NCBI GenBank assembly: GCA_029907345.1
Contig: JARYMB010000005.1
Location: 69,485 to 118,971, forward strand
Source of the DNA: Methanolinea sp.
GTDB lineage: Archaea; Halobacteriota; Methanomicrobia; Methanomicrobiales; Methanospirillaceae
DNA length: 49,487 nucleotides
Direction of reading: 5' to 3'
Numbering within the stretch: the first letter of the stretch is position 1; each line of letters opens with the position of its first letter. Below are positions 1-49,487 of the stretch, one piece after another. The translations under genes were made by a program, and so were the position numbers. Below the pieces are notes generated by a model. The model worked only from the letters and a program-made list of their open reading frames with translations. It searched no databases and was not told where the DNA came from.

Positions 1-1827
1 ACGGGCCAGAGTTACGTCTCGGATGTAAGCTGGATCATCGAGCTCGTGTATGACGAGTCGGAGTTGAAGGACCAGCTCACCACACTTCTCTTCAACCATG
101 CCCTGGTTGCCCTCCTTGCCGTCACGTTCACCATCGGAATGGCAATCGTCCTCTCCCGCCGCCTCACGCGCCCCATTGCACAGATGGTCCATGACATCGA
201 TACCATCTCCCGGGGCGACCTCGAGTACCCGATCGTTCCTGCCAAAACGACCGAGTTCGAAAAGATAACCCGGAGTGTCACTTCCCTTGTTGCTTCACTC
301 CGGGGAATGATCCGGCAGCTTCAGCAGAACGAGCTCGAGCTTGTCAGGAGGGGGGAGGATTACCGGGCGGTTGTCGAGAACCAGACGGAACTGATTGCCC
401 GTTTCCTCCCGGACGGGACACATGTCTTTGCAAACGAAGCGTACTGCAGGTACTTCGGGCTCCCCTGGCCTGACATCCTTGGGCATAAGGCCTGGCCCAG
501 GGTCCCGCGGGAGGACGATGACCTCATTCGCAGGCATTTCTCGTCGCTCTCCCCGGAAAACCCGACTGCAACCATCGAGCACCGTATCATTAGCCCTGAC
601 GGCCGGGAGCACTGGGTCCAGTGGAACGACCGGGCCATCTTCGACGCGAGCGAAAATATCATCGAATACCAGTCGGTCGGACGGGACATCACCGAGAAGA
701 AACACATGGAGGAGGACCTCACGAGGAGTGAACAGAAGTTCCGGGACCTTGCGAGCCTTCTCCCGCAGGTCATCTTCGAAACAGGCCCCAACGGGGAGAT
801 CCTGTACGTGAATCAATCAGCCTGTACCATCTTTGGCTACACGCCACAGGAGGTGCAGGCAGGTATGGGCATTTTCGATGTCATCCACCAGGATGACCGC
901 GAACTGGCGGCCAGGAACTTTGCCCGCTCCCTCCAGGGGGAAAAGGTCGATGGTGCCGAGTACCGCATCGTACGAAAAGACGGATCTTCCCTGATGGGGA
1001 TGGTCTATTCCTCTCCGATCGAGAGCGGCGGAAAGACCACCGGGATCCGGGGTATCCTCATCGATATCACCCACATCAAGGAGGTCGAGCGCGACCTCCG
1101 GAACCTCAACGAGGAACTGGAACGACGGGTGAGGGAGAGAACCCGGGACCTTGAGTCTGCCGTCCGGGAACTCGAAGCGTTCTCGTATTCGGTCTCGCAC
1201 GACCTGAGGGCACCCCTGCGGGCGATCGACGGGTTCTCCTCGATCATCCTGACCCATTATGACGAGGCACTCCACCCGGAAATCAGGGATCTCCTCCGGA
1301 AGATCCGGACAAACGCCCAGAAGATGGGTGACCTCATCGACTCCATCCTGAACTTCTCCCGCATGTCGCGCCAGCCCCTCTCGCGGCAGACGGTCTATCC
1401 GGCCCGCATCGTGGCCGAACAGCTCGCCCAGCTCCGGGGGATGCGGGACGGGAGGGACGTCACGGTGCGTACCGGCGATCTTCCCCCCTGCGAGGGGGAC
1501 CCGGTACTCCTCACACAGGTGTTCCAGAATCTCCTCTCCAATGCCTTCAAGTTCACCCGGACCCGTAGGCATGCGGAGATTGAAGTGGGATCCGAAAAGC
1601 AGGACGGAAAGACCGTGTATTATGTCAGGGACAACGGGATCGGGTTTGACATGAAGTATGCATCCAAGCTCTTCACGGTCTTCCAGCGGCTGGTGGACGA
1701 AAAGGAGTACGAGGGGACAGGGATCGGGCTGGCAATCGTCCAGCGAATCATCCAGAGGCACGAGGGGAGGGTCTGGGCAACGGGCGCGGCCGGGAAGGGA
1801 GCGACGTTTTTCTTCACCCTCGGGTGA
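1..1827 (+). CDS. Membrane sensor histidine kinase, HAMP-PAS-PAS-HisKA-HATPase (5' end cut)
   Basis: The reading frame is open to base 1, so the N-terminus lies outside the window; the first in-window start-like codon is GTG 46. Numbering from GTG 46, there is a membrane helix at about residues 18-36, then a HAMP segment (RRLTRPIAQMV), a coiled linker, PAS domain 1 (about 110-215), PAS domain 2 (about 225-345), a HisKA H-box (SVSHDLRAPLRAIDGF, phosphoacceptor His385), and a HATPase domain with N-box (NLLSNAFKF), G1 (DNGIGF) and G2 (GTGIGLAI) boxes, all intact. It should autophosphorylate in response to an extracellular signal sensed by the missing N-terminal part and to PAS ligands. No response regulator follows directly. 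The H-box sequence is closer to the bacteriophytochrome-like class than to the RHDILN type of the kinase at 6000. Confidence 0.93.
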   Translation, partial: TGQSYVSDVSWIIELVYDESELKDQLTTLLFNHALVALLAVTFTIGMAIVLSRRLTRPIAQMVHDIDTISRGDLEYPIVPAKTTEFEKITRSVTSLVASLRGMIRQLQQNELELVRRGEDYRAVVENQTELIARFLPDGTHVFANEAYCRYFGLPWPDILGHKAWPRVPREDDDLIRRHFSSLSPENPTATIEHRIISPDGREHWVQWNDRAIFDASENIIEYQSVGRDITEKKHMEEDLTRSEQKFRDLASLLPQVIFETGPNGEILYVNQSACTIFGYTPQEVQAGMGIFDVIHQDDRELAARNFARSLQGEKVDGAEYRIVRKDGSSLMGMVYSSPIESGGKTTGIRGILIDITHIKEVERDLRNLNEELERRVRERTRDLESAVRELEAFSYSVSHDLRAPLRAIDGFSSIILTHYDEALHPEIRDLLRKIRTNAQKMGDLIDSILNFSRMSRQPLSRQTVYPARIVAEQLAQLRGMRDGRDVTVRTGDLPPCEGDPVLLTQVFQNLLSNAFKFTRTRRHAEIEVGSEKQDGKTVYYVRDNGIGFDMKYASKLFTVFQRLVDEKEYEGTGIGLAIVQRIIQRHEGRVWATGAAGKGATFFFTLG

Positions 1828-2103
1828 GACCGGATCCATACCGTTTTGGAACGGCGTGAACGGGAAAATTCATGACTCCCCTTCGCCATACTTCTTTTGG
1901 CGATGAAGTCCGCCGATAGAACTGCGTTTTTCGCTGATGACTTCTCTCCATTCCCCCGGGGACAGGATGATGCATGGTGATCAGGGGGGGACTGGAAACC
2001 CTGTTGATTCCCAAAAAAAGGGAATTCTCCCTTGTAAAAGCAAGTGGATGGTGGCGGTCAACAGGGAGTGAAAATACCCCCCCACGGGGCGGGAGGATGA
2101 GAG

Positions 2104-2721
2104 ATGGTCCGGACCGATACCAGTATCAGGCTGATGGGACTGCTGCTTGACGGAAAACCCGTTACCGACCGGCAGCTGGCAGACGCGATCGGATTTAAAA
2201 ATCCCCGGAATATTGCAAAACACCTTGATTCGTTCGCATCATCGGGTTACATCAGGATGCTGCCGCACACGGGGAGAGAGGAGAGTCCGTTGTACCAGCT
2301 CACCGATAAAAAGGAAGGACTCCTCAATCTCTACCAGTCACGGTTCTACCGGGTACTGCGCCCCCGCATCCGGGAGATTGACTGGTTTATCGATCAGGTG
2401 GCGGCGGGCTTTTTGCCCCTTCCCAAAGATCTTTTTGACCTCGTACGGGAGATGATGAAGAAGTCCCATACTTTCTTTTCCCTGATTGCAGGCCACTCCA
2501 ACCATGACCAGATCCTCTCTTTCCACTCGCTCTACCTCTTTCCCTGCCGCCTGATGGGTCGCGATGACCCCCTCTTCCAGGCCTATTACCTCTATGCCCA
2601 GCTCTATGCCGAAGCAATCACCCGCGATATCCGGGAGGGAGGGTTATCAGAGGGGTTCCTGGAACCTCTCGATGCAATCCAAAAGGCCATCCTGCAGATC
2701 GGAAAAGCCTATGGTCACTGA
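2104..2721 (+). CDS. Winged-helix transcriptional regulator with helical C-terminal domain
   Basis: This 205-residue cytosolic protein has an N-terminal winged helix-turn-helix (about residues 8-75: SIRLMGLLLDGKPVTDRQLA, then a recognition-helix-like stretch and a wing ending in YQLTDKKEG). A helical, aromatic-rich region of about 125 residues follows, which I cannot assign to a ligand-binding family. The start is supported by GGGAGGAT six bases upstream of ATG. It is convergent with the MFS gene at 2882-4087. No direct target is visible; regulating itself or the neighbouring exporter is only an inference from position. Confidence 0.75.
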   Translation: MVRTDTSIRLMGLLLDGKPVTDRQLADAIGFKNPRNIAKHLDSFASSGYIRMLPHTGREESPLYQLTDKKEGLLNLYQSRFYRVLRPRIREIDWFIDQVAAGFLPLPKDLFDLVREMMKKSHTFFSLIAGHSNHDQILSFHSLYLFPCRLMGRDDPLFQAYYLYAQLYAEAITRDIREGGLSEGFLEPLDAIQKAILQIGKAYGH

Positions 2722-2881
2722 CTCTTCCGGAGACCATCTCCGGGATCTCCGGCACGAGTGACTGCACCGTCACGGGCAAAGTCCCCTGCAACCTTCCTGA
2801 CCGGCGGAGAGGGCTGCCGGCAGATACATGGTCACCATTGTTGATATCCCCCGCCTGTCAAGGATGATCCGGAAAAAGAAG

Positions 2882-4087
2882 TCATTCACCCGATGGTTCT
2901 CTTCCCCCGGCCCTGACAGTTCTTTTCAGCCAGACAAATGCACCCAGTGCACCTGCCTGCATCGCGAGAGAGAAGAGAATGAGCAGGGTGAGGTCCAGCC
3001 CATAGAGTGCACCCATAACGACGCTTCCGGCAAACCAGGCACCGCCGTACAGGGTATTGAATACGCCGTAGGCGGTCCCCCTCTTTTCCACAGACGTCAG
3101 GTCCGCGAGTGCCGCCCGGAGAACGGTCTCCTGCCCGCCCATGGAGAGCCCCCAGAGGATGGATGCTGCAAGCGCTCCGGCGTACCCTCCCGTGAACGCT
3201 AGGGCGGCGATGGGGATGTTGATGACCGGCACGGCGACGAGGACGGAAAGTCCGGCCCGGTCATAGACCCTGCCCAGAATGAGGGCAAAAAGGGCATCGG
3301 TTGCCATTGCTATCGCGTAAAAGACCGGTACCTGCGCTTCCGGGACCACGGCGGCCGCACTGAAATGGTAGGCCATGAGGGGGAAGACCGCAAAACCCGC
3401 CATGGTCAGCACGGTGAATGCCCCATAGGGGACCATGACCCGGGAGACCTGCAACGTTCTCCCCCCCGGGATCTCCCGGCCATCGTTCTCGAATTCAACG
3501 GGGTCTGGTGCCGAGAACCGGGCATAGAGAAGGGCTGCAACGAGGAGGACGAAGGGGATGGCGAGGAGGGCAAATCCCGTCCCATATCCACCGGAGACTG
3601 CTAGCGAAACTGCAAAAAGTATCGGCCCGATGACTGCGCCGACCTGGTCGAGAGCCTCGTGAATGCCGAAACCCCAGCCGCGGCCCACCTGCTTCGAGGC
3701 GTGGGAGAGGATCGCGTCCCGGGCAGGGGACCGCAGCCCCTTCCCCAGGCGCTCGGCGAGGATGAAGACCGCGGCAACCTCCCATGACCCTGCCAGTACG
3801 AGGAGCGGGACGGCCCCGACCATCAGGTAGCCGATGATGGTCAGGGTCCAGTACATCCCCGTCCTGTCGGACACGTACCCGGAGATCAGACGGACACCGT
3901 AGCCGAGGAATTCTCCAAGGCCCGAGACGATTGCAACCGTGAGGGCCGATGCACCCAGGAAAAGGAGGTACGGGCCTGTGACACTCCTCGCTCCCTCGTA
4001 GATGATGTCCCCGAGCAGGCTCACGATTCCAAGGACGAGGATGAGCCGGAATGCGATAGCCCTGCTGTTGACTGACTGCGTGCCCAT
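2882..4087 (-). CDS. Major facilitator superfamily exporter
   Basis: This 401-residue protein has about 12 hydrophobic helices. The MFS signature loop after helix 2 is recognisable (SGYVSDRTGMY), and an arginine-rich loop (ERLGKGLRSPARDAILS) follows helix 4. That loop is shared with a family of predicted drug or metabolite efflux permeases. The substrate is unknown. It is transcribed divergently from the Cache lipoprotein at 4204; the 116-bp gap contains a perfect 17-bp palindrome that could serve either promoter. Confidence 0.85.
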   Translation of the reverse strand: MGTQSVNSRAIAFRLILVLGIVSLLGDIIYEGARSVTGPYLLFLGASALTVAIVSGLGEFLGYGVRLISGYVSDRTGMYWTLTIIGYLMVGAVPLLVLAGSWEVAAVFILAERLGKGLRSPARDAILSHASKQVGRGWGFGIHEALDQVGAVIGPILFAVSLAVSGGYGTGFALLAIPFVLLVAALLYARFSAPDPVEFENDGREIPGGRTLQVSRVMVPYGAFTVLTMAGFAVFPLMAYHFSAAAVVPEAQVPVFYAIAMATDALFALILGRVYDRAGLSVLVAVPVINIPIAALAFTGGYAGALAASILWGLSMGGQETVLRAALADLTSVEKRGTAYGVFNTLYGGAWFAGSVVMGALYGLDLTLLILFSLAMQAGALGAFVWLKRTVRAGGREPSGE

Positions 4088-4148
4088 GAAACCACCGGAC
4101 TTCCGGACATGACCCGGCAGGTCTTCCTGGTACCGGTGAGGGAGGATC

Positions 4149-4165
4149 GGCGAAATACTTTCGCC
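4149..4165. promoter_or_regulatory. Perfect 7-3-7 palindrome between divergent genes
   Basis: GGCGAAA, then TAC, then TTTCGCC: a perfect inverted repeat in the intergenic region between the MFS gene (starts 4087, leftward) and the lipoprotein gene (starts 4204, rightward). Its size and position fit a dimeric repressor site. A small hairpin in the lipoprotein leader is the alternative. Confidence 0.4.
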
Positions 4166-4203
4166 AGATACTCAAGAAGGGGGGCTCCGGGGATCCGATC
4201 CGG

Positions 4204-5088
4204 ATGAAAAAAGAGATGATGAATCGTTCCCTATCACGTGGCATGAAAACCCTGTCCTTTTTGGGCCTTGCCATCACAGTCCTCCTCGTGCTTGCCGCAG
4301 GCTGCATCCATTCCGAAAAGTTCTCCGCCGCAAAAACACCTGCCCCGGCCACCGGCAATGCTGAAATGACCGGTGCCCTTGCGACCGTGACCGCAGAGAT
4401 ACAGGAATCGCTCATTGGCATCGACAGCCGGGTCTCTGCTGCAGCGACTGCTCTTGGAAAGACCGGGATCTCAGGCCCGGAAGCAGGGGTTATCCTGCAG
4501 AGGGCTGCACTATCCCACCCTGCCGTCCGGGACGTCATCACCTATGATACCGGCGGGGTCGTCCGTGCTGCAGAACCGGGAAGTGCACGGGACCTCGTCG
4601 GAAGGAACCTTACCGATCAAGAGATAGTGAGAAAGGCCCTGCAGGAGCAAAGACCCCTCATGAGCGATCTCTTTTCGCTCACCGGGGGAGGAGACGGAGT
4701 CGTGATCGCACACCCCGTGTTCGCGCAGGACGGTACATTCATCGGTGTTGTCAGCCTGGCATTCTCTCCTCATGCCCTTATTGCGCCCATCGCAGGTAAT
4801 GCAACCAGTGGGTCACCATCCTCCGTCATGGTCACGGAGAGGGGTGGACGCATCCTTTACGATGCGGACCCGGCCCAGGTGGGGAAGGAGACCTTCAACG
4901 AGACCATGTTTGCCGATTTCCCGGAGATCCTCGATATCGCCCGGACTCTGCCAGGTAACAGGACGGGATACGCGACCTATTCGTTTTCGGGCAGCGGGTC
5001 TCAGAAGGTTGTCAGGAAAGAGACGTTCTGGTCGACTGCCAGCCTTCACGGGACAGAGTGGCGGGTCTTTGTCATCAGGGAGATCTAA
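4204..5088 (+). CDS. Double-Cache sensor lipoprotein
   Basis: This 294-residue exported lipoprotein has a signal peptide with lipobox LAAGC (Cys at about residue 36). The rest is an extracellular ligand-binding module of the dCache type: an N-terminal helix with VSAAATALGKTG, a first PAS-like half (VRDVITYDTGGVVRAAEPG ... GDGVVIAHPVF) and a second half (VMVTERGGRILYDADPAQVG). It has no transmembrane helix or output domain, so it must work as a binding protein or co-receptor. The first ATG is used; ATGs at 4219 and 4243 would give a more typical short lipoprotein signal. Stand-alone Cache lipoproteins are common in Methanomicrobiales. Confidence 0.85.
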   Translation: MKKEMMNRSLSRGMKTLSFLGLAITVLLVLAAGCIHSEKFSAAKTPAPATGNAEMTGALATVTAEIQESLIGIDSRVSAAATALGKTGISGPEAGVILQRAALSHPAVRDVITYDTGGVVRAAEPGSARDLVGRNLTDQEIVRKALQEQRPLMSDLFSLTGGGDGVVIAHPVFAQDGTFIGVVSLAFSPHALIAPIAGNATSGSPSSVMVTERGGRILYDADPAQVGKETFNETMFADFPEILDIARTLPGNRTGYATYSFSGSGSQKVVRKETFWSTASLHGTEWRVFVIREI

Positions 5089-5096
5089 AAGACCCT

Positions 5097-5322
5097 TTCT
5101 TCATTATTTTGGGTGGGTAAGTTGAATAAATGCATACCATTCTTTCCCATTTTTGAATTGGTTTATTCAAAGAAGAACATAGACTTTCTATGAAACCCTT
5201 CGTTATACCGCCGCCGGGGGGGGCACCTTTTGGGGCGACGGGACCATCCTCATGGGGGGTGCGGGGGCGGCCAGCCCCCGCATTCGGTTCTCACTACCCA
5301 CTCAGATTAGCGAAGAGCCAAA
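5097..5322. repeat. Structured dispersed repeat, copy 1
   Basis: This is the first of two tandem copies with a period of 268 bp (GTGGGTAA at 5113 here and at 5381 in copy 2). It is bounded by short inverted ends, GTGGGTAA (5113-5120) and CTACCCAC (5294-5301, one mismatch). Inside are a GC-rich stem from CCGCCGCC (5208-5215) and GGCGACGG (5234-5241, one mismatch), and a 9-bp stem at 5260-5282. It also carries TTGAATAAA/TTTATTCAA (5122-5130/5162-5170). No protein is convincing. The structure is MITE- or REP-like. Confidence 0.8.
5260..5282. other. Hairpin in repeat copy 1
   Basis: TGCGGGGGC, loop GGCCA, GCCCCCGCA: a perfect 9-bp stem with a 5-nt loop. The third pair is C5262-G5280, where the equivalent pair in copy 2 is T5529-A5547. 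The structure is therefore kept although both bases changed. Confidence 0.8.
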
Positions 5323-5367
5323 AGTCCATTGTCTTGTCTCCCCTTTTCTTTTTAAAATCTTCCCCTC

Positions 5368-5590
5368 TTCGTCATTTTAAGTGGGTAAGTTGCATGAGTG
5401 CATGACATTCTATCTTCGTTTTGAATTGGTTTATTCAAAGAAGAAACATAGACTTTCTATGAAACCCTTCGTGAAACCGCCGCCGGGGCGCCCTTCGGGG
5501 GCGGCGGAACCATCCTCATGTGGGGGTGTGGGGGCGACCAGCCCCCACATTGGGTTCTCATTACCCACTCAGATTAGCGAAGAGCCAAAT
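5368..5590. repeat. Structured dispersed repeat, copy 2
   Basis: The second tandem copy has perfect 8-bp inverted ends GTGGGTAA (5381-5388) and TTACCCAC (5561-5568), a perfect stem CCGCCGCC/GGCGGCGG (5477-5484/5500-5507) and a second stem at 5527-5549. The tail AGATTAGCGAAGAGCCAAA (from 5571) matches copy 1 (from 5304). Poly-T tracts (CTTTTCATTTTAA) flank both copies. The left arm reappears at 45341-45437. Confidence 0.8.
5527..5549. other. Hairpin in repeat copy 2
   Basis: TGTGGGGGC, loop GACCA, GCCCCCACA: a perfect 9-bp stem with a 5-nt loop, equivalent to 5260-5282 and carrying a compensatory C-G to T-A exchange. Confidence 0.8.
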
Positions 5591-5873
5591 CTTCTCTTTT
5601 CATTTTAAAAAAAACTACCCGGATGTGAGGGAGAGGAAAAACCGGTGACCGAATGCCGTCCTGCCGGAACCAAAAATGCTTCCCTCTCACCTTCCCCGAA
5701 GCGGTCGAAACTTCTCCCGTGGCACGTCTCCTGTCCCCGTCCCTGATGCTCATCCGTTGGGCACGCCCGGTAAATACCTCCGGCCTGAAATGACGCGATG
5801 CCGATGATCAAAGAGGAAATGGCGGAGGTTGCCGGAAGGGTCCTATCGAGGTCCCCGTGAACTCCGGCAGAGA

Positions 5874-5884
5874 CGATATATATC
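5874..5884 (+). promoter_or_regulatory. TATA box upstream of the REC-PAS kinase gene
   Basis: GATATATATCA lies in an otherwise GC-rich stretch, about 120 bases before ATG 6000, which would leave a leader of about 90 nt. Between the repeats and this point (5591-5870) I see no gene. A second TATA-like site (CCTTTAAGG, about 5940) could give a shorter leader. Confidence 0.45.
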
Positions 5885-5999
5885 ATTAGCAGAACAGGCG
5901 AACGACGGTAATGCCTGCCGGCGTCCTGTCCCGTTCGCTACCTTTAAGGTTCATGCACCCGAAACTCTTCCCGAAGAATTCTTCTTCCCCCGAACCTCC

Positions 6000-8942
6000 A
6001 TGATCTCTGTTCTCTGTGTTGATGATGACGCCTCCCTCCTCGATATCACAAGGATCTACCTGGAAAAGACCGGCGATTTCACCGTGGACACGGCAGAATC
6101 GGCCATCATCGCTCTCAAAAAGATAAAAGATAACTCTTATGATGCGATTGTATCCGACTACCAGATGCCGGGGATGGATGGCATCGCCTTCCTGACACTC
6201 CTTCGCCGGGAATACCCCGACATGCCGTTTCTTATCTTCACGGGGAAGGGGCGGGATGAGGTGATCATCAGGGCATTCGAAAGGGGAGCCGATTTTTACA
6301 TCCAGAAAGGCGGGGACCCCCGTTCCCAGTTTACCGAGATGGCCCACAAGATCCGGACTGCTGTTTTGTTCAGGAAGGAACAGAAGGCCCGCAGGGAGAG
6401 TGAGGCACGTTTCCGTGCTCTCATCGAGAACGCCTCCGACATCATCCGTATCCTGGATGAAAACGGGAATATCGTCTTTGATGCCGGTTCGGGGGAGAGC
6501 CTCCTTGGGTATCCTCCGGGCTTCATGGTCGGCAAAAACCCGCTGGAGTTCATTCACCCCGATGACCAGGCTGTCGTGAGGGCAGCCCTTGGAGAGGTAT
6601 TCCTGCGGAAGAACCCGGGCACACCCACGGATTTCCGGGTCAGAAAGGCAGACGGCTCATACATCTGGGTTGAATCGATTGCAAAGAACCTCCTGGGTGT
6701 CCCGGGCATCGATGGGATCGTTGTGAATACCCGGTCGATAGAAGAGCAAAAAAGAGCAGACTTAGCGATACGGGAAAGGGAGGAGGCCCTTAAAGCGAGC
6801 GAGGAGAACTACCGCCGGCTCTTCGAGCATGCGGCGGAGGGGATCCTCGTCGCCCAGGGGGACAGGATCGTGCATCACAATCCGGCCCTGGAAAGGATAC
6901 TCCGGTATCCCTCCAATGTCATCAGGGAGAGCCCCTTCGTCGCATTCATCCATCCGGATGACCGGGAGATGGTCCAAACCCGCCACACCCGGAGAATGGG
7001 GGGACAAGAAACCCCCACCGGATACCTATTCCGGATCATCAGGGGAGACGGGCAGGAAAGGCTGTTGTGGATTACCTCGACTCCCATGACGTGGTCGGGA
7101 GAACCGGCAAACTTGAGCTTTGTCACCGATATCACAGACCAGAGGGATGTGGAGAAGAACAGGAACCTCATCGGGAGAATTCTTGAAAATTCCCTGAACG
7201 AAATTTACGTCTTTGACGGCCAAACGCTCACATTCGTGGCGGTAAACCGGGGAGCACGTGAAAACCTCGGGTATTCCATGGAAGAACTCCGTTCAATGAC
7301 TCCCTGGGATCTCAAGCGGGAATTTTCCCAGGAAAAATTCGAAGAGTTCATTGCTCCCCTGCGCCGCGGTGAGGTGCAGGAACTCCAGTTTTATTCCACC
7401 CATACGCGAAAGGATGGGTCCTGCTACCCTGTCGAGGTCCACCTCCAGTACTCCGGGGACGAGGTCCCTGCCGTTTTCGTCGCAATAATCCTTGACATAT
7501 CCAACCGTATCAGGACAGAGGAAGAACTCAGAGAGAAGGATGCACAATACCGCCTTATCGCAGAGAACAGTGCAGACTGCATATGGGTTGCGAATCTCGA
7601 CCTGCAATTCACCTACATTAGTCCTGCCATAACGAAGCTGCGGGGAGTGAGCGTTGAAAAGGCCCTCTCCCAGCGGCTGGAAGATTTTCTCACTCCCGAG
7701 TCCCTTTCCCTTGTCCAGAAGGTTCTGGAAGAGGAACTTGCAATCGAGCGGAGCGGGACAGGAGATCCGCGGCGGAGCAGGGTCCTTGAGCTCGAGGAGT
7801 ATCTGCCCGATGGAAATACCATATGGGTCTCGAATACGCTCTCGTTCCTCAGGGACGGGGACGGCAGACCAAGAGCAATCCTTGGGATCTCCCGGGATAT
7901 CACCGACCGGAAAAGGGCAACGGAAGATCTTGAAGAGAGCAAGCAAAAATACAACGCACTCTTTGACAATAACTATTCCGTTGCCATCCTGGTAGACCCG
8001 GACACCGGGCAGATCGTCGATGCAAACGATGCCGCGATCCGGTTCTACGGGTACCCCCGTGACCACTTCCTTTCGATGGGAATACACGACCTCAACCACC
8101 TGCCCCGGGAAAAGATCGTGCGGGACCTCGGGCAGGCCAGGGACATTCGGGGCAAACACTTTCTTTCCACCCATTTCCTCGCGGACGGTTCGATCAGGAA
8201 CGTGGAAATCTATTCAGGACCCATTACGATCAGGGGAAAGCAGCTCTTTTATTCCATTATCCATGATATTTCAGCCCGGGTGAGTGCAGAACGGGCCCTG
8301 CGGGTAGCAAACCGGAAGCTGCAGCTGCTCAGCGGGATAACCCGCCACGACATCCTCAACAGCATCACTGTCGCGCAAGGGTATATCGATCTCATGGGGG
8401 ACCCGGGCACACTGCCTCCGGAAACAGCGGAAAACGTCATCCGGACCCTGAGGAGGATTCGCCGGCAGATAGAGTTCACGAGGGAGTACGAGGACCTCGG
8501 CCTTGAGGATCCGGTGTGGCAGAATCTTGGCAGGATGTTTCGTTTACTGGATTTTCCTCCCCATGTGTCCCTGCACATGGTGTACTGCGACTGGGAAGTG
8601 TATGCCGATCCCATGCTGAGGAAGGTCTTTGAAAATCTCCTCGAGAACTCAATCCGGCACGGGGGACCGGACATGAACTCTGTCACGGTCACGTGCAGGG
8701 AATCCGGTCCCGACCTCATCGTGGAGTGGCAGGATAACGGAACTGGGATTTCGAACAACGAGAAAGAGGCAATTTTTTCCCGTGGCTATGGAAAGGGAAC
8801 GGGTTTTGGCCTTTTCCTGGCCCGTGAGATCCTCGGGATATCAGGGATCACCATCCGGGAATGCGGCAGTGAAGGGCAGGGAGCACGGTTCGCAATGGTG
8901 GTACCGGCAGGCCAGTTCCGGCCCGCAATAACCATGACCTGA
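6000..8942 (+). CDS. Hybrid sensor: response-regulator receiver, five PAS domains, histidine kinase
   Basis: This 980-residue soluble protein has no membrane helix. Order: receiver domain (2-120; acidic pocket D8-D10, phosphoacceptor D53 in VSDYQMPGMDG, T81, K103); five PAS/PAC units between about 134 and 770, each ending in a PAC-like segment such as FVTDITDQRD or ILGISRDITDRK; and a transmitter with H-box TRHDILN (His783), N-box ENLLENSIRHGG (Asn879), G1 DNGTGI (Asp912) and G2 GTGFGLFL. ATG 6000 is chosen because the receiver fold starts there; the frame is open upstream to 5829 but codes nothing domain-like. With an N-terminal receiver it probably takes phosphate from another kinase as well as autophosphorylating. 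The RHDILN-type H-box is frequent in Methanomicrobiales. Confidence 0.93.
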   Translation: MISVLCVDDDASLLDITRIYLEKTGDFTVDTAESAIIALKKIKDNSYDAIVSDYQMPGMDGIAFLTLLRREYPDMPFLIFTGKGRDEVIIRAFERGADFYIQKGGDPRSQFTEMAHKIRTAVLFRKEQKARRESEARFRALIENASDIIRILDENGNIVFDAGSGESLLGYPPGFMVGKNPLEFIHPDDQAVVRAALGEVFLRKNPGTPTDFRVRKADGSYIWVESIAKNLLGVPGIDGIVVNTRSIEEQKRADLAIREREEALKASEENYRRLFEHAAEGILVAQGDRIVHHNPALERILRYPSNVIRESPFVAFIHPDDREMVQTRHTRRMGGQETPTGYLFRIIRGDGQERLLWITSTPMTWSGEPANLSFVTDITDQRDVEKNRNLIGRILENSLNEIYVFDGQTLTFVAVNRGARENLGYSMEELRSMTPWDLKREFSQEKFEEFIAPLRRGEVQELQFYSTHTRKDGSCYPVEVHLQYSGDEVPAVFVAIILDISNRIRTEEELREKDAQYRLIAENSADCIWVANLDLQFTYISPAITKLRGVSVEKALSQRLEDFLTPESLSLVQKVLEEELAIERSGTGDPRRSRVLELEEYLPDGNTIWVSNTLSFLRDGDGRPRAILGISRDITDRKRATEDLEESKQKYNALFDNNYSVAILVDPDTGQIVDANDAAIRFYGYPRDHFLSMGIHDLNHLPREKIVRDLGQARDIRGKHFLSTHFLADGSIRNVEIYSGPITIRGKQLFYSIIHDISARVSAERALRVANRKLQLLSGITRHDILNSITVAQGYIDLMGDPGTLPPETAENVIRTLRRIRRQIEFTREYEDLGLEDPVWQNLGRMFRLLDFPPHVSLHMVYCDWEVYADPMLRKVFENLLENSIRHGGPDMNSVTVTCRESGPDLIVEWQDNGTGISNNEKEAIFSRGYGKGTGFGLFLAREILGISGITIRECGSEGQGARFAMVVPAGQFRPAITMT

Positions 8943-9121
8943 ACGGTACCGGAAATTTCCTTTCTCTTCTGCGGAAAGTGGTCTCCTCTTCAGGGCAGGG
9001 GAAAAGCCTTCAGGTTAAACCTGTGATCCCGATGGGAAACGGTCGATCGCAGACTGCTTCCCTGTCACGAGTCCCCTTCCGAAAAATAAGAGAGTGGGGA
9101 CACGAGGGGAGGGAGATGATT

Positions 9122-9334
9122 TCAGGACCCGACTTCTTTTGCCGCAAGTTCCACGTCCTCTTCCTTGATGGTCTTCCGGCCGGCGTGCATCGCGAACTTG
9201 TTTGCTTTTTTGACGAGTTCCGCGATGTATTCTTCTGACTGTGCAATGAGTGCAGCTGCAGCGTCACTTCCGACGCGTTCTGCACCACTCTTCTTGGCAA
9301 TCCGAACGACTGCTGCAAGAGGTAAATCTGCCAC
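9122..9334 (-). CDS. Archaeal histone
   Basis: This 70-residue histone-fold protein binds and wraps DNA as dimers and larger stacks. Helix 1 is LPLAAVVRIAKKSGAERVG, helix 2 is SDAAAALIAQSEEYIAELV, and the C-terminal part AGRKTIKEEDVELAAKEV carries the usual loop lysine and arginine. The start is GTG 9334, set by an exceptionally good Shine-Dalgarno (GAGGTGATC) a few bases upstream. Any longer reading frame would run through the promoter. It is a single gene with its own TATA box. Confidence 0.96.
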   Translation of the reverse strand: MADLPLAAVVRIAKKSGAERVGSDAAAALIAQSEEYIAELVKKANKFAMHAGRKTIKEEDVELAAKEVGS

Positions 9335-9369
9335 CTTGATCACCTCATGTGATAAGGAGTTTAAATAGT

Positions 9370-9380
9370 ATTTATATATT
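9370..9380 (-). promoter_or_regulatory. TATA box of the histone gene
   Basis: On the minus strand the sequence reads AATATATAAATA, about 40 bases before the GTG start. Transcription would start near 9345-9350 and give a short leader that contains the GAGGTGATC ribosome-binding site. Confidence 0.7.
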
Positions 9381-9581
9381 GCTGTCAAACCGGTCCAAAA
9401 CGGGTTGACATCGATGTTCGAACGGGTATTCCGGGTTATTCCAAAGAGGGTGCCGAGGGGTACCGATGACCTCCGGAAGAGGGGATGCGGAGAGCCCCGC
9501 ACCCTCACGAGGGGACAGCCATTTTCGAAATAAAAATCACAGTAAAAAACGTGAAACAACGGGAGAATGGGGAAAACCCAA

Positions 9582-11702
9582 TCAGGCCGGTTCGACCCGG
9601 ATCAATCCCTCCCTCGTCGTTGAATTGCTTTCCATCGTCCCCCGCCTGATATCCATCCTCTTTACAGTCAGGGTCACGTTGTACGTCCCCGGCCGCGTGT
9701 ACGTGTGCTCCGGGTTTGCACCCAGCCCCCGGAACCCGTCCCCGAAGTCGTAGAGATACATCGACGGATCGCCCGTCGACCGGTCCTCGAACCGGACCGA
9801 CAGCGGGGCTGTCCCGCTCTCCGGCGATGCCGTAAAGTTCGCGACCAGCGGGACCGGCGGTTCGGCCGTGACAACGATATACCCCGTCCTCGTCATGCTG
9901 TCCCGCACCGGCCTCCTTGTCGCAGGGTCGATCTTCGATACCGTCAGGGTCACGTTGTACGTCCCCGGCCGCGTGTACGTGTGCTCCGGGTTTGCACCCT
10001 GCCCCCGGAACCCGTCCCCGAAGTCGTAGAGATACATCGACGGATCGCCCGTCGACCGGTCCTCGAACCGGACCAACAGCGGGGCTGTCCCGCTCTCCGG
10101 CGATGCCGTAAAGTTCGCGACCAGCGGGACCGGCGGTTCGGCCGTGACAACGATATACCCCGTCCTCGTCATGCTGTCCCGCACCGGCCTCCTTGTCGCA
10201 GGGTCGATCTTCGATACCGTCAGGGTCACGTTGTACGTCCCCGGCCGCGTGTACGTGTGCTCCGGGTTTGCACCCAGCCCCCGGAACCCGTCCCCGAAGT
10301 CGTAGAGGTACATCGACGGATCGCCCGTCGACCGGTCCTCGAACCGGACCAACAGCGGGGCTGTCCCCGTCCGGGGGGAGGCTGTAAAGTTCGCCTTGAG
10401 ACCGGGGGACACCTCCATTTCCACGACCCAGTAGTCCGCGGACCCGTGGTTCCCGGAGACGTCACCATCGTCCGATGTGGAGAACCCGGCAAGGGTAAAC
10501 CTGCCGGCCCTTACCGGGTCAGGCTTCAGGCACTGGCCCGTATCGTCTCGGGACCCGCCAAGGGACTTTTCCCAGAGGAGCTTGCCGGTCGCATCAAACG
10601 ACACGGCCCAGAAATCACCACCGCCGTGGTTCCCCGAAACGTCCCCGTCGTCCGAATACGAAACCCCCAGGACCACGTATGACCCATCCGGGCTCATATC
10701 AAGGTCGTAGGCATGGTCGTATCCCGACCCGCCGAAACATGCCACGTGTGCGATCTCCCCCTGCCGGGAGACGGCTGCCCACCAGTAGTCGAACGAACCA
10801 TGGTTGCCGGAGATGTCGCCGTCCTTGGAGTTCGAAAATCCCATCACCGCGTACTCCCCGTCAGGGGTGACGATGATGTCCCTCCCTTCCTCGTACAGGC
10901 TTCCGCCGATGCACTTCTGCCAGACGAGGTCTCCCGACTCGTCGAGGAGAAACAGCCACGCATCGTAGGATCCGTGGTTCCCCGAAACGTCCCCGTCGTT
11001 GGAGTCCGTGTACCCGACGGCGATGTACCCGCCACCCGGGACGGGAAGGATGCTGTCACCGAAATCATCCCCGGTCCCGCCGAGGAGTTTCTCCCACGCG
11101 ATGGTGCCGTTCATGTCGGATTTCACGACCAGGACATCGTACCCCCCGTGGTACCCGGGGACCAGGGGATCGGTGTACGACTGCCCGATCATGACCATGC
11201 CTCCATCCGGGGTCTCCTTCCCGTCGATTGCAAAACTCCCGCTCCTCCCGGGGTAACACCGTTTCCAGAGGATTGTCCCTGACTCGTCGATCTGCATGTT
11301 CCAGATTGCGTATGGGTTGCTGTTGTCAGAGAAATCGCCATCGTGGGACCAGGTGAACCCTGACAGGAGAAGCGTCCCGTCACTCAGCCGCTCGATGCAG
11401 CTGACGTGGTCGTCCATCGACCCCCCGATGGTCCTGACCCACTCCTTCGTCCCGTTGGCACCCAGTTTTACGACCCAGACGTCCCTCATTCCGTATGCTG
11501 CCGTGATGTCCCCGTCCGTGGATCCGGTATCCCCCGCGACCATGTACCCGCCATCATCCGTTGGCTGGATGGAGTACGCGAAATCTTCCCCGGACCCTCC
11601 CAGCGAGGCCTGCCAGGCAATCCCGGCACCGCCTGCACTTGCCGGTACCGTTCCCGCGAGGACGAGGACAAGGAGAACAAGACATGCCGGAAGGGGTCTC
11701 AT
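9582..11702 (-). CDS. Secreted beta-propeller-like repeat protein with three PKD domains
   Basis: This 706-residue exported protein has a signal peptide (about 1-23, cleavage near ASA-GG). Residues 25-420 consist of about seven repeats of roughly 55 residues with the pattern GG(S)xxD ... DGGYxxxGxTxSxDGDVSGNHG, as in secreted propeller-like proteins. Three PKD domains of 92 residues follow (FTASPxSGTAPLxVRFEDRS ... YDFGDG ... HTYTRPGTYNVTLTV). It has no membrane anchor, so it is presumably secreted or part of the cell envelope. Its ATG overlaps the stop of the upstream GH81-like gene as ATGA, so the two are translationally coupled and probably act together at the cell surface. Confidence 0.88.
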   Translation of the reverse strand: MRPLPACLVLLVLVLAGTVPASAGGAGIAWQASLGGSGEDFAYSIQPTDDGGYMVAGDTGSTDGDITAAYGMRDVWVVKLGANGTKEWVRTIGGSMDDHVSCIERLSDGTLLLSGFTWSHDGDFSDNSNPYAIWNMQIDESGTILWKRCYPGRSGSFAIDGKETPDGGMVMIGQSYTDPLVPGYHGGYDVLVVKSDMNGTIAWEKLLGGTGDDFGDSILPVPGGGYIAVGYTDSNDGDVSGNHGSYDAWLFLLDESGDLVWQKCIGGSLYEEGRDIIVTPDGEYAVMGFSNSKDGDISGNHGSFDYWWAAVSRQGEIAHVACFGGSGYDHAYDLDMSPDGSYVVLGVSYSDDGDVSGNHGGGDFWAVSFDATGKLLWEKSLGGSRDDTGQCLKPDPVRAGRFTLAGFSTSDDGDVSGNHGSADYWVVEMEVSPGLKANFTASPRTGTAPLLVRFEDRSTGDPSMYLYDFGDGFRGLGANPEHTYTRPGTYNVTLTVSKIDPATRRPVRDSMTRTGYIVVTAEPPVPLVANFTASPESGTAPLLVRFEDRSTGDPSMYLYDFGDGFRGQGANPEHTYTRPGTYNVTLTVSKIDPATRRPVRDSMTRTGYIVVTAEPPVPLVANFTASPESGTAPLSVRFEDRSTGDPSMYLYDFGDGFRGLGANPEHTYTRPGTYNVTLTVKRMDIRRGTMESNSTTREGLIRVEPA
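9668..10395 (-). repeat. Near-identical 276-bp tandem repeats encoding PKD domains
   Basis: The segment starting CAGGGTCACGTTGTAC recurs with a 276-bp period (about 9668, 9944 and 10220). The first two units are complete and differ at only a few positions; the third is identical for about 150 bp and then diverges. This indicates recent duplication or ongoing gene conversion. It is an in-frame coding repeat, not a CRISPR array. Confidence 0.85.
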
Positions 11703-14700
11703 CGCTTCACCTCCGTGACCAGGGACCCCTCGCCCGTGATCCGTTCCCCGGGGACTGCCCCCCCTCCCCCTGCCTTCGTCACGATGGTCCCGGACGCAGT
11801 GTCACTCACCCTGATTGTCATATTGATGGTCAGCGTCTTTCCTATCGGAAGGTTCCCGCCAGAAGGCAGCCTGTCGGGAGTCCAGACGACACGCGACGGC
11901 ATGATATTCTGGGGCGGGTAACTGGCATCGATAAAGAGTGAGCCCGCAGGGGGCAGGTCATAGGCATCCACGCCGACGAGGTCCATCGTCCCGTTGTTGG
12001 TAAGCCGGATGCTGTACATGAGGACGCCCCCGGGCCGGACACCCGTTGCATTCGCGGTGATCGAGACATTGAGGGACGGCCCGCCCGTGACCTGCAGGGG
12101 AACGATCCGGTTGCCTTTCACCGCGATGTCCCCCTTCGCGAGACCGGATGCTTCGGCGACCGCCGTGTACAGTCCGTTCGCAGTATCCGGGAACCTCCCT
12201 GTCACCTGGAACGTCCGGGTCTCGCCGGGAGAGAGCGTCCCGGCATCCCAGCTGACCGCGTTCCCAGAGACTGTCCCGTTGGGCGTGCTCGAGAGGTACG
12301 TCATCGTGTAGGGCAGGTAGTCCGATACCACGACCCCGGAGACCGGCCCTGACCCTGCCGCTGCGGCCGTGACATTGAACGTCACGGTGCTGCCGGGGCC
12401 CGTCTTTCCGGGGGCCCCGATGGTCACCACAAGGGATGCGTCGGCAGGATGGGCCGTGCCCGCCACCGCATACCACCCGGAGGGGACGACGAGGTCTTCA
12501 CGCAGGACACCGCCTGCCTGCCCTGCCCTTTCGCCGACCTTCCACCAGTTCACCCGGACGGGGTCGGGGTGCGGGTTCCATGCAACGAACGTCGTCTGGT
12601 TGGAGGGGGACGTGAATGCCGCACAGAAAGGCTGGGACAGTTTCCGGGACGCTGCGTCCGTGGAATACCCGAAGTACGAGAAATCGGGGGTACCGTACGC
12701 ATCGATTGCCCAGAACCAGTTCAGCACCTCGGAGGGACTCGTGGAGTCGTCGATCTGGTCCTTCATCCTGTTCCACCACGTCCCGAGGTCATACGGGTAA
12801 TGCCCGGGGGTCGTGTTCCGCGAGGACTGGATGGTATTCCAGTACCACCGGTAGGGAGAGAGAGGGACTCCCTGGGCCGAGCTGTCCCGTATCCCCGCCA
12901 GGGCACGCTGCTGGTTGACGACCGCCAGGTAGGGAACGCCGGCAGGATCCGAGAGGTTACAGAAACCGCCGTTCGGGGCATAGTCAAGGGCACGCAGCGC
13001 GAGCTCCACGGAGGGGCGGTCCCTCCCGAAGGAGAGGGCATACCCTGCCATCGGGAGCCACATGTTGTACATCGATGACGTGGGTGAGATCCCGAACTGC
13101 GATGCCGTCTGGACGACGGACTGGGGCATCTTGGGGGCAAAGGACGTTGCAGGGGGGTACCCGTCCGGCATGTCCGGCCAGTGGGCCGATACCTTCGGGT
13201 TCCCCCAGTTATACCAGCGATCCCACATCGTCTCGTTTTCGGAGTATTTTTTCGGGTCGTCGGGGACACTCACCGAAGGGATGTAATCACCGTTCCGTGA
13301 CCATTTTGCCGCCGTTGGGTGGGTGATCCCTGCCGTGTCCGGGACGTAGGAGAGCTTCTTGTCGAACCAGTATGCGTCCGCGTTGTACAGGTTCGTGGTA
13401 TAGAGGTAGATCCCGGTATCGGCGATGTCGGGCCGGTTCGTGACCGTTCCCCACATGATGATGGATGCCCAGGCCTGCATTGTCTCCCCGAGCGAGTTGT
13501 CATCCTTGCCGTCCTCGAGGAGCGACCCGATCCCGACACCCCCGCCGGGGCCTGTCTGGGGGAGCCCCTGTGTCCAGGCCTGCCCTGCCCACTGGTCAAA
13601 GAAGTTCATCTTGGAATACGTGAGATTGGGGTGGGAATAGTACGCGGACGCCCGGTCCGGGTCATAGGCAACCGACATGACGAGCTGGTCGATGAACGCC
13701 CCGTAATAATCCCGGTCCGCCCAGGCAGGGTCGAACCATGCTGCCTGGGCAGCCGCCGTGATCAGGTACCCGTTCTGGTAGTGGATATCGTTCCATTCCG
13801 TCACCGTGCCAAAGCCGTCCATGCCCCAGGCCCGGGGGAAGGTGACGTTCTCGTCCTCCATGGGCCAGTACCCGTACGCAGGGTGCTGGTCATCGGTGTC
13901 CGGCCCCTGCGCAGGGTACATGTGGAGGGTCCCCAGCCGGGGGTCGGAGAGGAAGTAGTAGGGCGAGTACTGGTTCCGGGTACCGCTCGTGTCACGGGAA
14001 GACCGAAAAGCGGTCTTCCGGGTATAGAGGGCAAAGAACTCCTCTATCCCCTGGAGATTCCGGTCCATGGCACGCTGCGGGTCGTAGGGGTACTTGTATG
14101 ACGTATTGTACCATTCCATCCCGTTCCATTTTTCCGACGGGTTCCAAGGCGTGACGTTAAACTCCGAGATCCCGGTTATCTCCGGGTTCGTGGCAGAGAT
14201 GTTCCCGAGTTCCTTCTCGATGGCCAGTTTTGCCGCCATGTAGCGGACCTTCTTGGCAAGGTTGTATGCCGCGTCCTGGTCACCGCCGTCGATCATGGTA
14301 AAGAGGGGAGGGTCCGCGCCGAGGGCCTTCTTCGTGTATCCCTCCTCGTCGTTGTTGACGATATACCACAGCGGCACCCCGTCCATGGTCGCGTTCCTGT
14401 CCATCAGGGGCATGAAGGGGATGAAATTGGTAAACACGTAGGTCGTCGAGAACGACGTGACTGCAACGGGGATGAGCCTGCCCTTGGCGATCCAGTACTG
14501 GTAGTGCCCGTTGTTCGTGGCCGGCATCGAGGAGAGCCACTGGCCGGGGCTGGCCGGCCCGACCCTGTCCTGCGCAAGGTCCCGGTCGTACACCGGCCTG
14601 TTCCTGCCATCGTTGAAGGTCTCGTACTGGTGCCTCTGGAGGAGCATCACCGTCTTTCCGGCAGCCCCGTTCCCGACCGGCCCCCTGGCCTCTGTCGTTG

Positions 14701-15988
14701 CAGTGTAAGTGGTATGGAGGAGGCCCGTCGACCTGTCCACGGTATAGGTCACCCGGGTTCCTGTCACGTAGTTATAGGCATAGGGTGCAAGGGAGACCGC
14801 CCATGCCGCGGACTCGTCAAGGGACTGGTTGAGGGTCGGGGTGAAGGGGTCGGGGTTTGCCGTACCCCGCGGGTATGCAACGACCGGGAGACCAGCGATC
14901 ACGAAGTGGCGGGGTCCCTGCCCCGGCAGGGGGACGAGAGAGACTCCGTGTCCGGGAAAGACCCGTGCCTCGAACGATGCCGTGTCATAGAAGACGGCAA
15001 AGAAGTTCCAGTTCGTCACCGTCCTGTCCCTGACACCCCCCAGGAAGACCTTGTCCTGGTTAGTCCCGACCAGGTAGCAGCCAAGGCCGGGGACACCTGT
15101 CTCCACGGGTGCGACATGGACGGATCCCCGCTCCAGGTTACCGGTATTAAAGGGGTTGCCGGTATAGAACTGGAAGGCCATCGACTCGTTGGCCGGAAAA
15201 TCCTTCCATGAAAACCACGCGAACGGCGACCCCTTGGCCATTGTCAGTTTTACCTCCTCGCCCGAGTCCTTCCGGTCCAGCAAAAAGTCAATATCCCAGT
15301 CACCCATCCGGTCAGCGAGGATGTTGTCGGGAAACGCAGCACCCCACCCGGGTTCGGTATCGCTCAGGTTTTCGGCGGGAAAGACGCGGAGTCCCGAGAC
15401 CCACTGCCCCTTCTGGCTGATCTCCCGCGTCTTTCCATCCGGCGAAAAAGTCGTGGCTCCCGGCGTGCAGGAGTTGGGGCCATACTCGGCCCCGTCAGCG
15501 GCAGCAGGGATGGGCATCGAGAAGACGAGCCCCCTGACCCTGCCCTGCCCGTCCACGTTGGCATACCGGTTCCGGAATGTCAGGGAGAGGGGGTCTGCAT
15601 AGAGCGTGGACTGGACAAAGGGGGTCCAGCACTTGACGAAGCGTTCAGCCGGGGATTTCACGTATGCACCGACGTAATCAAGGGTGTTGTTCCCCCAGAT
15701 GGTATACCCGGCCCAGGAGTGCAGGCCGTGCACGAGCTGGCCTTCGCGCATGTTCTCTGTCACGGAGGCGTACTCGGCGTATATCGGTGTCGGGTTCAGG
15801 CACCAGTTGCAGGCGAAGAGATCGCTTCCCCGCCACCGGCAGTTATCCGGACGCTCGGTCTGGACATAGGCCTTGCCGAGCCGGATCGGCCCGGCGGCAA
15901 CAAAACCGGAGAAGACGACGTTGACGAGCATGAAGAGGGCAAAAACAAGGCCGAATCGCGACGGTAGTGTCGGGGAGAAACGAGACAT
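11699..15988 (-). CDS. Secreted GH81-like endo-beta-1,3-glucanase with C-terminal DUF11 domains
   Basis: This 1429-residue exported protein has an N-terminal signal or anchor helix (about 10-32). The long central part resembles glycoside hydrolase family 81, inverting endo-1,3-beta-glucanases. The recognisable block is WNDIHYQNGYLITAAA (about residue 733, comparable to the family DxHxHYGY motif), then FDQWAGQAWTQGL, and EDGKDDNSLGETMQAWA (Glu at about 834, comparable to the family ExxSE segment). These Asp and Glu residues are my candidates for catalysis, aligned by eye. Two DUF11-type beta-sandwich domains (about 1180-1425) carry VxFNVT and TLTINMTIRVSD motifs. Overall identity to GH81 is probably low. 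The GC content and codon use match the neighbours. Confidence 0.72.
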   Translation of the reverse strand: MSRFSPTLPSRFGLVFALFMLVNVVFSGFVAAGPIRLGKAYVQTERPDNCRWRGSDLFACNWCLNPTPIYAEYASVTENMREGQLVHGLHSWAGYTIWGNNTLDYVGAYVKSPAERFVKCWTPFVQSTLYADPLSLTFRNRYANVDGQGRVRGLVFSMPIPAAADGAEYGPNSCTPGATTFSPDGKTREISQKGQWVSGLRVFPAENLSDTEPGWGAAFPDNILADRMGDWDIDFLLDRKDSGEEVKLTMAKGSPFAWFSWKDFPANESMAFQFYTGNPFNTGNLERGSVHVAPVETGVPGLGCYLVGTNQDKVFLGGVRDRTVTNWNFFAVFYDTASFEARVFPGHGVSLVPLPGQGPRHFVIAGLPVVAYPRGTANPDPFTPTLNQSLDESAAWAVSLAPYAYNYVTGTRVTYTVDRSTGLLHTTYTATTEARGPVGNGAAGKTVMLLQRHQYETFNDGRNRPVYDRDLAQDRVGPASPGQWLSSMPATNNGHYQYWIAKGRLIPVAVTSFSTTYVFTNFIPFMPLMDRNATMDGVPLWYIVNNDEEGYTKKALGADPPLFTMIDGGDQDAAYNLAKKVRYMAAKLAIEKELGNISATNPEITGISEFNVTPWNPSEKWNGMEWYNTSYKYPYDPQRAMDRNLQGIEEFFALYTRKTAFRSSRDTSGTRNQYSPYYFLSDPRLGTLHMYPAQGPDTDDQHPAYGYWPMEDENVTFPRAWGMDGFGTVTEWNDIHYQNGYLITAAAQAAWFDPAWADRDYYGAFIDQLVMSVAYDPDRASAYYSHPNLTYSKMNFFDQWAGQAWTQGLPQTGPGGGVGIGSLLEDGKDDNSLGETMQAWASIIMWGTVTNRPDIADTGIYLYTTNLYNADAYWFDKKLSYVPDTAGITHPTAAKWSRNGDYIPSVSVPDDPKKYSENETMWDRWYNWGNPKVSAHWPDMPDGYPPATSFAPKMPQSVVQTASQFGISPTSSMYNMWLPMAGYALSFGRDRPSVELALRALDYAPNGGFCNLSDPAGVPYLAVVNQQRALAGIRDSSAQGVPLSPYRWYWNTIQSSRNTTPGHYPYDLGTWWNRMKDQIDDSTSPSEVLNWFWAIDAYGTPDFSYFGYSTDAASRKLSQPFCAAFTSPSNQTTFVAWNPHPDPVRVNWWKVGERAGQAGGVLREDLVVPSGWYAVAGTAHPADASLVVTIGAPGKTGPGSTVTFNVTAAAAGSGPVSGVVVSDYLPYTMTYLSSTPNGTVSGNAVSWDAGTLSPGETRTFQVTGRFPDTANGLYTAVAEASGLAKGDIAVKGNRIVPLQVTGGPSLNVSITANATGVRPGGVLMYSIRLTNNGTMDLVGVDAYDLPPAGSLFIDASYPPQNIMPSRVVWTPDRLPSGGNLPIGKTLTINMTIRVSDTASGTIVTKAGGGGAVPGERITGEGSLVTEVKR

Positions 15989-16010
15989 GGCATGGTGAAG
16001 TCAGGCTCCG

Positions 16011-16021
16011 GATTTAAATAG
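16011..16021 (-). promoter_or_regulatory. TATA box giving a near-leaderless GH81-like mRNA
   Basis: On the minus strand CTATTTAAATC sits about 27 bases before ATG 15988. Archaeal transcription starts about 25 bases after TATA, so the mRNA should begin at or within a few bases of the start codon. No Shine-Dalgarno is present there, which agrees. Confidence 0.65.
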
Positions 16022-16434
16022 GTGCCGGATGCCGGATTCCTGCCTTCTCCCGTTAGTGTTCCGGAACGGACGATTGGTTCCTGTCTTCCCTATGATGAAC
16101 ACCACTTGTTTCCCTCATGGTATCCAGGTTTCTTCCCCTCCTCCTCGCCCTCGCCCCTGCCTTTGCCGCGAGGTGCATGCAGCCTGCAGCCGGGCTCGCG
16201 CTGCCGGCAGTGCGGGCAGGCAATGCGCCCCCGGACGAATGCATTTCCCGAAAAAAAACCAAGGACAGGGAGGACGAGGACGAGAACGAAGCAAACGGAA
16301 AAGAGCCAGGACAGGGGCTGCCCCGGAGCAGGAACGTCCCCATCCCGTATATCAGGAGGGACACGGGGTTCGATACGAACAGTAACTTTTTATCCCCTTC
16401 TCCCGGTGTAGGTGTACTGGTTTGTCACAGGTGC
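16022..16434. other. Intergenic region, possibly with a decayed small membrane protein
   Basis: No intact gene is convincing. On the minus strand two frames together look coding: DKKLLFVSNPVSLLIYG and then, after a shift near 16325, a hydrophobic helix and a segment with ACPHCRQREPGCRLH, ending in a stop near 16097. No start codon suits it. A TATA-like CTTTTTATCC (about 16385) could serve the gene at 16435. Confidence 0.3.
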
Positions 16435-18066
16435 ATGATGAAAAGGATAGTCTGGATAACCGTTTTCATCGGTATTCTTGCCGTCATTGCCGTTTTTTCG
16501 GCGGGCTGCCTCTCTGGAAAAACAGCTCCTGCAGGGGTGACGGCAGGGCGGCCGCAGTACGTCATCGGTGTCGATACCGATTACCGGCCCTTTACCTACC
16601 GCGACGGGCAGGGGAATATCACGGGCTTCGATATCGAAGCCGCCCGCTGGATTGCTGCCCGGAAGGGGTTTGACCCGGTGTTCGTGGATGTTTCCTGGGA
16701 TGATATCATCCCCGCGCTCGAGCAGGGCAAAATCGACATGATCTACTCGGGGATGACGGTCACGCCCGAACGGGAAGGAAGGGTTGATTTCACGCGCCCC
16801 TACTATGTCGTCAACCAGAGTGTTGCAGCCCGGACCGGATCCAATGTCAGCATGCAGGACTTCCATGCGGGCAGGCTCCGCGTCGGTGCCCAGGCCGGGT
16901 CGACCGGGGCTGCATGGGTCGCGGAGAACCTCGTCCGGGCCGGGCTCATGCCGGCAGAAAACCTCGTCCTTTATCCCGGTGTGCCCTCCCTGGCCGCGGG
17001 CCTCGAAAGGGGTGAAGTCCAGGCGATCATCGGGGATGCCCCCTCGATCAGGCTCATGGCAGGAGAAAAGTCCTTTACCCTCATCGGCGGGGTCCCGACC
17101 GGGGAAAGGTACGCAATCGCCGTCCGGAAAGGGGATACCCGTACCCGGGAGATGATGGACGATGGCCTCTCCCAGCTCATGAAAGACCCCTCGTGGAACC
17201 TGTTCCTTGAAAAGTATGGCCTTGGCGCGGCTGGCAGCGGGGGAGTCCCGGTCCGGGGCCGGCCGGAAACCACGGAAGAACTCAAAACGTACGTGGACGA
17301 GGCCGCGTCCTTTGCGTTGAGCCATGGCAGGGACGCGGCGATTGCCGCGTTCCAGGACCCGGACGGGCCCTTCGTGACCGGCGACACCTACGTCTATGCC
17401 CTCGATTATTCAGGTGTGGCCCTCGCCCTTCCCTTCCAGCCCGGCCTGGTGGGCACGAACTTCCTCCCCCTGCGGGATGCAACCGGCAAACCCTACACGG
17501 ATATCGAGATCCGGCTTGCGAGGGCCGGCGGGGGGTTCATCCTGTACCGCTACCCGGAACCCTCCGAGAACGGGACGAGCAGGCTCAAGATCAGCTACGT
17601 CCGGCCGGTTGACGATACCTGCTGGATCGGGGCCGGCATCTACACGGATGAGGATGTACTCATCGACCCGGAACTCCGGGAATTCGTGAACAACGCACGG
17701 GAATACGCCCTCTCGCACGCACGAGACGATGCACTGGCAGCATTCAATGACCCTGCCGGCCCGTTCATCAGCGGTGACCTTTACGTCTTTGCTTACGATT
17801 ACAACGGGACGGTGCTCGCATGGCCGTACCGGCCGGACCAGGTCGGGAAAAACAGGTACAACGAGACAGATATGATGGGCTCCTACCACGTCCGGGAGAT
17901 GATTGCAAAGGCCCGCCAGGGCGGGGGAATGGTGGACTACTATTCAACGAACCCGTTTACCAACAGGACAGCGTTAAAGGTCAGCACCGTTGTGGACGTG
18001 GACGGTTCGTGGTTCCTCGGGGCCGGCCGGTACATCGAACCGGGGCCGCTCCGCCTCGTCTCCTGA
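16435..18066 (+). CDS. Lipoprotein with solute-binding domain (SBP_bac_3) and two Cache repeats
   Basis: The 543-residue product has a signal peptide with lipobox FSAGC (Cys25). Residues about 45-265 form a type 3 periplasmic amino-acid-binding domain (IGVDTDYRPFTYRD ... GFDIEAARWIAA ... MIYSGMTVTPEREGRVDFTRPYY). Residues about 280-405 and 412-540 are two similar Cache-like units; compare EAASFALSHGRDAAIAAFQD with AREYALSHARDDALAAFND, each followed by VxGDxYVxAxDYxGxxLAxPF/YxPxxVG. ATG 16435 (or 16438) is chosen because the signal peptide begins there; the open frame upstream is not protein-like. With no membrane-spanning output, it probably hands its ligand to a partner sensor or transporter. 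Confidence 0.87.
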   Translation: MMKRIVWITVFIGILAVIAVFSAGCLSGKTAPAGVTAGRPQYVIGVDTDYRPFTYRDGQGNITGFDIEAARWIAARKGFDPVFVDVSWDDIIPALEQGKIDMIYSGMTVTPEREGRVDFTRPYYVVNQSVAARTGSNVSMQDFHAGRLRVGAQAGSTGAAWVAENLVRAGLMPAENLVLYPGVPSLAAGLERGEVQAIIGDAPSIRLMAGEKSFTLIGGVPTGERYAIAVRKGDTRTREMMDDGLSQLMKDPSWNLFLEKYGLGAAGSGGVPVRGRPETTEELKTYVDEAASFALSHGRDAAIAAFQDPDGPFVTGDTYVYALDYSGVALALPFQPGLVGTNFLPLRDATGKPYTDIEIRLARAGGGFILYRYPEPSENGTSRLKISYVRPVDDTCWIGAGIYTDEDVLIDPELREFVNNAREYALSHARDDALAAFNDPAGPFISGDLYVFAYDYNGTVLAWPYRPDQVGKNRYNETDMMGSYHVREMIAKARQGGGMVDYYSTNPFTNRTALKVSTVVDVDGSWFLGAGRYIEPGPLRLVS

Positions 18067-18375
18067 CATGAGCCCCCGGCCAGCGATGTTGGTATAGAGG
18101 GCCTTGCCGCTGGCCCTGTGGGTGATACCGTACATGATGATGAAATCGTTGTCATCGAGCAGGTAATCGCCGTTTTGGAGGTAGAGTGCATCCCGGTTAT
18201 CCCCGAGCGCATCGGCGTTTCTCTGGAGGGAGTCGTACCCCTCGAGGATCCCGATAAAGGTCTCATTCCCGGCAAAAGACATCCCGTTCCCGTACCGGGC
18301 GATGATGGCATCCCGGAGTGCTTCCTGGTCTTTCAGCAGGTCGAGTTCGTGGCAGTCCCCCGTCCCCCTCCGTCA
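17974..18375 (-). pseudogene. Relic of an envelope protein gene (C-terminal part only)
   Basis: Directly after the stop of the Dph6-like gene, the minus strand reads a protein-like stretch (TGDCHELDLLKDQEALRDAI, then NGDYLLDDNDFIIMYGITHR and ASGKALYTNIA). It has no start codon before the internal ATG 18282. It loses its protein-like character near 18075 and then runs antisense through the end of the solute-binding gene. I read it as the tail of a gene whose N-terminus and natural stop are gone. The alternative is a real 102-residue protein starting at 18282. Confidence 0.45.
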
Positions 18376-19053
18376 TCCCTTCTGCTGCAGGGAAAAATCC
18401 CTGATGTCCATGTACCAGTAACCGTCAAAAAAGGCACGTTCGTACCTGGTGATGACGATCTTCTTTTGGAAAATCGGGCCGTCGGTCACGAGCGTGTGGA
18501 ACTCGCCGTTCTCCCCGCAGGGGTCAACAGGCATCCCCAGCCTCCGGATCTCGCCGGGGAATTCTCCATCGATGATCCGGCCCAGCCATTTTTCTCCCAT
18601 CACGTCAGCCCTTGCACTGACGATGACAATCTCGAACCCGGCATCGATCATCTCCGCGAGGAGTCTTTCCGAATCCATTTTCCAGAGGGGCATGACGATC
18701 TCAAGGTCGAGGTCCCGGCAGATCCTCTCCACGAGACTGCCGTGGGTCTGGATATGCCCAAAAACCGCCCCGTCAATTCTCTCGCCCCGCTCCCGGAGTT
18801 CGAGGATCACCTTCCGGAATTCCTCCTCATACGAGAAAAAGTCCCTCTGGATGAGGGGGATCCCTGTTGCAACCGACTGCGCCCTGATGATTCCGGGGTT
18901 CAGTTCGTGTGATCCTCTCTTCTTCCTGTTCGTGAAGTGGAGCAGGCGGGCAATTTCATAACCCGTCTCCATTGCCCTGTAACAGGCAAAGCACCCGTCC
19001 TTTCCTCCCGTCCACGAGACGACGGCTGTTTTTCCTTCCCGTTTTTCCGGCAT
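18373..19053 (-). CDS. Dph6-like PP-loop ATP pyrophosphatase (diphthine-ammonia ligase family)
   Basis: This 226-residue cytosolic protein belongs to the adenine-nucleotide alpha-hydrolase superfamily. The N-terminal PP-loop is SWTGGKDGCFACYRA, a variant of SGGKDS. HELNPGIIRAQSVATGIPLI and GENGEFHTLVTDGPIF match the conserved blocks of the Dph6 family, which amidates diphthine on elongation factor 2 using ATP and ammonia. The start is set at ATG 19053 because family members begin just before the PP-loop; an ATG at 19128 would add 25 unconserved residues. The family includes members of unproven function, so the exact substrate is inferred. Confidence 0.8.
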   Translation of the reverse strand: MPEKREGKTAVVSWTGGKDGCFACYRAMETGYEIARLLHFTNRKKRGSHELNPGIIRAQSVATGIPLIQRDFFSYEEEFRKVILELRERGERIDGAVFGHIQTHGSLVERICRDLDLEIVMPLWKMDSERLLAEMIDAGFEIVIVSARADVMGEKWLGRIIDGEFPGEIRRLGMPVDPCGENGEFHTLVTDGPIFQKKIVITRYERAFFDGYWYMDIRDFSLQQKG

Positions 19054-19410
19054 TGGTGTGTCCCCTTCGCTACCCGGATTGCTGACATAAAGTCCTGTGC
19101 CTGGTCCCCGCCGGGTCTGCCGCTTCATACTGGATGCAATCCGGCCCGGTATAATCCTTTTCTCCTATTCAGGCCTCTTACGACAGACCGGGAACGTCTC
19201 TTTCTCCCCTTTCCGGCACCGCAGGCGGGGAAATCCTGAAGCCAGCACCGCCCGGCACGAAAACTCCCCAGACAGCATGCGTTTCATATGCCGCAAAAGG
19301 GTGATTGCTATCCATCCATGGTGCGAGAACCAGGCAGGGGGAAAATTACCCTTTCCCCGGAAAGGGGAAAACGCCCGGGGCTGAATGGCTCAAAACCCGT
19401 CCTCCTCCCC

Positions 19411-21123
19411 TCAATGCCGCTCCTCTCCCCGGAACCGGTACCTCCCTTCCGGAACGAAGATCTCGAACCGTGTTCCCTTCCCAGGCTCCCCTGTTTCCCT
19501 GATTGAAATTCCCGTCATCGAGAGGATCTCACGCGAAAGGAACAGCCCCGATCCCACCTGCCTGATGTAATCCTCTTCGAAAATCCTCTCTTTCTCGCCT
19601 TCCGGGATGCCGGGACCGTTGGCATCGACAAGGATCGAGATACCCTCCTTCTCTTTCCTGTACGTGAGCCGAACGGAATCCGTGTTGTTCCCGTCCTGGG
19701 TGACTTTCTTCATCATCTCGTAGAAGACCTCCTCGAGGAGGGGGTCTGCATAGATCTCGAGGCCGTCGAGCTGCACGGTCCTGGATATTCCCAAACAATC
19801 GAGGTGCGAAATGGCATAGAGAAAGACGGAATTGACGTCCTGCCATGCCGGCTGGCTGAGCCCCAGCTCCTGGTAGTTCCTGGTGAAACGCAGCGTATTT
19901 TCAAGCGACCGCACCATTTCCTGTGCCTTGTCCAGGTATTTTTTTCCTTCGGTGCCGGACATCACCTCCTGGGCAAGGGCAATCAGACCGTTCAGCGAAA
20001 AAATGCCGTTCTGGATTTCCTGGAAAGTGACCGTGTTGAGCAGGCTCAGTTTCTTCCGTGCCTTGGTGAGGGTCTGCCGGGTCTTCCCAAGTTCAACATA
20101 GTTGGCCCGGAGCTCCTCCTCGATCGCCTTCATCTCCTCATATGCTGCCTGGATCTCCTCATTTTTCCGGAGCAGTTCATTCTCCACGACCACCCGCCTG
20201 GCAATCTCGGAACGGAGTTCCTCGTTCTGCCGGGATATCTCTGCTGTTTTCCTGTTCACTTCCCTTTTTAGGACCAGGCTCATCACCACGAAGAGGACAA
20301 CGAGCGCGATAACCCCGCCCAGGCCCCACCAGAGGTAGTACGGCACGGTCCAGCTCGCCTTCATGCCAAACCACTTCTGCATGGTCCGGGTGTAGAAAGA
20401 CGCGTCGTCGCTCTTGCCTGCCACGATGTAGCGGTCTATGGCCGAAAGAATATCCTGGTTCCTTCCTTTCGGCACGGCAAACCCAAGTGCCGTCGGATTA
20501 AAGAGGATGTTTGTCTCCTGCAGGCCGTACTTGTCGGCTGACTCCTTACCGGCTATATTGAACGCAACCACCGCATCGGCGCCTCCTGAGGCGGTCTTCG
20601 AGAACAGCTCGTCAAGGGTGTCATACTCCACGAGGGTGGGGGTGATCCCGAATTTATCAGCGTAGTCCCGGAAGATCTGGGCATTGACATCCCCCCTGAG
20701 CACAGCCACGCGTTTTCCATCGAGATCGAGGATCGTGTTGATGCCTGACCCCGGCGGGGCATACACCTGGGACCACACGGATAACGCCCGCTCGTGGGAA
20801 AAGTCATAGATCTTCTCCCGTTCCGGGGTTGGGGATATCGACATCATCAGGTCGATCTCACCCGCGGCGAGTCGTTCCCAGCTTTCGGAGAGCGTCCCGG
20901 GAACAAAGATCAGGTTCCATCCTTCCCTTTCTGCAATGTCCCGGAGGATCTCGACAAAAAGCCCTGCAGGCTTTCCCTCTTCGTCTGTGTAAATCGAGGG
21001 AGGCAGGTGCACGAGGGCGACCCGGACATCACGATCTGCACCGGCCGGGTGGACCATGGAGAGTGCAAGGACAAGGACAACGGCTGCCAGGACGACCTTT
21101 CCGGCACGTGAAGAGGAATCCAC
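19411..21123 (-). CDS. Solute-binding membrane sensor with degenerate histidine-kinase domain
   Basis: This 570-residue protein has a signal peptide (1-29), an extracellular SBP_bac_3 domain (about 32-255: PPSIYTDEEGKPAGLFVEIL ... LMMSISPTPEREKIYDFSH), one membrane helix (262-285), a coiled coil (285-360) and a transmitter-like C-terminus. Compared with the kinase at 6000, the H-box TRHDILN is here TFQEIQN, so Gln368 replaces the phosphoacceptor His. The N-box ENLLEN is YEMMKK, so the Mg-binding Asn is lost (Glu469). The G1-like (DANGPGI) and G2-like (GSGLFL) motifs remain. It should not autophosphorylate; it may bind nucleotide and act allosterically or with another kinase. The start is GTG 21123, with a TATA (TATAAAG, about 21175) upstream. 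Confidence 0.88.
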   Translation of the reverse strand: MDSSSRAGKVVLAAVVLVLALSMVHPAGADRDVRVALVHLPPSIYTDEEGKPAGLFVEILRDIAEREGWNLIFVPGTLSESWERLAAGEIDLMMSISPTPEREKIYDFSHERALSVWSQVYAPPGSGINTILDLDGKRVAVLRGDVNAQIFRDYADKFGITPTLVEYDTLDELFSKTASGGADAVVAFNIAGKESADKYGLQETNILFNPTALGFAVPKGRNQDILSAIDRYIVAGKSDDASFYTRTMQKWFGMKASWTVPYYLWWGLGGVIALVVLFVVMSLVLKREVNRKTAEISRQNEELRSEIARRVVVENELLRKNEEIQAAYEEMKAIEEELRANYVELGKTRQTLTKARKKLSLLNTVTFQEIQNGIFSLNGLIALAQEVMSGTEGKKYLDKAQEMVRSLENTLRFTRNYQELGLSQPAWQDVNSVFLYAISHLDCLGISRTVQLDGLEIYADPLLEEVFYEMMKKVTQDGNNTDSVRLTYRKEKEGISILVDANGPGIPEGEKERIFEEDYIRQVGSGLFLSREILSMTGISIRETGEPGKGTRFEIFVPEGRYRFRGEERH

Positions 21124-21546
21124 GATACAGGCACAATTCCCCTTTTCTATCGGAATACTCCGTCCGTCCTTTATATTCCCCCCCGACCGATACAGGAAAA
21201 AACCTCCCCTGTTGTCCCCTCAGTGGAAACTGTATATCCATATATAACCTTTGGGGCATTTTTCCCCCAAAAACCCTGAATATGGGGATATGCGCATGCC
21301 GGACCGCCAGGAAGGGGTCTTCTGCACGTGCACGGCATTTTTTTTCCAGGAGTGCAGAGGCAGGGACCAGGGGAGTCGGACGGGCCGGAAAGAACAGGAT
21401 CATAGGAAAAAAAATTGTGCGGATGGGCTCACGGTCCGGGTATTTTCCGGAGGCTCACCTTTGTCCCTGGCAGGATGCAGGCGCAGATAACCGGTTGGAC
21501 GCATCGCCCCGGTAGCCAGGACTCCATTCCCGCCACGGGCCTGCCA
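21124..21546. other. Intergenic region with promoter elements
   Basis: No convincing gene. It holds the TATA box of the leftward sensor gene (GGGAATATAAAGG on the minus strand, about 21171-21183) and a second TATA-like run on the plus strand (CATATATAACC, about 21239-21249). An inverted repeat TTTGGGG/CCCCAAA (21250-21256/21265-21271) could be a terminator stem for the leftward gene at 21547, though no T-run follows it. Confidence 0.4.
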
Positions 21547-22008
21547 TCACCCTCGCGCTGCATTCCCGATGGCACGCTTGAGTTCTCCCGGCTCGTCCGT
21601 CCCGATCCGGAACACCTTTCCGGAAACCAGCGTGACCTCCACTGCATAAAACCCGGAAATGTTGTAGAGCGGCCCGCGGGGGGTCCAGCGAATGCCCCAG
21701 CCATAGTACCAGGGATTTTTCACGATGGTGACGGTCGCTATCCCGGAAAGAGGCCAGCTCCTCCTGAAAAGGCGGACGGGCCCGAATGCAAGGGAGAGTG
21801 TGTCCTTGCGGACCGATACCGTGAGCGTGGAGAACATGGCGAGGATAAGGACCATGACGATTGCAACAGGGAGCACAACCCAGACGGGACCAAATATGAT
21901 CGCGGAGACTATGATGATCAGGATGACTGCCGTGACCGCCGCGATGACGAGATACCCCGCCTGGGTATGCTCGTATTCCCCATCATCCCTGCTATCCGGA
22001 CCCTGCAT
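21547..22008 (-). CDS. Two-helix membrane protein with PH-like C-terminal domain
   Basis: The 153-residue product has two membrane helices (about residues 18-63), then a beta-rich soluble part with LFRRSWPLSGIATVTIVKN, WYYGWGIRWTPRGPLYN and VEVTLVSGKVFRIGTDEP. This is the pattern of small bacterial-PH-like membrane proteins. ATG 22008 is preferred over GTG 22059 because a purine-rich GGAGGGAAGGGGAAGAG precedes it. Function unknown. Confidence 0.75.
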   Translation of the reverse strand: MQGPDSRDDGEYEHTQAGYLVIAAVTAVILIIIVSAIIFGPVWVVLPVAIVMVLILAMFSTLTVSVRKDTLSLAFGPVRLFRRSWPLSGIATVTIVKNPWYYGWGIRWTPRGPLYNISGFYAVEVTLVSGKVFRIGTDEPGELKRAIGNAARG

Positions 22009-22234
22009 CTCTCTTCCCCTTCCCTCCAGGAGAGCCGGAAATCCGCGTTTCGCATGCACACAACCCCGGGGAACCGGTGCGCACGAAACATTCCCCCTCC
22101 TGGAAAAGACACTTTTTCCCCGAAACGCAATAATAACTCTCTTTCCCGTCGGGAGGAATGGAGGACGGCGACCCGGTCTCTTTCCTCAAGAAAAATGCAC
22201 TCCTGTCTTCCTCGCCTTGGGGACTCCCCGGAGA

Positions 22235-22843
22235 TCACACCCCCCCTGCCAGTCCCTCCTTCTTTCGTGCGGCGATGAGACAGAAACCGGCTCTCGGATC
22301 GATCCTCTCCACGAGGAACCCTGCACTGCACAGGATGCCGACGACCTCCCGGCGTGCATAGAACCGCGCCCGCGAGAGGAACCTGTGTTTTCCCGGCGCA
22401 TGGAGGTACTTCTGGTGCACAAGGCCGCCACGTTCGATGAACGCGACAATAAAAACCCCTTCCGGTTCGAGGACACGGAAGCATTCACGGAATGCCAAAA
22501 GGGGGTTATCGAGGTAGCAGATGACCGTAATGCAGAGGGCCGCCGGGACGGAACGGGTCCGGAGGGGAAGGCACTCGGCCCTTCCCCTGACGATCTCTGC
22601 CCCGCGCTTTCTTGCCATCCGGGCAAGCGCCGGCGACGGCTCGATACCCAGCCTGGCACCGAGCGCAACGGTAAAGCGGCCGGATCCCGCTCCTATCTCG
22701 ACGACTTCCGTCCCGGCGACGGGAAGGAACTCCCGGACGCGGGCAAGTTCCGCGAGGAATTCGGCAGAATGCTCCTCGAACCACCGGTCATACTCGTCCG
22801 CGTATGCATCAAAGAATTCCCAGCCCATGGTCCTCTGCACCAT
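22235..22843 (-). CDS. Class I SAM-dependent methyltransferase
   Basis: About 202 residues of Rossmann-fold methyltransferase. Motif I is VVEIGAGSGRFTVALG and the acidic end of strand 2 is GIEPSPALA. The post-motif region is GRAECLPLRTRSVPAALCI and a later strand is RVLEPEGVFIVAFIE. The N-terminal FFDAYADEYDRWFEEH is typical of the UbiE/Methyltransf_11 type. The substrate is unknown. Possible starts are ATG 22843, ATG 22828 and GTG 22876; all overlap the 3' end of the ABC-class ATPase gene, so the two are cotranscribed and probably translationally coupled. Confidence 0.85.
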   Translation of the reverse strand: MVQRTMGWEFFDAYADEYDRWFEEHSAEFLAELARVREFLPVAGTEVVEIGAGSGRFTVALGARLGIEPSPALARMARKRGAEIVRGRAECLPLRTRSVPAALCITVICYLDNPLLAFRECFRVLEPEGVFIVAFIERGGLVHQKYLHAPGKHRFLSRARFYARREVVGILCSAGFLVERIDPRAGFCLIAARKKEGLAGGV

Positions 22844-24287
22844 CCCCTGAGGGTTTATTGATTCTCCTCCCTTCACGGGGGGGTTGTTCGATCCCCCTCC
22901 CTGCCGGGCCTTTCATCATCAGGTCGCGGGCCATCCTCTCCAGGGACAGGGCCACCCTTTCCCGGAACTCTTCCCGGTCGATTGCGCGGGCGACGTGCCG
23001 GTCGAGGACCATGATCCGGTCTGCCTGCGCGACCAGCGTGTCCATGGCACACGCGGCAAAGACGAGGGCGGTCTCCTTCATCCGCCCCCGGTCGTGGCAG
23101 AGGATCGCGGAGAGGGGGGTTATGTCCTCTTTCTGCAGTGCACTCCCGACGAGGAGGTTGGGGGCAGCCCGGTCCTCGTCGATGATAAGCAGCGGGCATC
23201 CCCGCCCGACGGCCCTCTGCACCTGGTACGCCATGGTCATCGAGCCGCTTCCCATTCCGGACGCTGCATGCACCGTCCCGCTGATCCCGGGCGGGAGGGA
23301 CGAAAAGAACATGCTCACGTCTGCACCGGTCAGGATGGCGTTCATTGCCTCCGCCGTGCAGAGACCGTGCACGGTGACCACCATCTCCCTCCCGTCGCCG
23401 GGGGCATGGTCATCCATCCCGGCCATGATCCCCTCGAGGAACGTTGTCTTTCCTTCCGCGTTCGACCCGGCAACCGCAAACACCTCCTTTTTCCTGATCC
23501 CAAGGCCTGTGACCGTCCGGTTGCTCGCGGGGAGTTCCAGTTCGACGGGGGAGAGATCGGCAGGGCAGGTGAACGGGATGCTCGTTCCCGTCTTTGGCCC
23601 GGCTGTCCGGAAGTAGCACCTGTACCGCGTGTAGGAACGGGCAAGGTGTGCCCCGTCCCCGACGAACGAGACGAGCCCCTTCTCCGGGAGCATTTCCCGG
23701 AGGAGCTGCTGGTCGAGTGCTGCCATCCAGGCCGCTTCCAGTTCCCGGGCCGGGACCGAGAACGTCACTTCCGCGACCGCCTCGCAGAAGCGTGCGACGG
23801 TCCCGGCGACCTCCCGGACATCGCGGTGCGAGAACGCGGCCGGGCAGGGGACCGCCCCGCCGACGAGGAGGCGGATACCCCTGCCGTCGGCAACGTTCCG
23901 GCCGCCCGCGTGCCAGAGATGCGATGCGAGCGCTGCAGGGGAGGACACCACCGTGTAGGGCTCGGTCAGTGCCGCAAACTGGTGGGGGAACCGGCAGCCC
24001 CGCCCGACGAGGGGCCCCAGCGCCTCGTCTGAGGCCGCCTCCTCCTTGATGCGCTCGATGATGCAGGCGACTGCCCCCGTCGATCCCCGGGGGTCGAGGG
24101 GGATCTCCGCAGGGAGGGGGCGGAGCACGAGGAGGGGCAGCGAGAAGACGAGTGCACTGCCGTCGAACGATCGGACGACGTATGCCGTGACGTTTCGTGC
24201 TGCGCGGGCCCTGTCGATCTCCCACCGGGCATTCCCGGAAAGAGAGAGGATTCCCTCCAGGCACGCATCAGGTCCGGCATCGGTCAT
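22809..24287 (-). CDS. Predicted ATPase of the ABC class (PF09818-like)
   Basis: The 492-residue cytosolic protein has a Walker A motif AGSNAEGKTTFLEGI at about residue 275, followed by DDHAPGDGREMVVT, a block characteristic of the ABC_ATPase family. DVSMFFSSLP and the serine/glycine-rich SGMGSGSMT then take the place of the ABC signature, and Walker B is CPLLIIDEDRAAPNLL. The N-terminal 250 residues are family-specific and unassigned. The role of the family is not established. It is transcribed from its own promoter (TTTTACC about 30 bases before ATG 24287, near-leaderless), followed by the methyltransferase. Confidence 0.82.
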   Translation of the reverse strand: MTDAGPDACLEGILSLSGNARWEIDRARAARNVTAYVVRSFDGSALVFSLPLLVLRPLPAEIPLDPRGSTGAVACIIERIKEEAASDEALGPLVGRGCRFPHQFAALTEPYTVVSSPAALASHLWHAGGRNVADGRGIRLLVGGAVPCPAAFSHRDVREVAGTVARFCEAVAEVTFSVPARELEAAWMAALDQQLLREMLPEKGLVSFVGDGAHLARSYTRYRCYFRTAGPKTGTSIPFTCPADLSPVELELPASNRTVTGLGIRKKEVFAVAGSNAEGKTTFLEGIMAGMDDHAPGDGREMVVTVHGLCTAEAMNAILTGADVSMFFSSLPPGISGTVHAASGMGSGSMTMAYQVQRAVGRGCPLLIIDEDRAAPNLLVGSALQKEDITPLSAILCHDRGRMKETALVFAACAMDTLVAQADRIMVLDRHVARAIDREEFRERVALSLERMARDLMMKGPAGRGIEQPPREGRRINKPSGDGAEDHGLGIL

Positions 24288-24496
24288 ACAATGCGGGTAT
24301 GGTGCGGGAGGGGTAAAAGGAGAATGGTGGAGGTGTCGTGGAAAGAGAAGGATGATCGGTCACGGGCAGGGCACAGTCAGCCCTGCCGGACAGGGGAGAC
24401 GGGGAAAACTCCGGGATTTCGGCATGCCCGATCCCCGGTAACGCATCGAAAGAGCCCCTCCGCCGGACAGCCCGCACGAGGAGTCCGGGAACCAAT

Positions 24497-25228
24497 TCAC
24501 CCCGGCACGATCGCAGGCCCGTACACGATCGCGATGTAATACAACCCGGTGCCGATGAAGACAGCGGCAACAGCCCACTTTACCCATTTCTCCATGTCCT
24601 GCACCCTCTGCATCACGTTCGAGACGCGGCTGACGCTGCCTGCGAGGACGAGGGAGATGACGATGACCGGCAGTGCCGTCGCAATCGCAAAGACAGCAGG
24701 AACGAAAAGGGCGTCCCCGGTCTTCAACGCGATCGGGACCAGCATCCCGAAGAAGAGGACTGCGGCAAACGGGCAGAGGGCAAGCGCAAAGATGACCCCG
24801 AGGAAGAACGCTCCCAGGTATCCTTTCTCGCCGAGGTAGAGCTCGATCGCCTGGAGCCGGCCCTGACCACCGGAAAGGGGGATCGGGACGATTTCCAGCA
24901 TCAGGACCCCCATGAGAACCAGGAACGGCCCGATCAGTCTCTCCCCGTATTCCTGGAGGAAGAACGAGATCGCCTGGATGTTTATGCCTGCATGGACGAT
25001 CAGGGCCGTGAGGGCGATGTAGGATGCCATCCTCCCCAGGCTGTAGAGCGTCCCGACGAGGACCGTGTGCCTGCTGTCCCCGATCTTCTTCGAGATGAAG
25101 GCAATGGCGGTGATGTTCGTGGCAAGCGGGCAGGGAGAAAACGTCATCAGGAGACCGATGAAGAACGCCGCGACGAGGGGGATGCCGCTCGTCCCGAAGG
25201 CCTCCATGGCACCCATCACGTCTGTCAC
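24497..25228 (-). CDS. arsG: ArsG-family CcdA/DsbD-like membrane thiol transporter
   Basis: The 243-residue protein has about six membrane helices. The two CcdA-type Cys-Pro motifs are FSPCPLATNI (helix 1) and LALCPFAAVLFFG (helix 4). These cysteines carry electrons across the membrane in the DsbD/CcdA superfamily. The sequence matches the group named ArsG, which is linked to organoarsenical resistance. It is the last gene of the arsenic operon; its GTG start overlaps the ArsF stop as GTGA. It probably reduces the CxxC pair of the ArsF-like lipoprotein outside the membrane (inference). Confidence 0.82.
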   Translation of the reverse strand: MTDVMGAMEAFGTSGIPLVAAFFIGLLMTFSPCPLATNITAIAFISKKIGDSRHTVLVGTLYSLGRMASYIALTALIVHAGINIQAISFFLQEYGERLIGPFLVLMGVLMLEIVPIPLSGGQGRLQAIELYLGEKGYLGAFFLGVIFALALCPFAAVLFFGMLVPIALKTGDALFVPAVFAIATALPVIVISLVLAGSVSRVSNVMQRVQDMEKWVKWAVAAVFIGTGLYYIAIVYGPAIVPG

Positions 25229-25689
25229 GAGAGGTCCCCCGCCAGCCTCTTTTCAATCACTCCCTTCAGGTACTCCATGTATTCTTCCTTGTTCCCGATC
25301 TTGTACCATACCCGGATGTTCTCCTCCTTTGAGAATTCGCCCCTGTTGGTGACCCCGATCCAGAGCGAGGATCCCGTGGGCCCGTACCTCTCCACGATCG
25401 CCCTGTTTTCCGGGAGATCGACATTGATATGGCCAAAGACCAGTTTCCCGGACGCAAGCTCCGGCCCAAAATACGTCTTTACCGTCTCCTCTGCGTATTC
25501 TCCAAGAACGACGCAGGAATAACACTGGCGTGTCGCGTGGAAGTGGTAGACCTCGACCTTGTCAACGGAAGAAAGAGACCTGTTCCCGGCACTCTCCCCC
25601 GTGTTCCCCTGCGTCAGGCACCCTGCCGCGGGCAGGTATGCAAGAACGAGGAGGAGAACCTGTATAATAACAATGCTTCTCTTATTCAT
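25225..25689 (-). CDS. arsF: ArsF-like thioredoxin-fold lipoprotein
   Basis: The 154-residue lipoprotein has a lipobox PAAGC at about Cys24, then a thioredoxin-like domain with YHFHATRQCYSCVVLGEYAE (CxxC), LVFGHINVDLPENRAIVERY and the WIGV strand. It resembles the family named nitrophenyl compound nitroreductase subunit ArsF, found beside arsG. Its start overlaps the 3' end of the DGC gene by 8 bases, and its stop overlaps the arsG start. It is placed outside the membrane, where it can exchange thiols with ArsG. Confidence 0.8.
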   Translation of the reverse strand: MNKRSIVIIQVLLLVLAYLPAAGCLTQGNTGESAGNRSLSSVDKVEVYHFHATRQCYSCVVLGEYAEETVKTYFGPELASGKLVFGHINVDLPENRAIVERYGPTGSSLWIGVTNRGEFSKEENIRVWYKIGNKEEYMEYLKGVIEKRLAGDLS

Positions 25690-26089
25690 GGTCCTGTCCC
25701 GGGGGCACCCGGTGGGATATGTGCCCGTCGTTTTTCACAATTCCCACGATCACGTGGGAAAGCCTTTGGATCTCGTCAAACCGCGGCTCTTCCATCCCCC
25801 GCCTGGCGATCCCTTCCGCGGTTGCAACGATGTGCCCGTCCATTGCCTTTCCGGCCAGGAGAACCCTCTTTTTGGCACAGCACTGGTCGCATCCGTCGAC
25901 CACGACCAGCCGCTCGTCACCGTCCAGTTCCTCCCCGAGGGAACGCGCAAGCCCGGTGAGGACGAGGTGACGGGAGAGGAGGGCCGGATGCATGGTCCGG
26001 ATGAAACGCCCGGCGAGGGTCGTGAGCTGTCCCGTGTGGGAGATCCCCGAGCATGTCAGGAGGAGGACGGGGCGTTCCTCGTCTGTCAT
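25682..26089 (-). CDS. DGC-domain putative zinc-binding protein
   Basis: The 135-residue cytosolic protein shows the DGC domain pattern: LLTCSGISHTGQLTTLAG near the N-terminus, then VVVDGCDQCCAKKRV with the name-giving DGC and a CxxCC cluster. Three cysteines plus C14 could hold a metal or a thiol adduct. DGC proteins are often found in arsenic operons, but their role is unproven. The gene overlaps arsC as ATGA and arsF by 8 bases, so it is made in step with them. Confidence 0.8.
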   Translation of the reverse strand: MTDEERPVLLLTCSGISHTGQLTTLAGRFIRTMHPALLSRHLVLTGLARSLGEELDGDERLVVVDGCDQCCAKKRVLLAGKAMDGHIVATAEGIARRGMEEPRFDEIQRLSHVIVGIVKNDGHISHRVPPGQDHE

Positions 26090-26517
26090 CCCGTCCCACC
26101 CCTCCCGAAGTACCCGTCAATCCATCCCGTGATCGCATCCCGGACCTCCCGGAAAACCTCGATGGGGCTTTCCCCGTCCCGGCCGACCGGATCGGGGAAC
26201 GGGACGTGGATGGTCTCTTTTGCCCAGGGAAAGAAGGGACAGGCACCCCGGGCAGAATCGCACACCGTCACCACGAGGTCCATCTCCCTTCCGGCAAATT
26301 CCATGAGAGTTTTGGAGCGCTGTCCCGATATATCGATGCCGATCTCCTCCATGACCGCAACGGCAGAGGGATGGACCAGGGTTGCCGTTGTCCCGGCAGA
26401 GAAGGCGTCAAAACGGTCGCCGTACCGGGCCCGCAGGTACCCTTCCGCCATCTGGGAGCGTGCCGAGTTGTGCGTGCAGATGAAGAGGACGCTCCTCTTT
26501 TTCTCCCGGGCACTCAT
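26086..26517 (-). CDS. arsC: Arsenate reductase, low-molecular-weight phosphatase type
   Basis: The 143-residue protein reduces arsenate to arsenite. The N-terminal P-loop FICTHNSARSQMAEG has the CX5R pattern with the nucleophile Cys15. VTVCDSARGACPFFP supplies the further redox cysteines (at about 87 and 93) of the thioredoxin-coupled ArsC class, and HVPFPDPVG holds the general-acid Asp. It sits in the arsenic operon after a 60-base gap that contains a strong hairpin. Confidence 0.93.
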   Translation of the reverse strand: MSAREKKRSVLFICTHNSARSQMAEGYLRARYGDRFDAFSAGTTATLVHPSAVAVMEEIGIDISGQRSKTLMEFAGREMDLVVTVCDSARGACPFFPWAKETIHVPFPDPVGRDGESPIEVFREVRDAITGWIDGYFGRGGTG

Positions 26518-26551
26518 GGCGTCCCCTCAGAGCCCCCTCTCCGGGCATTTC

Positions 26552-26570
26552 CCCCGGCAGACTGCCGGGG
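26552..26570. other. Perfect inverted repeat inside the arsenic operon
   Basis: CCCCGGCAG, A, CTGCCGGGG lies in the only real gap of the operon (26518-26577), between DUF2703 and arsC. It can form an 8-bp stem with a 3-nt loop in the transcript. There is no T-run, so it is more likely a processing or stability element than a terminator. Confidence 0.5.
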
Positions 26571-26577
26571 TGTCCTT

Positions 26578-27009
26578 TCAGGACGGGCCGTTGCAGGCAC
26601 AACCGCAGTCACGCGGTGTCTTCTTGCTCTCCACCACACCGATGATCACCTGTTTCAGCAGGTCCGGGGTAATCGCCTCGTAGCGACTCCCTGCATACTC
26701 GATTGCACGGCAATATGCCTCGTCCTGTCCCGTGATGCAGGCGCAGGAACAGCAGGGGGTCGAGACCACTTCCGCACCCGCAAGGTAGTCCTCGAGGGGT
26801 CTTCCGTCGAGGAGAACCTGGTTCGATGCCCCGATCTCCGCATCGGGCAGGACTGTCTCCCGGAACTCGGGCACAACACCCCTTTCCCTGAAATACGGTC
26901 CGAGGTCCTTCAAAACATCGCGTATCGCGCCGCCGGTCAGGCTGCAGCGCTCGCACGTTCCGGTCACATCGTTCCCGATGTGCTTCCATTCAATGACGAT
27001 TCTTTTCAT
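26578..27009 (-). CDS. DUF2703 cysteine-rich protein
   Basis: The 143-residue cytosolic protein matches the DUF2703 pattern: WKHIGNDVTGTCERCSLTG near the N-terminus, ETVLPDAEIGASNQVLLDGR, then VVSTPCCSCACITG and a C-terminal tail DCGCACNGPS. At least nine cysteines suggest metal or arsenite binding (inference). DUF2703 genes recur in arsenic clusters. ATG 27009 is chosen because the conserved domain starts there; it overlaps the 3' end of arsR by 20 bases. Confidence 0.82.
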   Translation of the reverse strand: MKRIVIEWKHIGNDVTGTCERCSLTGGAIRDVLKDLGPYFRERGVVPEFRETVLPDAEIGASNQVLLDGRPLEDYLAGAEVVSTPCCSCACITGQDEAYCRAIEYAGSRYEAITPDLLKQVIIGVVESKKTPRDCGCACNGPS

Positions 27010-27385
27010 GGGAAACCGTTTCTTCTTCGCATTCGCACTGCCCGTCCCCGCCCGGCTGCCCGGAAAGGGACGGGTCTTTCTCAAGGAGCCTGGCAAGGTC
27101 CCTCGTAAAGGATCGTACCCCGGGGGGTCCCGGCTCAGACCTCCTGTAGTAGATCCAGAGCCCCTCCCGCCGGGCCGTGACCAGGCCGGCGTTCCGCAGG
27201 ACCCCAAGGTGGCGGGAGACCTTGGTCTGCGTGGTCCCGAGGGCGGCCTGGATATGGCAGACGCAGAGCTCCCCCCCGCCGAGGAGAAGGTAGATCCGCA
27301 GCCTCGTCTCGTCGGAGAGCGCCTTGAAGATGGTGGTATACCGGGACAGGGATGATGCCCGCTGCCTGCCTGTCCTCCCTGTCAT
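26990..27385 (-). CDS. arsR: ArsR-family arsenic-responsive repressor
   Basis: The 131-residue winged-helix protein has the metal-sensing motif ELCVCHIQAAL in the recognition-helix region and the HTH GTTQTKVSRHLGVLRNAGLV. A Cys-containing tail (GQCECEEE) may add a third ligand. Arsenite binding should release it from DNA. ATG 27385 is set by a GAGGT ribosome-binding site and the usual family length. It follows arsP in the operon and probably binds the palindrome at 28543-28565. Confidence 0.92.
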   Translation of the reverse strand: MTGRTGRQRASSLSRYTTIFKALSDETRLRIYLLLGGGELCVCHIQAALGTTQTKVSRHLGVLRNAGLVTARREGLWIYYRRSEPGPPGVRSFTRDLARLLEKDPSLSGQPGGDGQCECEEETVSHEKNRH

Positions 27386-27428
27386 GTTTAATACCTCGTT
27401 GGTAAGCCCGGATAAACCCAGTGATTCG

Positions 27429-28520
27429 TCACCCGAGAAGCCCTGCCGTCTGCAGGACCTGCAGGACGATCCCCGCGCTGATGGCGACGCCGAGGACGAC
27501 TCCCACGAACGCTGCAACGAGCCTCCGCTCGAAGATGGATGCAAGGAGGGTCACCTCGGGAATGCTCGCCCCTGCTCCCCCGATGATGAGCGCCATGACA
27601 GCGCCAAGACCCATCCCCTTCGTAAGCAGGACCGCACTGATGGGAATGATCGTCTCGGCCCGGATGTACATCGGGATGCCGATGATTGCAGCGATGGGGA
27701 TGGCGAGGGTGTTTTCCGGACCCGCAAGGGAAACGACCAGGTCTTCGGGCACGAACCCGTAGATGAATGCCCCGATTGCTGCCCCGAGGATGAGGTAGGG
27801 GAGTACCTGGCGGAACAGGCGGAGCGAAAAGCCCAGGGCGGACTTCATCCGGCGGACGTGGTGGGAATCGGGCGAACCGTTCCCGCCGGCATGTGCAGGT
27901 GAGGGGGGAACTGCAGGGACAGGCGGGGAACCGCCCGAACACCCGCACCCCGGTGCCTGCGCGATCGTGCCCGCGTCTCCCGGACAGCAGCCCGTACTCA
28001 CCCCTGCCGGACGAACCGGGTTGCCGGCACAGCACCCCGATCCCGCACCAGAGGGAATGGCGTTTTTCCCCCGCCCGGCCGGCTTGACGAACCGGATGAA
28101 GCCCTTCTCTTCGAGCACGAGCCCCGACAACACTGCGATGCAGAAGGTGATTGCACAGTATATAACGGTGGGTACTGGTCCGAAGAATGCCAGCACCATG
28201 AAAACAATGACCGGGTTTAAGAGCGGTGATGCAAGGAGGAATGCCATGCAGGCGCCAAACGGAACCCGGGAGTTGATCAGCCCGACGAGCACGGGGATCG
28301 TCGAGCAGGAGCAAAACGGTGTCAGGGCACCGAAGAATGCACCGAGAGCCGTCCCCGTGACCCGGTTCCCGGACGAGAGAGCCCGACGGATCTTCTCTTT
28401 GGGGACGTATTCCTGGATGAGCCCTACCAGGAAGCTGATGGCCACGAAGAGGAGGACAAGTTCGAGCGTGATGACCAGGAAAAACTGCCCGGCCGTGAAG
28501 AGGTCGTTAATTGCTGTCAT
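27429..28520 (-). CDS. arsP: ArsP-type permease (DUF318/YraQ family)
   Basis: This 363-residue inner-membrane protein has about eight to ten helices. The first half carries the family motif GALTPFCSCSTIPVLVG; the second half has IPMYIRAETIIPISAVLL and IIGGAGASIPE. Family members export trivalent organoarsenicals. The central cytoplasmic loop (about 150-215) holds three cysteine clusters, SGCCAGN, TGCCPGD and PGCGCSGG, which could collect the metalloid. It is the first gene of the arsenic operon, with a TATA (TATATTTG on the minus strand) about 30 bases from ATG, so its mRNA is near-leaderless. Confidence 0.88.
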   Translation of the reverse strand: MTAINDLFTAGQFFLVITLELVLLFVAISFLVGLIQEYVPKEKIRRALSSGNRVTGTALGAFFGALTPFCSCSTIPVLVGLINSRVPFGACMAFLLASPLLNPVIVFMVLAFFGPVPTVIYCAITFCIAVLSGLVLEEKGFIRFVKPAGRGKNAIPSGAGSGCCAGNPVRPAGVSTGCCPGDAGTIAQAPGCGCSGGSPPVPAVPPSPAHAGGNGSPDSHHVRRMKSALGFSLRLFRQVLPYLILGAAIGAFIYGFVPEDLVVSLAGPENTLAIPIAAIIGIPMYIRAETIIPISAVLLTKGMGLGAVMALIIGGAGASIPEVTLLASIFERRLVAAFVGVVLGVAISAGIVLQVLQTAGLLG

Positions 28521-28542
28521 CTGTATATATCTATATTCGGTT

Positions 28543-28565
28543 ATTCAAATATAATGATTTTGAAT
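28543..28565. promoter_or_regulatory. Probable ArsR operator in the divergent ars/sulfur-relay promoter
   Basis: ATTCAAA (28543-28549) and TTTGAAT (28559-28565) form a perfect 7-bp inverted repeat with a 9-bp spacer, the style of an ArsR/SmtB site. It overlaps the arsP TATA box (28547-28553, minus strand), so binding would block TBP. The rightward promoter (AAAATATTAAAG at 28616-28627) lies 50 bp away and could be affected as well. Confidence 0.6.
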
Positions 28566-28653
28566 CTCCCTGCCGATCTTTGCATTTTGTGTCACATAAG
28601 TGCATAAATGGTTCCAAAATATTAAAGTGAAAAATGTCGAAATGTAATGACCC

Positions 28654-29187
28654 ATGGTACCCTGCAGCATTCATGACACAGTCCGCCGCCATGCATTCCT
28701 CCTCGTCCGGCACCCCGCGTTTCTCGGTGCGGTGATCGGGATTCTCGCTGCACTGTCCCAGTCGCTTCTCATCAGTGCCGGGGGCCCCGAGGCGTACGGG
28801 TTCTGCGTCGCATGCCACACGCGGGATCTCGTGAACGGGGTTACAAATATTCTTGCCGGGTCATCCCTTGCCCTTGCACCCATCTCGAAGAATGCAGTTT
28901 TACCCGTGATGAGCGTTGTCGGTGTGCTCATCGGCGCATACGTATCCGCACGCGTGAACAGGGAGCACGCCGTCAAAAAGGGATCGTTCCGGGACTACCT
29001 GCTCTATTTCCTCGGGGGTTTCCTCGTGCTCATCCTCGCGATGGTCTTCGGGGGGTGCCCGTACCGGGCGGCGCTCCGGACAGGGTACGGGGACTTCATC
29101 GCCCTGCTCTTCATCGTGGCGATGGCCCTCGGCGTCGTTGCGGGCACGGTCTTCATGCTGAAGCGGGCCGAAAGGGAGGATGCCTGA
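28654..29187 (+). CDS. YeeE/YedE-family transporter, first half
   Basis: The 177-residue membrane protein has about four to five helices. The conserved cysteine motifs are YGFCVACHTRDLVNG and FGGCPYRAALRTGYGD, the latter a hallmark of the YeeE/YedE family that takes up thiosulfate or related sulfur species through cysteine relays. Canonical members are about twice as long; here the next gene supplies the second half. A TATA-like AAAATATTAAAG sits about 33 bases before ATG. Its stop overlaps the next start as TGATG. Confidence 0.85.
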   Translation: MVPCSIHDTVRRHAFLLVRHPAFLGAVIGILAALSQSLLISAGGPEAYGFCVACHTRDLVNGVTNILAGSSLALAPISKNAVLPVMSVVGVLIGAYVSARVNREHAVKKGSFRDYLLYFLGGFLVLILAMVFGGCPYRAALRTGYGDFIALLFIVAMALGVVAGTVFMLKRAEREDA

Positions 29188-29711
29188 TGGCGACCGGTGT
29201 CCTGCCCGTGGAGATCGCGGTCCTTGCGGTTCCTGCAGTGACCCTCCTCCTCGGCGTCCTGATCGGGTACCTTGCCCAGCGCTCTGGTTTCTGCTCGATC
29301 GGCGGGTTCCGCGACTATTTCCTCTTCCGCCACACGCGAATCCTCTCGGGGTACCTGGCCCTGATCGTCTTTTCGTTCCTCGGGTACCTCCTCTTCTGGA
29401 CCCTGACACCTGCGGCAATGGAACACTTCTTCTGGGCGCTCACGAGCGGTCCCTTCACCCCGGTTCCGGGAGCTCCCGCAGGGCTTGGCCCGGCAGCTTC
29501 CATCCTCCTTGCCGTGATCCCCGGTTTCCTCGTCGGGTTTATCTGCGTCCTCCTCGGGGGATGCCCCATCCGGCAGGCCGTGATGACGTCCGAGGGAAAC
29601 ATCAGGGCGGCGTTCTTCCTGCTCGGGATGGGTGTTGCATCCCCGGTCTTCGCAGCGTTCGTCTCAGGCTGGATCGTTTTCTTGGCAAAATCCCTCGGAC
29701 TGGGGGCCTGA
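29187..29711 (+). CDS. YeeE/YedE-family transporter, second half
   Basis: The 174-residue membrane protein has about five helices, with RSGFCSIGGFRDYFLFRHT and LLGGCPIRQAVMTSEGN, the counterparts of the cysteine motifs in the preceding gene. The two halves presumably form one channel for thiosulfate or another reduced sulfur (possibly selenium) compound. The ATG overlaps the preceding stop by one base (TGATG), a tight translational coupling; the next gene starts five bases after its own stop. Confidence 0.85.
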   Translation: MATGVLPVEIAVLAVPAVTLLLGVLIGYLAQRSGFCSIGGFRDYFLFRHTRILSGYLALIVFSFLGYLLFWTLTPAAMEHFFWALTSGPFTPVPGAPAGLGPAASILLAVIPGFLVGFICVLLGGCPIRQAVMTSEGNIRAAFFLLGMGVASPVFAAFVSGWIVFLAKSLGLGA

Positions 29712-29716
29712 TCCCC

Positions 29717-30895
29717 GTGTTCTCCTCGACGTTCCTCTTCTGCGACCCCATCGGCGGGGAACGCATGAGGTGGCTCGCCGGGGTGATCGGCGCGGCAGGA
29801 GGGCAGGGGTTCCCCGGAAACACGGGGACTGTAAAGGTATTTCTCACGGGAGATGCCCTCTTCAGCCTCCTGGACGCACGGACCCGGCCTGCATGGGTCG
29901 CCCTCTCCCGGTTGCCGTCCGTCCTGGTCATTGCAGACGGCGACGAGCTCCGCCTTCAGGGACTCGCCGACCCTGTTGCATCCGGGATCCCGGGTCTTCG
30001 TATCACGGGGTCGGCCAACCGGGTGTCTTTCTGGGGAGAACTCGTCTCTTCCCTCGAAAAGGACTGGCCCGGGACGAGGAACGCTGCATTCCTCCTCTGC
30101 ACTTCTCCCTACATGAGCAGGGTCCCGGTCTACATGCTCCGGTTCCTCACCTGCGTACTCGGGGCTGGGCTGCACCCGGAGCTCTACTGTTACCTCGACG
30201 GGGTCCACGCTCTCCACGATGGTCAGCGCCCCTCGGAGTTCGAAAACATCGGGAAAGGCGTTTCCGCCCTTTCCGGGAACACCGTCCGGTCATGCCGCGA
30301 CCCGTGGTTTGCTGCCTGTTCGCGGTGTGCGACGGCGAGGGGATACTACCAGATGAACCCCGGGACGGGTTTCTGCGAACCGGCGTCCTGCATCCAGGAG
30401 ATCGCGATCAGGCCGCTGAAAGAGATACTCGCCCGTTTTTCCGGCCTCCACCCCGTCGCATCGCACATGGGGGGCTGGACTGTCCCTGCCGGAGCCGGAA
30501 CAGGAGGTGTCCCCGCCCTGACCGTGTTCATCACGCACCCCCCCTACTGTTCCGAGTGGACGTTCGGCGGGCTCTCCCTGGCCATTGCCGCGGCCATGGA
30601 CGGAATTCCGACCAGCGTCATCTTCATCGAGGATGGCGTGTACGCCCTCCAGGGGACCCACGAAGTGCCCGGGAACGACCGGATCTTCAATGTTCAGGAG
30701 ATGATCGCCGTCACGACCGATATCGGGAGTCTCTCCTACTACGTCCATGCCCCTTCCGTCGCGGACAGGGGCGTCAGTACCACGGAGAATCTGTCGCTGG
30801 TCAGGGAGGCCTCGGACGGGGACCTGTCCCGCCTCCTGTTCCCGTCAGAAAACGACCCGGCTCCCGCCCCTGCCATGCGCCTGCTGTTCTTTTAA
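29717..30895 (+). CDS. Triple DsrE-domain fusion, TusBCD-like sulfur carrier
   Basis: This 392-residue cytosolic protein is built of three DsrE-like alpha/beta domains. Domain 1 (about 1-118) has FLFCDPIGGERMRWLAG and KVFLTGDALFSLLD. Domain 2 (about 120-250) has AAFLLCTSPYMSRVPVYMLR, LYCYLDGVHALHDGQ and ACSRCATARGYY (C201, C204), the place of the TusD/DsrE active cysteine. Domain 3 (about 262-392) has FITHPPYCSEWTFGGLSLAI and VIFIEDGVYALQGTH. GTG 29717 is chosen because it provides the first strand of domain 1; ATG 29765 would cut it off. Only domain 2 keeps the transfer cysteine, as in the TusBCD complex where only TusD is active. Confidence 0.8.
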   Translation: MFSSTFLFCDPIGGERMRWLAGVIGAAGGQGFPGNTGTVKVFLTGDALFSLLDARTRPAWVALSRLPSVLVIADGDELRLQGLADPVASGIPGLRITGSANRVSFWGELVSSLEKDWPGTRNAAFLLCTSPYMSRVPVYMLRFLTCVLGAGLHPELYCYLDGVHALHDGQRPSEFENIGKGVSALSGNTVRSCRDPWFAACSRCATARGYYQMNPGTGFCEPASCIQEIAIRPLKEILARFSGLHPVASHMGGWTVPAGAGTGGVPALTVFITHPPYCSEWTFGGLSLAIAAAMDGIPTSVIFIEDGVYALQGTHEVPGNDRIFNVQEMIAVTTDIGSLSYYVHAPSVADRGVSTTENLSLVREASDGDLSRLLFPSENDPAPAPAMRLLFF

Positions 30896-30911
30896 AAGAG
30901 GATGTGATACC

Positions 30912-31133
30912 GTGGAGCATACGAACGCAAAGGACTTTTCCGAACTGACCTGCACCAACCTGATGATAAAGCTGAAAATCCTGCTGAACAAGCTTTCCCC
31001 GGGCGACACCGTGGCTTTTTACGCAACGAGGGAGCAGGTGGACAACACGTGTTCCCCTTTTTCCGGCCAGGGATACCAGGTAACATGGACAGAAGTCGCC
31101 GCGAACCGGTACCTGGTCCGCATCGGGAAGTGA
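30912..31133 (+). CDS. TusA-like sulfur carrier with altered CPxP motif
   Basis: The 73-residue protein has the TusA/SirA fold pattern: a short strand, then ELTCTNLMIKLKILLNKLSPGD, then VAFYATREQ and a final VAANRYLVRI strand. The family CPxP motif is here CTNL; the sulfur-carrying Cys is kept but the prolines are lost. Another Cys lies in NTCSPF. The start is GTG 30912, preceded by GAGGATGTGAT. It is the last gene of the sulfur-relay operon and the likely partner of the triple DsrE protein. Confidence 0.75.
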   Translation: MEHTNAKDFSELTCTNLMIKLKILLNKLSPGDTVAFYATREQVDNTCSPFSGQGYQVTWTEVAANRYLVRIGK

Positions 31134-31295
31134 GGGGCCTTTTCCGGGGACGGGGCGGGAAAAGACGTCCCGAATGGATGGTCTGGCAGGCGACTTTGCC
31201 GAATGAGGGTTCCCGGATCGTTGCGCCCCCGGGGTCCCTCCCCGGCCTGCGTGAAAACGCATCCCTTATTCTTCTCCCCCTCACACGCTCTCTGC

Positions 31296-32008
31296 ATGGA
31301 CCCGGCCATCTCTCTTATCCGGGAGGAACTTGAAAGACACGCCGACCCCGGGATCCGGAAGAGTTCCCAGCGGTTCTTCAGGGAGCCTGTCACGTGCTAT
31401 GGCATGAAGACCGCTACCGCCACCACAATCGCGAAAAAGTACCGGGCAAAGATCCGGTCATGGGACAAGAAGGAGATCCTCTCTCTTTGCGAGGAGCTGT
31501 ACCGGTCCGGCTACCTGGAGGAGTCCTTCATCGCCTCGGAATGGGCACGCCGCCTTTCCCTGCGCTATGACCGGGAGGATATCGCGGTCTTCCGGCACTG
31601 GATCGGGACCTATATCACCAACTGGGCGTCCTGCGACGTGTTCTGCAACCACGCGGTTGGGGATTTCATCGGGCGGTTCCCGGATTCTATCAGCGAAATC
31701 GCACAGTGGAAACGATCAGAAAACCGCTGGCTGCTGCGGCGGCCGTGTCGCTCATCGTGCCGGCAAAGCACGGGAAATTCCTCGACGAATCGATATCGAT
31801 TGCGACACTCCCCCTGACCGACGGCGACGACATGGTGCAGAAGGGGTACGGGTGGCTCCTCAGGGAGGCAGGGAGGAAACATGCCGGCGAGGTGTTCTCG
31901 TTTGTCATGGAGCACAGGGAAAAGATGCCGAGAACCGCACTCCGGTACGCAATCGGGTTGATGCCAGCCGCCCTGAAGGCAGAGGTAATGAAGCGGGACC
32001 GGTGCTAG
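31296..32008 (+). pseudogene. AlkD-like DNA alkylation repair gene, frameshifted
   Basis: AlkD-family HEAT-like DNA glycosylase for 3-methyl- and 7-methylpurines. The first frame from ATG 31296 reads family-like sequence up to SENRWLLRR (about 31735), and the rest (AAAVSLIVPAKHGKFLDE ... MVQKGYGWLLREAGR ... MPRTALRYAIG) continues in the -1 frame to the stop at 32008. A single missing base in the GC-rich run CTGCTGCGGCGGCC explains it. There is no slippery heptamer, so programmed shifting is unlikely. It is either a recent inactivation or a sequence error. Confidence 0.82.
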
Positions 32009-32439
32009 TCCCTCGTGACCCTGCCCCCGCCTGCCCGTATGGCTTCCTCAATGGTGGTGAGGAGTTCTTCGTCCGCGAGTGAGACCCGGACCCGTCGCCC
32101 GGGAAGCCCCGGACCTGGGACATAGAGGGGAGGTTAAGTGGTCGGGTGATGTGGGCAAGGGGTTTTTCCGGATTCCAGCGGATTGAGCTGCCCGGATTGG
32201 GTAGGGGATTCCGGAGGGTTCACCGTCATCTTTTCATCACCGTTTCATCCACTTTGGATTCTTTTGGGCGTGCCACGAATGGTTCGCGAATTCCACGTGA
32301 TTCCCATCGGGACCCGGGCATAGAATGAGAAGGGGGGCTATTTTTGCGGGAACAACCCATGACCGCCGTGCGGTCGATCCCCTGCACTGTGAAGATCACG
32401 AAGTATTTTTCACCGGAAAAAAGACGTCCCGGGTCCTCT
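32009..32439. other. Intergenic region, no clear gene
   Basis: Nothing convincing. The minus strand just after the AlkD stop has a protein-like tail (RRVRVSLADEELLTTIEEAI, ending at a TAG near 32006) without a start codon in its frame; ATG 32123 would reach it only with a frameshift. The rest is not protein-like on either strand. Confidence 0.4.
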
Positions 32440-33549
32440 TTACTCGAGAGTCCTCCGGTAGGTCACGATCCCAAGGATGATGGCAAATAGGGCAAAGATC
32501 GCAATCGCGACGAGGTCCGTCGCGATGATATCAATTCCCTGTCCCCGGAGGATGATGCTCCGTAGGGCATCCACGGCATAATACTCCGGATTGATGACGG
32601 TCAGCCACTTCAGCCAGTAGGGCATACCAATCACCGGGTAGAACGCTCCGCTGGTCATGAAGAAGAGGAGGTTCAAGAATGCAATGGATGACGCGTACTC
32701 CTGCTGGGTCGCGAACCGGGACGAAAGCGCCACGACGAGGCTCGTGATACCCACGCAGATGAGCAGGAGCACGCATACCACGAGGATGAAGCTCTCAACG
32801 CTCCTGATGACGACCCCTGCGACCAGTATGTCGACGAGGAAGATGATGAACCCGGCCAGGAACGCCCGGACTGTGCCGCTCCCGATGGTGCCCAGGATAA
32901 TGCTTGACCGTTTGACCGGGGTCACGAGGTACCCTTCGATAATGCCCATCTCCCTGTCCCGGATGAGGGCAATACCTCCCCCCATCATGGTCGTCATGAA
33001 GATGGCCATGACGATGACCCCGACGCCGAAGAACTGGATGTACTCGATTGTGCCGTACAGGGGAAAGATCGCAAGAGGATTCGCCGCACCGGCCATGGCG
33101 AGCGCAGACTGGACACCGGACTGGACCAGGGTGGGGACCATGTACTCGGAACTATCGACATAGAGCCGCACGTCCCTGCCGGGGGAGATGGTGGAGGGGA
33201 AGACCACGTAGGCACTAATCTTTCGCTCGCGGAGTGCATTCTGGGCCGAGGTCTCGTCCGGGAAAACGATGACCCGGAAGAGTGCCGGGTGTCCCTGCTG
33301 GTGGAACGTCTCCAGCATGCCCGTCCCGGTTTCATAGAGCAATGTCTCGTGGATGTAGGGGTCTTCCTGGACTACCCCGAGGGGGATGCCCGTAGTGGCT
33401 CCGCCCATGGCATTACCGAAGATGATCAGGTACATGATCGGCATAAATAGCGTCATGACGATGACGAAGGGATTACTCAAAAATTTCCTGAGATCCCTCC
33501 GGAAAATTGCAAATGCCCCCCTGAAGAGTACCCGAATCTCCCTGTTCAT
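32440..33549 (-). CDS. ABC-2 type transporter permease
   Basis: This 369-residue membrane protein has an N-terminal cytoplasmic segment (FRRDLRKFLSNP), helix 1 (VIVMTLFMPIMYLIIFGNAM), a large extracytoplasmic domain (about 55-170) and five C-terminal helices. This is the ABC2_membrane architecture of DrrB/NodJ-type exporters. It follows the ATPase gene by six bases and is the last gene of the MarR-controlled operon. Substrate unknown; drug, lipid or polysaccharide export would all fit. Confidence 0.88.
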   Translation of the reverse strand: MNREIRVLFRGAFAIFRRDLRKFLSNPFVIVMTLFMPIMYLIIFGNAMGGATTGIPLGVVQEDPYIHETLLYETGTGMLETFHQQGHPALFRVIVFPDETSAQNALRERKISAYVVFPSTISPGRDVRLYVDSSEYMVPTLVQSGVQSALAMAGAANPLAIFPLYGTIEYIQFFGVGVIVMAIFMTTMMGGGIALIRDREMGIIEGYLVTPVKRSSIILGTIGSGTVRAFLAGFIIFLVDILVAGVVIRSVESFILVVCVLLLICVGITSLVVALSSRFATQQEYASSIAFLNLLFFMTSGAFYPVIGMPYWLKWLTVINPEYYAVDALRSIILRGQGIDIIATDLVAIAIFALFAIILGIVTYRRTLE

Positions 33550-33555
33550 GCCGGT

Positions 33556-34563
33556 TCACCCGCCTTCGAGTCCGATCCCGGTGAGGTAGATGAACACGTC
33601 TTCGAGGGACGGTTGGCGGATCGTGATGGACTGCACCCTGACCGAATGGTGCTCGAGGTCCGCAAGGATGACGGGGAGCACGCGGGAGCTGTCCTTGACC
33701 GATATCCTCAGAACATGGTCATGGATCTCGACGGAGCGGACACCGTCGCGGTGCTGCAGGAGCGAAACGACGGCAGGGTCCAGTGCTGGAGAGCCCAACT
33801 CGATCAGTTCCCCCGAGGGGATGACCTTCTTGAGGTTCTCGGGGGTATCGAGCGCCACCAGGCGTCCCCCGTTCATGAAGGCAATCCTGTCGCAGAGCTT
33901 TTCGGCCTCGTCCATGTAATGGGTGGTGAGGATGATGGTGGTCCTTTCAGCGTTCAGGCGTTTTATCTGGTCCCAGATCTCCCGGCGCGAATCCGGGTCG
34001 AGCCCAATCGTCGGTTCATCGAGGAAGAGGATGAGCGGATGGTGGAGAAAAGCCCGCACGATCTCGAGTTTGCGCCTCATCCCCCCGGAAAAGTTCTTGA
34101 CCGGCACATGGGTATGGTCGGTCAGCTTCACCATTCCGAGCAGATAGTGGATGCGATCGGGAAGTGTTTCCTCGTCCACGTTCAGGAGATTCCCATAAAA
34201 TTCGAGATTCTCGTACGCGGTGAGGTCCAGGTCGATTGTGCTGTTCTGCGGACATACGCCGATGATTTTCCGGATTTCCTCGTCGTCTTTTCCGACGAGG
34301 TATTGACCGATACAGGCCGTTCCCGATGAAGGTCGCATCAGCGTCGTGAGGATCCTGATCAGGGTACTCTTTCCGGCTCCATTCGGGCCGAGAAGTCCGA
34401 AGATCTCCCCCTGGTCCACATCCAGCGAGACGTGGTTCACTGCAGTCACCTCGTGCCTGTTATGGAAGATCTTCGTCATGTCCCGGACCCGGATAATGGG
34501 AGAAGGGTCCTTTCCGGGATCATGGACTTTTACCGCACTGGTCGTGCCGGTTTGCGCTACCAT
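33556..34563 (-). CDS. ABC transporter ATP-binding protein
   Basis: About 335 residues. Walker A is GLLGPNGAGKSTLIRIL, the Q-loop is GVCPQN, the signature is FSGGMRRKLEIVRA, Walker B is LILFLDEPTIGLDP and the H-loop is ILTTHYMDEAE. The C-terminal extension (about 255-335, ending PSLEDVFIYLTG) is the DrrA type that contacts the permease. The start is set at ATG 34563; an ATG at 34584 adds seven residues. It pairs with the permease at 32440-33549. Confidence 0.92.
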   Translation of the reverse strand: MVAQTGTTSAVKVHDPGKDPSPIIRVRDMTKIFHNRHEVTAVNHVSLDVDQGEIFGLLGPNGAGKSTLIRILTTLMRPSSGTACIGQYLVGKDDEEIRKIIGVCPQNSTIDLDLTAYENLEFYGNLLNVDEETLPDRIHYLLGMVKLTDHTHVPVKNFSGGMRRKLEIVRAFLHHPLILFLDEPTIGLDPDSRREIWDQIKRLNAERTTIILTTHYMDEAEKLCDRIAFMNGGRLVALDTPENLKKVIPSGELIELGSPALDPAVVSLLQHRDGVRSVEIHDHVLRISVKDSSRVLPVILADLEHHSVRVQSITIRQPSLEDVFIYLTGIGLEGG

Positions 34564-34627
34564 GTCTCCAATCGCCCCGCACACCCTTTTCCCACCAGGC
34601 CTGTCCCGGGGTGCGTTCCGTCCGCGC

Positions 34628-35992
34628 TCATTGGTCCTTTCTCTCCCGTGGCTTCCGCCGCACCAGGGCCGTGAACCGTTTTCCCCTCGTAAGCACGATA
34701 TAGGCCCCCACGAGCACCACGATCCCGATGATAACGAGGAGACCGGGGTTACCCAGCACGGCCATGACCCCTGTGAGCGGGACCACCTCTACCGGCACCT
34801 TGATCCTGTCAGAGACCTGGTCGTTTCCCAGCGTATCGCGGAACCGGATCTCGGTATCGAGGCCATACTCCTTGACCGTGGCATCCCGGTCGACGGTGAC
34901 CTCGAAACGGGCAACTTTTGTCTCCCCCGGGAGCATGTCCCCAAGGTAGGCGAGGTCATCGTCGCTCATGAAGGGATCGGCGGGGTAGAGGCGGACTTGG
35001 GCGTCGGTGACTGCAAAAGACCCGGTATTCCGAAAGGCAATCTTCAAGGTCCCTTTCGAACCGGGGGATACCGGGTCGGGGGGAGTGGCAACCTCAAAGG
35101 TCATTTTCCCTCCCACAGGCACCCCGATTGTCAGGGGATCAGTGGAGCGCTGTTTTCCCTCGCTATCCGTGTAATCCACGATGATGTCCACAGGGTACAC
35201 CCCCGAAACGGCATCCCGGGCAGCCGCAACCTTAAACCGGAGATCCCTGGTATCCCCCGGCGGAAAACGTCCAATGAAAATACTCCCGGCCAGGGGTGTC
35301 ACCGGGCTTGTGCCGCTCCTTGCGAGCCGGACAACTGAATCACGCCCCTCTTCGTTGCCAGCGTTCCCAAGCCGCAGGGAGAGGTATCCTTCACTCCCGG
35401 CAAAGACGGACTCGGTGGTGACGGCATTCACGTCGGGTATAATTTTTCCCTTTACGTGAACAGGGAGCGCGAGTGTGACGGCCTTTTGCTTGTAGTGATA
35501 GTGCAGGGCATCCTGCCCGTACTGTTCCGCGGAATCGAGGTAGGTATAGGTGATGTTCAGGGGGATGATGTACGTGCCTGACTGTGCATCGGGAAGCACG
35601 CGGGCATTGAAATTGACTCCCACGCTCGATCCCCCCTTCAGATCCCCCACCATCTGCGGGTCAGAGGTGATGATGAGCGGTGCATCCCCGGGACCCAGAG
35701 CGACCGTCATCAGTTTCGCCGTGCTCGGCATATCGACAGGCGTCAGGGTGGTCGGGTAGGTAAAGGTATATTCGATCAACCCGCTGTTCTGGATGACCAC
35801 CGGAATGGTGACATCCTCACCCGGGTAGAATTCATTCGATCCCCTGACCGCTGCAGAGAGCTCCGGGTTTCCGCCGAGGTACCTCTCTCCGGCACACACC
35901 GGGACTGCAAGCACCCCCGCGAACAGCACGCAGAACAACAGTCCCGGTATTTTCTTCTTCCATGATTTGGGTGAAGACTGGTGTTTTTTCAT
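34628..35992 (-). CDS. COG1361-type membrane-anchored surface protein
   Basis: This 454-residue exported protein has a signal peptide (about 12-34), three to four immunoglobulin-like beta-sandwich modules (for example YPGEDVTIPVVIQNSGLIEY, SLRLGNAGNEE and SPGSKGTLKIAFRNTGSFAV), and a C-terminal membrane helix (about 422-444) with a basic tail (RRKPRERKDQ). Such S-layer-domain proteins are often encoded beside ABC exporters in methanogens. It lies between marR and the ATPase gene and may be the extracytoplasmic part of the export machine (inference). Confidence 0.83.
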   Translation of the reverse strand: MKKHQSSPKSWKKKIPGLLFCVLFAGVLAVPVCAGERYLGGNPELSAAVRGSNEFYPGEDVTIPVVIQNSGLIEYTFTYPTTLTPVDMPSTAKLMTVALGPGDAPLIITSDPQMVGDLKGGSSVGVNFNARVLPDAQSGTYIIPLNITYTYLDSAEQYGQDALHYHYKQKAVTLALPVHVKGKIIPDVNAVTTESVFAGSEGYLSLRLGNAGNEEGRDSVVRLARSGTSPVTPLAGSIFIGRFPPGDTRDLRFKVAAARDAVSGVYPVDIIVDYTDSEGKQRSTDPLTIGVPVGGKMTFEVATPPDPVSPGSKGTLKIAFRNTGSFAVTDAQVRLYPADPFMSDDDLAYLGDMLPGETKVARFEVTVDRDATVKEYGLDTEIRFRDTLGNDQVSDRIKVPVEVVPLTGVMAVLGNPGLLVIIGIVVLVGAYIVLTRGKRFTALVRRKPRERKDQ

Positions 35993-36037
35993 CCTTTTTC
36001 CATCCTGTCAGAGTCAATTGGCCCCTCGTGTGCGCAT

Positions 36038-36475
36038 TCAGGTAATTTTTTCGAGCACTTTTCGTATCGTGCCGAGTGCATGGGAGAGATCTCTCACATC
36101 TCCCTCTTCGAGTTTCGAGATCAACTCCCCGACCTGGTCCTTCAAACGTCCCCGGGTTTTCCCAAACCATTCCCTCCCGGCATCGGTGATGGAGATTATC
36201 AGGACCCGCCGGTCTTTTTCATCAGGGCGCCTTTCGGCATGGCCTTCTGCGATCAGGCCGTCGATGAGCTTCGTCATGTATGGCCGGGACACGAAGAGGC
36301 GCGTTCCTATCTCTGAAATGGGGAGCGGCCCTTCGATCATGAGTATTTTGAGAATGCGAAAGCGCATCATTTCCAGTGTCGACAGAACCATCCTGGCGTG
36401 TAATTTCCGGAAGAGGAGGGGATAGAGCTGCAACAACCCTTCAGTGACCTCGTCGAGTTTCTGGTCCCTCGCCAT
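36038..36475 (-). CDS. MarR-family transcriptional regulator
   Basis: The 145-residue winged-helix protein has a helix-turn-helix at LPISEIGTRLFVSRPYMTKL, a wing with DEKDRRVLIISITDAG and a C-terminal dimerisation helix (LKDQVGELISKLEEGD). It is the first gene of an operon that continues with the surface protein and the ABC exporter. Two palindromes cover its promoter, so it probably represses its own operon and is released by a substrate of the exporter. Confidence 0.9.
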   Translation of the reverse strand: MARDQKLDEVTEGLLQLYPLLFRKLHARMVLSTLEMMRFRILKILMIEGPLPISEIGTRLFVSRPYMTKLIDGLIAEGHAERRPDEKDRRVLIISITDAGREWFGKTRGRLKDQVGELISKLEEGDVRDLSHALGTIRKVLEKIT

Positions 36476-36494
36476 GATCTATCTCTGGATCGTT

Positions 36495-36526
36495 TTAACG
36501 GTTAATAGTTTTCTTGATGAACTATT
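36495..36526. promoter_or_regulatory. Probable MarR operators over the marR promoter
   Basis: TTAAC-G-GTTAA (36495-36505) and AATAGTT-9 nt-AACTATT (36504-36510/36520-36526) overlap each other 20-50 bases before ATG 36475. On the minus strand the same region supplies the TATA-like AACTATTAACC. Binding there would block TBP. Confidence 0.55.
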
Positions 36527-36632
36527 TTCTCCCGGATGCAGGCAATCGTCCCCATGCCTCCCTGGGTCTTTGCCGTTTCCAGGAGAACTCAAAAAAAAGT
36601 GGTCGTCTGCCCCCGGAGGATCTCCTTTCCGG

Positions 36633-39029
36633 TCAGGGGCCCGGATAATACTCTTTCAGGATCTTGGCCATCTCTTTCAGGCGCTTGTCCACCCGGTCAT
36701 TGACGGTGCCTTCCTCGAAGGTCCCATCCGGCTGCCTTTTCCCTGCCCGCACGCCCGTGAGAACCTCGATCCCTTCATCGATGGTACTGACGGGGTATAT
36801 GGCAAATTTTCCCTCTTTCGCCGCCTCGATGACCTCCTCCTTGAGCATCAGGTTCTGCACGTTGCTCGACGGGATCATGACACCCTGCTTTCCGGTGAGC
36901 CCTTTTGCCCTGCATACCTCGAAGTATCCCTCGATCTTCTCGTTCACTCCGCCGATTGCCTGGATCTCCCCCTTCTGGTTCACCGAGCCGGTAACAGCGA
37001 TAGCCTGGTTGATGGGCAGGCCGGAGAGCGCGGAGAGAATTGCATAGAGCTCGGTGCTCGACGCACTGTCACCATCCACGCCCTCGTAGCTCTGTTCGAA
37101 GACGAGCCGCGCGGAGAGGGAGAGGGGTTTGTCCTGGGCATACCTGTCGTTGAGGAACCCGGATATGATGAGCACCCCCTTGGTATGGGTCGGGCCTCCC
37201 ATGGCAGCCTCCCTCTCGATATCGATGATCCCGCCCCGGCCGATGCCGACGCTGGCAGTGACACGCGATGGCCTCCCGAACTCGATGTCCCCGACGCCTA
37301 TCACGGAGAGCCCGTTGATCTGCCCGACTTTCTCCCCCTCGGTCGAGATCAGGAAGATGCCCTTGCGGATGAACTCCTGGATCTTTTCCTGTATCAGGTT
37401 CGACCGGTATATCTTCTCTTCAATGGCCTTGAGGACATGCCGGGCTGTTGTGTATTCTGACTGGTCCCCTCCTGCATAGTAACTGGCTTCCCGGATGATG
37501 TCGGCCACGTCGGAGAACCGCGTGGTGAGCTTGGCCTGGTCTTCCGCGAGGCGCGAACCGTACTCGATCACCTTTGCCACCGCGGACTTGTCCAGGTGAC
37601 GGAGGTTGAGATCCCTGCAGATCCCGCAGATGAAAGAGGCATAATTCCGGACGTTCTCCTCCGTGCGGTCCATGGTGATATCGAACTCTGCCTTGACCTT
37701 GAAGAGTTCGGGAAAATCCGGGTCCTGGGTAAAGAGGATCTGGAAGATCTGCGGGGTGCCGATGATGACCACCTTGAGGGAGAGCGGGATGGGTTCGGGC
37801 TTGATCCCCTTCGTTGATATGAACCCCATCCGTTCACCGGGTTCCTCGACGACCACCTCCCCGGTCTTGAGTGTGGTCTTGAGGCTGTCCCAGGAATAGG
37901 GGTTCCGGAAGAGGTCTTCGGCCATCATCACCAGGTACCCGCCGTTCGCCCTGTGAATCGAACCCGGGCGGATCATGGTAAAGTCGGTCGTTACCACCCC
38001 GTACTGGACCTCTTTCTCGATCTTTCCGAACAGGTTCTGGTAGGAGGGGTTCTGCTCGTAGATCACCGGGGCACCCTCGTTTTCGGAATTGTCCACGATG
38101 ACGTTCACGTCATACTTCCTGAAGACGAGATCCCTGGCCAGGGGATTGGGGAAGGGAGACGATGTCTGCTGCGGGGGTGGTTCAGGCAGGAACTGCGGGA
38201 TGTTCTCCACGATGTCTTTCTGGACAGCCCCGATGTAGGCATGGATCTCGTCGACCTTTTCGTACTTGTCCTTGAGCGCTGCGATCCGGTGACCGATTGC
38301 ATTCAGGACAACATCACGGTTCAGTTGCTCAATGATGTCCTCTCCTTTCTGGTCGAGATCCCGCAACTGCCGGAAGGTGTTCCGGAGCTCGGCAAGGAGC
38401 TCTTCCCTCCGTTTCTGGTACTGCACCTGGACCTCCTGGGGCAGGGTGACAAACTCCTCCTGCGGGTATGCCTCCCCGTTCTCCTTGAGCGGTATGGTGA
38501 GCAGGCCCTGGGGCCCGGGCTGGATGAGGAACCCTTTACTCCGGGCTACCTCGTCGATATGAGCTATCAACTGCGCTTTTTCGTCCCCGATCCCATGGAT
38601 GGCGGCATCATGGCGGTTGGCATAGTCTTCGCTGTCGAATACCTGGGGGATGGCCCGTTTTGCCTCCGCGATGAAGGTGGCCATGTCCTCCCTGAATTGT
38701 TTTCCCATGCCGGAAGGGAGGCGGATCGCGTTTGGTTCATAGGGATTTTCGAAATTGTTGACGTAAATCCAGTCGTTGCCGCGGGGTTTCGTCTTCGAGA
38801 GCTCGTCGATGAACTTTTTGACCGCGGATTTCCTGCCGGTCCCGTGCATCCCGGACACGAAGACGTTGAACCCTCTCTCGTCGATGTTCAACCCGAACGT
38901 GAGCGCGGAGAGCGCCCTCTTCTGGCCGATGATCTCCCTGAGGGGCTGGAGATCTCTGGTGCTTTCGCACTCGACCAGGGATTCATCGAAGCTGTTCCGG
39001 TACTGCCCGGGCGATAAGGGTATGGTCAT
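36633..39029 (-). CDS. Lon-related ATP-dependent protease (AAA_32 plus Lon_C)
   Basis: This 798-residue cytosolic protein has an N-terminal AAA module with the P-loop-like GMHGTGRKSAVKKF (60-73). A long coiled-coil insertion (about 185-260) and the strand VYEQNPSYQNLFGKIE follow. The AAA second part contains HRANGGYLVMMAEDLF and VVIIGTPQIFQILF. The C-terminal Lon protease domain has the catalytic Ser in GVDGDSASSTELYA and the Lys in GGVNEKIEGYFE. There is no membrane anchor, unlike the usual archaeal LonB. The family matches Lon-related YcbZ-type proteases. The P-loop has Arg before Lys (GTGRKS). Confidence 0.92.
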   Translation of the reverse strand: MTIPLSPGQYRNSFDESLVECESTRDLQPLREIIGQKRALSALTFGLNIDERGFNVFVSGMHGTGRKSAVKKFIDELSKTKPRGNDWIYVNNFENPYEPNAIRLPSGMGKQFREDMATFIAEAKRAIPQVFDSEDYANRHDAAIHGIGDEKAQLIAHIDEVARSKGFLIQPGPQGLLTIPLKENGEAYPQEEFVTLPQEVQVQYQKRREELLAELRNTFRQLRDLDQKGEDIIEQLNRDVVLNAIGHRIAALKDKYEKVDEIHAYIGAVQKDIVENIPQFLPEPPPQQTSSPFPNPLARDLVFRKYDVNVIVDNSENEGAPVIYEQNPSYQNLFGKIEKEVQYGVVTTDFTMIRPGSIHRANGGYLVMMAEDLFRNPYSWDSLKTTLKTGEVVVEEPGERMGFISTKGIKPEPIPLSLKVVIIGTPQIFQILFTQDPDFPELFKVKAEFDITMDRTEENVRNYASFICGICRDLNLRHLDKSAVAKVIEYGSRLAEDQAKLTTRFSDVADIIREASYYAGGDQSEYTTARHVLKAIEEKIYRSNLIQEKIQEFIRKGIFLISTEGEKVGQINGLSVIGVGDIEFGRPSRVTASVGIGRGGIIDIEREAAMGGPTHTKGVLIISGFLNDRYAQDKPLSLSARLVFEQSYEGVDGDSASSTELYAILSALSGLPINQAIAVTGSVNQKGEIQAIGGVNEKIEGYFEVCRAKGLTGKQGVMIPSSNVQNLMLKEEVIEAAKEGKFAIYPVSTIDEGIEVLTGVRAGKRQPDGTFEEGTVNDRVDKRLKEMAKILKEYYPGP

Positions 39030-39426
39030 GTCTCGTTCACTTCACACGTGGAGCCATTGTCACGACAGCATATCAGTCTTCTGAAGAGGGGGAGCCCCGC
39101 CTCCTGGTGAAAGTTCTTCCCCTCCGGGACCAAACACCCGGAATGGGAGCCTTTTTTCGCGGGTCCGGGGAAAATAAGGGAGAATGGCGGGATGCGTGTT
39201 CCCCGCCGCCCGGTTGCCTTCCCTCCAGGCCCCGGTTCCCCGTGATACCTCCCCCTGTTCTGTCGGGATTCGCCGCAACCCCCGCGGAGGGAATTGCTTT
39301 TCCTTGTTTTCGAAGAAGGCTCCGCATAGCATCATTTATCTGTGCAGGAATTCACTCACTATTCAACCGTGCGGGAACCCGGCCACGGTATTCGCTGCAC
39401 CGGCCGGGCCACCGGGGGGGATCACC
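39030..39426. other. Intergenic region between divergent protease genes
   Basis: This should hold the two divergent promoters. A TATA-like CATTTATCTG (about 39330) could serve the aminopeptidase. Open frames on both strands are proline- and arginine-rich and not protein-like. No repeat or hairpin of note. Confidence 0.4.
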
Positions 39427-42276
39427 GTGGCTGTCCAGGAACAGAACCATTCACGCCTTTTTAGGTACTATCCCGGGGACTTTGGCGCACTGACGGTCAA
39501 AGTCATCCACATGGACCTGGTCTTTGATGTGCATGACAATTACACGCGTACAACGTCCCGGATGACCGTCGAGGTCCTCGAAACGCCGATCACAGAACTT
39601 GCATTCAACGCGTGTGACCTCGACATCCTCTCTGTCTCCTGTGACGGTGTCCCGGTCAGATCCACGTACGACCGGGCACGAAACATCCTGACAATCGCGT
39701 TTGATTCCGCCCCTGCTCCCCGCACCCGGCTCACCATCGGGACGGAGAGCATCTGCCGGCCGAGCGATCACGTCCTGGAAGGGCTCTACTACGACCGCAC
39801 TCCTCCGGGAGCCCCTCCCACCCAGATCACCCAGTGCCAGCAGTGGGGGTTCCAGCGGATAGTCCCCTGCATCGACGACATGACGGCAAAGTGTACCTAT
39901 ACGACCACCATCATTGCCGACGAACGGTACACAAGCCTCCTCTCGAACGGGGATGTCGCCGTCCCCCGCCATCCTGCAGGCCCCGGCCGGGTGAGCATCA
40001 CCTACGACAACACCGTGACCCCCATGGCCCCCTACCTCTTCTTCCTTTGCGTCGGCACCTATGACACCCACACCCGGGATTTCGAGTACCCGGACGGTCA
40101 CCGGTTCACCCTTGAACTCCTGGTCCCCCCGGGTTCGGACCCGTCGGTCGCGGACTATGCCCTCCAGGTGCTCGCAGATGCCATCCTCTGGGTGTACCTC
40201 TTCACCGGCCCGGGGACGTACGGGCATTCCCGGGAAAAGGAGGAGATCATCGCCCTTTCCAGGGAACGGGACCGGCTTAAGCGGGAGAAGGCCCCAAGCC
40301 CGGCGGACCTGGCATCTGTCCGGTCCCGCCTTTTTGACCTCTCCCGGACAATTACCCCCGGCTACAGGTACACCGGCACCGTGTACAGGGAGATCGGAAT
40401 GCAGAATTCGGATTTCGGGGGCATGGAGAACGTCGGCAATACGACCATTACCATGAACCGGATCATGCCCTACCCCCGGATGACTGATCCCGCGTTCGAA
40501 TACATGGTCCGCGTCAAGGTCCACGAGTTCTACCATAACCTGAACGGGTCTGAAGTGACGGGAAAGACCCCCTTTGAGCTCTGGCTCAACGAGGCGGTGA
40601 CGGCTTTTATGGAAAACAGGTACCACGCCTACCTCTTCGGGGAGGACTATTCCCGGCTCGAGACCGTCCTTGGTCTCTATGCGCCCTCGACCGGCACGTT
40701 TGCCCTGGACGCCGGGTCGACATCGATGCCCATCGAGCCCGACGGGTTCAACGACCCCAATGACCTGATCACCGGGATCACGTACGTGAAGGCGGCCGAA
40801 TTCGTCCGGATGATCGAGACACTGATGGGAAAGGAGCAGTTCGTCCGGGGGCTCGACCTCTACCATTCCCGGTACCGGCACGGCAATGCCACCTGGCAGC
40901 AGTGGGTTTCGGCGATGGAGGAGGTCTCGGGCCAGGATTTTTCCGGGATGGCACGGACCTGGCTGAAGCAGACGGGGTTTCCGGTCGTCACGGTCCGGGG
41001 CCGGTACGATCCCGATCGCCGGATCTATCGGATGACCGTCAGGCAGCACGTGCCCCAAAAGGGAGGTTACTGGACGTTTCCCTTCCGGGCAGCGCTGGTC
41101 GACGGCGGCGGCCACGATATCGCAGAAACCCTTGTCCGGATCAAGGGACCAAAGACAGAGATCACCTTCCCGGACGTTGACGAGCCCGCGTTCCTCTCCC
41201 TGAACCGGGGACACACCTTCTACGGGAAGGTCTCACCGGATGCCGGCCCGTCGGAACTTTTTCTCCAGGCTGTTTTTGACGGGGACCGGGTGAACCGGTT
41301 CATCGCCCTGTACCGGCTTGCGGAGCGGGAGATGATCCGCCTCGTCGAAGAGCCCGGGAGTGTCCCCTCCGATGCATACCTTGACCTCTATTTCCGCATC
41401 CTTTCCGACGATGCCCTCTCTTCCGACGTGGGCGGACTCCTCCTGACACTCTTTGACGGCGTGGATTCCCCGGACTACGCTCACCGGTACGGGGCACTAT
41501 ACAGGGCACGGAGGACGATCGAGCATTCGCTTGCCTCCCGGCACGAACGTGCACTCCGTGACCTCTATGACCGCTATGACCTGAGAGTTCCCCTCACCGA
41601 CCCCATGGATGTCCAGGTGAGGGCAATCAAGAAAAGGCAGGTGAAGAATACCTGCCTGGCGCTCCTTTCGACCCTCGACAGCCCCGCGGTCCATTCCCTG
41701 ATCCGTGCGCAGATTACCACGGGAGCGGTTGCAACCGACCGCCTGCGGGCGTTTTCCCTTTACCTGGAGACCACGGCACCGGACCGCCCCGGAATCCTGG
41801 AAAAGGTCGCAAAGGATGCGGCCGGTCACCCCGTCAGCTGGGAGGCATACCTCGCGGCGGTCGGGGGGTGCTCGGCGCCCGATGCGGTGACCCTGATCCG
41901 CCGGGCGAAAAAATCGGAGCGTTTTGATATCACCCAGGTGAACGATCACCGGGCGCTCTTTGGCTCCTTTGCCGCGAACAGGAAGGTCTCGCTCCAGACG
42001 GCGGAGGGACGCGGCCTGCTCCAGGAGATCCTCCTTTCGCTTGCACCGGTGAACCAGACCTCGGTGGTCTCCCTGCTCCGGGCGTTTGATGCCGTTGACA
42101 TGATGGAGGAGGAATACCACGAACCGCTCATCGACCTTCTCGTCTCGGTTCAAAAGAGGCTCGATCCTTCCCGGCAGGCCGTGGTGCTGCACACCATCCG
42201 GCGTCTCCTCGCCGGTGCACCGCGTGCCGTCAGGGAATGGGAGGCAACGCACGGCCCCGTGCCGGGATCCGCATGA
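39427..42276 (+). CDS. M1-family zinc aminopeptidase (PepN-like)
   Basis: The 949-residue enzyme removes N-terminal residues from peptides. The N-terminal beta domain starts at VIHMDLVFDVHDNYT. The substrate-binding motif is GGMEN (331-335; usually GAMEN). The zinc site is HEFYH (366-370) with Glu389 in LWLNEAVTAF, the exact HEXXH-18-E spacing. A beta sandwich (about 560-640) and a long helical C-terminal domain follow, as in PepN. GTG 39427 is preferred; the frame is open to 39184, but that part is not domain-like. No signal peptide, so it is cytosolic. Confidence 0.93.
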   Translation: MAVQEQNHSRLFRYYPGDFGALTVKVIHMDLVFDVHDNYTRTTSRMTVEVLETPITELAFNACDLDILSVSCDGVPVRSTYDRARNILTIAFDSAPAPRTRLTIGTESICRPSDHVLEGLYYDRTPPGAPPTQITQCQQWGFQRIVPCIDDMTAKCTYTTTIIADERYTSLLSNGDVAVPRHPAGPGRVSITYDNTVTPMAPYLFFLCVGTYDTHTRDFEYPDGHRFTLELLVPPGSDPSVADYALQVLADAILWVYLFTGPGTYGHSREKEEIIALSRERDRLKREKAPSPADLASVRSRLFDLSRTITPGYRYTGTVYREIGMQNSDFGGMENVGNTTITMNRIMPYPRMTDPAFEYMVRVKVHEFYHNLNGSEVTGKTPFELWLNEAVTAFMENRYHAYLFGEDYSRLETVLGLYAPSTGTFALDAGSTSMPIEPDGFNDPNDLITGITYVKAAEFVRMIETLMGKEQFVRGLDLYHSRYRHGNATWQQWVSAMEEVSGQDFSGMARTWLKQTGFPVVTVRGRYDPDRRIYRMTVRQHVPQKGGYWTFPFRAALVDGGGHDIAETLVRIKGPKTEITFPDVDEPAFLSLNRGHTFYGKVSPDAGPSELFLQAVFDGDRVNRFIALYRLAEREMIRLVEEPGSVPSDAYLDLYFRILSDDALSSDVGGLLLTLFDGVDSPDYAHRYGALYRARRTIEHSLASRHERALRDLYDRYDLRVPLTDPMDVQVRAIKKRQVKNTCLALLSTLDSPAVHSLIRAQITTGAVATDRLRAFSLYLETTAPDRPGILEKVAKDAAGHPVSWEAYLAAVGGCSAPDAVTLIRRAKKSERFDITQVNDHRALFGSFAANRKVSLQTAEGRGLLQEILLSLAPVNQTSVVSLLRAFDAVDMMEEEYHEPLIDLLVSVQKRLDPSRQAVVLHTIRRLLAGAPRAVREWEATHGPVPGSA

Positions 42277-42392
42277 ACCCGACCGATCCTCTCTGCCCGG
42301 GTCGTCTTTCCCGGCGGCTTGGAATTTGCCGGGCCCTGTCCGGGCAATCTTATCGAAATACGGGATGCATCCCCCCTTACCCGGTGTGAACA

Positions 42393-43778
42393 ATGACAGA
42401 ACTCGCACGGTCGCTTGGACTCTGGACGGCAGCAGGTATCGGGATAGGTGCGATCATCGGGACCGGAATCTTTGTCCTCATCGGTGTCGCCGCCGGGCTT
42501 GCCGGGCCGTCAGTCATTCTCTCGTTCCTCGTCGCGGGATTTGTCGCACTCCTGTCCGGTTTGTCGGCGGCAGAACTCTCCTCGTTCATCACCGAGGCCG
42601 GCGCCTCGTACATCTACACCACGAAAGCCTTCGGTGCATTCCCCGGATTTATCGTCGGGTGGATGAAATCGTTCGACTACATCATCGGGGCAAGCGCCGT
42701 CAGCCTCGGGTTTGCTGCCTACCTGGCCTATTTCCTCGGGATAACTCCCGTAAACGCGACGCTGGTGGCGATCGGGACCGCCTGGCCGCTCGTCCTGATG
42801 CTGCTGAACCTGAAAGGGATGAGGGAAGCTTCGGGTGCCAACAACCTCCTTGTCATCCTGAAAGTCTCGGCCCTCGTCCTCTTCATCACGGTAGGAGGCA
42901 TCTACATCCTCCTCCACGGGGATTATTCCCACTACTCCCCGTTTTTCCCCCATGGGATCAAGGGGATGCTGACCGGCGCCTCGATCATTTTCTTTGCGTT
43001 CATCGGGTTCAACACGGTGGCCATGGTCGCCGAAGAGGTCAGGGACCCGGAACGAAACGTTCACCGGGCGATTATTCTTTCCTTTGCGGTATGCACCCTC
43101 CTCTACATCGGGGTCGCGATCGTCGCAGTCGGGCTCGTCGACTGGCAGACCCTCGGGACGTCAAAAGCCCCGCTGGAACTGGCACTGGGGATTGCGACTG
43201 CCAACCCCTTTTTCCTCAAGTTCGTTGCCGTCTCGGCCCTCTTTGCAACCACGTCCGTGATCCTCTCATCCATGATCGGCGCATCGAGGGCACTGTTCGC
43301 GATGGCGAGGCAGGGCGATATTCCCCGGGCCCTCTCGAGGATCTCGTCGCGGGGAATCCCTTCCGCGACCGTTGTCCTCAGCGGCGTTGTCATCAGCCTC
43401 ATCGTCCTGCTGACCAATGCAGACCTCGAATGGCTCGCATCCATCTTCAATTTTGGAACCCTGCTCACGTTCTTTTTCATCAATGCAAGCCTGCTCCGGC
43501 TCAGGCGGACGATGCCGGATGCAAACCGCCTGTTCAGGGTGCCGCTCTATCCTTACACCCCGGTTCTCGGTCTCGCCAGCTGTATCGCGCTCGCATTCTT
43601 CCTCAACATCAACGCCATCGTTGCCGGTGCAGGCTGGATATGCGTGGGAGTCCTCGCGTACGTGGTCAACCGGGGGCATGAAAAGAAACAGGGCAAGCGG
43701 CCCGGAGGCGGGCGGGGGTGGCCGGGAGATTCCCCCGATGCCGCGCCTAGTGCAGGAGGAAGAACAGGATCAGGATGA
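42393..43778 (+). CDS. APC-superfamily amino acid permease
   Basis: This 461-residue membrane protein has 12 predicted helices. The family start AGIGIGAIIGTGIFVLIGVAAG is helix 1, and FIGFNTVAMVAEEVRDPERN is the conserved helix 6 to loop motif. The last 35 residues are a charged, glycine-rich tail. It probably imports a cationic or neutral amino acid. Its 3' end overlaps the next, convergent permease gene by 32 bases. Confidence 0.9.
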   Translation: MTELARSLGLWTAAGIGIGAIIGTGIFVLIGVAAGLAGPSVILSFLVAGFVALLSGLSAAELSSFITEAGASYIYTTKAFGAFPGFIVGWMKSFDYIIGASAVSLGFAAYLAYFLGITPVNATLVAIGTAWPLVLMLLNLKGMREASGANNLLVILKVSALVLFITVGGIYILLHGDYSHYSPFFPHGIKGMLTGASIIFFAFIGFNTVAMVAEEVRDPERNVHRAIILSFAVCTLLYIGVAIVAVGLVDWQTLGTSKAPLELALGIATANPFFLKFVAVSALFATTSVILSSMIGASRALFAMARQGDIPRALSRISSRGIPSATVVLSGVVISLIVLLTNADLEWLASIFNFGTLLTFFFINASLLRLRRTMPDANRLFRVPLYPYTPVLGLASCIALAFFLNINAIVAGAGWICVGVLAYVVNRGHEKKQGKRPGGGRGWPGDSPDAAPSAGGRTGSG

Positions 43779-44931
43779 TGACCGAGACCAGGGCACCTGC
43801 CCCGGAAACAATTCTCCGGCTCTTTTCCCGGAACGTGATGCACGCACCGATGCAGAAGGAGATGTAGGGAACCAGTATCGTGATCACCGAGAGTATCGCC
43901 AGCCTGCTGAACTCGTTTGAGAAGAACAGCATCAGTGCGGTGACACCGCAGCAGAGGACGAGTGAAAATCCCGGTGTTCCCTGCCTGTTCAGGCGGGCGA
44001 GACCTTTTATGTGATATTCGACCCCCATGCTGTGCATGACACGCGACGCTGCAACGATGTATGCGTTCATTGCCGAGAGCATGGCAAAGATTCCGACCAG
44101 TGCGACCACGGTGCCGCTGTACGGGAAAAGGCGGGACGCAGCCGTCGCAAGGGGGGCGGGAGATGCGGCGAGGGTGGCACACCCCGTGCTCCCGATGAGA
44201 GCAAGGTTCAGCAGGAGATAGATCGCGGTCACCGTGACCATGACGATGCATAGCGACCGGGCGACCGCCCGGCAGTCTCTCATCTCGCCGACCGGAATGG
44301 CGCTGATCTCAAAGCCGGTAAACGGCCAGTATACGATGATTATCGTGGAGAAGAGTCCCATGAACGAGAACGGGACATCCTGCACGAGGTTTTCCACTTT
44401 CATAAACGGCAGGAGGGCCGCGGTGATGACAACCAGGGGCAGGATCTTCAGAAGGGTGAGGATATTTTCCATCATTCCCGAGAGTGATATGCCGGCGATG
44501 TTTATGGCACAGAACGCGGATATGACAAGGATCTCGATGGCCAAGACATGCCCGATACCAAAAAACGAGAGGTACTGTCCTATCCCGGCAGCGATGGTTG
44601 CGATGCCAAAGACCGACGAGATGGTATAGAGGGAGACGAGGATTGCGGCCGCCTTTCGTCCAAACAGCGTGCTGAATATCGCGAAAAATGTGCCATTCCT
44701 CCCGAACCCCGCAAAGACCCACGCGAGGGAGACCATGACGAGGGTGGCAGATACCGCAACGATGCCCCATGCGACAAGCGACGCGGGCCCAAGGATCCCT
44801 GCCGCGATCCCCGGCACGACGAAGATACCGGAGCCGATGGTCCCCCCGATGCCAAGGCTCACGAGTTCGAGCTGCCCGAGTGACCGTCGAAATGTCCCTT
44901 CTTCAATTGTCTCCCTGCCCGTACCTTTCAC
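43747..44931 (-). CDS. APC-superfamily amino acid/polyamine transporter
   Basis: This 394-residue membrane protein has about 11-12 helices. Helix 1 is LVSLGIGGTIGSGIFVVPGI and the helix 6 equivalent is YWPFTGFEISAIPVGEMRDC. It ends without a hydrophilic tail (ILFFLLH). The start is GTG 44931. It is a paralogue of the permease at 42393 only at superfamily level, in convergent orientation, with the 3' ends overlapping by 32 bases. Substrate unknown. Confidence 0.87.
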   Translation of the reverse strand: MKGTGRETIEEGTFRRSLGQLELVSLGIGGTIGSGIFVVPGIAAGILGPASLVAWGIVAVSATLVMVSLAWVFAGFGRNGTFFAIFSTLFGRKAAAILVSLYTISSVFGIATIAAGIGQYLSFFGIGHVLAIEILVISAFCAINIAGISLSGMMENILTLLKILPLVVITAALLPFMKVENLVQDVPFSFMGLFSTIIIVYWPFTGFEISAIPVGEMRDCRAVARSLCIVMVTVTAIYLLLNLALIGSTGCATLAASPAPLATAASRLFPYSGTVVALVGIFAMLSAMNAYIVAASRVMHSMGVEYHIKGLARLNRQGTPGFSLVLCCGVTALMLFFSNEFSRLAILSVITILVPYISFCIGACITFREKSRRIVSGAGALVSVIILILFFLLH

Positions 44932-45005
44932 CCTGTTCCCGTGGATTTCGAAATACCTCGCTTCAAACCGGAAAAGCTTTCCCTAAGCTGATCGACATAT
45001 TCTCA

Positions 45006-45350
45006 ATGATCTATGAAAGGCTTCCAAGAGATTTAAAAAGGCAGGAGATCATGTATCCGGATGGGAAACGTTCATCGAACAGGATCCATTTCGTCCATTC
45101 CCTGATGATTTCTCCTCCACCAATACTGTCCGAGGGGGGGGCAGGCCAAACGTCGACTCCATTGCGATGGTAAAGTTGCGAGTGCTTTTCAGGTACTTGA
45201 CAATCTCTCCTCTCCTGAACTGGAACGCCAGGTGGCAGATTGTATCTCTTTTTCGATAGTTCATTGGATTCACTAACGGAGTACCCGGTTTCCCGGCGGT
45301 CTGGTTCTTTCGGGAACGTCTCAGACAACCAGGGAAACATCTTCTCCATC
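45006..45350 (+). pseudogene. Degraded IS5-type transposase, N-terminal fragment
   Basis: No intact frame, but three frames together read an IS5/DUF772-like transposase N-terminus: MIYERLPRDLKRQEI (from 45006), then GWETFIEQDPFRPFPDDF and GGRPNVDSIAMVKL in a second frame, then LSSPELERQVADCISF in a third. The second frame then returns with an in-frame stop and FIGFTNGVPGFPAVWFFRERL. At least three frameshifts and one stop mark it as dead. The fragment ends at about 45350, where repeat copy 3 begins. The catalytic DDE part is missing. Confidence 0.72.
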
Positions 45351-45437
45351 GTTTTGGGCGGGTAAGTTGCATGAGGGCATGACAGCCTTTCTCATTTTCC
45401 AATTGATTTATGCGAAGAGATGAGCAAAGAGCCAAAA
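45341..45437. repeat. Structured dispersed repeat, copy 3 (internally deleted)
   Basis: CGGGTAAGTTGCATGAG and the following ATTGATTTAT match the left arm of the copies at 5097 and 5368. The sequence then jumps straight to the right end (AGCAAAGAGCCAAA). About 130 bp, including both hairpins, are missing. It abuts the dead transposase on one side and ends 20 bases before the stop of the gene at 45457. Confidence 0.7.
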
Positions 45438-45456
45438 AAAGAGGGATTGCCTGCCC

Positions 45457-46689
45457 TCACGCCTCCGTGGGGAGCCCTGAAAGGATGCGGGCGAGGAGAA
45501 AGAGCAGTATCCCGTTACAGAAAAGGATCGCTGCTGTCACCATGCCGGGGATGAGACCGGGCAGGAGCATGGACGTGCCAAAGAGGATCCCGACGACGTT
45601 GAGCACGGTCTGGGTGAGGAGGAGGTTTCTCAACGGGGGAGGCACGGGGGCCTTTGGCTTTCCCCCCTGCTGCAGGAGGGGGAAGACCCGGAGGGAGAGC
45701 GGAACGACCCCTCCGGCAAGGTTCAGGACGCCGAGCATGACCCGCAGCATGTCGGTCAGGATTCCCGGTACGATGCACGAGAAGACACCCAGTGCAACGA
45801 AGGCGAGGCCGGCCGCGACGAGCGCCCACGAGCGCCGGAACCGGCCGACGGGGGTCTCGCCCATCGCGAGGACCTGGATCGCCATGATGACCAGCAGGAG
45901 ACCCAGCTGGCCGTCCGGGGAGAAGGGGAGTGTCCCCGTGCTGACCGGGACGAGCAGGACCGCAAGGAACGCGAGGAGCACGCCGAGAAAAAGAAGGAGG
46001 GCTGTCGTCAGGGTCAGGGGTGCCTCCCGGAGGAGGGGGAAGCGCTGGCCGGGGGACGGCGTGCCTGCCGGCGGGAACGCACTCTCCGGGTACATCTTCC
46101 TGACGACCTGGATGCACCACGCAAGGTAAAGGAGGCTTGCCCCCGCGACGAGGAGGAGGACTGCCGTCAGCGCATCGATCGCAAGGACAGGCAGGAGCGT
46201 CACGAGACCGAGGAGAACCATCAGGAGGTACACGAGGCCACAGGCAAGGGCGAGGTGCCGCAGGATACCCGGGCTCTTCAGCCACGCTGCAGCCCTGTCT
46301 TCCCGGAACGCCAGCTGGAAGAGGAGGGCCGCCCCGCCGGCGAGGAGCAGGACGCCGGCAAGGATCCTGACAGGAGCCGAGAGGACGGCCGGGATGAAAC
46401 AGGCACCCATGCCGATGACCGAGGCCGCGATCCCGGCGATGACAACGAGCCATGACCGGCGAACGTCGCCGAAAGGCGTCTTTCCGAGGGTGATGACCTG
46501 CAGCGAGACGATGACGAGAAAGAGACCGTAGGTGCTGTCCGGTGCATACGGGAGATCGCCGGTATGGATCGGAAAGAGGAGAATGCCAAAGACGAGCATG
46601 AAGACCGAGAGGACGAGCAGGATGCCTGCCTCGAGCGTGATGTCGAGTTCCCGTCTCTGCGGGGCATCGGTTCGGGGAATATTTTTCAC
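45457..46689 (-). CDS. Internally duplicated multi-helix membrane protein (DUF308-like)
   Basis: This 410-residue protein has about 12 helices in two similar halves. Compare LFPIHTGDLPYAPDSTYGLF (half 1) with LVPVSTGTLPFSPDGQLGLL (half 2), each followed by LVIxxxQVxxxGxTPxGxxRRSW and a glycine-rich helix pair ending LAGG. The pattern resembles HdeD/DUF308 membrane proteins but is longer. The start is GTG 46689, set by GGAGG six bases upstream. Function unknown. Confidence 0.8.
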   Translation of the reverse strand: MKNIPRTDAPQRRELDITLEAGILLVLSVFMLVFGILLFPIHTGDLPYAPDSTYGLFLVIVSLQVITLGKTPFGDVRRSWLVVIAGIAASVIGMGACFIPAVLSAPVRILAGVLLLAGGAALLFQLAFREDRAAAWLKSPGILRHLALACGLVYLLMVLLGLVTLLPVLAIDALTAVLLLVAGASLLYLAWCIQVVRKMYPESAFPPAGTPSPGQRFPLLREAPLTLTTALLLFLGVLLAFLAVLLVPVSTGTLPFSPDGQLGLLLVIMAIQVLAMGETPVGRFRRSWALVAAGLAFVALGVFSCIVPGILTDMLRVMLGVLNLAGGVVPLSLRVFPLLQQGGKPKAPVPPPLRNLLLTQTVLNVVGILFGTSMLLPGLIPGMVTAAILFCNGILLFLLARILSGLPTEA

Positions 46690-46712
46690 GGGGTTCCTCC
46701 GGAGCGTGTTAC

Positions 46713-46736
46713 GTGGGATGTTGCATGGAATCCCAC
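46713..46736. promoter_or_regulatory. Inverted repeat between divergent genes
   Basis: GTGGGAT (46713-46719) and ATCCCAC (46730-46736) form a perfect 7-bp inverted repeat with a 10-bp spacer. It lies just upstream of the leftward membrane protein gene and about 77 bp before the SOUL gene. An operator for either gene is possible. Confidence 0.35.
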
Positions 46737-46812
46737 ATAGTATTTTTCCAGCCGTTTCCCCTTCCCATCACTCTTTTAGCCCATAGGTTCCATGCCATGA
46801 ACGGGATAGTCC

Positions 46813-47340
46813 ATGACCGCAACCATTCCCTGCGAAGTAACCGGGCGCCTGGGCCAAATCGAGTTCCGCAGGTATCCACCCCTCCTCCTCGCCACCGTTT
46901 CCGGGACCGATGAAAACGAAGCGTTCACGATCCTCTTCCGCTACATCTCCGGAAACAACCAATCCCGGAGGAAGGTGCCCATGACCGCCCCTGTCATCAC
47001 ACCCGAAAAGATTCCCATGACGGCGCCCGTCCTCTCCGATGCACAGGCGATGTCGTTTTTCATGCCTGCCCATTACAGGAGGGGGGACGTGCCGGAGCCC
47101 CTTGACAGCCGGGTCAGCATCCGGGAGGTCCCCCCGCGGGAACTGGCGGTCATCCGGTTCCGGGGGAGGGCGCAGGACCGCGATGTCTCTTCCGTTCGCG
47201 AACGGCTCCTCGCAGCCCTCCGGGAGGCCGGAATTCCCACCGTGGGAACACCGTTCCTGATGCGGTACAATTCGCCCTTCACCCCGGGATTCCTGCGGAG
47301 AAACGAGGTCGGGGTCGAGGTACGGAGGGAGGGGCTATAA
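46813..47340 (+). CDS. SOUL-family heme-binding protein
   Basis: The 175-residue cytosolic protein matches the SOUL/HBP family: YEVTGxxGxIEFRRYP-like start, then NNQSRRKVPMTAPVITPEKI with the repeated MTAPV motif, FFMPAHYRRGDVPEP and a final MRYNSPFTPGFLRRNEV. SOUL proteins bind heme or act in heme trafficking; the role in methanogens is unknown. The start is ATG 46813. It is transcribed alone, divergent from the membrane protein gene. Confidence 0.92.
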   Translation: MTATIPCEVTGRLGQIEFRRYPPLLLATVSGTDENEAFTILFRYISGNNQSRRKVPMTAPVITPEKIPMTAPVLSDAQAMSFFMPAHYRRGDVPEPLDSRVSIREVPPRELAVIRFRGRAQDRDVSSVRERLLAALREAGIPTVGTPFLMRYNSPFTPGFLRRNEVGVEVRREGL

Positions 47341-47342
47341 TC

Positions 47343-47414
47343 ATGATGAAAGAAGTTCCTGCCGGGATCTGTGTCAATTGTGAAGAAGATTACGTGGATA
47401 GTGGAGTTGCCTGA
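47343..47414 (+). pseudogene. YgiT-type zinc-finger antitoxin remnant
   Basis: Twenty-three codons (KEVPAGICVNCEEDYVDSGVA, then TGA) match the second zinc knuckle and strand of YgiT/MqsA-type antitoxins, which have VPAxxCxxCGExY. The N-terminal CxxC half and the HTH are absent, as is any toxin gene. The fragment begins three bases after the SOUL stop, at the left edge of the lower-GC patch. Confidence 0.5.
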
Positions 47415-47564
47415 GCACGATTGTCTGGATGGATTCATCGTCAAATCCAGCGATTGTGGGCATACTTTGGGTTTTGGACTCTTATTACAAAGATCTTTTT
47501 TGGTCCAGGTAATTTAATGGCAAGATCCTGTTATTGCGAATTGTCAGATTGATGTCCGATACCT

Positions 47565-47579
47565 TCAAATGAAATTTGA
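47565..47579. promoter_or_regulatory. Palindrome before the HNH-HIT operon
   Basis: TCAAAT-GAA-ATTTGA: a perfect 6-3-6 palindrome ending 22 bases before ATG 47602, where the TATA box of a near-leaderless archaeal gene would lie. Good position for a repressor site; the cognate regulator is not in view. Confidence 0.45.
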
Positions 47580-47601
47580 GCTTCATTTTTTCTGACAGGC
47601 A

Positions 47602-48768
47602 ATGGATCCCCGGTTGCTCGAAGAATACCGGACTCTCAACACCATTATCGAACGTGACAAAGCCGTAACCTCCTTCAAATACGCATTGCTCAGAGGAACC
47701 ATCGAGATTTGCCAGCAGCATGCGCATCTTGCCGAACCCGGGAATGGGCGGATATGGTATCCCCTGGGGTTGCTCATCGAGAAATGGATCCTGTATTACT
47801 ACCCGCTCTTTGAACATGCACAGTTCATTCCGCAGCTCAATGGAGAGCGGCCACGGAACCAGTCAGCAAAAAAGGTCCTTTTCAGGAAAGAACTGACCGA
47901 AATTGCGGAATGGTACCGTGACAAGGGGGGCTTTTCGGCTTTTTACATGGAATACAGGAGGGGTATGATTCCCGTGGATCTCGAAGATACGTTCCGCAAA
48001 TTAATCCAAAAAGTGCGGGTAGCAATCATCGACGGCCCCATTCAGCATCTTGGATATTCACAGCATGGGGTTCTCAATTCCGTATTCGACTGGGACCACA
48101 GCCGCCTCTCCATTCCCAGGGGGCCGGTTACACCTGACCGGCTCGTCATGCATGCAGGAAAATTTTCTATTCCTGCGGATCTTGCTTCACTTTTCCAATA
48201 CTTCGGGTCTTTTATCACCGGGGAAGGAACACTGGTCAGTAAATGGGCGGACTTCACGGTGACGGCTGCACGTGCACAGGGACATTCCCTTTCCCGCGAA
48301 CAGGTTCTCGATCTCCTCACCCGTACACCCGACACGGGAAGGCAGGTCCAGGAAGCTTCCCGGTTCTACCACCAGCTCCTCGCGGACGTGGGCCAAATCG
48401 CGTGTGTCTGGTCGGACCAGGCGATTACTTCTCACCGGAACCTCCACATCGACCATGTGCTCCCCTTTTCGCTCTGGAAAAATAACGACTTCTGGAACCT
48501 GATGCCGACACATGAAAAAGTGAATATGAATAAAAAGGATATGATCCCATCCCCCTCACTCCTCGAGAGGCGGGAGGATATCATCCGCCATTATTGGCAA
48601 TTGTACTATGAATCCTACAAAGAGACCTTTTCAAGAGAGATAGTATCGACACTGACAGGGATCCCTGCAAAGAATGAGGAAGACTTGATGGACACAGCGT
48701 TTCGCAACCTGGTGGAAAAATGCTCCTATCTCATTGACGTGCGAGGCTACCCTGCATGGAACCCGTGA
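47602..48768 (+). CDS. HNH endonuclease-domain protein
   Basis: This 388-residue protein has a helical N-terminal region of about 250 residues (no family recognised) and a C-terminal HNH nuclease core: IACVWSDQAI, LHIDHVLPFSLWKNNDFWNL (H282-x-D284-H285, N299) and HEKVNMNKKD (N308/N310). There is no CxxC zinc pair. The core resembles the HNH_4/Cas9-like type. No signal or membrane part. GC content is visibly below the neighbours, suggesting acquisition. The stop overlaps the start of the HIT gene by 13 bases. It may be a defence nuclease; this is inference. Confidence 0.82.
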   Translation: MDPRLLEEYRTLNTIIERDKAVTSFKYALLRGTIEICQQHAHLAEPGNGRIWYPLGLLIEKWILYYYPLFEHAQFIPQLNGERPRNQSAKKVLFRKELTEIAEWYRDKGGFSAFYMEYRRGMIPVDLEDTFRKLIQKVRVAIIDGPIQHLGYSQHGVLNSVFDWDHSRLSIPRGPVTPDRLVMHAGKFSIPADLASLFQYFGSFITGEGTLVSKWADFTVTAARAQGHSLSREQVLDLLTRTPDTGRQVQEASRFYHQLLADVGQIACVWSDQAITSHRNLHIDHVLPFSLWKNNDFWNLMPTHEKVNMNKKDMIPSPSLLERREDIIRHYWQLYYESYKETFSREIVSTLTGIPAKNEEDLMDTAFRNLVEKCSYLIDVRGYPAWNP

Positions 48769-49145
48769 AGTGCATCTTCTGCAATCCCGACCCATCGATC
48801 ATTATCGCACGCAATGCGCATGCCTATGCCCGGTTCGACAAGTATCCCGTCAATCCGGGACACATCCTCATCATTCCCCACCGGCATATCAGCACCCCTT
48901 TCGAGTTGACGAATGAGGAACGGGTCGGCATTTGGGATCTGCTCACCGAAATGAGAGAGATGGTCATGAACCGGTACCACCCCGACGGTTTCAACATCGG
49001 GGTCAACCTGGGCGAGGCAGCGGGCCAGACAATCGGGCATCTCCACGTCCATCTCATTCCCCGCTACCGGGGAGATACGAAGAATCCACGCGGGGGAGTG
49101 AGGGGAGTCATTCCCGAAAAACAGGACTATTCCGTTGAGGAGTGA
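48756..49145 (+). CDS. HIT-family nucleotide hydrolase
   Basis: This 129-residue protein has the histidine triad GHLHVHLIPRY (H95, H97, H99) and KCIFC at the N-terminus (C6, C9). The strands PVNPGHILIIPHRHI and GFNIGVNLGEAAGQTIGH complete the fold. HIT enzymes hydrolyse nucleoside phosphoramidates or dinucleoside polyphosphates through an AMP-His intermediate. The start overlaps the HNH gene by 13 bases, so both products are made together. Confidence 0.92.
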   Translation: MEPVKCIFCNPDPSIIIARNAHAYARFDKYPVNPGHILIIPHRHISTPFELTNEERVGIWDLLTEMREMVMNRYHPDGFNIGVNLGEAAGQTIGHLHVHLIPRYRGDTKNPRGGVRGVIPEKQDYSVEE

Positions 49146-49426
49146 TTCTGCCGTCCCCTGATGCAGGTGTCAATTCTGCACCATCTGCCCTGTTTTAGAC
49201 GCATTAACCTGTCGTACCTTTCTCTTTGCGGCACATGGTGCAGTGGTCCGATGCCAGCCGGTACCTGTTATGGCGTGGCTGCACCGATAGTTCCCGGCCA
49301 TGCACCAGCAAGAATACCCGCCCGTTCTCCGGTTTCGAAGGACACACCAAAAGAGCGATGACGCATCATCCCAGGAAACCCCCGCCCCTTCCGCACCACC
49401 CGAAAAATAGGTGATGTGAGAGTATT

Positions 49427-49487
49427 TCACGCCGGGGCGAAGTGAATCGCCTGGTCGTAGAGGATCTCGGCGGCGGCCGGGCCGATC
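49427..49487 (-). CDS. 3' end of an unidentified gene
   Basis: The minus strand reads GPAAAEILYDQAIHFAPA followed by TGA at 49429-49427, in a frame open to the window edge. The codon use (GCC, CTC, GCG) matches the host genes, so it is probably the true C-terminus of a protein encoded beyond the right edge. Too short to identify. Confidence 0.5.
   Translation of the reverse strand, partial: IGPAAAEILYDQAIHFAPA

Follow-up and report, generated by a model that had tools for sequence, protein, structure and literature searches.

Gene content of the locus

The window, by which we mean the whole 49,487-nucleotide stretch analyzed, belongs to a Methanolinea-type methanogen (a methane-producing archaeon), and in it 2 operons diverge from one 133-bp gap at 28521-28653. 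Leftward runs a 7-gene ars operon, in order from the gap ArsP, ArsR, DUF2703, ArsC, DGC, ArsF, and ArsG. Rightward runs a 4-gene sulfur cassette consisting of YE1 and YE2 (a split YeeE/YedE pair), a DsrE-fold fusion (Dsr3), and a TusA-like protein. An earlier sequence-only reading had given this gene content, order, and strand assignment, and the ORF coordinates together with Pfam and NCBIfam profiles show it to be correct. The genes of the left operon are:

24497..25228, - strand: ArsG-family organoarsenical efflux permease (NCBIfam NF040495, 266 bits, cut-off 200)
25225..25689, - strand: ArsF-family protein (NCBIfam NF040494, 107.5 bits, cut-off 60)
25682..26089, - strand: DGC-domain protein (Pfam PF08859, 60 bits), arsenic-associated by neighbourhood
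26086..26517, - strand: ArsC, low-molecular-weight-type arsenate reductase (Pfam LMWPc above cut-off)
26578..27009, - strand: DUF2703 protein (Pfam PF10865, 88 bits), arsenic-associated by neighbourhood
26990..27385, - strand: ArsR/SmtB repressor with ELCVC motif (NF033788, 96 bits, cut-off 55)
27429..28520, - strand: ArsP-type permease (Pfam ArsP_1, 180 bits)

All 7 had been called arsenic genes, which holds by family for ArsG, ArsF, ArsC, ArsR, and ArsP, but for the DGC and DUF2703 proteins by neighbourhood only. ArsC scores 110 bits against the NCBIfam arsC_pI258 family, under its cut-off of 174, and ArsR scores 45 bits against the BigR model, under the cut-off of 155. By profiles and gene coordinates, the operon holds what identifies an ars operon, namely an ArsR with a CVC motif, an arsenate reductase, and arsenical permeases; the CVC motif is one that we take to be of the arsenite type. 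An arsenic and organoarsenical resistance operon is the best explanation of this gene set.

Two operators in one gap

The gap contains the following features:

28532..28553, no strand: ArsR-type operator dyad TATATTCGGTTATTCAAATATA at arsP, a putative ArsR site conserved upstream of arsP
28590..28605, no strand: cassette operator TGTCACATAAGTGCAT (consensus TTnCnCATATGnGnAA), a putative DUF134-type site
28614..28624, + strand: putative BRE/TATA region of the sulfur operon, CCAAAATATTA, identical in 5 ars-abutting genomes including the window

The gap had been read as one promoter region, shared by both operons and containing an ArsR-type palindrome. As TATATTCGGTTATTCAAATATA, the palindrome does exist and exceeds what chance would give, with an EM score of 112.4 versus 27.1 to 38.5 in 6 shuffled sets that were run with fewer restarts, but it is tied to arsP and not to the cassette: it is seen in 8 of the 10 arsP upstream regions compared, and 4 of those 8 adjoin no cassette. 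Overlapping the arsP operator is another dyad, TTCAAA-N9-TTTGAA (28544-28564). The window and L032 have intact copies of it, L031 differs by one base, and L033 and L073 lack it. Because it is so poorly kept among relatives, 28532-28553 is preferred as the arsP operator. ArsR would most likely sit on this dyad, across the presumed arsP core promoter, and would be released once arsenite occupies its CVC site.

No ArsR operator was found at the cassette promoter, where the operator is a different one. In 14/16 promoters its position relative to YE1 is -64 to -71, and it is kept whether or not ars genes are nearby; in L073, an ars-abutting relative, no copy is recognizable. Shared control of both operons by ArsR is thus not borne out, since the ArsR-type dyad belongs to arsP and the cassette operator recurs at DUF134 loci. 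The 2 operons do have the gap in common, but it carries 2 separate conserved operators and a TATA-like region of the cassette's own, so the gap is shared and the promoter is not; each operon appears to own its promoter and switch.

These results bear on the model of the sequence-only reading, in which the cassette belongs to the arsenic response, is induced through ArsR, and supplies persulfide that acts on arsenic itself (by thiolation, by binding, or in thioarsenate handling). In its favor are the divergent layout and the recurrence next to arsenic islands, as well as 2 observations in the accessible text of PMC6620896: DsrE/F-like genes of Thioalkalivibrio show changes under arsenite, and a strain of that genus raises a rhodanese-containing operon adjoining its arx/ars cluster. 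The separate operators for arsP and cassette argue against it, and so do 2 cassette genomes that have the same operator but in which the CVC-type ArsR of L036 has no match, for which reason a CVC-type ArsR is rejected as the cassette regulator. We regard the arsenic-response model as quite improbable.

DUF134 loci with matching sites

A matrix trained on cassette promoters only finds strong sites at 21/30 DUF134 loci, which makes DUF134 the likely cassette regulator instead of ArsR, with binding predicted from sequence. At DUF134 loci, 97 kb hold 33 matches, compared with 2 in 671 kb of genomic sequence from elsewhere; shuffled DUF134 loci yield 0. Among further DUF134 loci, 16 of 28 have sites. 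No cassette-type site is present at 9/30 and 12/28 loci in the 2 sets, and family f4 is without one in 6 of 6. An operator pattern search of 10 genomes returned 25 matches, while the reversed pattern returned 2. Outside the cassettes there are 18 distinct pattern sites, 8 of them at the DUF134/A2 locus and another 8 at NifX/P-loop/DUF5320/radical-SAM loci. Control of DUF134 by itself was considered and dropped because, at loci with a readable strand, the sites are more often past the DUF134 gene (24) than before it (15). Among the papers listed by a literature search on DUF134, none describes a regulator function.

On this model, control of the cassette would run through the palindrome in its own promoter, read most likely by a DUF134 protein, which also appears to target genes for the MCR-activation component A2, NifX/ORP-like proteins, and P-loop ferredoxins. 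What the sulfur switch points to is not arsenic but an uncharacterized regulator acting on metal-sulfur genes. A wider reading, which we offer tentatively and consider somewhat doubtful as a whole, is that DUF134 proteins may be transcription factors on TTACTCATATGAGTAA-type palindromes for a methanogen metal-sulfur regulon whose importer has been recruited to arsenic islands. That regulon would include DUF134-adjacent genes such as those just named, plus the split-YeeE/DsrE/TusA-like importer, and the importer would be an arsenic-island accessory in part of the Methanoregulaceae, restoring or supplying persulfide under arsenic attack on thiols and clusters.

Linkage of the cassette to arsenic genes

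The abutting ars/cassette layout is also present in 4 other genomes with DsrE fusion identity of 68-91%, so it is more than chance. Among 22 complete cassettes, 9 are ars-linked, with arsenic genes within about 10 kb and always on the upstream (YE1) side, 11 have no arsenic gene in the examined flank, and 2 are not classifiable. Paralogous control loci are linked in 1/24 cases (P = 0.004, kinship uncorrected, related genomes inflating the counts). Across the tree, the linkage state undergoes 5 changes and takes 3 ars/cassette arrangements.

Five of the 11 ars-free cassettes are in the same genus as the window (G041, G005, G176, G105, and G208), and G041 and G176, searched with ArsG, with ArsP, and with the CVC-type ArsR of L036, gave no match. 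The sequence-only reading had itself named sulfur genes without arsenic genes in close relatives as the observation that would speak against its link, and these ars-free cassettes are that observation. What survives of the arsenic-sulfur link is a recurring association, but with ars-free cassettes and without shared ArsR control.

Could the 2 modules then be chance neighbours, both of them accessory and collected in the same permissive islands, with the cassette unrelated to arsenic? The 11 of 22 cassettes lacking an ars neighbour, the cassette's own operator, and the 2 cassette genomes lacking an ArsG or ArsP match agree with that. Against it, in addition to the excess over control loci, all 3 arrangements are on the YE1 side, and a CVC-type ArsR is directly upstream of the cassette in 3 genomes. 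Furthermore, homology between L033 and the window spans the ArsC-to-TusA block and elsewhere amounts to only one 62-bp match, which is to say that the block was retained within different surroundings. We judge chance neighbourhood to be unlikely.

The cassette proteins

The genes of the sulfur cassette are:

28654..29187, + strand: YE1, YeeE/YedE half with GFCxxCHTRD and GGCPYR (Pfam Sulf_transp, 41 bits)
29187..29711, + strand: YE2, YeeE/YedE half with GFC and GGCPxRQ (Pfam Sulf_transp, 34 bits)
29717..30895, + strand: Dsr3, DsrE-fold fusion, TusBCD-like (Pfam DsrE on residues 268-364)
30912..31133, + strand: TusA-like carrier of TusA-type fold, with a TCTNLMIKLK motif and a second Cys (DNTC)

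Both YE halves are above the gathering score for Pfam PF04143 (Sulf_transp), and against Sulf_transp and TsuA their match order is swapped. The cysteines of YE1 and YE2 are each kept in 24/24 aligned copies from relatives. A sequence search of YE1 against solved structures gave no link to any solved transporter. The best NCBIfam match for both halves is seleno_YedE (TIGR04112) at 71 and 76 bits, which could mean selenium rather than sulfur uptake, as in YedE-type proteins. Both scores are below the cut-off of 200, however, selD is above cut-off in 0/16 cassette genomes, and deletion of a YedE gene in Methanococcus maripaludis gave no clear selenium-uptake defect as described in the accessible part of PMC11097638. 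Selenium transport by the cassette is not supported on the selD count, and we consider it very improbable indeed.

Dsr3 had been called a triple DsrE fusion. Its third part is above the Pfam DsrE cut-off and the predicted model has an overall DsrE-family fold, but the first 2 parts are below the cut-off, and the 3 parts compared by profile have no sequence similarity to one another. The model (pLDDT 80) has its best PDB matches to YchN, DsrE-like, DsrEFH, and TusBCD proteins, resembling single DsrE-family subunits at TMt of about 0.7, probability 1.00, and E-values of 0.003-0.02. A sequence search of the Dsr3 profile against solved structures gave nothing useful.

The TusA-like protein earns that name by the TusA fold of its model with an N-terminal cysteine, but not by Pfam TusA, where it scores 17.1 bits, under the 28.6 cut-off, nor by the CPxP of TusA, which is replaced with CTNL in 16/16 aligned sequences. 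Cys14, the N-terminal cysteine, is invariant in the alignment. The model (pLDDT 87) matches SirA-like, TusA, and YeeE-YeeD structures at TMq 0.75-0.77 and E = 0.001-0.025, and it also matches methyltransferase domains at TMq of about 0.6.

From these assignments, we infer the following flow of sulfur. YE1 and YE2 would together form one PmpAB/TsuA-like importer of a sulfane-sulfur anion, whose thiosulfate-like substrate is the least certain step of the model. By analogy with YeeD for YeeE, the TusA-like protein may take the sulfur as persulfide on its CTNL cysteine, and the TusBCD-like fusion would hand it on, with the assembly of iron-sulfur or thiometal cofactors as the probable destination.

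A probably allied but separately regulated pair

Building on the observed gene content, the presence of 2 different conserved operators, the resemblance between the cassette operator and sites at DUF134 loci, and the recurrent linkage, our model has 2 operons with separate promoters and switches in one gap, the cassette being a sulfur importer and persulfide relay allied to arsenic islands. It is further backed by the conserved transporter cysteines, the TusA fold with its YeeE-YeeD match, and the DsrE-family fold of Dsr3. Weighing against it are the ars-free cassettes, L073 with no recognizable cassette operator, the DUF134 loci that have no site, the missing CPxP, the swapped match order of YE1 and YE2, the fruitless sequence search for a solved transporter related to YE1, and counts inflated by related genomes. 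We give it a probability of roughly 55%. The best reading of the cassette itself is a thiosulfate-like sulfur importer plus persulfide relay for metal-sulfur clusters. Its function would be allied with that of the arsenic islands and its regulation separate, and it is probably found beside them repeatedly because arsenic attacks the thiols and clusters that the cassette serves, in which case it would be of benefit under arsenic.

Two claims that the layout had merged are now separated: the operons are neighbours, and co-regulation is probably absent. For DUF134 the analysis suggests a candidate role, together with an operator on which it can be tested, and it proposes an anaerobic sulfur importer/relay with ties to metal-sulfur genes as well as to arsenic islands. 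Should the benefit under arsenic prove real, persulfide supply would add a new accessory route to arsenic tolerance in methanogens.

Comparison with known systems

Among the papers listed by a literature search, including the accessible portions of PMC6205960 and PMC6620896, none showed an ars operon in a pair with a TusA/DsrE/YeeE operon, and for arsenic with TusA/DsrE/YeeE there were only loose precedents. The search on SaoD/DsrE organometal systems had no SaoD among the 20 papers listed out of 188. The left operon shares the ArsR, ArsP, ArsC, and ArsF/ArsG families with known ars operons. With the TusBCD/DsrEFH relay, Dsr3 has the modeled DsrE-family fold in common, but it is one polypeptide whose sequence reveals the third part only.

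Two further comparisons concern the transporter. YeeE-YeeD (TsuA-TsuB), presented as a thiosulfate uptake system in the available text of PMC11073785, likewise has a YeeE/YedE membrane protein and a TusA-fold partner in one operon, with conserved cysteines. The cassette differs in having its transporter split into 2 genes, an extra DsrE-fold fusion, and CTNL instead of CPxP. PmpA and PmpB, going by the portion of PMC11582611 available, are like YE1 and YE2 in being 2 half-size genes matching different halves of YeeE/YedE models, with about 130 residues each versus about 175 for the YE halves, which also have more conserved cysteines and are joined to DsrE/TusA-like genes.

Operators of the two operons

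Family scans bear out the genes named in the sequence-only reading, with exact starts set separately, and the arrangement it described, arsenic genes back to back with a cassette of two YeeE/YedE halves (YE1 and YE2), a DsrE fusion and a TusA-like protein, is true and unusual. The source assembly, G000, is 1.86 Mb in 61 contigs. The right-hand operon is tightly packed, its YeeE/YedE halves sharing one base and the following gaps being 5 and 16 bases. The same reading placed both operons on one promoter region with an ArsR-type palindrome, but the sequence evidence lends no support to joint control by ArsR. The 133-bp gap holds 2 distinct elements:

28532-28553, arsP dyad, ArsR-type, of the leftward (-) arsenic operon
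28590-28605, palindromic cassette operator, of the rightward (+) sulfur cassette

For the arsP element, 12 loci were tried and 11 yielded an upstream region, from which the near-identical L031 (L-numbers are loci from relatives, G-numbers genomes) was excluded to leave 10. In 8 of the 10 (4 of these without an adjoining cassette), the arsP start is preceded at -33 (or -25) by a 22-base dyad, which is absent from L102 and L105. It scores 112.4 versus 27.1-38.5 for 6 shuffled sets, which had fewer restarts.

The cassette operator, TTnCnCATATGnGnAA, is a palindrome unlike the arsP dyad, and sits at -64 to -71 of YE1 in 14 of 16 aligned YE1 promoters; in L046 it is at -115, where the annotated start is probably too late, and in L043 a good site is absent. 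Its score is 96.5 versus 22.7-26.1 (8 shuffled sets, fewer restarts). It occurs both with and without ars neighbors, and of the 5 genomes in which ars genes abut the cassette, one (L073) has no recognizable copy. The 15 loci picked for ars genes (L093-L107) contain a single site of at least 14 bits, at L094 9287, beyond the end of ArsG.

Elsewhere in the window, a fluoride riboswitch at 1890-1953 (Rfam RF01734, 40.7 bits) lies upstream of a 205-aa ORF, 2104-2721, whose start, read by eye, resembles a helix-turn-helix protein and not a fluoride channel.

DUF134 as candidate regulator

A pattern search for the cassette operator in 10 genomes gave 25 matches versus 2 with the pattern reversed. 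One palindromic site was counted twice, leaving 24: 6 at cassettes, 8 at a locus of DUF134 and MCR component A2 (the latter name from a fragment scan of 180 bits, the full-length cut-off being 517), 8 at genes for NifX/ORP-like, P-loop ferredoxin, DUF5320 or radical SAM proteins, and 2 at other places, with gene names taken from family scans of representatives and reading of other ORFs. The DUF134/MCR component A2 locus has one site per genome in the 8 same-genus genomes searched.

A matrix trained solely on 14 cassette sites matches 21 of 30 DUF134 loci of cassette genomes (30 of 36 DUF134 matches had a locus), with 33 matches over the 97 kb of DUF134 loci versus 2 over 671 kb of sequence from elsewhere. 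Further DUF134 loci match in 16 of 28 cases, by family 8/11 (f1), 4/6 (f2), 1/1 (f3), 0/6 (f4), 3/3 (f5) and 0/1 (f6), and shuffled copies give 1 match. DUF134 is present in 19 of the 21 cassette genomes, both misses being MAGs 75-76% complete. At loci with readable strand, 24 sites follow the DUF134 gene, typically ahead of the gene next to it, and 15 precede DUF134. Because the sites are chiefly past DUF134 and ahead of the neighbor, the neighboring genes look like targets. Palindromes of the TTACTCATATGAGTAA type are seen at many DUF134 loci (L131-L155, L196-L253), often past the DUF134 gene; they make up a candidate DUF134 operator and a candidate small regulon. By title and abstract, in a search mostly outside subscription papers, the DUF134/UPF0251 literature gave no regulator study of the cassette site.

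Linkage to arsenic genes

Distant paralogues included, 48 of the 199 genomes sampled across the order have the DsrE fusion, and 41 of 108 family members have the TusA-like protein. There are 22 complete close cassettes (group A), spread over 21 genomes; partial cassettes (G230, G129) and the G227 relic are not counted. With a script limit of 12 kb, and flanks mostly of 7-9 kb, 9 of the 22 are arsenic-linked (L073 was taken as G207, L077 as G208).

Arrangement of arsenic genes at the linked cassettes
Divergent abutting ArsP: window, G089, G081, G029, G207
Same-strand CVC-type ArsR ~270-600 bases upstream of the cassette, then a divergent island: G137, G163, G053
ArsM and a DGC-like protein upstream of the cassette: G121

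The divergent island comprises an ArsP-like permease, an ArsE-like thioredoxin and a DGC-type protein. The counted arsenic genes are on the YE1 side in all 9, and L073 has a weak DUF2703-like gene downstream as well. No arsenic gene was seen in the flanks of 11 cassettes, with the upstream flank only about 2.5-3.3 kb in G073, G185, G208 and G231; the other 2 (G146 and one of two in G167) end at YE1. The control set joins distant cassettes with paralogues that have the DsrE fusion alone, and some of its loci have short flanks; 1 of the 24 is linked, giving Fisher P = 0.0036 (0.0025 minus the two loci cut at YE1) with kinship ignored. A FastTree phylogeny built from the fusion protein requires five changes of the linked state, and therefore linkage is not one inherited event; label shuffles average 6.8 changes, with five or fewer in 12.6%. 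What is left of the arsenic link is a neighborhood that recurs. Homology of G029 (L033) to the window spans 26093-31133, ArsC through the TusA-like gene, with elsewhere one 62-bp match only.

Several relatives deserve mention on their own. In the G227 relic (L193 3866-4167) the TusA-like gene is broken; a strong cassette operator lies immediately upstream of it, and an ars island is ~3 kb away. In G105, ArsG is divided between two reading frames (L097 8865-9586). Group B cassettes (L047, L049, L052, L059) have an additional TusA with CPYC and, nearby, genes reading as sulfite-reductase-like, cysteine-desulfurase-like or HgdB-like; no arsenic genes were found near these four. Distant DsrE-fusion paralogues lacking the transporter (L058 9110-12628; similar among L050-L070) are often near what by eye appear to be formylmethanofuran dehydrogenase genes, which suggests a sulfur-relay role for the Mo/W cofactor of that enzyme.

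Cassette proteins and known systems

The most economical reading is that a putative importer and relay for sulfur, controlled with metal-sulfur genes, has repeatedly landed beside arsenic genes. Thioalkalivibrio offers a loose precedent: its DsrE/F-like genes change with arsenite, and in one of two strains a rhodanese-containing operon adjoining the arx/ars cluster goes up (PMC6620896).

Both YeeE/YedE halves score over the Pfam Sulf_transp cut-off and match different model halves, in order for seleno_YedE and in swapped order for Sulf_transp and TsuA. The cysteines of each half are kept in an alignment of 24 relatives' copies, a set apart from the window copies, which carry the same cysteines. 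In the DsrE fusion, the DsrE domain is recognized by sequence at the C-terminal third. Its predicted model (pLDDT 80) has top PDB matches to YchN, Sulfolobus DsrE-like proteins, DsrEFH and TusBCD subunits at probability 1.00, with E-values of only 0.003-0.04, none at or below 0.001, and low-probability unrelated chains interspersed. The TusA-like protein is predicted to have the TusA fold, with best structural matches to SirA-like, TusA and YeeE-YeeD chains, and CTNL replaces CPxP in all 16 aligned sequences.

YeeD is essential for thiosulfate uptake via YeeE (PMC11073785), and PmpA and PmpB are half-size proteins matching the two YeeE halves (PMC11582611). Because of these two precedents and the structural matches, the closest model is a split YeeE transporter, with an inferred substrate, that would pass sulfur to a TusA-like carrier.
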